Assembly: GCA_946407095.1 (NCBI GenBank)
Contig: CAMJMR010000021.1
Location: forward strand, 1 to 41,590
DNA: 41,590 bases
Source of the DNA: an uncultured Selenomonadales bacterium
GTDB lineage: Bacteria > Bacillota > Negativicutes > Selenomonadales > Selenomonadaceae
Reading direction: 5' to 3'
How positions within the stretch are numbered: the first letter of the stretch is position 1; every line of letters starts with the position of its first letter. Positions 1-41,590 of this stretch are shown in pieces. The notes beneath the pieces are model-generated. The model did no database searches. It was not told where the DNA came from and was given only the letters and a program-made list of their open reading frames with translations. The position numbers and the translations under genes are program-made.

Positions 1-18
1 ATCTGTTAATTCATATGC

Positions 19-70
19 CATTTTGTTTCACCCGAAATATATTTTATCACTTTTTATCCACAGTCCCTAG
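19..70. repeat. 52-bp inverted repeat, left copy
   Basis: These 52 bases are the reverse complement of the last 52 bases of the window (41539-41590) with two mismatches. The repeat includes a CTAG at its inner edge, where a hairpin repeat begins on this side and the CTAG duplication of a MITE lies on the other side. Its A/T-rich part looks promoter-like when read outward. Both window ends lying in the same repeat is what is expected if an assembly stopped in a multicopy sequence. Confidence 0.85.
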
Positions 71-73
71 AAT

Positions 74-232
74 CTACTTTCTTTCACCGAGGAAAGAAAG
101 TAGCAAAGAAACTCGCCTCGCGGGGGCGGCAACCGACCACCGCCGAAACGCCCGCGTCCGAGTCAGCCGTTTGTGCCGGCAAAGAAACATCCATGTTTCT
201 GTTGCCGGCGGCCGCCATCCCTGGCGGCCTCT
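74..232 (+). repeat. Multi-hairpin repeat, copy R1
   Basis: Member of the hairpin repeat family. Hairpin 1 pairs CTACTTTCTTT with AAAGAAAGTAG and is followed by CAAAGAAAC. A long central hairpin (about 174-208) pairs GCCGGCAA-AGAAACAT with ATGTTTCT-G-TTGCCGGC. The last hairpin pairs GGCCGCCA with TGGCGGCC just before CTC. I see no credible gene inside it; the open frames that cross it are accidental. Confidence 0.85.
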
Positions 233-263
233 GCCTCCTGAAACCTATTCGTTGATTGAAAGC

Positions 264-292
264 TTGATTAACCGCCACGGCAACGATACAAT
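264..292 (+). promoter_or_regulatory. Predicted promoter of the RTX-like gene
   Basis: TTGATT (264-269) and TACAAT (287-292) are separated by 17 bases and lie about 55 bases upstream of the start codon at 347. This is a sigma-70-type match found by eye. Confidence 0.4.
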
Positions 293-346
293 CATAATCG
301 ACGGCGACAGCCGCATCGCAAACCACTCGAAAGGACGGATTAAATT

Positions 347-1222
347 ATGGCGACAATCTCCAACACCTACACCAATTACTTGAACGGCACCGACCAAGCC
401 GATTTGATTTACAACTACGTCCCCGCCTACATTCACGCGCGCGACGGCAACGACCAAATCTCAAATGCCGCGCAGGTTGCCTTCATTAACGGCGACGACG
501 ACAACGACGCGATTGTCAACTACGCGGGCTTTTCGCAAGTGTACCTTGACGGCGGCGAAGACAACGACACCATAATCAACGCGGGCAGCGGCGCGGCCAC
601 GCTTTACGGCGGCTACGACGTCGACGATTACACCAGCGACAACGACGTTTTGGTCGGCAGTCCCTACGCCACGGACGTTTTCCTTGTCGGCGAGTATTGC
701 GGCTATGACGTGATTCAAAACTACGAATACAACGACATCATCCTTTGCGCCACCACGAGCGGCTATCCCCCCGTTGCTTTCGTTCAAGGCTTTGACGTCG
801 TCGTTCAAGGTTACGGCATGACGGTTATCGTGCAGGGCGCGGCGTTCAAGCCCTTCAACTTCGGCTACATGAACTCTTATGGCGGCGTCACTTGGGACAC
901 GGCGCAAGATGTCGGCGACAACCTTTGGGGCAACAAGGGCATCGTTGCGACTGCGGGCGCGGACGAACTTTTCGTCAGCGGCTTCGACGGCCAAAGCGAA
1001 ATGATTTTCGGAGCCGCGCAGGACGATACGATTAATCTTGGCGACGCGACCTTGAACGATATCGTTGCGACCGCCGTCAATGAAAACGCCATTGCCGTCA
1101 CGTTCCGCACGGGCGAGAGCGCGCTTGTTGCGACGACGGAAAATCTTTCCCCGACCTTCAAGCTTGCGGGCGGCGAAAGCTACATTTACAACCGCGCGGC
1201 AGGTGCTTGGCAACAAAAATAA
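347..1222 (+). CDS. RTX-like acidic repeat protein
   Basis: A 291-residue acidic protein with glycine/aspartate-rich repeats in the first third: ARDGNDQI, NGDDDNDAI and LDGGEDNDTI occur about 20 residues apart (residues 31-75). These resemble the calcium-binding nonapeptide repeats of RTX proteins, though looser than the GGxGxDxUx consensus. A second related stretch, with GADELFVSG and AQDDTINLGD, lies near residues 205-230. There is no N-terminal signal peptide. RTX proteins normally leave by a type I system that reads the C-terminus. The start is supported by AAAGGA upstream and a promoter-like pair at 264-292. The gene stands alone and converges on ybaK. The role is unknown; a secreted, calcium-binding or adhesive surface protein is an inference. 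Confidence 0.7.
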   Translation: MATISNTYTNYLNGTDQADLIYNYVPAYIHARDGNDQISNAAQVAFINGDDDNDAIVNYAGFSQVYLDGGEDNDTIINAGSGAATLYGGYDVDDYTSDNDVLVGSPYATDVFLVGEYCGYDVIQNYEYNDIILCATTSGYPPVAFVQGFDVVVQGYGMTVIVQGAAFKPFNFGYMNSYGGVTWDTAQDVGDNLWGNKGIVATAGADELFVSGFDGQSEMIFGAAQDDTINLGDATLNDIVATAVNENAIAVTFRTGESALVATTENLSPTFKLAGGESYIYNRAAGAWQQK

Positions 1223-1243
1223 ATTTCGTCTTTTGCAAACAAA

Positions 1244-1274
1244 AAACCCGCTTCCGTTTTGGAGGCGGGTTTTA
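1244..1274. terminator. Terminator between convergent genes
   Basis: AAAACCCGCTTCC, a short loop, then GGAGGCGGGTTTT forms a G/C-rich hairpin with A and T runs on either side, so it can serve both the RTX-like gene and ybaK, which converge here. Confidence 0.85.
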
Positions 1275-1287
1275 CTTTTGAGCGAGT

Positions 1288-1779
1288 TCATTGCGGGCAG
1301 ATTAAGCCTTCGACGACGGTGGCGTTGACTGCCCTAATCAAGTCTTGCGGCGCGAGGACGAGCTGCATACCGCGAAGACCTGCGCTGATTGAAATTTTTT
1401 CTTGAGCAAGGGCGCGGCTGTCGAGGAAGACGGGATAATTTTTCTTCGCGCCCAAAGGCGAACAGCCTCCGCGTATGTAGCCCGTCAACGGCAAAAGTTC
1501 TTTCAAGGCAATCATTTCGACGGATTTGTTGCCGCTTGCCTTCGCCAACGCCTTCAAGTCGAGTTCTTCGCCGCCGCCGATGACCGCCATGATTATTCCC
1601 GTCTTATCGCCGCGCGCCACCAGCGTCTTGAAAATCGTTTCGATATCAAGCCCCGTCACTTGCGCGACGTGCACCGCCGACAAATCGCTTTCGTCGACGG
1701 GATAAGTCTTAATTTCGTAGCCGATGCCCAGCCCGTCAAGGATTCGGGCGGCGTTGGTCTTTTTGAGTTTCTTGCTCAT
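1288..1779 (-). CDS. ybaK: Cys-tRNA(Pro)/Cys-tRNA(Cys) deacylase YbaK
   Basis: A 163-residue protein of the YbaK/EbsC family, which hydrolyses cysteine mischarged onto tRNA(Pro) in trans to prolyl-tRNA synthetase. The length and landmarks fit: TNAARILDGLGI at the N-terminus, the KTLVARGD strand, and the conserved GYIRGGCSPLGAKK block near residues 100-113. Its ATG overlaps the deoD stop by four bases (ATGA), so it is probably translated by coupling as the last gene of folD-deoD-ybaK. Nothing is unusual in the sequence. Confidence 0.92.
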   Translation of the reverse strand: MSKKLKKTNAARILDGLGIGYEIKTYPVDESDLSAVHVAQVTGLDIETIFKTLVARGDKTGIIMAVIGGGEELDLKALAKASGNKSVEMIALKELLPLTGYIRGGCSPLGAKKNYPVFLDSRALAQEKISISAGLRGMQLVLAPQDLIRAVNATVVEGLICPQ

Positions 1780-2519
1780 TGAATAATCGTCTCCAGCGCG
1801 ATTTTAATCATGTCGTTGAAGGCAGATTCGCGCTCCTTGGTCGAGCAACGTTCTCCGCGCCACAAGTCGTCGCTGACCGTGAAAATCGCCAAAGCTTGAA
1901 CCTGCGCGGCGGCGGCGTGGAGATATAATGCCGCGCTTTCCATTTCGACAGCCAAAATCCCGTAACGGCGCAGTTTGTCGTTGAAGGTGTTCTTGCCGTC
2001 GCCGAAGGTGCCGTTCGGGTCGTCGTAGTCGTTGTAAAACAAATCGGTGCAGATGACGTTGCCGACTTTGACGGGCAAGCTCAAAGCCTCCGCTGTGTCG
2101 ACTGCCTTGCGAAGCAAATCGAAATCGGCAAGCAACGAATAATTAATCGCGCCGCCGAAGACTTGATTAACGATTGAAGAGTCCGTCGAAGAGCCTTGGG
2201 CAATCAGCACGTCACGCAGGCGAATGTTTTCATTCATGCCGCCGCACGTCCCGACGCGTATCAATTTCTTCGCGCCGAAAACTTCAATCAACTCGTGCAA
2301 GTAAATCGAAATGGAGGGAATGCCCATACCCGTCGCCTGGACGGAAACGCGCTCGCCCTTGTAGGTGCCCGTGAAGCCGAAAATATTTCTTATGGCGGTG
2401 TATTGGTGCACGTCGCTCAAAAAGTTTTCGGCAATGATTTTGGCGCGGACAGGGTCGCCGGGCAACAGGACGCGCTCAGCAACCTCGCCGACTTCCGCCG
2501 CAATGTGTATGCTCGCCAT
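1776..2519 (-). CDS. deoD: Purine nucleoside phosphorylase DeoD-type
   Basis: A 247-residue cytosolic enzyme that phosphorolyses purine (deoxy)nucleosides to base and (deoxy)ribose 1-phosphate. The sequence shows the hexameric DeoD signature: LPGDPVRAK near the N-terminus, GMGIPSISIYLHEL for phosphate and base binding, VGTCGG, and the sugar-binding MESAALY near residue 190. The last part carries SDDLWRGE. A strong GAGGAGGAGG site precedes the ATG. It lies 34 bases downstream of folD and overlaps ybaK, so the three are probably one operon. Normal length and complete. Confidence 0.95.
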   Translation of the reverse strand: MASIHIAAEVGEVAERVLLPGDPVRAKIIAENFLSDVHQYTAIRNIFGFTGTYKGERVSVQATGMGIPSISIYLHELIEVFGAKKLIRVGTCGGMNENIRLRDVLIAQGSSTDSSIVNQVFGGAINYSLLADFDLLRKAVDTAEALSLPVKVGNVICTDLFYNDYDDPNGTFGDGKNTFNDKLRRYGILAVEMESAALYLHAAAAQVQALAIFTVSDDLWRGERCSTKERESAFNDMIKIALETIIQ

Positions 2520-2552
2520 AAATTTTCCTCCTCCTCAAGCCCGCGCAGAAAA

Positions 2553-3422
2553 TCACGCACGCCCTTCAAGTTGAAGCTTGGCCGCCTTGACGACGTTTTT
2601 CATCAGCATGGCAACCGTCAGCAAGCCGACGCCGCCGGGTACGGGTGTTATCGCGCCCGCAATCTCAACCGCCGCATCGAAGTCGACATCGCCGACAAGC
2701 TTTTTCGGCGCAATGCGATTGATGCCCACGTCGATAACCGTCGCGCCGGGGCGAATCATATCAGCCGTAACCAGTTTGGGCTTGCCCGACGCCGCTACCA
2801 AAATTTCTCCTTCGCGCGCCACTTCCGCAAGATTTTTCGTGTGCGTGTGGCAGATCGTAACCGTCGCGTGCCGCGCCATAAGCAAATGCAACAGCGGCTT
2901 GCCGACGATATTGCTCCGCCCGATTATCACGGCGCGCTTGCCGTCAATCTCAATGCCCGCAAGGTCAAGCATCTCAATGCAACCTGCAGGCGTGCACGGC
3001 ACCAGCGCGGGCGTCCCGATAACCAACTTGCCGACGTTGACGGGGTGAAATCCGTCGACATCCTTTAGCGGGTCAATGCGATTCAAAATTTCGTCCGAAT
3101 GCGCTTTAATCGCGGCGGGCAACGGTAACTGCACCAAAATCCCGTGAACGTTCGGATTTGCGTTAAGCTCGTCAATCTTGGCAAGCAGAGCGTCTTTGGT
3201 CGTGTCTTCGGGCAGTGCCACGACTTCCGAAACAATTCCCAGCTCCTCGCAGGTTTTGTGCTTGTTGCGAACGTAGACTTGCGACGCGGGATTTTCTCCG
3301 ACGATTATCACCGTCAAGCCGGGCGTCACGCCGAAATTTTTCTTCAGCTCCTCGACTTGCGCCCGCGCAGAGTCTTTTATCTTCGCCGCGAATTCTTTTC
3401 CGTACAAAATTCTTGCCGACAT
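2553..3422 (-). CDS. folD: Bifunctional methylenetetrahydrofolate dehydrogenase/cyclohydrolase FolD
   Basis: A 289-residue enzyme that interconverts 5,10-methylene-, methenyl- and 10-formyl-tetrahydrofolate with NADP. Seen are VGENPASQVYVRNKHKTCEE, which holds the catalytic Tyr and Lys, QLPLPA, the NADP-binding GRSNIVGKP, and PVPGGVGLLTVAMLM near the C-terminus. The open frame extends 22 codons further upstream, but those codons run into repeat DNA. The ATG at 3422 has GGAGG eight bases before it and gives the family's usual length, so I start there. First gene of the folD-deoD-ybaK set. Confidence 0.95.
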   Translation of the reverse strand: MSARILYGKEFAAKIKDSARAQVEELKKNFGVTPGLTVIIVGENPASQVYVRNKHKTCEELGIVSEVVALPEDTTKDALLAKIDELNANPNVHGILVQLPLPAAIKAHSDEILNRIDPLKDVDGFHPVNVGKLVIGTPALVPCTPAGCIEMLDLAGIEIDGKRAVIIGRSNIVGKPLLHLLMARHATVTICHTHTKNLAEVAREGEILVAASGKPKLVTADMIRPGATVIDVGINRIAPKKLVGDVDFDAAVEIAGAITPVPGGVGLLTVAMLMKNVVKAAKLQLEGRA

Positions 3423-3442
3423 CTTATCAACCTCCAAAAAGC

Positions 3443-3470
3443 AACGTGACGGCCGCTTTAAAAGCGGCGA
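3443..3470 (-). repeat. Hairpin end of a GGCTAG-type repeat upstream of folD
   Basis: Contains GCAACGTGACG next to the palindrome GCCGCTTTAAAAGCGGC. The same two hairpin types end the GGCTAG elements at 11895-11990, 38012-38116 and 10378-10477. No GGCTAG end is recognisable, so this is probably a remnant. It sits just before the folD ribosome binding site. Confidence 0.55.
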
Positions 3471-3522
3471 AACAGACAGCGCGGTCAACCGCTCACGACT
3501 TCAATCAATCGCCGCGTAATTA

Positions 3523-3686
3523 GAGGCCGCCCAAGGATGGGCGGCCGTCCGCCGACGCTTTTGCGTGATGCAAAAACCGTCGGCGCGAGCACGCTGAAAA
3601 TATCGAACGGCGCGGGTAACGACCCTTCGCCCCTGCGAGGCACCTTTTTCTTTGCTACTTTCTTTTGGGTGTGCAAAAGAAAGTAG
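3523..3686 (-). repeat. Multi-hairpin repeat, copy R2 (inverted)
   Basis: Reverse-orientation copy of the family. Read on the minus strand it runs from CTACTTTCTTTT, GCACACCC, AAAAGAAAGTAG and CAAAGAAA through a central hairpin pairing GCCGACGGTTTTTGC with GCAAAAGCGTCGGC, to a last hairpin pairing GGCCGCCC with GGGCGGCC. It is close to R7 in hairpin 1. It fills most of the 320-base gap between ugd and folD; no gene is seen there. Confidence 0.85.
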
Positions 3687-3745
3687 TTAATAAAAATAAA
3701 TTTCATCGAAAAGCTGAATCGAAGGGACGCGCCCGCCGACAACAC

Positions 3746-4981
3746 CTAATCACGCTTGAACAAGTCGCGGGTGTAAACTTTATCTTTCACGTCATCCAGT
3801 TCGGGCTCGTAGCGGTTGGCGATAATGCAACGGCTCAAGCGTTTGAACTCGGCAACGTCATTGACGACGCGGCTCCCGAAAAACGTCGAACCGTCGGGCA
3901 AAGTCGGCTCATAGACGATAACCGTCACGCTCTTGGCCTTGATGCGCTTCATTATCCCTTGAATCGACGATTGGCGGAAATTATCGCTACCGGTCTTCAT
4001 GGCAAGCCGCCACACTCCGACGATAATTTCATTCTCGCGCTCGACGGAAAAATCTTCGCCGTCAACGTAAGTGCCCGTCCGCTCCAATATCCTCGACGCA
4101 ATAAAATCTTTTCGCGTGCGGTTGCTGGTGACTATCGCCTCAATCAGATTTTCGGGCACGTCTTGATAGTTAGCAAGCAGTTGCTTGGTATCCTTGGGCA
4201 AGCAGTAGCCGCCGTAGCCGAACGAAGGATTATTGTATTGGTCGCCGATTCGCGGGTCGTAGCAAATGCCCTTGATGATATCGCGCGTGTTCAAGCCCTT
4301 GAGCTCGGCGTAGGTGTCAAGCTCGTTGAAGTAGGCCACTCGCAGGGCAAGGTAGGTGTTGGCGAAGAGCTTAACCGCCTCTGCCTCGGTCGTGCCCATT
4401 ATCAACGTAGGGATATCCTTTTTAAGCGCGCCCTCCCGCAACAGAGCGGCGAACTCCTCGGCAACTTCAACCTGCGCGGCGTCGTTGTTGATGCCGACGA
4501 TGATTCGCGAAGGGTAAAGGTTATCGTAAAGAGCTTTGGACTCGCGCAAGAATTCGGGGCTGAACAAAATTTTTTCGGTAGCGTACTCCTTGCGCACGGC
4601 ATTGACGAAGCCGACGGGCACTGTGCTTTTGATGACCATGTAAGCTCGCGAACCCGAAGCGATGACCTGTTCGATGACGGAATGGACGGCCGATGTGTCG
4701 AAAAAATTTTTTCGCGGGTCGTAGTTGGTCGGCACGGCGATAATCACGAAATCGGCCGCCGCGTAGGCGTCATTGCCCTCGGTGGTGGCCGTCAAGTCAA
4801 GTTCGCGCTCTGCGAAAAATTTTTCAATGTACTCGTCGCGAATGGGCGAACGGCGATTATTGACGGCGTCGACTCTCTCCTTGGACACGTCGACGGCAAG
4901 CACGCGATTATTTTGCGCCAACAACGTTGCCAACGACAGCCCGACGTAGCCGAGCCCGGCAACTGCGATTGTCTTATTCAA
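3746..4981 (-). CDS. ugd: UDP-glucose 6-dehydrogenase
   Basis: A 411-residue NAD-dependent enzyme making UDP-glucuronate for capsule, lipopolysaccharide or other surface sugars. Landmarks: Rossmann GLGYVGLS (residues 9-16), STVPVG (119-124), SPEFLRES (141-148), the catalytic-site lysine in [10 protein letters not shown], and the catalytic cysteine at about 260 in [11 protein letters not shown]. The start chosen is the TTG at 4981, which follows GGAGGAG by seven bases and puts the Rossmann strand right at the N-terminus. The longer frame to 5071 would add 30 poor residues partly from repeat DNA. It stands between two repeat copies. Its surface-sugar role fits the glycosyltransferases elsewhere in the window. 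Confidence 0.93.
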
Positions 4982-5040
4982 AACGAATCTCCTCCTTATC
5001 GCGACAACCATAGCAAAAATATTTCGGCTTGTCAAAGCTT

Positions 5041-5249
5041 GCCCTTTCTTCCCGCGCAAAAAAGGCCTCATAGAATCATTTTGTTTAGGATCTACTTTTT
5101 CTTTGTTCGGTCAAAGACCCGCTTAAAAAGCGGGGGAACAGTGTGGACGCGGCATCCTCCCTTAATCCGTTGACGAGTTTCAACGCGCTATCTGGATGCA
5201 ACGTTCACGTTGCTTTCTGTTGCCGGCGTCGCCCGTCCATGGGCGCCTC
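5041..5249 (+). repeat. Multi-hairpin repeat, copy R3 (variant)
   Basis: Starts with GCCCTTTCTTCCCGCGCAA and TCTCATAGAATCATT-like sequence shared with R5, followed by GTTTAGGATCTAC shared with R8. The right arm of hairpin 1 is lost and replaced by CCCGCTTAAAAAGCGGG. The central hairpin pairs GCAACGT with ACGTTGC, and the last pairs GGCGCCC-type arms. A sequence like a right terminal repeat, TTTGCCAACAAGCCC, follows near 5270-5284. Nothing gene-like is visible in 4982-5356 apart from this repeat and the folE2 ribosome binding site. Confidence 0.75.
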
Positions 5250-5356
5250 AAAAGCAAGTTCCGCGGCGAATTTGCCAACAAGCCCTGGTTCCTTGTTCCT
5301 TGTTCCTTTTTTTGATATCATAGGCAAAAATTCAACACAATTCGGAGACAGCATTC

Positions 5357-6151
5357 ATGACAGACGTACAAAACCAGCCCGACGCACGCGGTATCAAAAT
5401 ACAGAGGACAGGCGTCACGGAGGTGTTCCTGCCGTTTTTTATTTCGGACGGCGGAAAAATTCAGCAAGTCACGGCGAAAATCCGATTCACGGTCGCATTG
5501 GCGGACAATTTGCGCGGCACGCACATGAGCCGCTTAATGGAAATTTTGACGGCTTGGACGCGCCGCCCGCTGACAATCGCCGATGTCGAAAAAATTTTGC
5601 TCGAAGCGCACGAAAAACTTTCCACGGACTTCGCGGCGATAACTTTGGCATTCAAGCTCTTTACGGAAAAAATTTCGCCCGTCTCGTCGAAGGTGTCCCT
5701 AAGCGCGGTCGATTGCCAATTCGAGGCGTCATTGCGGCTCGGTGCCCGCATGAAGTTCACCTTGGGCTTGAGCGTGCCGTTTACGTCGCTTTGCCCGTGC
5801 AGCAAAGAAATTTCGGACTTCGGCGCGCACAATCAGCGCTCGCTTTGTCGCGTGAAGCTGACGTTCGCCGACGCCGACAAATTGGACGCCGTGAACATTG
5901 AGCGATTGATACGGCTGATTGAGGCGCAGGGCTCGGCGGAAGTGTTCCCGTTGCTTAAGCGCGAAGATGAAAAATTCATAACGGAGGCGGCGTATTGCAA
6001 TCCGAAGTTCGTCGAAGACATTTTGCGCGATGTGGTGACGGCTCTGCGCGGCGAGGAAAATCTTTCGGCGATGGCGGTCGAGTGCGAGAACTTTGAATCA
6101 ATTCACAGCCACAACGCCTTTGCCGCACACGAAGAAACTTTTGGAGGCTAG
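5357..6151 (+). CDS. folE2: GTP cyclohydrolase FolE2 (type IB)
   Basis: A 264-residue FolE2-family enzyme converting GTP to 7,8-dihydroneopterin triphosphate for folate and queuosine-type pathways; the family works with metals other than zinc. Seen are GTHMSRLME (54-62), CPCSKEIS with the active-site cysteine near 146-148, GAHNQR (156-161) and SIHSHNAFA near the end. GGAG precedes the ATG. The last 12 codons exist in a second copy at 6240-6275 beyond a GGCTAG repeat, and the TAG stop is itself part of GGCTAG. It leads the run folE2, P1 peptidase, phosphorylase. Confidence 0.95.
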   Translation: MTDVQNQPDARGIKIQRTGVTEVFLPFFISDGGKIQQVTAKIRFTVALADNLRGTHMSRLMEILTAWTRRPLTIADVEKILLEAHEKLSTDFAAITLAFKLFTEKISPVSSKVSLSAVDCQFEASLRLGARMKFTLGLSVPFTSLCPCSKEISDFGAHNQRSLCRVKLTFADADKLDAVNIERLIRLIEAQGSAEVFPLLKREDEKFITEAAYCNPKFVEDILRDVVTALRGEENLSAMAVECENFESIHSHNAFAAHEETFGG

Positions 6152-6239
6152 AAATGCGCAAGCATTTCGTTTCGACGCGGCGATAATGTTTAAGGCACGA
6201 GTGGCGCGGCGCGCTATCCGGATGCAACGTCACGTTGCC
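6146..6239 (+). repeat. GGCTAG repeat element E1
   Basis: Begins GGCTAG, overlapping the folE2 stop. A short hairpin pairs AAATGC with GCATTT, then comes a variable middle, and it ends in the hairpin GCAACGTCACGTTGC. Directly after it (6240-6275) lies a second, partly recoded copy of the folE2 C-terminal codons. Other members are at 10378-10477, 11895-11990 and 38012-38116. Confidence 0.8.
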
Positions 6240-6275
6240 GCCTTTGCCAGTCATGAAGAAACTTTTGGAGGGTGA
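6240..6275 (+). pseudogene. Duplicate of the folE2 3' end
   Basis: Twelve codons matching 6116-6151. Read in its own frame it gives AFASHEETFGG and TGA, against AFAAHEETFGG and TAG in the gene. The nucleotide changes are GCA/AGT, CAC/CAT, GGC/GGG and the stop. Its GGAGGG is the ribosome binding site of the next gene, so this copy is probably the ancestral folE2 tail still serving that gene. Confidence 0.75.
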
Positions 6276-6278
6276 ATC

Positions 6279-7319
6279 ATGAACTTGAAACGATTGATTG
6301 TCTGCAGTCTTATGCTTTTGATGACGTGCGGCGGTTCCGCGCAGGCTTACGACTTAAAGGAAATTTCTTTGCGCGAATTCGATAACGTGTGGTTCGGCAA
6401 CGCGCAGGACGACAAAGCCAAAACCGGAGTGACGGTCGCCATTTTCCCTGACGGAGCCCGCGCAGGTGTCGATATAAGCGGCGGCTGTCCCGCGTCACGT
6501 GAAATGCCCGTCATTTTGCCGACGACTGCGCCCACGCCCGTCAACGCGATTGTTTTGGCGGGCGGCTCGGCTTACGGCTTGGCGGCGGCTGACGGCGTGA
6601 TGACTTGGCTTGAGGAAAACCAAATCGGCTTCGACACGGGCTCGGCGCTTGTTCCTATCGTCGTGCAAAGTGACATTTACGATTTGACTTACGGCAGCGC
6701 GAAAGTTCGTCCCGATGCCAAAATGGGTCGTGCGGCTTGCGAAGCGGCGAAGTTGCGCAGGGAAATTAAAAGCGGTTCTTTCGGAGCGGGCACGGGCGCG
6801 ACGGTCGGCAAGCTCGGCGGAATGGCGCGCGCCATGAAGTCGGGCTTGGGCGTCTATGCCGTTGAAGTCGGCGGCTTGAAAGTTGCCGCGCTGGTCGTCG
6901 TCAATGCGATAGGCGACGTTTACGACGAACGCAACGGTCAAAAAATCGCGGGGCTCTTGACTGCCGACAGAAAACATTTCGCCGATTCGTGCGCCGAACT
7001 TTACAAGCTGACGACGAAAACCGATTCGTTCAATCGCCAAAACACGACGATAGGCATAATTATCACCAACGGCAACTTCGACAAGGCGCAACTGACGAAA
7101 ATCGCCGCGATGACGCAAAACGCCTACGCCCGCTCAATTAAGCCCGTCGGGACGTTATTTGACGGCGATACGATTTACGCGGCGTCGGTCGGCGATGTCC
7201 CTGCCGATTTGAACATGGTCGGGACGCTTGCCGCCGAAGTTATGTCTGAAGCGATTCGCCGTGCCGTCGAGAGTTCACGCCTTGACGATGCCGAATATCT
7301 CAAGCACATTCGCCGCTAA
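6279..7319 (+). CDS. Secreted P1-family (DmpA-like) peptidase
   Basis: A 346-residue protein with a signal peptide (hydrophobic residues 6-20, likely cut after AQA). The rest fits the P1/S58 family of self-cleaving Ntn aminopeptidases: an N-terminal GVTVAIFPDGARAGVDISGG block, the LAGGSAYGLAAADGVM segment (93-108), SFGAGTGATVGK (167-178), and a late RQNTTIGIIIT stretch where Thr256 would become the nucleophile after autocleavage. The family releases N-terminal or D/beta-amino acids from small peptides; the exact substrate is not readable here. Its ribosome binding site lies in the duplicated folE2 tail. It is followed after 27 bases by an MTA-phosphorylase-like gene. Confidence 0.88.
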   Translation: MNLKRLIVCSLMLLMTCGGSAQAYDLKEISLREFDNVWFGNAQDDKAKTGVTVAIFPDGARAGVDISGGCPASREMPVILPTTAPTPVNAIVLAGGSAYGLAAADGVMTWLEENQIGFDTGSALVPIVVQSDIYDLTYGSAKVRPDAKMGRAACEAAKLRREIKSGSFGAGTGATVGKLGGMARAMKSGLGVYAVEVGGLKVAALVVVNAIGDVYDERNGQKIAGLLTADRKHFADSCAELYKLTTKTDSFNRQNTTIGIIITNGNFDKAQLTKIAAMTQNAYARSIKPVGTLFDGDTIYAASVGDVPADLNMVGTLAAEVMSEAIRRAVESSRLDDAEYLKHIRR

Positions 7320-7346
7320 ATCACTTCGCGTTGAGGAGATGAGCTT

Positions 7347-8165
7347 ATGAACATTCCGAGCGTCGACTTCGCGATAATCGGCGGGTCGGGCACGCTTAGC
7401 AGCGACTTCCCGAAAAATGCGGGCGCGGACGTTTTGGCGGACAATCTTTTTTTCGAGACGCCTTACGGGCAAAGTCCGGCCTTGCGCCTGTGCGCTGTCG
7501 ACGGGATAAAATTTTTGGCTTGCAAAATGCACGGCTGGCGCAGCGGCGTCACCCGCGCAGATTCTTCGCGGCAAATCTTCTGGACGTTCAGAGAGGCGGG
7601 CGTCAAAAGGATTTTGTCCGAAAGCGGCGTCGGCACCGTCAATCGCCTGCTTAATCCGCGCGATTTGCTTATCCCCGATGATTATCTTGACTTGTCGACA
7701 CGCAAAGACGTTCAGCTTGACGGGCGGTACTTGCTGATTATGCGAGACGCCCTTTGCCCGCAACTGCGCGGAAATCTTTTGACGGCGGCGAAAAAATTTT
7801 ACAGCGGCAGAATTTTCGAGCGAGGCATCTGCGCGGTCACGGACGGTCGCCACTTCGAGAGCCCCGCCGAAATCGCCATGCTAAAAGGCCACGCCGATAT
7901 CGTCAGCCAAAGTCTTGCGCCCGAAGTCTACCTTGCGCGGGAAATCGGCGCGTGCTATGCAAATCTGTCATTCGTCGTCAATTACGGAGAGGGCATCCGC
8001 GTCTGGTCGCACGAGGTCATGAAGGAAATTTTTTTCGACGACGCAAAGCTTATCGGAGACATTCTGCTTGACGCGCTGAAGCATACGCCCGCCGACGAAA
8101 GAACTTGCCAATGTCGCGCCCTTCGCAAGGAGACGCTGCTCAAAGAAATTTACGACGCCGAATAA
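7347..8165 (+). CDS. 5'-Methylthioadenosine/purine nucleoside phosphorylase family protein
   Basis: A 272-residue protein of the PNP/MTAP fold. It opens with the phosphate-binding FAIIGGSGTL and later shows ESGVGTVNRLLNPRDLLIPDDYLD, the active-site-like RHFESPAEIAML (about 170-182), and a C-terminal NYGEGIRVWSHEVM. Family members phosphorolyse methylthioadenosine or purine nucleosides. Substrate-deciding residues cannot be checked by eye, so I leave out the symbol mtnP. GAGGAG precedes the ATG. It ends the folE2-peptidase-phosphorylase run and is followed by a strong terminator. Confidence 0.8.
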   Translation: MNIPSVDFAIIGGSGTLSSDFPKNAGADVLADNLFFETPYGQSPALRLCAVDGIKFLACKMHGWRSGVTRADSSRQIFWTFREAGVKRILSESGVGTVNRLLNPRDLLIPDDYLDLSTRKDVQLDGRYLLIMRDALCPQLRGNLLTAAKKFYSGRIFERGICAVTDGRHFESPAEIAMLKGHADIVSQSLAPEVYLAREIGACYANLSFVVNYGEGIRVWSHEVMKEIFFDDAKLIGDILLDALKHTPADERTCQCRALRKETLLKEIYDAE

Positions 8166-8166
8166 C

Positions 8167-8201
8167 AAAAATCCCCCCGCGCAGGTTGCGGAGGGATTTT
8201 T
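8167..8201. terminator. Bidirectional terminator
   Basis: AAAAATCCCCCCGC pairs with GCGGAGGGATTTTT around a short loop, with A and T runs flanking. It lies between the convergent phosphorylase and hydrolase genes. Confidence 0.85.
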
Positions 8202-8216
8202 GTTTTGCAGTGAAGA

Positions 8217-9359
8217 TTATTTCAGATTGTCCATGAAAAATTTGTTCAGCCTGTCGAACGGAATTTTATCGAAGTTGTCGTAAAGGTCGGTATGCGTCGC
8301 GCCGGGCACGACGATAATTTCTTTCGGGCTGTTCGCCTGCGCGTAAAGATTGTCGCTGTGATATTTCGAGTGCGCCTTGTCGCCCGTGATTAACATAATC
8401 GGTCGCGGGCTGAGTTCGTCGACGTGCACATCCAGCGGGAAGTTAAAGAAACCGTACGGCGTCGTCGAAGACCAGATGCCGTTTGAATTTATCGCGCGCG
8501 GGTGAAATGCTCTGCCGCGATAGTACGCGAAAAATTCTTTCGTGACTGAATCGACGTCGGCGGGCAGTGCTGGCGGGAAAAGTTTTCCGTCCGTGCCAAT
8601 TGCCTTGCCGTTGACGACGGGCACTTCGTGATAGCCCGGCAAAGTTTTTCCGAGCGAGGCTTCCTTCCAACGCATATCGGCGAGATATTCTTTGACGACT
8701 TCGCGCTGAGCGGGCGTGTAGTAGTCGCCTTGGTAGTGGTTGCGAATGCTGTCGACCATGTCGTACATCGCCGAGACCGCAACTGCTTTGATTCGCACGT
8801 CGTTAATCGCGGCAGTGACGGCCATTCCGCTCAAGCCGCAAATGCCCATTGCGCCAATGCGTTCGCGGTCGACGTAAGCCAACGAACCGACGAAATCGAC
8901 CGCCGCGCTGTAATCTTCCGTGAAAATATCGGGCGAGGCAACGTCGCGGACAGTGCCGCCGCTTTCGCCAGTGAACGACGGGTCAAACGCCACGGCAACG
9001 AAGCCCGCCTTTGCGAACTCTTGCGCGTAAAGACCCGACGATTGTTCTTTGACTGCGCCGAACGGACCGCTGACGACTATCGCGGCGTATTTTTTGTTCG
9101 CGTCAAAATTTTTGGGCAGATAAAGATGCCCAGCCACGTCAATCCCGTAACGGTTGCGGAATGTCACGAACTTTGTCTGAATCGTCTTGTCGACTTTGAA
9201 AACCCGCGTGTCGTCGCGCAAATCTTTTATCGAAGAATTTTTCATCGTCGTCGAAGTCACGGAATTCATCGGAGCCGCCGAAACGTCGCCGAAACTGCCC
9301 ATTGAAATCACCCCCGCCAATATCGCCGCCAATATCACAGATTTTTTCGGTTTGAACAT
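8217..9359 (-). CDS. Secreted alpha/beta hydrolase (dienelactone-hydrolase/YcjY-like)
   Basis: A 380-residue exported protein. Hydrophobic residues 8-28 form a signal peptide ending DVSAA. The hydrolase core starts near residue 60. GICGLSG (172-178) is the nucleophile elbow, with Cys174 where related proteins have the Cys of GICG. GDKAHSKYH probably gives the acid and GATHTDLYD the histidine, matching the family order. The substrate is unknown; several relatives cut small esters or peptides. It is transcribed away from a LysR-type regulator, the usual arrangement for a controlled target, with a predicted promoter in the shared 96-base gap. Confidence 0.85.
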   Translation of the reverse strand: MFKPKKSVILAAILAGVISMGSFGDVSAAPMNSVTSTTMKNSSIKDLRDDTRVFKVDKTIQTKFVTFRNRYGIDVAGHLYLPKNFDANKKYAAIVVSGPFGAVKEQSSGLYAQEFAKAGFVAVAFDPSFTGESGGTVRDVASPDIFTEDYSAAVDFVGSLAYVDRERIGAMGICGLSGMAVTAAINDVRIKAVAVSAMYDMVDSIRNHYQGDYYTPAQREVVKEYLADMRWKEASLGKTLPGYHEVPVVNGKAIGTDGKLFPPALPADVDSVTKEFFAYYRGRAFHPRAINSNGIWSSTTPYGFFNFPLDVHVDELSPRPIMLITGDKAHSKYHSDNLYAQANSPKEIIVVPGATHTDLYDNFDKIPFDRLNKFFMDNLK

Positions 9360-9392
9360 GGTTGCCGCTCTCCTTTACTTGTCGTTGACGAA

Positions 9393-9420
9393 ATTATATA
9401 ATCGCCGCGCAGATTGTACA
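9393..9420 (-). promoter_or_regulatory. Predicted hydrolase promoter with palindrome
   Basis: On the minus strand TGTACA, 16 bases, then TATAAT. The -10 box overlaps the perfect palindrome ATTATATAAT (9393-9402). A LysR protein encoded next door could act here; that is an inference from position only. Confidence 0.35.
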
Positions 9421-9455
9421 CTGCCGAAATTTTATCGACGAGGTAAAAAATTTTT

Positions 9456-10319
9456 ATGGAACTGCGGACGCTGAAATATTTCGTGGCGGTGGCGCGCGAG
9501 GAAAGCATAACTCGTGCCGCCGAAAAAATTCCGATAACGCAACCCGCCTTGTCGCGGGCGATTCAGTCTTTGGAGGCGGAGTTCGGCAAAAAACTTTTCA
9601 ACCGCGAAAAATATTCCGTCAAGCTTACGACTGACGGTTTGGTATTTTTTCAACACGCGCAAGAACTTTTAGCGTTGGCGCACAAAATGGAAAGCAAATT
9701 CAAAAATCCCGACAGCGTTTACGGAGACGTTTACATAGGCTGCGCGGAGTCCGACGCAATGAAATATTTCGCGCGGGTTGCCAAAGCCGTGCTCAATCGC
9801 TATCCCGACGTGCGCTTCAATCTTTACAGCGGCAACATCGAAGACCTGAGCTATCGGCTCGACAAAGGGCTTTTGGATTTTTACATTACGTTGCAGACGG
9901 TTGACGCCTCGAAATACGATTCGTTGCCTTTGCCCGCGCCCGACTTGTGGGGAATACTTTTGCGCCGTGACGACCCGCTTGCCGCAAAAAAATTTTTCAC
10001 GGTTGAAGATTTGCTGAACTTGCCGCTGATTTTGTCGCGGGAGGCATTGCGCGAAGAATACCCGAAAATCTTCGGCATTGCGCTCGAAAAATTTCAAATC
10101 GTCGCCACGTACAATTTGATATACAATGCGGCGATTTTGGCTCGCGAAGGGCTGGGCTATCCAGTTTCGCTCGACAAGCTGATTAACGACGCAGAACTTT
10201 GTTTTCGTCCGCTGGAGCCGGAATTCAAATCGGAATTGAAATTCATTTGGCGGAAAAATTTTTCGTTGACGCCGCAAGCGCAAGTTTTGCTCGACGAAAT
10301 GAAACGCTCGCTTGTATAA
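9456..10319 (+). CDS. LysR-family transcriptional regulator
   Basis: A 287-residue LysR-type regulator. The N-terminal winged helix-turn-helix (residues 1-60) has the classic pattern MELRTLKYFVAVAREESITRA, then AAEKIPITQPALSRAIQSLE and LF-R. The remaining 200 residues are the effector-binding periplasmic-binding-like domain. It is divergent from the secreted hydrolase at 8217-9359, which is the most likely target. No effector can be named. Complete and of normal length. Confidence 0.92.
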   Translation: MELRTLKYFVAVAREESITRAAEKIPITQPALSRAIQSLEAEFGKKLFNREKYSVKLTTDGLVFFQHAQELLALAHKMESKFKNPDSVYGDVYIGCAESDAMKYFARVAKAVLNRYPDVRFNLYSGNIEDLSYRLDKGLLDFYITLQTVDASKYDSLPLPAPDLWGILLRRDDPLAAKKFFTVEDLLNLPLILSREALREEYPKIFGIALEKFQIVATYNLIYNAAILAREGLGYPVSLDKLINDAELCFRPLEPEFKSELKFIWRKNFSLTPQAQVLLDEMKRSLV

Positions 10320-10377
10320 AATTTTTCTGCACCCTGCGCGGGTTGTGGAAATTTTTTTTTGCCCGTTGTAGAATGGC

Positions 10378-10477
10378 GGAAGCAACGTGACGTTGCTTCC
10401 GGCGGACGCGCCTCAACGTGACGACGACCGAAAGTAACCGTCCGCGCTTATACGAAATGCATGCAGCATTTCTAGCC
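10378..10477 (-). repeat. GGCTAG repeat element E2 (inverted)
   Basis: Minus-strand copy. The GGCTAG end is at 10472-10477, next to a hairpin pairing AAATGC-type arms. The far end is a perfect hairpin of GGAAGCAACG and CGTTGCTTCC (10378-10400). Unlike E1, E3 and E4 it does not follow the stop of a gene in its own orientation and I see no tail duplication. It lies between the LysR gene and the HlyD-like gene, 24 bases before the latter's ribosome binding site. Confidence 0.75.
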
Positions 10478-10505
10478 TCATAAAATTTTTTTTGGAGTTA
10501 ACGCA

Positions 10506-11894
10506 ATGCAAAATATCGATTTAACGGCGAAGGTTACGAGAGTCATTCGCTGCAGCCTGATCGGCGTGATTGCCTTGTCGCTGATTATCGGCTACGCCGA
10601 GTTCAAATATTGGCACAGAGACGAGACGCTTATCCTTGACGACGCAAAAGTTGTCGGGACAATGGTATCGGTGCGCGTCTTGGCGAACGGAAAAGTCAAA
10701 CAGCTTTTGTTCGACGACGGAGCCGAAGTGTACGCGGGCGATGTGATAGCGCGCCTGGAAGTCGCCATAACCGAGGAAGAAATTCGTCAGCTGGAAGAGA
10801 CCGTTCAGCTTGCCAAAGACAACTACGCGAATCTGCAGGGCGGACAAATGGTAACCGTGCCCGTTCAGCGTCAACGAGTGACATATCCGCCCGCACCGCC
10901 GCCGTCAGTGTCGTATTCCGCGCCGTCAGGCAACTTGGCTAAGCTGGAGGAGCGCGCGAATCGAATGGCCGAATTGTTCGAGATGGGAGCCGTCAGCGCG
11001 GTGCAAAGAGATGCCGCCCGCCGCGCTTACGAAAGCGCACTTGCCGAATCGTCGTCGTCATCCTACAGCTATTCCGCCGCGCCCGAGCCGATTATCGAAT
11101 ACTACACCGAATACGTTCAGGAATTCAGACCCACGCCGCCCGAAGTCTTGGAGGGTGCCGCGCAGGCCATTAAGCAAGCCGAATTGTCGCTGAACGTCGC
11201 CCGTCAAGAGGCACGCGAAACCGATGTCGTGTCGCCCGTCAACGGAACGATTTATTACGGCGTCAAAGGCGGACAGGACTTGGCGGCGGGCGAAAGCGTT
11301 GCCCGAATTGGTGACAGCCGCGAACTTTGGATTGAGGCGGTCGTCACGGAGGAAGTCTTCGACAAAATCACGTTGGGCAAGCTTGCAAGCTGTACGATTG
11401 ACGGCAAGGAAATTTTCGGCACGGTCATGGAAAAAATCAGACCGAACGTCGCCGAGCCCGTTGAAGAGACGCCGATTGAATTGCCCGACATTCCCGCCAC
11501 GGAAAATCAGCCCGCCGCGTTGATTGGCGATAATCCTCCCGCCGAGGGCGAACAGCCTGCTACTGAACAGCCGCCGCCTGCCACGGAAGAGCCTCCTCAA
11601 GTCGTCGAAGCCGAAACGGAAGTCATTGACGCGCAACCGCCCGCAGAAGGCGAAACTCAGCCCGAAGCCGCGCAAGTGCCCGCCGAGGGCGAACAACCTC
11701 CAGCCGACGCGCCGCCTCCTGCCGAATCGCAACCGACAGAGGAACAAGCTCAACCGCAACCGCCGAAACTTCCCGACGGCACCGAAAGTCAGCCCAAACC
11801 CAACGACAAGTTCATCATAAAAATTTCGTTGCCCGTCGAGCGTGATTTTGAATGCAAACCGAACACCGCCGTCGTCGTCAAAATAAAGTTGTGA
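10506..11894 (+). CDS. HlyD/membrane-fusion-like adaptor with Pro/Glu-rich insert
   Basis: A 462-residue protein. Residues 1-12 are cytosolic, and about 13-30 form one transmembrane helix. A lipoyl-like half motif follows (VSVRVLANGKVKQLLFDDGAEVYAGDVIARLE), then a broken helical hairpin and a second lipoyl half (DVVSPVNGTIYYGVKGGQDLAAG). This is the order seen in membrane-fusion proteins of type I or efflux systems. About 120 residues rich in Pro, Glu, Gln and Ala, with PAEGEQP repeats, are inserted near the C-terminus before a last beta strand. That insert is unusual and may span periplasm or wall. No partner ABC or RND gene is in the window. The last 18 codons recur downstream in recoded form. 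Confidence 0.8.
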   Translation: MQNIDLTAKVTRVIRCSLIGVIALSLIIGYAEFKYWHRDETLILDDAKVVGTMVSVRVLANGKVKQLLFDDGAEVYAGDVIARLEVAITEEEIRQLEETVQLAKDNYANLQGGQMVTVPVQRQRVTYPPAPPPSVSYSAPSGNLAKLEERANRMAELFEMGAVSAVQRDAARRAYESALAESSSSSYSYSAAPEPIIEYYTEYVQEFRPTPPEVLEGAAQAIKQAELSLNVARQEARETDVVSPVNGTIYYGVKGGQDLAAGESVARIGDSRELWIEAVVTEEVFDKITLGKLASCTIDGKEIFGTVMEKIRPNVAEPVEETPIELPDIPATENQPAALIGDNPPAEGEQPATEQPPPATEEPPQVVEAETEVIDAQPPAEGETQPEAAQVPAEGEQPPADAPPPAESQPTEEQAQPQPPKLPDGTESQPKPNDKFIIKISLPVERDFECKPNTAVVVKIKL

Positions 11895-11990
11895 GGCTAG
11901 AAATGCGCATGCATTTCGTAATGGCGCGGCGAGTGGCTGAAGTTATCGGGCGTTGCAACGCGCTTGCTGTTCCGCCGCTTTTAAAGCGGC
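11895..11990 (+). repeat. GGCTAG repeat element E3
   Basis: Begins GGCTAG right after the TGA of the HlyD-like gene, with the hairpin AAATGC/GCATTT next, and ends with CCGCTTTTAAAGCGG. The next base starts a 54-base recoded copy of the gene's 3' end. Confidence 0.8.
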
Positions 11991-12044
11991 CGCGATTTTG
12001 AATGCAAGCCGAACACCGCCGTCGTCATCAAGATTAAAGTTTGA
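11991..12044 (+). pseudogene. Duplicate of the HlyD-like gene 3' end
   Basis: 54 bases, 18 codons, aligned without gaps to 11841-11894. It reads RDFECKPNTAVVIKIKV and TGA, against RDFECKPNTAVVVKIKL and TGA. Seven codons differ: five changes are synonymous (CGT/CGC, AAA/AAG twice, ATA/ATT, AAG/AAA) and two are conservative (Val/Ile, Leu/Val). It has no start codon and no sign of being translated. Confidence 0.8.
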
Positions 12045-12065
12045 ACTTCTGCAGGAAATTTTCAG

Positions 12066-12098
12066 CCTCGTGCCGAATAACACGGGGCATTTTGTTTT
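12066..12098 (+). terminator. Probable terminator before trpB
   Basis: CCTCGTG and CACGGGG form a seven-pair stem (one G-T) around CCGAATAA, followed by CATTTTGTTTT. Confidence 0.55.
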
Positions 12099-12113
12099 AG
12101 GAGGTTTATTCAA

Positions 12114-12179
12114 ATGCGCTACTCGACTTACTCCGAAAAATATTTCACGTGGGGTGCTTCGGCACCCGAAAACTTTTAA
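12114..12179 (+). other. 21-codon leader-like ORF duplicating the trpB start
   Basis: ATG to TAA, 21 residues, starting MRYSTYSEKYFTWG, preceded by TAGGAGGTTTATTCAA. The real trpB start has GGAGGTTTCAAA and [12 protein letters not shown], so ribosome site plus first ten codons are duplicated and diverged. The copy contains one Trp codon. From 12152 to 12167 GGGTGC and GCACCC form a hairpin with a stable TTCG loop. It is either a remnant of an insertion into trpB or a leader peptide; one Trp codon and no T-run after the hairpin make a classical trp attenuator doubtful. Confidence 0.55.
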
Positions 12180-12221
12180 CCGACTCAACAGCACGCGAAA
12201 AATTTTTTTGGAGGTTTCAAA

Positions 12222-13442
12222 ATGGACTACTCGACTTACTTGAAAAAATATCCCTCGGAGGACGGACGCTTCGGTCGCTTCGGCGGCGCGTACCTGCCCC
12301 CGCAACTCGTCCCCGCCATGGAGGAAATCACGCAGGCTTACTTGACGATTTGCCACTCGTCGCAGTTCATTAACGAACTTCGCCGCATCCGCCGCGAATT
12401 CCAGGGACGCCCGACGCCCGTCTATCACTGCGAAACGCTCAGCCGCAAGCTCGGCAACTGCCAGATTTACCTCAAGCGCGAAGATTTGAATCACACGGGC
12501 GCGCACAAGCTCAATCACTGCATGGGCGAAGGTCTTTTGGCGAAGTTCATGGGCAAGCACCGCATAATCGCGGAGACGGGCGCAGGTCAGCACGGCGTGG
12601 CTTTGGCAACGGCTGCGGCTTTCTTCGGGCTCGAATGCACGATTTATATGGGCGAAGTCGATATCGCCAAGCAAGCCCCCAACGTCGCCCGCATGAAGGT
12701 TCTCGGCGCGAACGTCGTGCCGGTTTCGACGGGACTCAAGACGCTCAAGGAGGCCGTCGACGCTGCCTTTGAAGACTACCTGCAAAACTACAATGACACG
12801 ATTTACTGTATCGGATCGGCGGTCGGCCCGCACCCCTTCCCGATGATGGTTCGCGATTTCCAATTCGTCGTTGGCGAAGAGGCTCGCACGCAGTTCAAGG
12901 AAATGATGGGCTTCCTGCCCGATGTCGTGACGGCTTGCGTAGGCGGCGGCTCGAACTCGATAGGCTTCTTCCTGCCGTTTATCAATGACCCCGTCGAAAT
13001 TGTCGGCGTGGAGCCGCTCGGTCGCGGAGAAAAGCTCGGAGACCATGCCGCGTCGATGAGTTACGGCTCGGAGGGCGTCATGCACGGCTTTGATTCGATT
13101 ATGCTCAAGGACGCGAACGGCAACCCCGCGCCTGTCTACTCAATCGCAAGCGGGCTCGATTATCCGTCGGTCGGCCCCGAACATGCTTTCCTGCGCGAAA
13201 TCGGACGCGTCAAGTACGACGTGGCAAGCGATTTGGAGGCGGTCGATGCCTTCTTCAAGCTGAGCCGCTACGAAGGGATTATCCCCGCGCTTGAAAGTTC
13301 GCACGCCTTGGCCTACGCAATGAAGCTCGCGAAGAAAATGGGCAAGGGCTCGATTCTCGTGAACTTGAGCGGGCGCGGCGACAAGGATTTGGACTACGTT
13401 ATCGAACACTACGGCTACGGCGAGGACTTCAAGGACTTTTGA
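12222..13442 (+). CDS. trpB: Tryptophan synthase beta chain (orphan)
   Basis: A 406-residue PLP enzyme joining indole and serine to give tryptophan. The sequence is of the standard TrpB1 type: GRFGGAYLP near residue 20, the PLP lysine in [16 protein letters not shown] (Lys96), [10 protein letters not shown], the phosphate loop GGGSNSIG, and SGRGDKDLD at the end. [10 protein letters not shown] differs a little from the common HTGAHKINN. GGAGG precedes the ATG. No trpA or other trp gene is nearby; it is followed three bases later by a DedA gene. It may use free indole or partner with a distant TrpA. Confidence 0.93.
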
Positions 13443-13445
13443 CGC

Positions 13446-14036
13446 ATGGAGCAAATTTGGCAAGCTTTTCTAACTTTCATTGACTCTTGGGGCTACTTCG
13501 CGGTTGCCGTGCTTATGGCGATGGAGAACGCCTGCATTCCCGTGCCCAGCGAATTGATTTTGGGTTTCGCGGGCTATCTGGTCAGCGCGGAGCGTATGAC
13601 GTTCACGGGCGCGATGATAGCGGGCATGATTGGCGGTATGGCGGGCTCAATCTTTGCTTACGTCGTCGGCGCGACGGGCGGCAGAAAATTCGTCGACAAG
13701 TACGGAAAATATTTCTTCATCAAGAAATCGCACGTCGACTTGGCGCAGAAGTGGTTCAACAAGTACGGTGTCCGCGCAGTGTTCTTCAGCCGCATGTTGC
13801 CCGTCGTCAGGACGTTCATATCGTTGCCGGCGGGCTTTGCGCGCGTCGACTTCAAGCAATTCCTGTTTTACACGTTCGCGGGCTCGTTGCCGTGGACTGC
13901 GCTGATTTTATGGGCGGGCGTCATGCTCGGCGACAACTGGGAATATCTTCTTGAAGTCGGGCACAAATTCAGCACGGCGTTCATAGTGGTGAGCGTCGTG
14001 ATAATCGCCTGGCTTTACTTCAGACGCAAAAGATAA
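13446..14036 (+). CDS. DedA-family membrane protein
   Basis: A 196-residue integral membrane protein of the DedA/SNARE-associated family. Seen are the N-terminal re-entrant and helix region with ENACIPVPSELIL (27-39), a glycine-rich GMIGGMAGSIFAYVVG segment, the FFSRMLPVVRTFISLPAGFARVD core (conserved Arg and Pro) and two C-terminal helices. Family members act as proton-linked flippases or scramblases of lipid carriers such as undecaprenyl phosphate, or of phosphatidylethanolamine. It starts three bases after the trpB stop and may be coupled to it, although no functional link is obvious. Confidence 0.92.
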   Translation: MEQIWQAFLTFIDSWGYFAVAVLMAMENACIPVPSELILGFAGYLVSAERMTFTGAMIAGMIGGMAGSIFAYVVGATGGRKFVDKYGKYFFIKKSHVDLAQKWFNKYGVRAVFFSRMLPVVRTFISLPAGFARVDFKQFLFYTFAGSLPWTALILWAGVMLGDNWEYLLEVGHKFSTAFIVVSVVIIAWLYFRRKR

Positions 14037-14043
14037 TTGCATA

Positions 14044-14083
14044 AAAAAAAGCCTCCTACGGTCTTTGGCCGCAGGAGGTTTTT
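14044..14083. terminator. Terminator after the DedA gene
   Basis: AAAAAGCCTCCT-ACGG pairs with CCGC-AGGAGGTTTTT. It lies between the convergent DedA gene and the exported unknown, and can act in both directions. Confidence 0.85.
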
Positions 14084-14099
14084 CGTTGCGCGCGAGGCG

Positions 14100-14762
14100 T
14101 TACTTTTTCTTGACGAGGTCGGCTTTGGATTTGCCGGTCTTGTAGGTGACTTTCTTAATCTTGCGCTTGCTTGCCTTGAGTTCCTTCTGTTTCTCTTTGA
14201 CTTTCTTTTTCTCTTCCTTGGACAGGCTTTCAGTGGCGGTGTTGTCGAATTGCTTGTAGAAATTTTCGGCGGACTTGCGATAATCCTTGGTGTTCTTGCC
14301 GATTAGCTTGCTTTGGATGCTGTAGGTGTACATGAGCTTTTGGTCGGCGGCGTTGTAGATGTAGTAAAAAATCCAAGGTCTGCCCGAATTGTTGGCGAAG
14401 GTCGCCACGACGTACGAATCGGCGTATTTGCCGACGTTGGCGTTGAAAATCTTTTCCGCCTCGACGACGTCAAGCTTGTAGATGTCGACGCCCGTATCGC
14501 GGCGAATGGCGGAGGCAATCTCGTCGTAGGAAATTATTTCGCGCGTCGAAGAATATTTGCCCACTTCGTAAATTTCGCGCATCAACTCTTCGATGCCTGG
14601 TTCCTTTTCCTCCATCTTGTAGTAGTTCGGGTAGGCGACGGCGATTCTTCGGACGGTCGTCAAGTCGACGCCTTCTTCGACGCTGTCCTCGTAAGCCGCC
14701 AACGCAATCGACGACGTAAGCAGCATTGCCGACATCAGCAACGCGGTTAAAAATTTTTTCAT
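14100..14762 (-). CDS. Exported protein of unknown function, Lys-rich C-terminus
   Basis: A 220-residue protein with a signal peptide (MKKFLTALLMSAMLL, likely cut after ALA). The middle has a VRRIAVAYPNYYK strand and a SYDEIASAIRRDTGVDIYKLD helix-strand pattern; I do not recognise a family. The last 50 residues are very rich in lysine and probably basic and extended. I start at ATG 14762, behind AAGGAGG and only four bases after the dapA stop. The frame's extra 58 upstream codons lie inside dapA and are rejected. Probably co-transcribed with dapA. Confidence 0.75.
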   Translation of the reverse strand: MKKFLTALLMSAMLLTSSIALAAYEDSVEEGVDLTTVRRIAVAYPNYYKMEEKEPGIEELMREIYEVGKYSSTREIISYDEIASAIRRDTGVDIYKLDVVEAEKIFNANVGKYADSYVVATFANNSGRPWIFYYIYNAADQKLMYTYSIQSKLIGKNTKDYRKSAENFYKQFDNTATESLSKEEKKKVKEKQKELKASKRKIKKVTYKTGKSKADLVKKK

Positions 14763-14766
14763 GGAA

Positions 14767-15663
14767 TCAATTCGCCTCCTTGAGCAAGCCGTGAACTTTG
14801 AGCGCGGCTTTAATCTGTTCGACGTGTTTGGCTTCGGGCTCGCAGAGCGGCATGCGCAACTTGCCGACGTTCCAGCCTTGCAGGCGCATGGCGACCTTGA
14901 CGGGAATGGGGTTGACTTCGCAGAACAGCGCGTCAATCAAATCGCAGTAGTCAATTTGCATGCGCGACGCCTCGTCGATTTTGCCGTCAAAATAATTTTG
15001 GCAAAGCATATGCGTTTCGCGCGGCGCGACGTTCGACATGACGGAAATGACGCCGACGCCGCCCAATGACAAAATCGGAACGGTTTGGTCGTCGTTGCCC
15101 GAATAAATCGCCAAGTCGTCACCGCAAAGCTTGCGTGTCCGAAGAATCGAAGTCAAATCGCCGTTTGCCTCCTTGGCGGCGACGATGCGCGGGTGCTTGG
15201 ACAGTTTGGCGTAAGTTTCGGGTTTGATGTCGACGCCCGTGCGTCCGGGCACGTTGTAGAGAATCGACGGGATGTTGACGCTGTCGGCGATTTTCGTGTA
15301 GTGCGCGGCGAGTCCGAGCTGGGTGCACTTGTTGTAGTAGGGCGTGACCAACAGGACGGCTTGCACGCCGACTTTTTCGGCATATTGCGAAAGTTCGACG
15401 GCGTAAGCGGTGTCGTTGGAGCCCGTGCCCGCTATGACGGGGACGCGCCCGTTGACGTGTTCGACCGTGAATTTAATCGCGGCTTTGTGTTCGGCGTCGT
15501 TCATTGTGGCGGCTTCGCCTGTCGTGCCCGTGATACAAATCGCGTCCGTCAGATTTTCAATCTGGTAGTCAATCATGCGTCCGAGTTCCGCGAAGTTTAT
15601 GCCCGTCTCGTCGAAGGGGGTAACTATCGCGACGCACGCGCCCTTGAATGGAATTTGTTTCAT
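14767..15663 (-). CDS. dapA: 4-Hydroxy-tetrahydrodipicolinate synthase
   Basis: A 298-residue TIM-barrel lyase condensing pyruvate and aspartate semialdehyde, the first committed step to lysine and diaminopimelate for peptidoglycan. Catalytic residues are visible: TGTTGE (46-50 region), Tyr136 in YNVPGRTG, and the Schiff-base Lys164 in VAAKEANGD. GGAGGG precedes the ATG. It lies behind the mini-flagellin gene and ahead of the exported unknown; no other lysine gene is adjacent. Confidence 0.95.
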   Translation of the reverse strand: MKQIPFKGACVAIVTPFDETGINFAELGRMIDYQIENLTDAICITGTTGEAATMNDAEHKAAIKFTVEHVNGRVPVIAGTGSNDTAYAVELSQYAEKVGVQAVLLVTPYYNKCTQLGLAAHYTKIADSVNIPSILYNVPGRTGVDIKPETYAKLSKHPRIVAAKEANGDLTSILRTRKLCGDDLAIYSGNDDQTVPILSLGGVGVISVMSNVAPRETHMLCQNYFDGKIDEASRMQIDYCDLIDALFCEVNPIPVKVAMRLQGWNVGKLRMPLCEPEAKHVEQIKAALKVHGLLKEAN

Positions 15664-15712
15664 GTAAAGCCCTCCAAAAAAATTTTAGTCAGTCGTCAAA
15701 GTCTGCCCGCAT

Positions 15713-15961
15713 TCAGTTGCGGGTCACATGGCGTCCGGCAACAATTTCCAAAGCTTGAACTATGGTTTCCTTGTCGACGCCGAGATTCAGGAGCTTGTCA
15801 ACCAATCTGTAAATTTCCGTGCGGTCGTCGTCATTTGTCGCGTAAGAAGTTTCTGCGTCCCATGAATCTTCCGCCAAGCTCTTGTTGAGTGCGGTGCTGT
15901 TCTGATTCAAAATGTTGAGTGTGCGAACTGCGCTCATATTGTTTTTAACGTCCATGCCCAT
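15713..15961 (-). CDS. Mini-protein with flagellin N-terminus
   Basis: An 82-residue protein. Residues 4-28 (DVKNNMSAVRTLNILNQNST, then ALNKS) match the D0 N-terminal helix of Selenomonas-type flagellins, which begin VVKNNMSAV-TLN-LN. After KSLAEDSWDAE the match stops and an acidic stretch and one helical segment (EIYRLVDKLLNLGVDKETIVQALEIV) follow; no D1 domain or C-terminal D0 helix exists. The ATG at 15961 follows GAGGTG by six bases; the GTG at 15970 is too close to that site. It is 10 bases behind the M16 protease gene. It could be a decayed flagellin or a regulator mimicking the secreted part of flagellin. Confidence 0.7.
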   Translation of the reverse strand: MGMDVKNNMSAVRTLNILNQNSTALNKSLAEDSWDAETSYATNDDDRTEIYRLVDKLLNLGVDKETIVQALEIVAGRHVTRN

Positions 15962-15971
15962 TGCGCTCACC

Positions 15972-18896
15972 TCAATCAGTTGCCGCTTTTACTTCGCCGA
16001 AAAGCTCCGCGTGTTCCTTTATGACGGTCTCGTTGCCGAAGACGCACAAGTTATTCTGATTCATGCAGTCGGCAACCAGTTTCGATAAGGCGCGAATATC
16101 TTCCTGCCGCGCAGATAAAATTTCGTTGCGAGATTTTTGGCGGTCGTCGAAGGTGATATTCTTCAGGCAAAAGTCGGCGGCGAGCTGTCCTTTCAGCGAG
16201 GGCGTCAGCGGCTTGTCGATTTTACTCAGCGTGCCGATAATGTACTTGTCCATTTCGCGGTCGCTTACGTCGAAGTGCGCGAGGAAGTCCGCCGTGCCGT
16301 CGAGGGTCTCAAGCGTCTTGACGAGATTTGGGTCGCGATACGAGCCGAAGAACAAATTCCCTGCGCGGGTGAAGCTTGCGAAGGCTCCGTATGCGCCGCC
16401 CTGCACGCGAATTTTCGTCCAGAAGTATTCGTAGCGCAAAATCGTTTCGACGACGCTCAACGCGCCCGTGTATTCGTGACCGAGTTCGATAAAGTTCGCG
16501 CCCTTGCCGACGTATTGCACGCGGCTTTGACTGTAAAGCCCTTCGTTGCGCGGCTTGCACGGGAAGCTGTAATGTTCGCGCGGGAATTCTTCAACCGTCA
16601 TGCTTTTGAGGAGATTGTACAGGTGCGGCGTGAAGTCCTTGTAAAGATTTTCGGGAGCCGTCACGCTGATAATCAAGCCGTTGCGATTAACGAGCCGTTC
16701 CGTCAAGTCGCGCAGGTCGTCAGCCAAATCATCAAAGCGATTGTCGAAGTCGGCGAGCAAATCCTTCAAGAACTTGTTGTAGGGCAGATAGGCGTTGGCG
16801 TTGTACGCGCCGGCTTTCGTCTGATACGAGGCGAGTTGCGAGGCAACAATCGTATTGGCCATGCCCTGCAGGTTGAGTTCAAAGCCGAGCTGTTCCTGTT
16901 CGACGAGTTCGCGAATGCGTTTCTTGTTCGTGAAAATCGTTTCGTTGAAAATTTCGGCGAGGATGTCTTTCATTTCCGCGAGCTTTGACTTGAGAGCCTT
17001 GACGTAGACGCGCAGGCGCGGCGCGAAGGTATTGGGCTTGCCCTTTTCAGAATCCGCGCGGAGAGTCGCGCCGAATCCGCCGACGTGCAAGTTGGTCAGT
17101 ATGGCAAGCTCTTCGTAGGTGTGTTGCTTGGTGTCGACGTTGCCGATAAGTTCGGTCAGCAGGTAAGCGAGCGGCAACTTGTCTTGCGGAACTTTCGAGG
17201 CGTCGAAGTAAAACGTCAGATAAATTATCCCGTGAGTGTCGACGTTGCTGAAAAGGATGCGCGTGCCGCTAAGGTCGCGGAATTGCAGCGGGAGCTTTTC
17301 GGCTTCCTTGCGGAGGTCTTCGCGCTTGAGGATGGGTATCGCCTTCAAGGCTTCGGGCGAGTCGGGAGCTTGTTGCCGGAGCTTGAGCTTGGCAGTCGTC
17401 GCGATAATGTCATCAATCTGCGCGGGCGTCAACGTCGATTTAATTTCGGCGAGCTTGGCGGCTTGAGCGGCGTCGCGTCTCTTGGCGAAGGTTTTATCGG
17501 GCGCGAGCGTCATCAAAACCTTGTGCGGGTTATCGAGGAAATATTTCTTCACGAGCCCTTCAAAGTAGCCCGAATCGAGCCCGCGCTTAATCGCCGCCAG
17601 GTCGTCTTCGTAGCGCAGGTAAGCATTCGGGTCGCCGCCGTAAAGCCACGTTTTGAGCAGCCGCAAGCCGTAAATCAAACCTTTGGGAGCGAAACCGAAA
17701 TCAGCTTCGCGAAGACGGAATTCAAACATATTAATCGACGCCTGCAACAAAGTTTTATCAATGCCGTTGTCGACGAGCTTTTGAAGTTCGGCGGTCAGCA
17801 GGTCGTAGAATTTGTCGACGCGGTCGGCCTCCGAGCCGTTGAGCGTGATTGTAAAGGTCGGTTGGCGCAGGTCGTCCTCAATGCCAACGTCAACGTCCTT
17901 GCCCAAGCCCGAATCAATCAGAGCCTTGCGGACGGGCGCGGCGGGGCTGCTGAACAGCGCGTGACTCAAAATGCCCAAGCCGAGATTCGTGAGCGTGTCT
18001 TCAATTTTGCCGACGACGAGATTCAACGCCAGGAAAGTTTTGGCGGAGGCGTCCTCCTCTTCGCCGATGGGATAGACTTCGTTGACGCGTTTCATTTCGT
18101 CGAAGGCGGCTTGCAAGTCAATCGTCGAGTCGACGTCGAGCCTGTCGAACTTGCCGAGATATTCGCGGTCCAGGTAGGCGAGCTGGTCGGCAATTTCAAC
18201 GTCGCCGTAAAGATAAATGTAGCTGTTGGACGGATGATAAAATTTTTGGTGGAAGGCGATAAATTTTTCCTGCGTCAAGTCGGGAATGGCTTCAGGGTCT
18301 CCGCCCGATTGGCAGCCGTAGCAATTTTGCGGGAAAGTCGCTTGCAAAAGCTTGTAGCCCAAAATATCGTCGGGCGAGGACAGTGCGCCTTTCATTTCGT
18401 TATAGACGACGCCGCTGTACTTCAAAGGCGCGTCGGCGTTTTCAATTTCGTAGTGCCAGCCTTCCTGCATGAGAATTTCGGGCGTCGTGAGCATGGCGGG
18501 ATTGAACACCGCGTCAAGGTAAACGTCCTGCAGGTTGCGGAAGTCTTTGGCGTTGCGGCTTGCCACGGGGTAAACGGTCTTGTCGGGATAAGTCATCGCG
18601 TTGAGGAAGGTGTTCAGCGAGCCTTTGACCAATTCGACGAACGGCTCCTTGAGCGGATACTTTTTCGAGCCGCACAAAACCGAATGCTCCACAATGTGCG
18701 CCACTCCCGTATCGTCCTTGGGCGGCGTGCGGAAGCCTATGTAGAAAACTTTGTTGTCGTCGTCGACGGCGGCGTAGAAAAGTTTCGCGCCCGTCTTGAC
18801 GTGTTCAAATTCGTAAGTCTTCGCGCTTACCTCCGCCACGTCCGAGACGCTGTTCAAGCGGAAGCCGTTGAGAATTTCGCCAACATTTAAGTTCAT
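15972..18896 (-). CDS. M16C metalloprotease (PreP/Cym1-like)
   Basis: A 974-residue zinc protease of the insulinase superfamily, long two-half form. The inverted zinc motif HIVEH is at residues 67-71, with the second-sphere region FVELVKGSLNTFLNAMTYPDKTVYPVAS further on, typical of the presequence-protease branch. The C-terminal half contains the YVGKGANFIELGHEY and RVQGGAYGAFASF regions (the R/Y substrate site). No signal peptide, so probably cytosolic, degrading peptides. AAGGAG precedes the ATG. It sits 46 bases after the broken symporter gene and is followed by the mini-flagellin. Confidence 0.92.
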   Translation of the reverse strand: MNLNVGEILNGFRLNSVSDVAEVSAKTYEFEHVKTGAKLFYAAVDDDNKVFYIGFRTPPKDDTGVAHIVEHSVLCGSKKYPLKEPFVELVKGSLNTFLNAMTYPDKTVYPVASRNAKDFRNLQDVYLDAVFNPAMLTTPEILMQEGWHYEIENADAPLKYSGVVYNEMKGALSSPDDILGYKLLQATFPQNCYGCQSGGDPEAIPDLTQEKFIAFHQKFYHPSNSYIYLYGDVEIADQLAYLDREYLGKFDRLDVDSTIDLQAAFDEMKRVNEVYPIGEEEDASAKTFLALNLVVGKIEDTLTNLGLGILSHALFSSPAAPVRKALIDSGLGKDVDVGIEDDLRQPTFTITLNGSEADRVDKFYDLLTAELQKLVDNGIDKTLLQASINMFEFRLREADFGFAPKGLIYGLRLLKTWLYGGDPNAYLRYEDDLAAIKRGLDSGYFEGLVKKYFLDNPHKVLMTLAPDKTFAKRRDAAQAAKLAEIKSTLTPAQIDDIIATTAKLKLRQQAPDSPEALKAIPILKREDLRKEAEKLPLQFRDLSGTRILFSNVDTHGIIYLTFYFDASKVPQDKLPLAYLLTELIGNVDTKQHTYEELAILTNLHVGGFGATLRADSEKGKPNTFAPRLRVYVKALKSKLAEMKDILAEIFNETIFTNKKRIRELVEQEQLGFELNLQGMANTIVASQLASYQTKAGAYNANAYLPYNKFLKDLLADFDNRFDDLADDLRDLTERLVNRNGLIISVTAPENLYKDFTPHLYNLLKSMTVEEFPREHYSFPCKPRNEGLYSQSRVQYVGKGANFIELGHEYTGALSVVETILRYEYFWTKIRVQGGAYGAFASFTRAGNLFFGSYRDPNLVKTLETLDGTADFLAHFDVSDREMDKYIIGTLSKIDKPLTPSLKGQLAADFCLKNITFDDRQKSRNEILSARQEDIRALSKLVADCMNQNNLCVFGNETVIKEHAELFGEVKAATD

Positions 18897-18942
18897 GTAA
18901 CCAACTCCTTATTTGAGAACGGGGGATTTGAAATCCTAACTC

Positions 18943-20364
18943 TTACTTATTCATTTCCGCCCATTTTGCTTCGAGTTCTTTAACAATGCGCTCGTGCTCT
19001 TCTTCAGTGAGTTTCACTTTAGCGCGATAGAAAAGCCCCGCAATAATTATCAAGATAACCGGTGCGGCGAACATAATCATTTTAAAATGTAAAACGCCGT
19101 CGGCAGAAATAGAATCGACAGTTGCGCCGGAAACCATGCCGACCCAAACCGCCGTATAACCAACCATCGCGCTTGTAATTGCTCCGGAAAGTTTATCAAT
19201 CAGCGGACGAACGCAAAGGACAAGTGCTTCGTCGCGGTGACCGAGCTTTAATTGTCCATATTCAACGGTGTCGGTAATCGTCATCAAGACGACCAAGAAA
19301 ATAAGCGGTTGCGGGAGCGCGAAAAGTCCTGCGGCAAACAATGTCATAATTACGCTTTTACCCGCGAAGGCGTAAAAGATTAAAGCGATAATCATAATGC
19401 TGATTGATACGAAGAATAAACCTCTGCGGCTGAATTTTTTCGTTAAAGTCGGGAAGAGGGCAACGGCTGCAAGCCCGATAACAACGTTTATAATGCCGAG
19501 GAAAGAAAATTGTGTTGAGTCCCCCAGAATGTAAATGAAATAATGCAAGTTGAAGTTGTTAACAATGTTTGCGCCCAAGCCGTAAATCAAATATGTAAAG
19601 GCAATCCACATAAGCTGGTCATTTTGAGAAAGCACCTTGAAAACATCACTTAAGCCGGTCTCTTCCTTGTTTTCACGCAGGGCGGATTGTTCTTCTTTCG
19701 TGCCGATACCGAGAATGATTGCGCCAATAACAGATATTGCGCCGCCAATGCAAGCAAATGCAAACTAACCATGAGGATCTCCCGCGCCGCCATTTTGATT
19801 TATCGAGAAGAAAAGCACCAAAGGCATAACCATAACCGTAACCAACTGCGCCCCGAAAACTGAACCGATACGCGCATAAGTTGCAGTAATTTCGCGCTCG
19901 CGGCTGTCGAAACTCAGAGCCGGAATCATTGACCAAATTGCAATGTCTTTAGCCGAGTAGAAAACGTCCATAATCAGATAAACTATCGCGAATCCGATTA
20001 GGTAAGTCATAGGATTTGTCATAGCCGCTCCGCCAAAGTCCGTGAACAAAATCGCTAAGCAGACCGCTCCGACGACGCCGCCGACTAAAACCCACGGCTT
20101 AAATTTCCCCCAACGAGTTTTAGTTTTGTCAATCATATTCCCGATAAACGGGTCGATTAAAAGTTCGCCGACGCGCAAAACTAGAATAATCGTAGTGACA
20201 ACGCCAATCATATAGGCATCTTGCAATTTGCCTTCGGCATTGGTCGAGTTGAAAAGATTACTGGTAACAAAAATCATAAAATAGCTGCTCAGCATCATAT
20301 AAAAAACATCATGCCCGAAAGTACCGCAAGCATAAGCAACGCGCTGAATAAATTTACTTCTCAT
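18943..20364 (-). pseudogene. GPH-family sugar:cation symporter with in-frame amber codon
   Basis: One uninterrupted reading frame of about 473 codons except for a TAG at 19765-19767. It encodes a 12-helix GPH/MelB-type symporter, with the ELLIDPFIGNMIDKTKTRWGKFKPW block (loop 2-3) in the first half and DTVEYGQLKLGHRDEALV in the second. The stop falls after NGGAGDPHG, where a Trp (TGG to TAG) would be natural. Downstream codons stay in frame and conserved. ATG 20364 has AAGGAG; the second half has only a GTG (19635). It may be a fresh null or a base error. Base composition is clearly lower in G+C than its neighbours, suggesting recent transfer. Confidence 0.85.
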
Positions 20365-20393
20365 ACAAATAAACTCCTTAGTTCCTGATTCCC

Positions 20394-20493
20394 GGGGTCT
20401 GTTGGCAAAGTAGGGAACGAATTGCAGGGGACAGAGGCCGCCGGGCATGGCGCAAGTGGCAAATGCGCGCCTCTCGTCTTTACCGGCAGCCCC
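20394..20493 (-). repeat. Short degenerate hairpin repeat / MITE remnant, R4
   Basis: About 100 bases with imperfect inverted ends: GGGGTCTGTTGGCAAAG on the left, and on the right the reverse complement gives GGGGCTGCCGGTAAAG beside CTAG (20493-20496). Inside is a degraded GAGGCCGCC-GGCATGGCG hairpin as in the larger copies. It separates the acyltransferase stop from the symporter start. TTAGTTCCT and CTAGTTCCT flank it. Confidence 0.6.
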
Positions 20494-21599
20494 TAGTTCC
20501 TCAATGCCTTTTCGAGCGGGTCAGAGAATTTTTTTATCCAATCGCTAACCTTTACTATGGTCAGCGTCACCAGAATGAAAATCAGCCAGAGCCCCACGCT
20601 GTGCAAGTCGCGGAACTTGAATTGCGAGGCGAACACGTTAAGAATCACGTGCTGCGTCAACATCGTCATGTAGGACACGCCGCTGAAGCCGTTGAAAAGT
20701 GCCAAAGCCGACGGAAATTTTTCGTTGAGCCGCTCCGCCAAGACGAACAGCAAGTAGCTTGAAGGCAACGTCATCAAAAGCGAGCGCGGCTCCAAGGGAT
20801 AAAGGCGCGTCACGAGTGCCAAATCGCCCCAATAGCGCAAGATGAAGCCTGCCGCGCCCAGCAATGTCAAAATCGTTACGACGGGCAAAATTTTTCGACG
20901 GTTGGTCAAAAGGAAGTCTTTGTACACGAACAGCAACATGCCGAAATAAAATTCGGGCAGACGCGCCGTGAACAGCCACCAATCGGAATAGATTTGTCCC
21001 GTCGCCGTCAAGTCGGCCAATGCGTAGTGCGTCCCTATGGCAAGCAAAATCGTCGCGGCGAATGTCGGTAGCGGCGCAATGCGAATGAACTTGTACAGCA
21101 GCGGCGAAATCAGATAAATCAACAGCAAAGCTCCCATGAACCATTCGCCGACAAACCATTCAAGCGGCAAGCCCGCCAATCGGACGAAATTCACTTCAAC
21201 GGGGAACATCGCCAAGATTTTTCCAAGCGCAAAGCCGCCCTCGTAAGCCCCGCGATAGAACGGCGAAAAGTCCGCGATTGACGGATTGACCAGGCCGCAA
21301 GCCATAAGCACGAAGCCCAAGACAAAATAGCTTACCGTGAACGGTATCACGACGCGAATCAGCTTGCGCTTGTAGAAACTCCACAGATCCTTCGCCCGCT
21401 CAAGCGACGGCAGAATCAGGTAGCCGCTAAGCACGAAAAATAAAAAGACGCCGATATTGCCCGCGTACCAAAAAAATAATCGCATCGTGTCGAAGCGCGG
21501 GAAGCCGTCAAAGCAACTCGTGTAATGCCCGACGATAACGCAGAACGCAGAAAACACGCGCACCGTATCAAGCCAAGGAATTATTTTCTTTTCAGCCAA
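20493..21599 (-). CDS. Acyltransferase-3 family membrane protein
   Basis: A 368-residue integral membrane protein of the OafA/NolL-type acyltransferase family, which moves acetyl or other acyl groups to surface sugars. The signature is IPWLDTVRVFSAFCVIVGHY in the first helix (catalytic-site His), followed by a GVFLFFVLSGYLI segment with FVLSGYL, a KLIRVVIPF loop and about ten helices. The start is TTG 21599, eight bases after GGAGGG; the stop of the second acyltransferase lies three bases before it, so translation is probably coupled. Its own stop sits at the edge of repeat R4. Confidence 0.88.
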   Translation of the reverse strand: MAEKKIIPWLDTVRVFSAFCVIVGHYTSCFDGFPRFDTMRLFFWYAGNIGVFLFFVLSGYLILPSLERAKDLWSFYKRKLIRVVIPFTVSYFVLGFVLMACGLVNPSIADFSPFYRGAYEGGFALGKILAMFPVEVNFVRLAGLPLEWFVGEWFMGALLLIYLISPLLYKFIRIAPLPTFAATILLAIGTHYALADLTATGQIYSDWWLFTARLPEFYFGMLLFVYKDFLLTNRRKILPVVTILTLLGAAGFILRYWGDLALVTRLYPLEPRSLLMTLPSSYLLFVLAERLNEKFPSALALFNGFSGVSYMTMLTQHVILNVFASQFKFRDLHSVGLWLIFILVTLTIVKVSDWIKKFSDPLEKALRN

Positions 21600-21602
21600 A
21601 CG

Positions 21603-22688
21603 TCAAGCCCTCCTCAGGAAAAATCTTTCCGCCGGCTCGGAAAATGTTTTCACAAACCCGCTCAAGTAAATAATCATCCACGTCAAGATTATCAGCACGA
21701 AAAATATCCCCCACGAATGCAGCTCCGCGAAATCGAACTGCGCCTCGAACAGGAAAATCATCGGGTGTTGAATCAGCATGATTGGATAGGATATGCCCGC
21801 CAAGTCGTTGACGCGGCTCAACAAGTCGGACGGCAGGCGATTCAGCCGCTCGAACAGCGAAAAGCACAGATAAATTGTCGGCATGGTCAGGAAGAAAACT
21901 TTCGGCTCGTAAACGAAGAACATGAAGCCGACCGGCAACTTTTGCGCAAGGAAATGCACGGCGTAGGCTCCGATGATGAATATTGACGCTATCTCAAACT
22001 CTATCCGATATTTCAAAATCCAATCGCGCTTTATCGCCAAAATCATGCCGAATAAAAATTCCGGTATCCTCACGGGGACAAGCCACCAGTTGTAGCCTAT
22101 GCCGGTGTCTTTCGTTACATTGAACACGACGAACGAAACGACTATCGACGCCGCCAAAGTTATCAGCGGGGCGCGCTCGGCGCAAGGCTTCAAAAGCGGC
22201 GCGACGAAGTACATCAAGAGAATCACGCCCATGAACCATTCGCCGACGAACGGCAGGAAGTCTATGCCCAGCCAGACGAAAAGATTCATATCGATTGGCA
22301 AAATGCATATCAGGTTGACGAAGTAGTCGTGACTGTAAAGGGTTTTGTAAAACGGCGACTGCTCGGCAATATCCATGTCCAGCACGCCCGCAAGCAGAAA
22401 CAAGCTGCCCAAAAAAATAAACGACATTGTAAACGGCACGACGATGCGAATCACTTTGCGCTTGCAGAAATCCCAAATGCTCGGCGTCCTGTCCAGGGAA
22501 CCGACGACAAGGTAGCCGCTTATCGCAAAAAAAAGAAACACGCCCGCGCCCGCCAAGTCGAAACAAATTCTGCGCGTGAACGGATAAGTTTCAAAGCCTT
22601 GACACATCAGGTAATGCGCAACGACTATCGCGAAGGAGGCGAACACTCGCACGGTATCAAGCCATGCGATTTTTTTCTTTGTGCCCAA
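21603..22688 (-). CDS. Acyltransferase-3 family membrane protein, paralogue
   Basis: A 361-residue paralogue of the neighbouring acyltransferase, with IAWLDTVRVFASFAIVVAHY, GVFLFFAISGYLV, KVIRIVVPF and the FVGEWFMGVILLMY segment in the same order. Likely role: acylation of a lipopolysaccharide or exopolysaccharide. I start at TTG 22688, behind AAGGAGG and matching the paralogue's N-terminus. The ATG at 22712 would add eight residues, has no ribosome site, and would put that Shine-Dalgarno inside the gene. First gene of the minus-strand run, with repeat R5 immediately upstream. Confidence 0.85.
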   Translation of the reverse strand: MGTKKKIAWLDTVRVFASFAIVVAHYLMCQGFETYPFTRRICFDLAGAGVFLFFAISGYLVVGSLDRTPSIWDFCKRKVIRIVVPFTMSFIFLGSLFLLAGVLDMDIAEQSPFYKTLYSHDYFVNLICILPIDMNLFVWLGIDFLPFVGEWFMGVILLMYFVAPLLKPCAERAPLITLAASIVVSFVVFNVTKDTGIGYNWWLVPVRIPEFLFGMILAIKRDWILKYRIEFEIASIFIIGAYAVHFLAQKLPVGFMFFVYEPKVFFLTMPTIYLCFSLFERLNRLPSDLLSRVNDLAGISYPIMLIQHPMIFLFEAQFDFAELHSWGIFFVLIILTWMIIYLSGFVKTFSEPAERFFLRRA

Positions 22689-22758
22689 AAGGTCGCAACC
22701 CTCCTTCAACATGCCTTAAGTGAAAAATATTTTATTCGCAAACCTGCGCGGCGTCAAT

Positions 22759-22987
22759 GCCCTTTCTTCCCGCGCAAGAAAGGTCTCATAGAATCATTGT
22801 TGATTAACTACTTTTTCTTTGTGCGGTCAAAGAAAAAGTAGCAAAAAGAAAAACCGCCTCGCAGGGGCGTCAAAGGTCGTCGCCGCAACTAACCACAGTC
22901 TGCACAGGTGTCGCAAATCAAGCCGCCCGTGCCGGCAAAGAAACATCCATGTTTCTGTTGCCGGCGGCGCCCGTCCATGGGCGCCTC
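22759..22987 (+). repeat. Multi-hairpin repeat, copy R5
   Basis: Starts with CCTTTCTT/AAGAAAGG, an extra hairpin shared with R3. Hairpin 1 is CTACTTTTTCTTTG with CAAAGAAAAAGTAG: compared with R1 it is longer, and both arms changed together. A CCTCGCAGGGGCG segment follows, then the central hairpin GCCGGCAA-AGAAACAT / ATGTTTCT-G-TTGCCGGC as in R1 and a last hairpin GGCGCCCG/TGGGCGCC. No gene is seen in 22713-23073 beyond this repeat and a promoter. Confidence 0.85.
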
Positions 22988-23004
22988 AAATTTCGCGGCA
23001 CGTT

Positions 23005-23033
23005 TTGACTTGACAGGGCTTTTCGTGTACAAT
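23005..23033 (+). promoter_or_regulatory. Predicted promoter of the four-gene GH84 operon
   Basis: TTGACT, 17 bases, TACAAT, located about 40 bases before the TTG start at 23074. Good sigma-70-type match. Confidence 0.6.
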
Positions 23034-23073
23034 TCTGCGATTGATTGAACTTTAACCGAGGAGTTGAAAAATT

Positions 23074-23616
23074 TTGGTAACAATATTGGAAGGATTAATC
23101 GTCGCGGCGGTGGCGGTCGCAGCGGTCGTTTGGCTCTACTTGAAGAGGCGCGGGCAAGAAAAAGTCGTCCCGAAGCTCGAAAGCCGCACGCCGTTCAAAA
23201 TCGAAAGCCGCGATGAAAAATCCGTGACGCTCTCGACGACGATTGAATTCCGCAACGAGGGCACGCAGTCAGCCATGATTGTCGACGCGATTTGCCATCC
23301 GCTTTTGCCTTTTGAGCAGTATGACGGCATGAACGTGCGCGGCAAGGCAGAACGTGAAGGCGTCCCTCGAGAAGACGATTACTTTGAGGCGTTGGTTATC
23401 GAACATCAGCAAAGTGCGCGGCTCGTGGCAAAAGTTACCTTGACGGCTCGCAAAGGTCTTTCGTTGGAAGAGGCGGTCGCGCATATGGTTGACTTCCCAA
23501 TCGAATTCATTTACCGCGAAGTCGGACGCACGCCCATGCATTGGTCGATTGCCCGCGTGATTTTGACTGCCGAGGAACTTGCCAAGCTTGTCGGCGTTCG
23601 TCACATTGAAGACTAA
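23074..23616 (+). CDS. Membrane-anchored protein of unknown function
   Basis: A 180-residue protein with one N-terminal transmembrane helix (about residues 5-22) followed by the basic KRRGQEK. The outer 150 residues have alternating beta strands such as SVTLSTTIEFRNEGTQSAMI, recalling an immunoglobulin-like or DUF-type domain, but I recognise no family. The start is TTG, eleven bases after GAGGAG. It opens a tight operon: the next gene begins 12 bases later. A promoter-like pair is at 23005-23033. Function unknown. Confidence 0.75.
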   Translation: MVTILEGLIVAAVAVAAVVWLYLKRRGQEKVVPKLESRTPFKIESRDEKSVTLSTTIEFRNEGTQSAMIVDAICHPLLPFEQYDGMNVRGKAEREGVPREDDYFEALVIEHQQSARLVAKVTLTARKGLSLEEAVAHMVDFPIEFIYREVGRTPMHWSIARVILTAEELAKLVGVRHIED

Positions 23617-23628
23617 GGAGCAAAGCTT

Positions 23629-24288
23629 ATGAACGTTGAAATTGTACCGATAACGACAAGGATTTTGACGCCGAAGGATGATATTGTCGACGTGATTGAA
23701 CGCTACACGCGCGACATAATCGGCGCGGACGACGTGGTCACGGTTGCCGAAAGCGTCGTGGCGATAACGCAAGGCAATATCATTCGTCCCGACGAGATGC
23801 ACATCAGCGACTTGGCGCGGCTGTGTTGCCGCTTCATTCCCGATTACGGCAGCCTGGCGACGCCGCACGGTATGCAAGCCCTAATGGAACGGGAAGGCGA
23901 ATGGCGCGTGGCGTTCGCGTTGCTCGCTGGCTTTTTGGGCAAGGTTATCGGCGTGCGTGGTCTGTTCTACAAGTGGGGCGGGCGTCAAGCGGCGTTAATC
24001 GACGACGTGACGGGCACGATGCCGCCGTTTGACAAATGCGTCGTCTACGGCCCCGAAAATCCCGAACAGGTCTGCGCGGCGCTCAAGGCTCGGCTGAACT
24101 GCTTCGGCGCGATGATTGCCGACGTCAACGACTTGAAACGCTCGCGAATTGTCGGCGCGACGCCCGGCATGAACGCGCAACTTGCCTCCGATTTGCTGAT
24201 TGACAATCCTTTCGGCAACGCCTCGCAGAAACGTCCGATTTGCGTTTTGAAAAACTTCCGTCAATACCAGGAGGCTCAAGCGCGCTGA
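23629..24288 (+). CDS. F420-0:gamma-glutamyl ligase-like protein
   Basis: A 219-residue protein resembling the CofE-like ligase domain. Visible are the VEIVPITTRILTPKDDIVDVI opening (CofE proteins start with a similar LI-PI-TRI-PGDDI), an AESVVAITQGNII block and DVNDLKRSRIVG. Bacterial members outside F420 producers are common and their substrate is unknown; glutamylation of some acid is a family-based guess. AAGGAG precedes the ATG. Second gene of the operon, followed after 16 bases by the coiled-coil protein. Confidence 0.7.
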   Translation: MNVEIVPITTRILTPKDDIVDVIERYTRDIIGADDVVTVAESVVAITQGNIIRPDEMHISDLARLCCRFIPDYGSLATPHGMQALMEREGEWRVAFALLAGFLGKVIGVRGLFYKWGGRQAALIDDVTGTMPPFDKCVVYGPENPEQVCAALKARLNCFGAMIADVNDLKRSRIVGATPGMNAQLASDLLIDNPFGNASQKRPICVLKNFRQYQEAQAR

Positions 24289-24304
24289 TTTGGAGGTGAT
24301 TCAA

Positions 24305-24682
24305 ATGGCGGAGACGCAACCTAAGGAGCAAACTTCGCGGGTCATACCGATGACGGTCGACGATTTAATCCTCATGCAGCTGAAGGACTTCAAAGACGAA
24401 TTCCGCGACTCGCGCAAGGAACTCGCGGCGCGCATGGACAGATTGGAAAATCGTCAAGACAAGCTCGACGAAAAAATTAATAAGCTTGACGAAAAAATTG
24501 AAACTGTGCGTCAAGAGTTAAACGCTCGCATTGATAAGCAAGACGCAAAAATTGACAAGCTCGCCGACAAAATCGACGAACTTTCAAAAAAGATTGATTC
24601 ATCTATGAATCAAGGACAGATTTGTTTGATTACTACAATCGGAATAGCCGTGACGGTTTTGTACTCGGTTTTTTCCAAATGA
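24305..24682 (+). CDS. Coiled-coil protein with C-terminal membrane anchor
   Basis: A 125-residue protein. After a short head (to about residue 30) there is a long charged coiled coil, with heptad-like repeats KLDEKINKLDEKIE, then KQDAKIDKLADKID and ELSKKID. It ends in one hydrophobic helix, ICLITTIGIAVTVLYSVF. The shape recalls haemolysin XhlA-like or DUF1640-type tail-anchored coiled coils. I choose ATG 24305, behind TTGGAGGTG. Third gene of the operon; role unknown. Confidence 0.8.
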   Translation: MAETQPKEQTSRVIPMTVDDLILMQLKDFKDEFRDSRKELAARMDRLENRQDKLDEKINKLDEKIETVRQELNARIDKQDAKIDKLADKIDELSKKIDSSMNQGQICLITTIGIAVTVLYSVFSK

Positions 24683-24710
24683 ATTTCGTCTGTCGAAAGG
24701 AGCATTGACC

Positions 24711-26129
24711 ATGAAAAAATTTTTAGCCGTGTTGTTGCTGGCGACGCTGTTTTTCGGCGGGACGGCTCTGGCAGTACCAATCCCCCTGCGCGGCGTCGTG
24801 GAGGGTTTTTACGGCACGCCCTGGACTTTCGCCGACCGCGCAGACATTATCGACTTTTGCCGCCAAAATAATTTGAATTCCTACGTCTACGCGCCCAAGG
24901 ATGACCCTTACCACCGCAACAAATGGCGCGAACCGTATCCTGCTGACAAGCTCGCCGAACTCAAGCGGCTGGTTGCGGTTGCCAAGGAAAATGACGTGCG
25001 CTTTATCTTCGCCGTAAGCCCCGGCCTCGATTTGAACTACAAGAGCAATGACGACTTCCGCAAGCTGATTCGCAAGCTCGACACGATGTATCAAGTCGGC
25101 GTGCGCGACTTCGCCGTTTTCTTCGACGACCTCAAAGACGACAAGGGCAGGCATCACGAAAACGGCAAGGCTCAAGCCGAATTTCTCAACCGCGTGCAGA
25201 AAAACCTGCGCGACCGCTACAAGGACGTTGCGCCGCTGATTATGGTGCCGACCGAATACTACTACGACGACATGGTTAAGGGCGACAAGCTCAAGCCCTA
25301 TACCCGCGACTTGGCGGAAAATCTTGACCCGCGAATCGTCGTGCTGTACACGGGGCGCGGCGTCGTCTGCGACGAGATAACCGATGCCGAACTCGCCGAA
25401 GCCAATAAAATTTTCGGGCGCGAAGTCGGCGTCTGGTGGAACTACCCCGTCAACGACTACAGCTTGACGCCCGACGGCAACCGCAACGTCAAGCTTGCTC
25501 TCGGCGCGATTGAAAAGCTGCCCTCCGCGAAGATGACCGCGATTTTCTTCAACCCAATGCAACAAGTTCAGATGTCGAAGATTGCCTTGGCAACGGGCGC
25601 GATTTACGCAAACAACCCCGCCATTTACGACGCCGCGCAGGCTTGGGATAAGGTGCTCGGCGACCTGTTCGGCAACCTCGCGCCGCAAATGAAAATCTTC
25701 GCCGAACACTCGCGCCACATGGAAAATTCTTGGGCAAAAGTCGGCGCGCCCGACGCGATTGAATTCTCGACGGCGGCAACCTTGCTTATGAACGACATGG
25801 GCAAGAAAAGTTTCGTGGACTTCGCGCCGCTCGAAAGGCAAATCAACTCGACCGAACGCGCCGTGAACACCTTGCTGAAACGTCTGCCGAAAAAATATTT
25901 GTCGGAATGCCGGCCGCAACTCGAACAGCTCAAGCGAATCATGCAGGCGGACAAGGTTGCGCTCGAATCGCTCAAGGCAGGACAGCTTGACCCGCGCCTG
26001 AAAGTTTTGCGCGAAGAGATTACTGCGAACGAAAAGCTTGCCGTCATATCAGAGACAGCAGGGCGCAAGTTCATTGACGACGTGCTGAACTTCTTCGACG
26101 AACAGAACGGCGGCAAACGCAAACGTTGA
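24711..26129 (+). CDS. Secreted GH84 beta-N-acetylglucosaminidase
   Basis: A 472-residue exported glycosidase. Signal peptide to about residue 21 (GTALA). The GH84 barrel starts RGVVEGFYGTPWTFADR, continues with YVYAPKDDPYHRNKWREPYP and VRFIFAVSPGLDLNY, and has the catalytic Asp pair at 139-140 in FAVFFDDLKDD, all diagnostic of O-GlcNAcase/hyaluronidase-type enzymes that use substrate-assisted catalysis. Likely substrates are GlcNAc-bearing glycans such as mucin or glycoproteins, removed outside the cytosol. The C-terminal helical third ends KRKR. AAAGGAG precedes the ATG. Last gene of the 23074 operon. Confidence 0.93.
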   Translation: MKKFLAVLLLATLFFGGTALAVPIPLRGVVEGFYGTPWTFADRADIIDFCRQNNLNSYVYAPKDDPYHRNKWREPYPADKLAELKRLVAVAKENDVRFIFAVSPGLDLNYKSNDDFRKLIRKLDTMYQVGVRDFAVFFDDLKDDKGRHHENGKAQAEFLNRVQKNLRDRYKDVAPLIMVPTEYYYDDMVKGDKLKPYTRDLAENLDPRIVVLYTGRGVVCDEITDAELAEANKIFGREVGVWWNYPVNDYSLTPDGNRNVKLALGAIEKLPSAKMTAIFFNPMQQVQMSKIALATGAIYANNPAIYDAAQAWDKVLGDLFGNLAPQMKIFAEHSRHMENSWAKVGAPDAIEFSTAATLLMNDMGKKSFVDFAPLERQINSTERAVNTLLKRLPKKYLSECRPQLEQLKRIMQADKVALESLKAGQLDPRLKVLREEITANEKLAVISETAGRKFIDDVLNFFDEQNGGKRKR

Positions 26130-26140
26130 CGCTTGAAACG

Positions 26141-26178
26141 AAAAAAACCCGCTCCCATTTCGGGAACGAGGTTTTTTT
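26141..26178. terminator. Terminator after the GH84 gene
   Basis: AAAAAAACCCGCTCCC, loop ATTTC, GGGAACGAGGTTTTTTT: a stem with one irregularity and strong A and T runs. It also serves the converging Doc gene, whose stop lies just beyond. Confidence 0.75.
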
Positions 26179-26563
26179 ATTTTTCGATTCGCGCTTTAAG
26201 CCAAGTCAGAAAATCTTCTGCGCCCATGCGACTTGCCGCGACTTTCATTGTTACGGCGACGCGCTCGGTCTGCGAACAGTTCAGCTTGAAGCCGCAAAGC
26301 ATAAGGTACAGCTCCGTTGCGTGCAGGGCGATTCGCTTATTGCCGTCGACGAAGCCGTGATTCTTGATTAAGCCGTGGAACAATCGCGTCGCCCGCTCTT
26401 CAACCGTCGGATAAAGAAATTTTCCGCCGAAGGTTTGAAACGGGGCATTGACCGCCGATTCAATCAAGCCGATGTCTCGAATGCCCGTTGACCTTTCAAG
26501 CCGCCCGTGAAGCGTCAGGATATCACTCGGCAGAAGGCGTATCAAACTTTGCCAGCGTCTCAT
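26177..26563 (-). CDS. doc: Doc-type Fic-fold toxin
   Basis: A 128-residue Fic/Doc protein. The motif HGFVDGNKR is at residues 69-77, the Doc form of HxFx(D/E)GNxR, and ESAVNAPFQTFGG and LHGRLERSTGIRDIG fit the family's N-terminal part. Doc toxins phosphorylate elongation factor Tu and are held off by a small antitoxin encoded just upstream. The start is uncertain: ATG 26563 gives normal length, TTG 26545 or TTG 26584 are alternatives, and none has a good ribosome site, as expected if translation is coupled to the small upstream frame. It follows pckA on the same strand. Confidence 0.85.
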   Translation of the reverse strand: MRRWQSLIRLLPSDILTLHGRLERSTGIRDIGLIESAVNAPFQTFGGKFLYPTVEERATRLFHGLIKNHGFVDGNKRIALHATELYLMLCGFKLNCSQTERVAVTMKVAASRMGAEDFLTWLKARIEK

Positions 26564-26645
26564 AAGCCGCGCGATTTTGTTCAAGCAAAAATTCGTTCAG
26601 CCTGTCGATTTCGGTCTTCAGCTCGGAGGAATTTTCGCTCGTCAA
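26523..26645 (-). CDS. Possible short antitoxin for Doc
   Basis: A 40-codon frame starting with TTG, ten bases behind the pckA stop and overlapping the Doc start region. It encodes an acidic, helical peptide with TSENSSELKTEIDRLNEFLL, then EQNRAAYETLAKFD. Position and overlap are as for a Phd-like antitoxin, but it is about half the usual length, lacks the N-terminal DNA-binding fold, and has only a weak ribosome site. It may be a surviving C-terminal neutralising segment. No homology recognised. Confidence 0.4.
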   Translation of the reverse strand: MTSENSSELKTEIDRLNEFLLEQNRAAYETLAKFDTPSAE

Positions 26646-26654
26646 AAAATCGTC

Positions 26655-28271
26655 TCAAAGATGCGGACCCGCAGCAACAAGCGCTTTGCCCGCCGCATTG
26701 TATTCGTATTTCTTGAAGTTCTTGATAAAGCGGCCTGCCAAGTCTTCGGCGCGGCGATCCCATTCGGTCGGGTCGGCGTAGGTGTTGCGCGGGTCGAGGA
26801 TGTTGGTTGCGACGCCTTCCAATTCGGTCGGAACTTCCAGGTCGAAGATGGCGATTTTCTTCGTCGGAGCCTTCTTGATTGCGCCGCCGAGAATCGCGTC
26901 AATGATGCCGCGCGTGTCCTTAATCGAAATGCGTTTGCCGGTGCCGTTCCAGCCGGTGTTGACCAGATAAGCCTTTGCGCCGCTCTTTTCCATGCGCTTG
27001 ACGAGTTCTTCGGCGTATTTGGTCGGGTGCAGTTCAAGGAAGGCTTGACCGAAGCACGCGCTGAAAGTCGGAGTCGGCTCGGTGATTCCGCGCTCTGTGC
27101 CCGCAAGTTTCGCCGTGAAGCCGCTCAAGAAATAATATTTGCACTGTTCGCTGGTGAGAATGGAAACGGGCGGCAAAACGCCGAATGCGTCCGCGCTGAG
27201 GAAGATGACGGACTGCGCGGCGGGGCCGTGGCTGTCGGGGCGCACGATGTTTTTGATGTGGTAAATCGGGTAGCTGACGCGCGTATTTTCCGTGACGGAC
27301 TTGTCGGCGAAGTCAATCTTGCCGTTCTTGTCGACGGTGACGTTTTCGAGGAGCGCGTCGCGGTGAATTGCGCCGTAAATGTCGGGCTCTGCCACGGGGT
27401 CGAGATTGATGACTTTCGCGTAGCAGCCGCCCTCAAAGTTGAAAACGCCCGTATCGTCCCAGCCGTGTTCGTCGTCGCCGATAAGGAGGCGTTTCGGGTC
27501 GGTCGACAGCGTCGTTTTGCCCGTGCCGCTAAGCCCGAAGAAAATCGCGGTATTTTCGCCGTTCATGTCGGTGTTCGCCGAGCAGTGCATGGCAGCAATG
27601 CCTTTCAGCGGCAGGAAGTAGTTCATCATGCTGAAGAGGCCTTTTTTCATTTCGCCGCCGTACCACGTATTGAGGATGACTTGTTCCTTGTCGGTGATGT
27701 TGAAGACGGTCGCGGTTTCGGAATTGAGGCCGAGTTCCTTCCAGTTGGTGACTTTCGCCTTTGACGCGTTGAAGACGACGAAATCGGGCTCTTGGTCGAA
27801 TTCCTCTTGAGACTTCGGGCGAATGAACATGTTGGTGACGAAATGCGCTTGCCAGGCAACTTCCATGATGAAACGAATCTTCATGCGGGTGTCTTTGTGC
27901 GTGCCGCAGAAGCCGTCGACGACGAACAGACGCTTGTTCGAGAGTTCCTTAATCGCCATTGCCTTGAGGGCTTTCCAGCTTTCGACGGAGCATTTCTTGT
28001 TGTCGTTGGGATATTCGGGCGTCGTCCACCAAATTTCGCCGGGCGCGCCTTCCTTGGTCGTGTCGTCGTAGACGATGAACTTGTCCTTGGGGCTGCGGCC
28101 GGTGTAAATGCCCGTCATGACGTTAATCGCGCCGAGTTCGGTTTCTTGACCCACGTCGAAGCCTTCAAGGTCGGGCTTGGTCTCTTCGTTGAAGAGGACT
28201 TCGTAAGTCGGATTGTAAAGCACTTCGGTCGTGCCGGTGATGCCGTACTTGCTTAAATCCATCATTGCCAT
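26655..28271 (-). CDS. pckA: Phosphoenolpyruvate carboxykinase (ATP)
   Basis: A 538-residue ATP-dependent PEPCK, converting oxaloacetate and ATP to PEP, or in anaerobes often running the other way to fix CO2 and gain ATP. Landmarks: [11 protein letters not shown] (57-67), the WYGGEMKKG metal site, the P-loop [11 protein letters not shown] (246-256), the second metal site GDDEHGWDD, and the adenine-site region [16 protein letters not shown] precedes the ATG. A strong promoter is at 28303-28331. The Doc toxin gene follows closely on the same strand. Confidence 0.97.
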
Positions 28272-28302
28272 AAATTCTTACCTCCAAAAATTTACTTCGC
28301 CG

Positions 28303-28331
28303 ATAATAACCGTTCACGCCGCGATTGTCAA
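28303..28331 (-). promoter_or_regulatory. pckA: Predicted pckA promoter
   Basis: On the minus strand a consensus TTGACA, exactly 17 bases, then TATTAT, about 30 bases before the pckA start. One of the best promoter matches in the window, as expected for a highly expressed central metabolic gene. Confidence 0.75.
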
Positions 28332-28362
28332 ACAAAAAGCCCGCGCCGCGTCCGCGAAAAGC

Positions 28363-28390
28363 TTTTCAAAACTGCAGGGCGTGTTATAAT
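28363..28390 (+). promoter_or_regulatory. Predicted promoter of the DUF535 gene
   Basis: Extended -10 TGTTATAAT ending at 28390, with a weak TTTTCA 16 bases upstream; 26 bases before the start codon. Confidence 0.55.
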
Positions 28391-28416
28391 CAACGGCAAA
28401 ACGAAACGGAGACGTC

Positions 28417-29325
28417 ATGAGCAACTTTATCGAACTTGGAAAAAAAATTTACGACTTGAACAACCCGCGAGAGGCGCACAGGTTTGCGGTGTTCGTGGCG
28501 AGGTGTTGCCTGCACCCGCAACGCATGAGCCGCTTGGAAAAATTTTTCGAGCAATCGGAGCTGATGCGGCAAGTGGCGGCGGGCTACCCGTTTGTCTACG
28601 AGCAGGCGACGCGGGCATTTTTTTATTATCGGTCGACGTTCGAGGAGCGGGCGCGGCTAATCGAAGACAACATGCAATTTTTATCGGCGCGCTTCAACGA
28701 CGACTTCATGCTGAAACTTTACGGCGACAAGAAAATCGAGCTGTGGCGCATGCCGCTTGACGAGACGCTTGGCGAAATGAATCTTGTCCTGTGCGCGGAG
28801 TCGGGTCAGCGCAAGGAGGGCTTGGCGGCCGTCATGTTCAACTTGCCGGGCGAAGTGCCCGTCTATCAGATTTTGTTTTGGATAGCGCGAACTCAACGCG
28901 GCGATTGGGCGATGTGGATAGGCGCAATGCAAGGTCCCAACGTCGACGACGCCAAAGACTTGGTCAAGCGCATAACAAAAAAATGTCACGCCTATCGCAC
29001 GAAAAATCTGATTCTCTACTCCGCGCAGGCTGTGGCGAGGGCTTGCGGCGTCACGAAAATTTTGGCGGTCACCAACGAGGGCTACTACGCGAACAATCAC
29101 TTGCGCCGCGACAGGAAGCTCAAGACGTCGTTCAGCGATTTTTGGGCGGAGGCGGGCGGCCTTCCCACCGACGACGCAAGATTTTACGAATTGCCGCTTG
29201 TCGAGACGCGCAAGACCGTCGAAGAAATTCCGTCACACAAGCGGGCGCAATATCGTCGGCGGTTCGCTTTGCTTGACGAGCTGGACGCGTCGATAGCTGA
29301 AACGTTGCGGGGGTTCAAGCGTTGA
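28417..29325 (+). CDS. DUF535 (VirK/YbjX-family) protein
   Basis: A 302-residue soluble protein of the VirK/YbjX group. Seen are an N-terminal helical region with HPQRMSRLEKFFEQSELM, then WIGAMQGPNVDDAKDLVKRITKKCH and the conserved ILAVTNEGYYANNHLRRDRKLKTSF. In enterobacteria relatives belong to PhoP/Q-type regulons linked to resistance to antimicrobial peptides and envelope remodelling; the biochemical activity is not known. GGAG precedes the ATG. It lies upstream of an envelope glycosyltransferase operon, separated by repeat R6, and YrbL (also PhoP-linked in enterobacteria) is encoded at 38168. Confidence 0.85.
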   Translation: MSNFIELGKKIYDLNNPREAHRFAVFVARCCLHPQRMSRLEKFFEQSELMRQVAAGYPFVYEQATRAFFYYRSTFEERARLIEDNMQFLSARFNDDFMLKLYGDKKIELWRMPLDETLGEMNLVLCAESGQRKEGLAAVMFNLPGEVPVYQILFWIARTQRGDWAMWIGAMQGPNVDDAKDLVKRITKKCHAYRTKNLILYSAQAVARACGVTKILAVTNEGYYANNHLRRDRKLKTSFSDFWAEAGGLPTDDARFYELPLVETRKTVEEIPSHKRAQYRRRFALLDELDASIAETLRGFKR

Positions 29326-29334
29326 AACGTAAAT

Positions 29335-29516
29335 CTACTTTCTTTCAGCGAGGAAAGAAACCTTACGCTCACCAGTTCGCGTTCGCCAAAGAAACTCGCC
29401 TCGCAGGGGCGGAAACCGACCACTGCCGCAACGCCCGCGCTACCCGAAGCCGTCTGTGCCGCTGTCGACGCATCACGCGTCGAAGTCGCGGCGGCCGCCC
29501 GTCCTTGGGCGGCCTC
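29335..29516 (+). repeat. Multi-hairpin repeat, copy R6
   Basis: CTACTTTCTTTCAGCGAGGAAAG begins it, but hairpin 1 is interrupted: the right arm ends at AAAGAAA and about 25 other bases stand before CCAAAGAAACTCG. Central hairpin pairs CCGC-TGTCGACGC with GCGTCGAAGT-CGCGG around ATCA; last hairpin GGCCGCCC/GGGCGGCC. A right-end repeat ACCAACACACCCCT follows at 29543-29556. No gene is seen in the 257 bases to the next start. Confidence 0.8.
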
Positions 29517-29582
29517 ATCACCTGCCACGTATTCCTTGCTCTACCAACACACCCCTGCCAAAAATTTTTCGGAGGTGTCAAC

Positions 29583-30725
29583 GTGAAAATCGCAATCTTT
29601 GAAAACATAATGACGCCCGGCGGTCACGAAGTTGAATTCGACAGGATTTTGGTCGAAGAGTTCCGCGCGCTTGGTCACGAGGTCGAATTTTACGTTCCCG
29701 AAAATTTTACCTTCCAATTCGACTACAAGACGCCCGTCACGCGCTTGAAGGGCGACGCCGTCACCTACACGAATTCGCGCGGGCTGAAGAAACTTTTGGC
29801 GACGCTTCGCCGCGAATTCAATCGGCAACGCTGGTACAGTCAACTTTTACTGCTGCAAAAAAAATTCGACGCGCTGATAGTCCCGACGTCCACTTACCGC
29901 TATTTGCGCTCTTTGAACTACAGCGACTTGAAAAAAATTTCGGTGCCGCTGATTTTCATTCTGCACGGCATAAATCCCGCCGAGGCTCCGAGATTTTTGG
30001 CGGAGGCAGGTAAACTTTCGTCGAACAGGAATATCAAGCCCGTCGTGCTGACGTTCGGCGATTCAATCTTCGGCGAGCGGCGCGACAACATTTTCACGAT
30101 TTACCCGCCCACTTACACCGCCCGCGACTTGAACGTCGAGCCGAAAATTTCTGCGGCGGGCGAAGTGCTTAAGGTTGGCTTCTTCGGACAGTACAGGCGC
30201 GAAAAAAATCTGCGCGGCTTGCTTGAAGTTTTCTTGCGCGGGAAGTACACGCGGCGGGTTGAATTGCAAGTTCAAGGGTCGACGATGCACGCCGAGGACG
30301 CCGACGACTTCGAGGCGATTATAAAGCAGTACGGCGGCGACGAGCGTTTGAGCTTCCTGCACAAGGGACTTATCGGCGCGGAGTGGCAGCGGGCGATTAT
30401 GAACGTCGACGCGCTGTTGATGCCGTATTCTGCGCCGCGCTATCGCTATCATTGGGGCGGCATGCTCTTCACGGCGATTGGTTTCGGCAAGCCCGTCGTT
30501 GCCAGCGACGACATGAACCCCGAAGTCTTTGACCTCTACCGCGTGGGCGAGACCTTCCGAAGCGGCAACCTTGACGACCTTGCGCGCGTGCTTGAGGCTT
30601 TTATCAACGACTTCGACGAAAATTTTCCGACGTATTCGGCGAACTTGCAGGCGGCGGGCGAAGACTTTTCCCCGACGAATTTTGCGCGGCGGCTTGAAAA
30701 AATTATGGAGGGCGCGTATGGCTAA
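29583..30725 (+). CDS. Glycosyltransferase (GT4-like, GT-B fold)
   Basis: A 380-residue glycosyltransferase. The N-terminal half starts KIAIFENIMTPGGHEVEFDR with a Rossmann-like strand and glycine loop. The C-terminal half has the EVLKVGFFGQYRREKNLRGLLE start of a GT4 nucleotide-sugar domain and a RYHWGGMLFTAIGFGKPVVASDD region in place of the EX7E motif, which is not clearly present. GTG 29583 is used: GGAGGTG lies eight bases upstream, whereas the frame's longer start would run through repeat R6. The last codons overlap the next gene by eight bases, so the three glycosyltransferases form one operon. Confidence 0.83.
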   Translation: MKIAIFENIMTPGGHEVEFDRILVEEFRALGHEVEFYVPENFTFQFDYKTPVTRLKGDAVTYTNSRGLKKLLATLRREFNRQRWYSQLLLLQKKFDALIVPTSTYRYLRSLNYSDLKKISVPLIFILHGINPAEAPRFLAEAGKLSSNRNIKPVVLTFGDSIFGERRDNIFTIYPPTYTARDLNVEPKISAAGEVLKVGFFGQYRREKNLRGLLEVFLRGKYTRRVELQVQGSTMHAEDADDFEAIIKQYGGDERLSFLHKGLIGAEWQRAIMNVDALLMPYSAPRYRYHWGGMLFTAIGFGKPVVASDDMNPEVFDLYRVGETFRSGNLDDLARVLEAFINDFDENFPTYSANLQAAGEDFSPTNFARRLEKIMEGAYG

Positions 30726-31506
30726 GGTATCCGTGCTGATTTTGGCGAAGAACGAGGAAAAATTTATCGGCGCGTGCATAAAAAGCGTTGCCGCCTTCGC
30801 GGACGAAGTTATTGTTATCGACGACTTCAGCACCGACGCGACCGCGCAGATTTCAGCCGACTTGGGCGCGCGCGTCGTGCAACACGGGCTCAACGGCGAT
30901 TGGGGCGGCCAACAGACTTTTGCGATTAAGCAGGCGCGTTTCGATTGGGTATTCTTCATCGACGCCGACGAACGCTCGACGCCCGCGCTTTCCGCCGAAA
31001 TAAAAAAAATCCTCGCTCGCGACGACAAAAGCATTGCTTGGCGGACGGCGCGGCTGAGTTACTTTTGGGGTCAACCGCTCCGACACGGCGGTTGGTTCCC
31101 CGATTATGTCACGCGGCTTTTCCCGACGGCGGGCAGCTACGTTACCGGCTTCGTGCACCCGCAAATTCATCACACCTGCGCGGAAAAGGATTTTCCCGAA
31201 TCGGCTTACCTCGTCCACTATCCTTATCGCGATTGGAATCACTACTTCAACAAGCTGAACTTTTACACGACGCTTGCCGCGAAGAAGGCTCACGAACAGG
31301 GCAAGACGGCGGGGCTCCTCGATATGATTCTGCACCCGTTGTGGGCAAGCTTCCGCATGTACGTCCTGCGCGGCGGCTTCCTGGACGGGCGAATCGGCTT
31401 CGTGTTGGCGGGCTTCCACTATTTCTACACCATGGCGAAGTACGTCAAGCTTTTCTACTACGGCAAGGAAAATGTTCACGTCACGGAGGCGGCGGATGAT
31501 GTTTAA
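30718..31506 (+). CDS. GT2 glycosyltransferase, WaaE/KdtX-like
   Basis: A 262-residue GT-A enzyme. It has VSVLILAKNEEKFIGACIKS, the nucleotide-site DDFSTDAT, GDWGGQQTFAIKQA and the metal-binding DADER, a set closest to WaaE-type transferases that add glucose to heptose in the lipopolysaccharide inner core. The second half (HGGWFPDYVTRLFP, PYRDWNHYFNKLN) also fits that group. The ATG overlaps the upstream gene, and its GGAGG lies in that gene's coding part. Its stop overlaps the GT9 start. Acts at the inner membrane on lipid-linked core sugar; exact sugar unknown. Confidence 0.88.
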   Translation: MAKVSVLILAKNEEKFIGACIKSVAAFADEVIVIDDFSTDATAQISADLGARVVQHGLNGDWGGQQTFAIKQARFDWVFFIDADERSTPALSAEIKKILARDDKSIAWRTARLSYFWGQPLRHGGWFPDYVTRLFPTAGSYVTGFVHPQIHHTCAEKDFPESAYLVHYPYRDWNHYFNKLNFYTTLAAKKAHEQGKTAGLLDMILHPLWASFRMYVLRGGFLDGRIGFVLAGFHYFYTMAKYVKLFYYGKENVHVTEAADDV

Positions 31507-32539
31507 AAATATTTTGGTCAACGCGCTGGTCAACTTGGGCGACGTGGTGCTGACGACTTCGGCACTTGCGCTGATAAAGCGGCACTTCCCCGATGCGCGA
31601 ATCACCATGCTGGTCAAGCCCGTGGTTGCCGACGCCGTCATTGACAATCCCGTTGTCGACGACGTGATTGTTTTGGACTACCGCGCGAAGGAAAATTCTT
31701 TCGGGAGGATGCGCGCGCTGGTCAAGGAGATTCGGCGGCGGAAATTCGATTTGGCAATTTCATTCGACCGCAAGCTTCGACCCGCGCTGATAACGTTCTT
31801 TGCAAGGATACCGCGCCGCGTCTGCCCGTCAAAGGTTTTCGACGACAACAAGAGCCGCGTGACGTTGCTTTACACCGACGTCGTAGAAATTTCGCACGAC
31901 CTAAACAAAACTTTGCAAGCCGAGACGTATCAAGAGATTGTCCGAAAATTTTTCAAGATTGACGGTCACGAGACGCCGCGCTTCCCGATAAAGCCTTCGC
32001 CCGCCGCCGACGCGTTGCTTGGCCGTCTGCCGCCCGCAAGGTTTAAAATCGCGTTGTGTGTCAAGGGGACTTTCCCGCTCAAGACGTGGAGCAAAGAATA
32101 TTTCGCCGAAGTCGTCCGCGAATTGCGGCGGAGCTATGACGCGGCGTTTTTTATTGTTGGCGCGCCGAACGACCGAGCCTACGCCGACGAAGTTATCAGC
32201 GCGATTGGCGGAGGCGTCGAAAATTTTTGCGGCGAGACTTCGCTGACTGACTTGGCGGAGCTGTTTCGCCGCGCAGATTTGTTTATCACGGTGGACACGG
32301 GAGCCACGCACATTGCCGCGACGACGGGCGTCAAAATGGTGACGATGTACGGTTGCACCAGCCCCGACCGTTGGCACCCGATTAATCCTAATGCCGTTGC
32401 CTTGACGAGCCGCGAGCCCTGTTGCCCGTGCACCTGCAAGGCCGAAGAGTGTCCGACTTATCCCGCGCCCGCTTGCCTGCAAAACGTCACGCCCGCGCAG
32501 GTTCTCGACGCCGCTAGAAAATTTTTAACGAACGTGTAA
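31496..32539 (+). CDS. GT9 heptosyltransferase-like protein
   Basis: A 347-residue GT9 enzyme, the ADP-heptose:lipopolysaccharide heptosyltransferase family. Seen: NILVNALVNLGDVVLTTSAL at the N-terminus (acceptor domain), FPLKTWSKEYFAEVV, the donor-site DLFITVDTGATHIAA, and the terminal CCPCTCKAEECP cysteine cluster typical of this family. Two start codons are adjacent (31496, 31499), both behind GGAGG. It overlaps the WaaE-like gene. The TGTAAC of the next promoter overlaps its stop codon. Confidence 0.9.
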   Translation: MMFKNILVNALVNLGDVVLTTSALALIKRHFPDARITMLVKPVVADAVIDNPVVDDVIVLDYRAKENSFGRMRALVKEIRRRKFDLAISFDRKLRPALITFFARIPRRVCPSKVFDDNKSRVTLLYTDVVEISHDLNKTLQAETYQEIVRKFFKIDGHETPRFPIKPSPAADALLGRLPPARFKIALCVKGTFPLKTWSKEYFAEVVRELRRSYDAAFFIVGAPNDRAYADEVISAIGGGVENFCGETSLTDLAELFRRADLFITVDTGATHIAATTGVKMVTMYGCTSPDRWHPINPNAVALTSREPCCPCTCKAEECPTYPAPACLQNVTPAQVLDAARKFLTNV

Positions 32540-32564
32540 CAAAACTCTCTAAGCCGCGTATAAG
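32535..32564 (+). promoter_or_regulatory. Promoter of the double-glycine protein genes, copy 1
   Basis: TGTAAC, 18 bases, TATAAG, followed by GGGACAGAAAGA and TTTAA before an AAGGAG site. The same boxes, spacing and downstream bases recur at 33683-33712 before the fourth gene of the family, so both were probably duplicated together and are read by the same regulator or sigma factor. Confidence 0.6.
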
Positions 32565-32602
32565 GGACAGAAAGAAAAATTTAAACAAACACAAAGGAGA
32601 CA

Positions 32603-32911
32603 ATGACTTACGAAATCCTCAGCATGGAGCAACTGGACAGCGTGGCGGGCGGCACCAACCGCGAGTGCAAGGAACTCAAAGACGCCCTGCCGGAAGTGGA
32701 CGGCTTCTTCGGAAAGCGCAAAATGCGTGAAAGCGAAGTAATCGCCTGGCTTGACAAGAACCTCGGAATCAAGGCGACCTTGCACGACGGATTTATCCTC
32801 GACCCGACCGACGACGCAGGTGACTCCAACCTTTACAAGCTCAAATCAACCGGCAAGTACATTTCCCACGAAGAGACCATGGACATGATTAACAAATTCC
32901 TCGGCAAGTAA
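32603..32911 (+). CDS. Double-glycine leader protein 1
   Basis: A 102-residue protein starting MTYEILSMEQLDSVAGG, a 17-residue leader of the double-glycine type normally cut after GG by the C39 peptidase domain of an ABC exporter. The remaining 85 residues are not a typical small bacteriocin. They share with the next three genes a domain with EV-xx-WL, IKATLHDGFILDPTDDAG, NLYK and SHEET. One cysteine only, so no disulphide or lanthionine pattern. AAAGGAG stands four bases before the ATG. Probable role: exported peptide or small protein for competition or signalling (inference). No exporter or immunity gene is recognised nearby. Confidence 0.8.
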   Translation: MTYEILSMEQLDSVAGGTNRECKELKDALPEVDGFFGKRKMRESEVIAWLDKNLGIKATLHDGFILDPTDDAGDSNLYKLKSTGKYISHEETMDMINKFLGK

Positions 32912-32930
32912 TTGGAAGGAGACGACGACA

Positions 32931-33269
32931 ATGACTTACGAAATCCTCAGCATGGAGCAACTCGACGCGGTAAGCGGCGGCACCAACGGCGAATACAAAG
33001 AACTGCGCGACATGTTGCCCGAAATCAGATATGAGAACTTTTGGGGGACAACTAAGTACAGAAAGCCCAACTTTGGCGAAGTACAGGATTGGTTGCGCAG
33101 ACGCGTCAATGTAGTAGCAAAGATTGATGTCGGCGACTGGTGGAATCCCCTCGACAGCGCGGGCGAAAAAAATACTTACAAGGATATATTCAGCGGTGAA
33201 GTCTTGACACACAGCGAAGTCGTTGCCAGAGTCAAAACTTTTATAGACAATTTCGGACCAAATTGGTAA
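32931..33269 (+). CDS. Double-glycine leader protein 2
   Basis: A 112-residue paralogue. Its leader MTYEILSMEQLDAVSGG is almost the same as in protein 1. The mature part starts TNGEYKELRDMLPEI, has a Trp-rich middle (ENFWGT, VQDWLRRR, VGDWWNP), then the family block DSAGEKNTYK and THSEVV. No cysteine. AAGGAG precedes the ATG; the gap to gene 1 is 19 bases. Leader and first mature residues are far better kept than the rest, which suggests a common exporter and diversified cargo. Confidence 0.82.
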   Translation: MTYEILSMEQLDAVSGGTNGEYKELRDMLPEIRYENFWGTTKYRKPNFGEVQDWLRRRVNVVAKIDVGDWWNPLDSAGEKNTYKDIFSGEVLTHSEVVARVKTFIDNFGPNW

Positions 33270-33284
33270 TTGGAGGGAACTAAA

Positions 33285-33605
33285 ATGACTTACGAAATCA
33301 TGAGCATGAACGAACTCGACGCAGTAAGCGGCGGCACATACGGCGAGTACAAGGAGCTGCGCGATCTCATAAAGAGAAACACCGGCAAGGAATTGAACGC
33401 GAGAGGCGTTGAGAAATGGTTGAAAGACACGTTTGACATCGAAGCGGAAATCAGCACCGGATTTTTCCTGAACTTCAGTGACGACGCGGGCAAAACGAAC
33501 ACCTACAAAACGATAATCCCGTCGGAATATCCCAATACAAAACCGATGATAGAATACATTTCTCACCAAGAAGTTATCAAGCGAATCAAGAAACACTTTG
33601 GCTGA
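33285..33605 (+). CDS. Double-glycine leader protein 3
   Basis: A 106-residue paralogue with leader MTYEIMSMNELDAVSGG, mature start TYGEYKELRDLI, then VEKWLKDTFDIEAEISTGFFLNFSDDAGKTNTYK (in blocks) and a longer loop before ISHQEVIKRIKK. No cysteine. I start at ATG 33285, behind TTGGAGGG; an in-frame upstream ATG at 33270 has no such site. It ends the first tandem set and is followed by a terminator. Confidence 0.82.
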   Translation: MTYEIMSMNELDAVSGGTYGEYKELRDLIKRNTGKELNARGVEKWLKDTFDIEAEISTGFFLNFSDDAGKTNTYKTIIPSEYPNTKPMIEYISHQEVIKRIKKHFG

Positions 33606-33621
33606 ACAAATAACGGTAAAC

Positions 33622-33651
33622 GCCCTTCGGCAACACGCCGGAGGGTTTTTC
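33622..33651 (+). terminator. Terminator after double-glycine gene 3
   Basis: CGCCCTTCGGC, loop AACAC, GCCGGAGGG and TTTTT: nine pairs with one G-T, then a T run. Confidence 0.85.
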
Positions 33652-33682
33652 GTTTGACGACGCAAATTTTTTTTGCCAAGCG

Positions 33683-33712
33683 TGTAACAACTCTGCGCGG
33701 CAAGCGTATAAG
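33683..33712 (+). promoter_or_regulatory. Promoter of the double-glycine protein genes, copy 2
   Basis: TGTAAC, 18 bases, TATAAG and GGGACAGAAAGA, matching copy 1 at 32535-32564 in both boxes, spacing and the bases after the -10 box. The spacer sequence itself differs, which supports functional constraint. Confidence 0.6.
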
Positions 33713-33747
33713 GGACAGAAAGATTTAACACGAAGGAGAAATGACAT

Positions 33748-34110
33748 ATGGCAACACGTTAAGAGAATCTCAAGAAAATCAACGCGGAGCTCGAAAAACT
33801 CAGCGATGAGGAACTTAACGCGGTAGCGGGCGGCACTTGCCAAGAAACCGACGAACTCATAAGAGCAATCGGACCGGTTGACGTGCGCGTAAAGAACGGT
33901 CACACGCACTACCAAACGACTTACAGCACAGAGCACAGGCAACTTAAACGCGGCGAGGTTGCAGATTATTTGAAAAACCACTACGGCATCGAAGCGAACA
34001 TCAGCAACGGGTTCCTGTGTTTCAGCGACGGTTCTAAGAACACTTACAAGCGGAACGGCAAATCCATGACTCACGCGGAAGTTTGGGACTTAATCGTACA
34101 AAAAATATAA
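33748..34110 (+). pseudogene. Double-glycine leader protein 4, stop at codon 5
   Basis: The frame reads MATR, then TAA (33760-33762), then continues without another stop for 115 codons. It contains LSDEELNAVAGGT, a leader closer to the Nif11-type LSDEELEAVAGG ending than in proteins 1-3, and the family domain: GEVADYLKNHYGIEANISNG, SDGSKNTYK, MTHAEV. A GAA or CAA codon mutated to TAA is the simple explanation. No ATG, GTG or TTG occurs between the stop and the GG site, so a short restart with leader is not available. Good ribosome site and own promoter remain, so the damage looks recent. Confidence 0.78.
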
Positions 34111-34128
34111 TCACGGCCTCAAAATAAA

Positions 34129-34160
34129 CAAAAGCCCTGCACAAATCGGCGGGGCTTTTT
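34129..34160 (+). terminator. Terminator after double-glycine gene 4
   Basis: AAAAGCCCTGC, loop ACAAATCG, GCGGGGCTTTTT: eleven pairs including one G-T and a T run. The bases after it (CGTTTGACG) also follow the terminator of gene 3, suggesting duplication of the whole unit. Confidence 0.8.
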
Positions 34161-34163
34161 CGT

Positions 34164-34193
34164 TTGACGGAGGAAAAAATTTTTTGTTAGAAT
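34164..34193 (+). promoter_or_regulatory. Predicted promoter of the GT4 gene at 34213
   Basis: TTGACG, 18 bases, TAGAAT, 19 bases before the start codon. Confidence 0.5.
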
Positions 34194-34212
34194 GGCGGCG
34201 AAAGGAGCAATC

Positions 34213-35334
34213 ATGAATATTTGCCTGCTGATAAAAGATTTTGCCGTCGGGAAAAAATTTTTGGCGGACGGACGCCCGACCAAGAGCGGCGCGGAAATTC
34301 ACGGGGAAAATCACGCGCTGCAACTCGTCAAGCTCGGACACCGCGTCACGATCATGACGAAGAAGCGATTCTTCCACACGGCGGCGCGCGAAAATTTCAA
34401 CGGCATCGACTTGGTAAGACTGCACCCGCCGTTTCGTTGGCTGGAAATTTTTTGCCGCCTGCTGACCACGCACAACGACATCGACGCCTTTTACATCATC
34501 GGCACGCCGAAGTTCGCGGTTTGGGCGATTTTGTTCGCGCGGCTGTTCAAAAAGCCCGTGACGTTGGCTCTGACCGGCAAGGCTGAAATTTTCGGCGCGG
34601 ACTCTTGGCGGAACAAAATTTTGGCGAAGTGCACGCATTACGTTGCCACGACGAAGGAAATTCGCGACGGTTTTATCCAAAGCGGCGGCATTGCGCCCGA
34701 AAAAATTTCAATCCTGCCGCACGGCATCGACACCGCCAAATATCCGCAATCGAACGAATCACGGCGGCGCGAGCTGAAAATTTCTCATGGCGTCGAGCCT
34801 GCGCGGAAAGTTTTGCTGTTCTGCGCGAGAATCGTCCCCGATAAGGGCGTCGACACCCTTCAGGACGTGTGGCGAATTTTGCATAAAAAATTCCCCGACG
34901 CGCTGCTGTTCGTGGTAGGCGGCGGGCTCAATCATCTGCTTGACGAGTTGCGGGCACTTTCCGCCGAGCTGGACGGCTCAATCAAAGTCATCGGCGAAGT
35001 CGACGCGCCGCAAGAATTCTACCAGATGGCGGACGTTTACATTTTCCCTTCGCGCCATGAAGGCTTGCCGACTTCCCTGCTTGAGGCTATGGCGAGCGGC
35101 TTGCCCTGCGTCACGAGCGACATCGGCGGCTGCGAGGACGTGATTGAAAACGACGTGAACGGCTACCGAGTTTATTCCGAAGACGCGGCGGCTTTCGCTG
35201 AAAAAATTTCGTTACTGTTCGAGGACGACGCGCGCAGAAAACTTTTCGGAGAGCGGGCGGCCAAGTTGATTCGACAGAATTGCGACTTCGCGACCGTCAT
35301 TCCTAAGTTGGCTGAAATTATTTCGGCGCGCTGA
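34213..35334 (+). CDS. Glycosyltransferase family 4
   Basis: A 373-residue GT-B enzyme. Landmarks: KSGAEIHGENHALQLVKLGH in the acceptor half, ILPHGIDTAKYP at the domain joint, KVLLFCARIVPDKGVDTL, and the EX7E motif in FPSRHEGLPTSLLEAMASG, followed by LPCVTSDIGGCEDVI, all typical of retaining GT4 enzymes that build surface polysaccharide or lipopolysaccharide. AAAGGAG precedes ATG 34213. Its last 17 bases overlap the 3' end of the convergent beta-lactamase gene, with no terminator between. Confidence 0.92.
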   Translation: MNICLLIKDFAVGKKFLADGRPTKSGAEIHGENHALQLVKLGHRVTIMTKKRFFHTAARENFNGIDLVRLHPPFRWLEIFCRLLTTHNDIDAFYIIGTPKFAVWAILFARLFKKPVTLALTGKAEIFGADSWRNKILAKCTHYVATTKEIRDGFIQSGGIAPEKISILPHGIDTAKYPQSNESRRRELKISHGVEPARKVLLFCARIVPDKGVDTLQDVWRILHKKFPDALLFVVGGGLNHLLDELRALSAELDGSIKVIGEVDAPQEFYQMADVYIFPSRHEGLPTSLLEAMASGLPCVTSDIGGCEDVIENDVNGYRVYSEDAAAFAEKISLLFEDDARRKLFGERAAKLIRQNCDFATVIPKLAEIISAR

Positions 35335-36163
35335 AAATCATTCGAGTGACATCGGCGACAAGTTCGTTGTCATAGCGTGCGCCCGCTTCGTTTCGACGCG
35401 TCATAATCGCAACGACAATCGGCTTTCTGTTCGGCGGGAAGATGACGGCAATATCGTTTCGCATACCGTAATTGATGCCCGCGCCGCTTTTGTCGACGAC
35501 TTTCCAATCCTTCGGGACGCCCGCCTTGATTAAATCGTCGGTTATGGAGTTGTCGCTCATCCACGACGCGAGCAAAATTTTTTTGTCGTCGCGGAGCAAA
35601 TCGCCCAAAAGGTAAAGTTGCAAATCCTTGGCGAGTTGGCGAGGTGTGCTTGTGTCGTCGAGGCTGCCGGGCATGTAAATGTTCAGTTCCGGCTCAAGCC
35701 GCGCAGGTTCGGTCACGGTATCGCCGATAGCCCGTAAATTTTCTCTGAACGCGTCAATGCCGCCCAATTCCTCCATCACCAAGTTGGCGGCGGTGTTATC
35801 GCTGATTCGCAACGCCGCTTCGCAAATTTCGGCAACGGTCAAGCCGTCGGCGACGTGCGCCTTTGTTATCGCGGAGTAGGGCAAAATTTCATCCGCCGAA
35901 TAAATTCTAAGTTCGTTGAGTTCGTCGAAGGTCTTGCGTTGCAGGAGCGCGCCTACGCTCAAAAATTTATGCGTCGAGCAGTAAGCGAATCGCTCATCGG
36001 CATTGTAGGCAATTTCGCTGTTGTCGTTGGTGTCGAGGACGTAAACGCCAATCTTCGCGTTGTATTTCGCTTCGAGCGCGCCGAAATTCAATTCGGGCGT
36101 TTCCTGCTTGCACCCCGCCGACATCATCAGCAAGGCAAGCGCGAGAATCAAAAATTTTTTCAT
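35318..36163 (-). CDS. Class A serine beta-lactamase, lipoprotein
   Basis: A 281-residue class A beta-lactamase with all catalytic motifs: S63-T-H-K66 (the S70xxK pair, preceded by Cys62), S121-D-N123 (SDN loop), E157-P-E-L-N161 (omega-loop E166 and N170 equivalents) and K225-S-G227 in place of KTG. The N-terminus is a lipoprotein signal with lipobox SAGC, Cys18 as the lipid anchor, so it should sit on a membrane facing the periplasm. ATG 36163 has AAGG at the right distance; GTG 36172 would add three residues. Active hydrolysis of penicillins is likely from the motifs, spectrum not predictable. Confidence 0.93.
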   Translation of the reverse strand: MKKFLILALALLMMSAGCKQETPELNFGALEAKYNAKIGVYVLDTNDNSEIAYNADERFAYCSTHKFLSVGALLQRKTFDELNELRIYSADEILPYSAITKAHVADGLTVAEICEAALRISDNTAANLVMEELGGIDAFRENLRAIGDTVTEPARLEPELNIYMPGSLDDTSTPRQLAKDLQLYLLGDLLRDDKKILLASWMSDNSITDDLIKAGVPKDWKVVDKSGAGINYGMRNDIAVIFPPNRKPIVVAIMTRRNEAGARYDNELVADVTRMIFSAPK

Positions 36164-36271
36164 ACGTTTCACCTTCCGAGACGATTATAAATGAAAATCC
36201 GTCGACGTCAAAAATTTTTTGGGCGTTGACTTTTTTTTTGCTATCGCGTAAATTTTTTTCGAGGTGATGTT

Positions 36272-38011
36272 GTGGACGATAAAAAAGTTTTCGAGTTGGC
36301 GGATGCTTGCGGGATTTTCGAGCTGACGGGCGCGGACATTCAAGCGGAAGAAATTTTGACGGCGGGCAATTCGTTTTTCGACAAAAGCTATTTCGGGACG
36401 CGCGTTTTGATTTTGGCTCCGCACCCCGACGACGAAATTAACATCGCGGGCAACATGATTCTGACTATGGCGGCGGCGAAGGCTGAAATTTTCGCGGCGT
36501 ATTCGACGAGCGGCGACTTCGTCCAAGCGGCGGAGGTTCGTGCTCAAGAGGCGGTCGACGCGCTGAAAATTTTGGGCGTGCCGCGCGAAAGGATAATTTT
36601 CCTGGGCTATGGCGACGGGCATAAACTTTCCGACACGCCGACGCCTTCGCCTGCCGGTCACGTCGAAACCTACGCGGCTGCGGGCTTCGTCGACTACGCG
36701 ACAAAAACTTTCGGGCGACCCGCCGCCTACACCCGCCAAAACTTCAAGCGCGATTTGAAAAGCCTCCTGCTTGAGTTGCGGGCGAATATAATTTTCTGCG
36801 TCGACTTCGACAATCACCCCGACCACCGCACGCTGTCGATTCTGTTCGAGGAGGTCATGGGCGAAATTCTTTCCGAGCGCAACGACTATCGCCCCGAAGT
36901 CTACAAAAAGTTCGCCTACGCGACCGCCTTCACCGCCGCGCCCGATTTTTACGACGCCAACCTTCGCGCCACGCTCAAGCCGAAAATCGGCGAGACCGAC
37001 ACCTACGACTTCGACCTTGTCGACCGAGCCAATTACGTTTGGGCAAATCGCGTGCGCTTCCCCGTCATGAACTATCAGACGCTACTCAAGGACAATCCGC
37101 TTGCCGACGCGATTTTTGCGCACAAATCTCAACGCAACGAGTGGAACGCCCTCCGCATACTCAACAGCGACGAAATTTTTTTCGAGCGGCGCACCGACAG
37201 CTTGACGTTCGCCGCGCAGGTTCGGGCGACTTCCGGCGACGCCGCCAAGGTTCGCGACTTCAAACTGATTGACACTGCCGACGTTGCCGCCGTGCCCGCG
37301 CAGATTGCCGACAACCTTTGGCAACCGACCGACGCGCAACGGAAAATTTTTTTCGCATGGAACGAGGCAATTCAAGTTCGGCGCATTGTGCTTTACGGCA
37401 ACCCGCTTGACGAGGCGACCGCCAAGATTTCCTTGCGACTGGAACTTGCCGAGGCTCAAGCCGTCATTGACAAGACGCGGCTCTACCTGGATAATGTGAA
37501 AACTTTCAGCGCGGAGCTTCCGAATCGCGGGCGGCCGCTGATGATTGACACCGATAAAATTTTCGTGACGCGGGCTGAAATTGCCGTTGTCGACGCGGGA
37601 AAGGATTTCGGGCTTGCCGAGGTTGAATTCTTCGCCAATGCCGAGCCCCTGCGCAAAATCCCGCCGTTCGTCAAGCTGACGGTCAACGACAACTTTGCCT
37701 ACCGCTACGCCGTGCCCTCCGAGGCTGAAAAAATTTCGTTGGGGCTTTACCGCTTCCACGTCGACGCGCCCGTTAGGATTACGGCTGCGGCGGGCGACGA
37801 AAGCCTTTTGTCCGAAGTCGTCACGGACGGCGAGCTGATTCTGAATTTCGGCAAGGCCGAGGAAATTTTGGTGACGGCTGAAGTTATCGGCTCTGACATT
37901 TACGACCGCGTGATTATTCGCCGCGTCGGGGATTTGGCGCAAATTCAGCTGAAGGTTTGGCAGTGGCTCGACAAGCTTAGGGTTCACAAAATCAGGAATG
38001 TTGACAGATAA
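36272..38011 (+). CDS. PIG-L/LmbE-family deacetylase with C-terminal beta domains
   Basis: A 579-residue protein. Residues 40-260 are a PIG-L/LmbE domain, with the zinc motif APHPDDE (His51, Asp54) and the later NHPDHR. These enzymes remove N-acetyl groups from GlcNAc-type sugars. The last 300 residues are strand-rich with an FFAWNEAIQVRRIVLYGNP stretch that resembles a discoidin-type sugar-binding fold. No signal peptide, so a cytosolic sugar or lipid-sugar deacetylase is inferred. GTG start behind AGGTGATGTT. The last 18 codons are present again, recoded, at 38117-38170 beyond repeat E4. Confidence 0.87.
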   Translation: MDDKKVFELADACGIFELTGADIQAEEILTAGNSFFDKSYFGTRVLILAPHPDDEINIAGNMILTMAAAKAEIFAAYSTSGDFVQAAEVRAQEAVDALKILGVPRERIIFLGYGDGHKLSDTPTPSPAGHVETYAAAGFVDYATKTFGRPAAYTRQNFKRDLKSLLLELRANIIFCVDFDNHPDHRTLSILFEEVMGEILSERNDYRPEVYKKFAYATAFTAAPDFYDANLRATLKPKIGETDTYDFDLVDRANYVWANRVRFPVMNYQTLLKDNPLADAIFAHKSQRNEWNALRILNSDEIFFERRTDSLTFAAQVRATSGDAAKVRDFKLIDTADVAAVPAQIADNLWQPTDAQRKIFFAWNEAIQVRRIVLYGNPLDEATAKISLRLELAEAQAVIDKTRLYLDNVKTFSAELPNRGRPLMIDTDKIFVTRAEIAVVDAGKDFGLAEVEFFANAEPLRKIPPFVKLTVNDNFAYRYAVPSEAEKISLGLYRFHVDAPVRITAAAGDESLLSEVVTDGELILNFGKAEEILVTAEVIGSDIYDRVIIRRVGDLAQIQLKVWQWLDKLRVHKIRNVDR

Positions 38012-38116
38012 AATTTTTAAGGCTAGCAATGCGCATGCGTTGCGTTTCGTCGCGGCGATAACGTTTGAAGTGTCGGACGGCGCGGCGCGCTTACTGTTCC
38101 GCCGCTTTCAAAGCGG
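38012..38116 (+). repeat. GGCTAG repeat element E4
   Basis: Begins about ten A/T bases after the stop: GGCTAG, then a hairpin with CAATGC and GCGTTG arms. Compared with AAATGC/GCATTT of the other copies, the end pair changed on both sides (A-T to C-G), so pairing is kept. It ends CCGCTTTCAAAGCGGC, and the duplicated gene tail starts at the next base. Confidence 0.8.
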
Positions 38117-38170
38117 CTGGCAGTGGCTTGACAAGTTGCGCGTCCACAAGATACGAAAGGTCGACAGATG
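38117..38170 (+). pseudogene. Duplicate of the PIG-L gene 3' end
   Basis: 54 bases aligned without gaps to 37958-38011. Both read WQWLDKLRVHKIR, then N or K, VDR and a stop (TAA against TGA). Nine sense codons differ and eight changes are synonymous, including two-base swaps such as AGG/CGC, AGG/CGA and CTT/TTG. Its TGA overlaps the ATG of yrbL (ATGA), the usual operon junction, so this is probably the original tail and the upstream copy came later. Confidence 0.82.
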
Positions 38171-38785
38171 AGCAAAGTTTTGACAATCAACGAGGAACTG
38201 TTTATCGGTTCGGGCGGGCACCAAGCGACGTACATTCACCCGATTGACCCGCGCAAGTGCATAAAAATTCCGCACATGAAGGACGACGGCGACGTTCGCA
38301 AGGAAATGCGCTATCGTCGAATCTGCGCGGCAAAGTTGGAGCGTTCGCGGCTCGTGACGGAATTTTTCGGGACGGTCGAAACGAATTTGGGGCTCGGCTA
38401 CGTCTTTGAGCGCGTCGTCGATTACAACGGCGAAACCAGCCGCGATATGAAAGCCTTCCTGCCCAAGACCAAGCCCGACGCCAAGACGTTGCAACAAATC
38501 TGGACGGTGCTGTTGAACTTCAAATCTGACTTTCTGCGCGAAAACATTGCGATAGTCGACACCGACATAGAAAACTTCATGGTGCAGGAGACCGCGCCCG
38601 GAGCTTACCGCGTGCGAATCGTCGACAACATCGGCACGCCCGTTTTGATTCCGCTCGTCTATTGGTTTGAATTCGCGGCGGCGTGGAAGGCTAAACGCTA
38701 TTGGAACAGAATCGTCGATTGGCTCGCCGAAAACTACGCCGAAATAATTCCGCCCGAACTCGCCGCGCAGCTTAGGGAAAATTAA
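38168..38785 (+). CDS. yrbL: YrbL-family protein kinase-like protein
   Basis: A 205-residue member of the YrbL family, a small kinase-like fold. Seen are FIGSGGHQATYIHPIDPRKCIKI (glycine loop and lysine), TNLGLGYVFERVVDYNGE and a late IVDNIGTP where kinases have the DFG-like Asp. In enterobacteria yrbL is in the PhoP regulon; function is not settled. The ATG overlaps the stop of the duplicated PIG-L tail, so the original operon was PIG-L gene then yrbL. The ribosome site AAAGG lies in that tail. Confidence 0.85.
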   Translation: MSKVLTINEELFIGSGGHQATYIHPIDPRKCIKIPHMKDDGDVRKEMRYRRICAAKLERSRLVTEFFGTVETNLGLGYVFERVVDYNGETSRDMKAFLPKTKPDAKTLQQIWTVLLNFKSDFLRENIAIVDTDIENFMVQETAPGAYRVRIVDNIGTPVLIPLVYWFEFAAAWKAKRYWNRIVDWLAENYAEIIPPELAAQLREN

Positions 38786-38786
38786 T

Positions 38787-38815
38787 TTGCAAATGCTCGT
38801 TCGACAAAATATAAT
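38787..38815 (+). promoter_or_regulatory. Predicted promoter of the exported protein at 38839
   Basis: TTGCAA, 17 bases, TATAAT; 23 bases before the start codon. Confidence 0.6.
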
Positions 38816-38838
38816 CGCGTCGAAGGGAGGCAACTCGT

Positions 38839-39258
38839 ATGAAAATATTTTCGATAGCGGCAGCGTTCATCTTCGCCGTGATAATTTCTTCGACGGCATG
38901 GGCGGCCACGTGGACGCCGATTGACACAGGCGATGAGGGCACAAAAGTTTTCGTCGACAAAAGCTCAATCAAGCGCGGCGTTCGGTGTGCGGCATTGGGC
39001 ATTAACAGAGCGGACGGCTTCACCGCGAACATCAAGCTTGAAATGGAAATGCCCGACCAAAAGCCGTTCGTGATGATTAACACGATGGGTTTCTTCACCG
39101 ACAACGGCAGTAAGAAAAAATGCTATATCGCGCAAATCGACGAGGACGGCAAGCCCGCGCAAGATGCTTCGATTCAGCCGGAGATATCTGACGCCGACGG
39201 CAAAGACGGAACCATTTGGCCTAAGGTTTACGCCTACCTCCAGAAAAATTTACCGTGA
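38839..39258 (+). CDS. Exported small protein, adhesin-E-like
   Basis: A 139-residue protein with a signal peptide (KIFSIAAAFIFAVII, cut near AWA). The mature part starts ATWTPIDTGDEGTKVFVDKSSI, reminiscent of the surface-adhesin protein E type domain (a W-P tag followed by a VD-SSI strand), but the match is short and by eye. Four cysteines or fewer; two are visible (near 48 and 95). Strong GGGAGG before the ATG and a separate promoter. Followed by a terminator, so a single-gene unit. Role unknown. Confidence 0.75.
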   Translation: MKIFSIAAAFIFAVIISSTAWAATWTPIDTGDEGTKVFVDKSSIKRGVRCAALGINRADGFTANIKLEMEMPDQKPFVMINTMGFFTDNGSKKKCYIAQIDEDGKPAQDASIQPEISDADGKDGTIWPKVYAYLQKNLP

Positions 39259-39283
39259 AAAACTTCGCGCCGAAATAAAATCG

Positions 39284-39310
39284 CCCCTCCTTTTCGGGAG
39301 GGGTCTTTTT
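39284..39310 (+). terminator. Terminator after the exported protein
   Basis: CCCCTCC, loop TTTTC, GGGAGGGG and TCTTTTT. Confidence 0.9.
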
Positions 39311-39347
39311 GTGTTAGAATTGCCAAAAACTCAAGGAGAAATGACGC

Positions 39348-40142
39348 TTGAAAAAAATTTTCCTAATTGCGCTGACAATCCTCGGCTTAGGCTTTTACCA
39401 TACGCAGGCGCAGAACGTCGACAACATAACTGCCATTGCCGACGGTCCCAAAATCCTCGTGCTGAATTATCATCAAATCGACAACAAAGCCAATCCGCTG
39501 TCCGTTTCGATAAGCGACTTCGACGCGCAAATGAAATTCCTTGCCGACAGCGGCTGTATCACGATAACGCCCGACGAACTCTACGCGGGGCTAAACGGCG
39601 AAATCGACTTGCCGCCCAAGCCCGTGCTGATAACCTTCGACGACGGCTACATTGACAACTATACCAACGCCTTCCCGATTCTCAAGAAATATGGCTTGCG
39701 CGCGACGATTTTTATTATCCCCGCGTTCACGAGCGTTTATCCCGGCTACATGACGTGGGAACAGCTGAAGGAAATGGAGACGGGCGGCATAACGATTGAA
39801 TCGCACACGATGACGCACCCCAAGCTTGAAGAGCTGCCCGACGACGAAATTCGCACCGAACTGATAAATTCCAAGAATCTTCTTGAAGAAAACCTTGGCC
39901 ACCCCGTGGAGTTCCTTGCCTACCCGACGGGCACGTACAACTTGCACATCGCGGGCATAGCGCAGGACGCGGGCTACAAGGGCGCGTTCACGATTAAATA
40001 CGGCGTCGTCGACAGAGGCAGTAATTTTTTCGCGTTGGAGCGCGTCCCGATTTTCAACACGGCGCAAAATACCATGAAGGATTTTTACGAGCGCATTGCG
40101 TGGCGGCAGAGCTTTGAGGAATTCGGCTGGATGAAACGTTGA
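39348..40142 (+). CDS. Polysaccharide deacetylase (NodB/CE4)
   Basis: A 264-residue exported CE4 deacetylase. Signal-like N-terminus to about AQA (residue 21). Motif 1 is TFDDGY (97-101, Asp98 catalytic and Asp99 metal), motif 2 is SHTMTHP (His153 and His157 metal ligands), and a YPTGTYN motif 3 region follows. It removes N-acetyl groups from peptidoglycan, PNAG or another glycan outside the cytoplasm. TTG start with AAGGAG 9 bases upstream. Between a terminator and repeat R7, so a single gene. Confidence 0.92.
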   Translation: MKKIFLIALTILGLGFYHTQAQNVDNITAIADGPKILVLNYHQIDNKANPLSVSISDFDAQMKFLADSGCITITPDELYAGLNGEIDLPPKPVLITFDDGYIDNYTNAFPILKKYGLRATIFIIPAFTSVYPGYMTWEQLKEMETGGITIESHTMTHPKLEELPDDEIRTELINSKNLLEENLGHPVEFLAYPTGTYNLHIAGIAQDAGYKGAFTIKYGVVDRGSNFFALERVPIFNTAQNTMKDFYERIAWRQSFEEFGWMKR

Positions 40143-40145
40143 GCG

Positions 40146-40176
40146 GAGCCCTTTCGTTGGCTAAGCAAAAGGGCTC
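40146..40176 (+). terminator. Hairpin after the polysaccharide deacetylase
   Basis: GAGCCCTTT and AAAGGGCTC are a perfect nine-pair stem with a 13-base loop just after the stop codon. No T run follows directly, so it is a weak terminator or an mRNA end stabiliser. Confidence 0.55.
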
Positions 40177-40199
40177 AAAGACAGCTTTTGATTTTAAAT

Positions 40200-40383
40200 C
40201 TACTTTCTTTTGCACACCCAAAAGAAAGTAGCAAAGAAAAACCTCATGCTTGCCAGCGCGCATTCGCCCTCGCAGGGGCGAAAGGTCGTAACCCGCACCG
40301 CCCGATATTTTCAGCGTGGTTGCGCCGACGGTATTTGCATCACGCAAATGCGTCGGCGAGAGGCCGTCATCCATGACGGCCTC
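40200..40383 (+). repeat. Multi-hairpin repeat, copy R7
   Basis: CTACTTTCTTTTG, CACACCC, AAAAGAAAGTAG, CAAAGAAA; then a CCCTCGCAGGGGCG segment; central hairpin GCCGACGGTATTTGC/GCAAATGCGTCGGC around ATCAC; last hairpin GGCCGTCA/TGACGGCC. The last stem differs from R1 (GGCCGCCA/TGGCGGCC) on both arms. It ends three bases from the stop codon of the convergent GT2 gene. No other gene in 40143-40386. Confidence 0.85.
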
Positions 40384-40386
40384 TGC

Positions 40387-41247
40387 TCAGCCTTTCAATC
40401 GACCGATTCTGTAGCCGAAAAACTTAGCGGCGTCCCTGAAAATTGCACCAAAGCAGTCGAGGGGATTTTTTTTCGCCAAGGCGACGAGCTTCATGACGAC
40501 GAACTTTTTGCCCGCGCCCTCCGCCGAGCCGAATGTTTCACGAATCCAAGGCTCTTGCGCATGAAATTTTCCGATTTGAACGTAGCGACGAAACTCTTGC
40601 GCCGCCGTGTAGTTGTGCGAGTGACAAACTTCCGCCTCCGCCGCGTAGTAAATCTTCAGCCCGCGCAACAGCATCTTCGCCGCAACGTACATGTCCTCCG
40701 AAAGCGGCACGTGCGACGGAAAGCCGCCGACACTCTGCAGGGCTTCGACGCGATAAGCCGCAAACGAATTCGACGCGAACGCCGTCTTTATCCCGAAAAG
40801 TTTTCTGTCGTCGAACGAGCGCAGTTGACTTTCGGGCGGGTAGTTGAAGGCGCGCAGAAATTTCGCCTCTTCGGTAGCGTTGGCGTGCGGCAGCTGTCGA
40901 CCGTATGACAAGCCGACCGATTCGTCCGCACCGAAAATTTTCACCAATGCCGCAAGCGATTCGCCCTTTAGCAAAACGTCCTGCGTCATGAAGATTATCA
41001 CGTCGAGCCGCGCAGATTTGAGCAGGTGTTCCAGCGCGAGCTGCCGTGTTGCCCCGTGATTGAAAGTCCTGCGCGGGATTGTCAAGACTTCGACGCCGAA
41101 AGACTTCGCGAGCCGTGCCGTGCCGTCCGTCGATTCCGAGTCGACGATTAACTTGCGCGTCGGCAAAGTCTGCGCGGCGAGCTGTTCAAGCAACGTCCGG
41201 AATTGTGAGCCCGCGTTTAGCGTCGGGATTATCAAGCCGCAATTCAT
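40387..41247 (-). CDS. GT2 glycosyltransferase, rhamnosyltransferase-like
   Basis: A 286-residue GT-A enzyme. Seen: CGLIIPTLNAGSQFRTLLEQ, VDSESTDGTARLA for the nucleotide, RRTFNHGATRQLALEH, IFMTQDVLL where the usual DxD metal motif is TQD, and a SEDMYVAAKMLLRGLKI catalytic helix with ED. The order fits rhamnosyltransferases and related O-antigen enzymes. GGAGG precedes the ATG. It stands alone between repeat R7 at its 3' end and a MITE-like repeat at its 5' end. Confidence 0.9.
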   Translation of the reverse strand: MNCGLIIPTLNAGSQFRTLLEQLAAQTLPTRKLIVDSESTDGTARLAKSFGVEVLTIPRRTFNHGATRQLALEHLLKSARLDVIIFMTQDVLLKGESLAALVKIFGADESVGLSYGRQLPHANATEEAKFLRAFNYPPESQLRSFDDRKLFGIKTAFASNSFAAYRVEALQSVGGFPSHVPLSEDMYVAAKMLLRGLKIYYAAEAEVCHSHNYTAAQEFRRYVQIGKFHAQEPWIRETFGSAEGAGKKFVVMKLVALAKKNPLDCFGAIFRDAAKFFGYRIGRLKG

Positions 41248-41269
41248 TTAAAACCTCCAAAATATTTTT

Positions 41270-41542
41270 CTAGGGGTTGTTGGTAAAGTGAAGTGGCGAT
41301 TCGGATTCGGCGTATCAATGACTTTTATGTTTAGGATCTATTTTCTTTCGCCGGGGAAAGAAAGTAGCAAAGAAACCCGCCGCTGCGCGCGGAGCGGCTG
41401 CCGACCACCGCCGAAATGCCCGCGCAAGCCGAAGCCGACTGTGCGCCGCTACTTCGCATCACGCTCAGTACGCGGCGCGGCCGCCATCCTTGGCGGCCTC
41501 TGTTCCCTGCCACTCTTTCCCTACTTTACCAACAAACCCTAG
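41270..41542 (+). mobile_element. MITE-like element R8 with terminal inverted repeats
   Basis: A 265-base body (41274-41538) flanked by CTAG at 41270-41273 and 41539-41542. The ends are inverted repeats: GGGTTGTTGGTAAAGT on the left, GGTTTGTTGGTAAAGT from the right, 15 of 16 matching. IS5-family elements use similar GG-TTGTTG-type ends and YTAR targets, so this looks like a non-autonomous derivative. Inside is a complete copy of the hairpin family (from 41338), with central hairpin GCGCCGC/GCGGCGC and last hairpin GGCCGCCA/TGGCGGCC. No protein is encoded. Confidence 0.8.
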
Positions 41543-41590
41543 GAACTGTGGACAAAAAGTGATAAAATATATTTCGGGTGAAACAAAATG
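41539..41590. repeat. 52-bp inverted repeat, right copy
   Basis: Reverse complement of 19-70, 50 of 52 bases the same, running to the very last base of the window. See the left copy for interpretation. Confidence 0.85.

Follow-up and report, generated by a model that had tools for sequence, protein, structure and literature searches.

An uncultured bacterium of the Selenomonadaceae carries at least 114 copies of a short GGCTAG element in its genome, and at one of them the 3' end of a PIG-L domain gene stands twice, once on each side of the element, in two forms that differ mostly at silent positions. The explanation that we favour, with a confidence somewhat above even, is that the element is a short repeat with a variable target duplication and that, at the PIG-L locus, the upstream copy of the gene's tail (tail 1) came from another lineage and the downstream copy (tail 2) is native. 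The window analysed here is the whole stretch of 41,590 nucleotides that contains this locus, from a draft genome of 101 contigs, 89% complete.

The PIG-L gene (36272..38011, plus strand; open reading frame of 579 amino acids, Pfam PIG-L E 2.3e-18) has tail 1 as its coding end (37958..38011, plus), delimited by comparison with tail 2 and with relatives. Behind the stop codon lies a 5' segment that differs between element copies (AATTTTTAAGG; 38012..38022, plus), followed by the element core of 95 bases, from CTAG to the end of the 3' hairpin (38023..38117, plus), as defined by comparison of 120 copies from the same genome. The core contains a 5' hairpin, CAATGC-GCAT-GCGTTG, with one T.G pair (38027..38042, plus; pair counts over these copies and single-copy folds), and closes on the terminal hairpin GCCGCTTTCAAAGCGGC (38101..38117, plus), which sets its exact 3' end. 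Tail 2 (38118..38171, plus) is probably the native tail, displaced, given its agreement with a single-tailed relative (48/52). Its TGA overlaps the ATG of a YrbL-like gene (38168..38785, plus; Pfam PF10707, E 6e-31). A preliminary description of this DNA had the coordinates of tail 1 right and began tail 2 one base early, at 38117.

The two tails are 77% identical over 52 bases, at a spacing of 160. Nine of the 17 sense codons differ, eight of them silently and one as N/K, and three of the silent differences require two base changes, as had been noted before; the stop codons differ too (TAA/TGA). At the level of single bases, 11 of the 12 changes in sense codons are silent. This is hardly expected from random mutation, and recoding of tail 1 by mutation was rejected on this ground and on that of its distance to the genus, which shows no excess (see below). 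A diversity-generating retroelement was likewise rejected, since the changes at this locus are of many kinds, mostly silent and not adenine-directed, and the genome gave no RVT_1 match.

The duplicated tail around the element is real and is one case of a genome-wide pattern. Two further copies in the window match the 5' pattern of the element, and each stands behind a same-strand frame whose tail recurs after the element. One (6148..6238, plus; flanks 6115-6147 and 6239-6271) comes after a folE2-like gene (5357-6151), the other (11897..11990, plus; flanks 11841-11894 and 11991-12044) after an open reading frame at 10506-11894 with weak HlyD-type matches. A stretch on the minus strand, 3450-3492, matches the 3' part of the latter copy and not the 5' pattern; it is possibly a fourth, partial element. 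Other repeats of the window are of different kinds: three related tandem stretches at 32590-33364 with a conserved coding start (MTYEI...), presumably resembling leader peptides of bacteriocin-type genes; further repeat families with TACTTTCTTT palindromes (68-156, 5081-5117, 22797-22833, 29329-29439, 40196-40366 and 41332-41424); and a 52-base inverted repeat at the contig ends (19-70 and 41539-41590).

With up to two mismatches, the 5' pattern of the element gave 105 matches in the genome and a single one for the reversed control. A longer pattern was found 114 times in the same genome, seven times in G013 and not at all in the other 23 genomes of that search, and a 12-base pattern alone has at least 125 exact matches. 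The 120 copies collected are those in the fetched sequence stretches; the genome holds more. Element-like matches were also met in further genomes of the genus, including, away from the PIG-L locus, that of the nearest relative G080. A scan of public genomes returned at least 50 matching stretches, all titled Selenomonadaceae, Selenomonadales or Quinella, rumen genomes among them. The passages on Quinella genomes in one published study (PMC9585023) mention no such repeats, a statement that concerns those passages and not the literature at large.

The anatomy of the element is established by its own copies. The core from CTAG to a perfect 3' hairpin is present in 107 of 120 copies, and several types of 3' hairpin are interchangeable, with GCAACGTCACGTTGC in 28 and GCCGCTTTTAAAGCGGC in 17 of 106 copies. 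In the 5' hairpin, pair counts over the copies show mostly A-T or C-G at the base and T-A or T.G inside, a pairing that suits RNA or single-stranded DNA. Terminal inverted repeats were not detected, the mean longest exact inverted match being 4.40 in the copies vs 4.41 in shuffles. A longer 5' part, starting near YGTTGGTAA, was recognised in 21/120 copies vs 7/107 control stretches, about ten of these being convincing by eye, and up to 70 upstream bases are common to some copies. The stretch between tail 1 and CTAG also varies from copy to copy. The element thus has a fixed 3' end and a variable 5' end. Within the elements of L087, L117, L098 and L097 there is a 24-base hairpin unit (GTTTGGTTACTTTTTAAAAGTAAC), bordered on both sides by a repeat of about ten element bases; it could be a smaller mobile unit. 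As to placement, the end of a same-strand gene precedes the element in 68 of 94 cases, vs 39 of 94 with the end of an opposite-strand gene downstream (p 3e-5; both counts are built on open frames rather than annotated genes). An Rfam search for a known RNA family gave nothing credible at the element (one match, E 4.8), and at eight loci no match fell inside it. Away from the element, a stretch of L034 (216-291, minus) matched the tmRNA model at 34.8 bits, the family cut-off being 47.

Of the 106 testable copies, 43 show the upstream flank again behind the hairpin, whereas flanks of mismatched pairs agree in 1 of 843 (0.12%); the cut-off score, at least 16, is that of the PIG-L locus itself. 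A gapped method at the same score again gave 43/106, with 0.24% in its control. In 33 of these 43 copies the duplicate begins between -1 and +6 from the hairpin end, and its first four bases show a preference for |CGSC (C 26/33, G 19/33, S 25/33, C 19/33). The matched length in the 33 cases ranges from 16 to 103 with a median of 39, the longest belonging to a tandem array. At other fetched loci, duplicated flanks were found at 25 of 98 hairpins vs 0 of 98 in the control, six of the 25 rows stemming from two tandem arrays; 13 of these duplicates start at +1 and the remainder at 0 to +7. Taken together, the recurrence of the flank in 43/106 copies and the |CGSC preference indicate that the tail duplication is a long target duplication of variable length. 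The preliminary description had doubted a target duplication; the duplication itself is one, identical over the matched stretch in 15 of the 43 pairs and lying outside any same-strand reading frame in 10. That description is supported in that other elements, too, have the tail of the upstream gene repeated behind them. Most copies (63/106) show no duplication, which it had named as grounds for refutation and which, taken literally, holds, yet 43/106 is far above chance. We propose that the copies devoid of duplication are old, were rearranged or arrived in another way. At L027, L058, L090, L095, L111 and L072, at least two units of tail plus element stand in a tandem array.

Silent differences between the tails are real and recur at other loci. 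An automatic count over coding pairs, which excludes tandem loci 9, 118 and 119, gave 36 silent and 21 replacement codon differences (63% silent); loci #19 and #45 appear misframed, and a hand adjustment, which is not to be taken as a result, would change these numbers to about 40 and 16. A simulation in which one copy is free and the other constrained predicts 36% silent differences, and none of 2000 runs reached the observed 36/57. Without the PIG-L locus (L033), 28 of 48 differences are silent, a figure reached in 1 of 1000 simulations. In another genome (G015), the pair at L230 shows nine silent differences and one replacement. Other diverged tails are not mainly silent, with silent-to-replacement ratios of 0:2 at L024 and 4:5 at L189. 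The earlier statement that both tails evolved as coding sequence thus agrees with the silent excess, and also with the four differences between tail 2 and G080, which are all at third positions and imply that tail 2 was coding until recently. The term "recoded", by contrast, seems misplaced: the tails probably differ mostly silently because they differ as orthologues do, and the differences look like an exchange of gene variants between related bacteria.

Comparison with relatives bears on which tail is native. Among 66 genomes of the genus, G080 is the nearest relative at the PIG-L locus, where it has one tail and no element. Identity to G080 is 55/60 over the last 60 bases of the gene body, 40/52 in tail 1, 48/52 in tail 2 and 95/100 downstream. 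The second copy, which had been said to look original from its overlap with yrbL, is therefore also the one that fits the element-free relative. The 54-base body window just ahead of tail 1 is 94% identical to G080, which argues against wholesale replacement of the gene by a divergent allele, as had been suggested. Body windows range from 79 to 94%, so that tail 1, at 77%, is the lowest, yet not far out. The tract that looks foreign extends from about the start of tail 1 to the element. At L033 and L049, tail 1 differs from G080 at 12 sites each, vs 5.5 and 6.5 expected for a native sequence (combined p 0.003), an excess that is weakly significant at each locus (p 0.01 and 0.03). The distances of tails 1 and 2 to the rest of the genus are 0.189 vs 0.177 at L033 and 0.207 vs 0.203 at L049, in a comparison from which poorly covered rows were dropped (15/40 at locus 83 and 6/29 at locus 76), a step that excludes species with other tail forms, and in which five genomes are represented twice in the 24 other rows of locus 83. 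Tail 1 is thus not farther from the genus than tail 2, as it would be from every other species had it arisen from tail 2 by a dozen new mutations, and it carries no extra private mutations.

The same question was put to the other duplicated loci. Twelve were tried against G080; ten matched (L031 without an informative site), L077 gave no match and L038 was absent from the query. At the sites where the tails differ, over the ten loci, G080 agrees with tail 2 at 30, with tail 1 at 11 and with neither at 6 (sign test, p 0.002, the sites within one locus not being independent). L033, L049 and L040, singled out for their mostly silent differences, together give 19 sites for tail 2, two for tail 1 and two for neither. 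No lean to tail 2 is seen at L113, L032, L084, L080, L105 and L024. At L033 and L049, tail 2 and G080 are in agreement from the first differing site onward; at L040, the difference is confined to the final portion of tail 1. L230 (G015) points the other way, with tail 1 matching G050 at 51/63 and tail 2 at 44/63. At this locus a potC-like gene adjoins aspS, and in the listed relatives the parts match different contigs or separate places, so that rearrangement or misassembly is possible. A donor of tail 1 was not found among the tails of 18 and 29 loci (overlapping genomes, part of the 66), where the best match was 48/54, in G066. In G054, a related element stands at the same base of the PIG-L tail, between tails that are equal at 52 of 54 bases, and it may have been inserted independently or inherited; among the copies of our genome its best match is the one at the PIG-L locus (29 vs 28 for the next). 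G042 has an element at another base of the same tail. Larger, different inserts followed by a short tail repeat occupy the same gene end at L239 (G046) and L260 (G068). On moderate evidence from these comparisons, tail 1 of the PIG-L gene looks like an allele from a lineage outside the G000-G080 pair, with tail 2 as the native tail.

The favoured explanation can be put as follows. We infer that the element is mobile: a short non-autonomous repeat would insert with its 3' hairpin joined to a |CGSC-preferring site and would duplicate some tens of target bases. At gene ends, the upstream duplicate would keep the gene intact, and such insertions would for that reason survive. At the PIG-L locus, tail 1 would have come by homologous exchange from another lineage of the genus, either with the element or after its arrival. 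These two possibilities and an overwriting of tail 2 each require exchange between lineages and each explain the silence of the differences; import with the element or later exchange of tail 1 fit L033 best, and overwriting of tail 2 is hinted at. In that last version, which we find rather unlikely, an old insertion would have made a fresh duplication, and gene conversion by an allele lacking the element would later have replaced tail 2 together with about 220 bases beyond it, tail 1 staying with the lineage. Tail 2 and the next four windows are indeed 93-98% identical to G080, falling afterwards to 81-92%, and the edges would come free, as homology necessarily ends at the element. However, in most other species, too, the beginning of yrbL shows stronger conservation than the part that follows; tail 1 is more distant from G080 than a native lineage would lead one to expect, and the window directly upstream of it is 94% identical. 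It should also be noted that the favoured explanation has difficulties of its own. Both edges of the foreign tract lie near the insertion point, although plain recombination need not place them there; the lean to tail 2 rests on three loci, with six others showing none and L230 reversed; several diverged tails are not mainly silent; and neither a donor among the tails compared nor a mobilising enzyme was found. In another version, the element carries its own replacement tail: a unit made of tens of bases of 5' flank plus the element would enter a second cell and join its homologous gene precisely at the same CGSC-type point, much as integrating elements restore a tRNA gene. A foreign-looking tail 1 between native-looking body and tail 2, the agreement of tail 2 with G080 from the first differing site at L033 and L049, and the element of G054 at the same point would all suit this mechanism. 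Against it, the shared 5' sequences resemble a longer form of the element and not transduced tails, 15 of the 43 duplications are identical, L040 differs only in the last part of tail 1, and the element of G054 may descend from a common ancestor; we consider it unlikely.

Explanations without exchange between lineages fare less well. An ordinary target duplication that has aged, tail 2 drifting freely and tail 1 changing silently, suits the many pairs with 0-3 differences, several of them amino-acid replacing. It is nevertheless highly improbable for the PIG-L tails, where the copy released from coding lies closer to G080 than the one still coding. At the loci with strongly silent differences, ageing under neutrality was rejected, the simulated silent fraction being far below that observed; the silent excess at L033, L049, L040 and L230 runs counter to it. 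Continued translation of tail 2 might occur by read-through, frameshift or removal of the element from the RNA, and an uninterrupted frame does lead through the element into tail 2 at L033 and L049. However, 21 of 30 coding cases hit a stop just before the element or between its start and tail 2, for which reason this was rejected as a general explanation, and the spacing falls into all three classes modulo 3 (14/10/6, with hand-set frames in some cases); we regard it as scarcely credible. Finally, an assembly chimera, in which sequences of two strains within a metagenome bin were joined at the repeat, accords with the state of the draft, typical of such bins, and with the repetitive nature of the element. 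It appears very unlikely, as the foreign stretch seems to have a limit towards the gene body too and not just at the repeat, and as another genome has a pair of the silent type as well, at L230, a locus that may itself be rearranged.

The enzymes that might move the element were searched for by family. The 89% complete genome gave no match to RVT_1, Y1, Y2 or IS1634-family transposases. Among 16 genomes of the genus, RVT_1 occurs in G007 and G012, both of which lack the 5' pattern, like 12 others, and Y1 transposases in G002, G013 (a fragment) and G007 (below the cut-off). None of the 66 genomes exceeded the cut-off for Y2 transposases (one weak match), in a search that also gave 0 of 14 control genomes, and none did so for IS1634-family transposases (five weak matches, none in our genome).

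SINE-like retroposons arise by target-primed reverse transcription, and the element resembles them: its 3' end is exact and its 5' end variable, its target duplications are long and of varying length, and its hairpins contain T.G pairs. It differs from them in ending in a hairpin, with no RVT_1 in its own genome and no RNA parent in Rfam. Elements that use tRNA-type att sites integrate into gene 3' ends and restore the tail; L033 is similar, in that a foreign-looking tail adjoins the gene body and the native tail is displaced past the element. However, an element of about 95 bases is too short to encode an integrase, and many of the duplications are identical copies or fall outside same-strand genes. 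The MITEs of DDE transposons differ by their terminal inverted repeats and short duplications of fixed length (here 16-103, median 39). REP/REPIN sequences with RAYT, relatives of IS200/IS605, are likewise short palindromic multicopy repeats with hairpins near their ends, but the element makes duplications in 43/106 copies and its genome has no Y1 match. The features tested thus led us to reject both a classical MITE and a REP/RAYT repeat; a rolling-circle origin of the IS91/Helitron type is unsupported. Members of IS200/IS605 are described, in the part of the source considered, as making no larger target duplications (PMC2817692). For IS1549/IS1634, direct repeats of 8 to 514 bases have been reported, and the part of the source considered states that no mechanistic model had been proposed as of 2008 (PMC2266710). 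The long variable duplications are shared with the present element, which differs in its size of about 95 bases, its lack of terminal inverted repeats and the absence of IS1634-family transposases above the cut-off in the 66 genomes. In its behaviour the element comes closest to a short repeat with long duplications of the IS1549/IS1634 type or to a SINE-like retroposon, but none of the enzymes searched for was found in its 89% complete genome.

A bolder and distinctly unlikely version of the latter would be a bacterial SINE-like element, a structured and RNA-like repeat of about 100 bases, that is copied into |CGSC by one-sided target priming and can home between lineages into the same gene end, bringing the gene's own tail with it. 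If so, genes would gain allele-swapped C-termini with some insertions. To our knowledge, it is unusual for a short bacterial repeat to lack inverted repeats and to duplicate tens of target bases. With more than 100 copies in this one genome and an exact 3' junction, the family makes it possible to measure how targets are chosen, how long the duplications are and how lineages exchange sequence. The element shows how an insertion inside a gene end can come at low cost, and the paired tails may record gene exchange in uncultured rumen bacteria.
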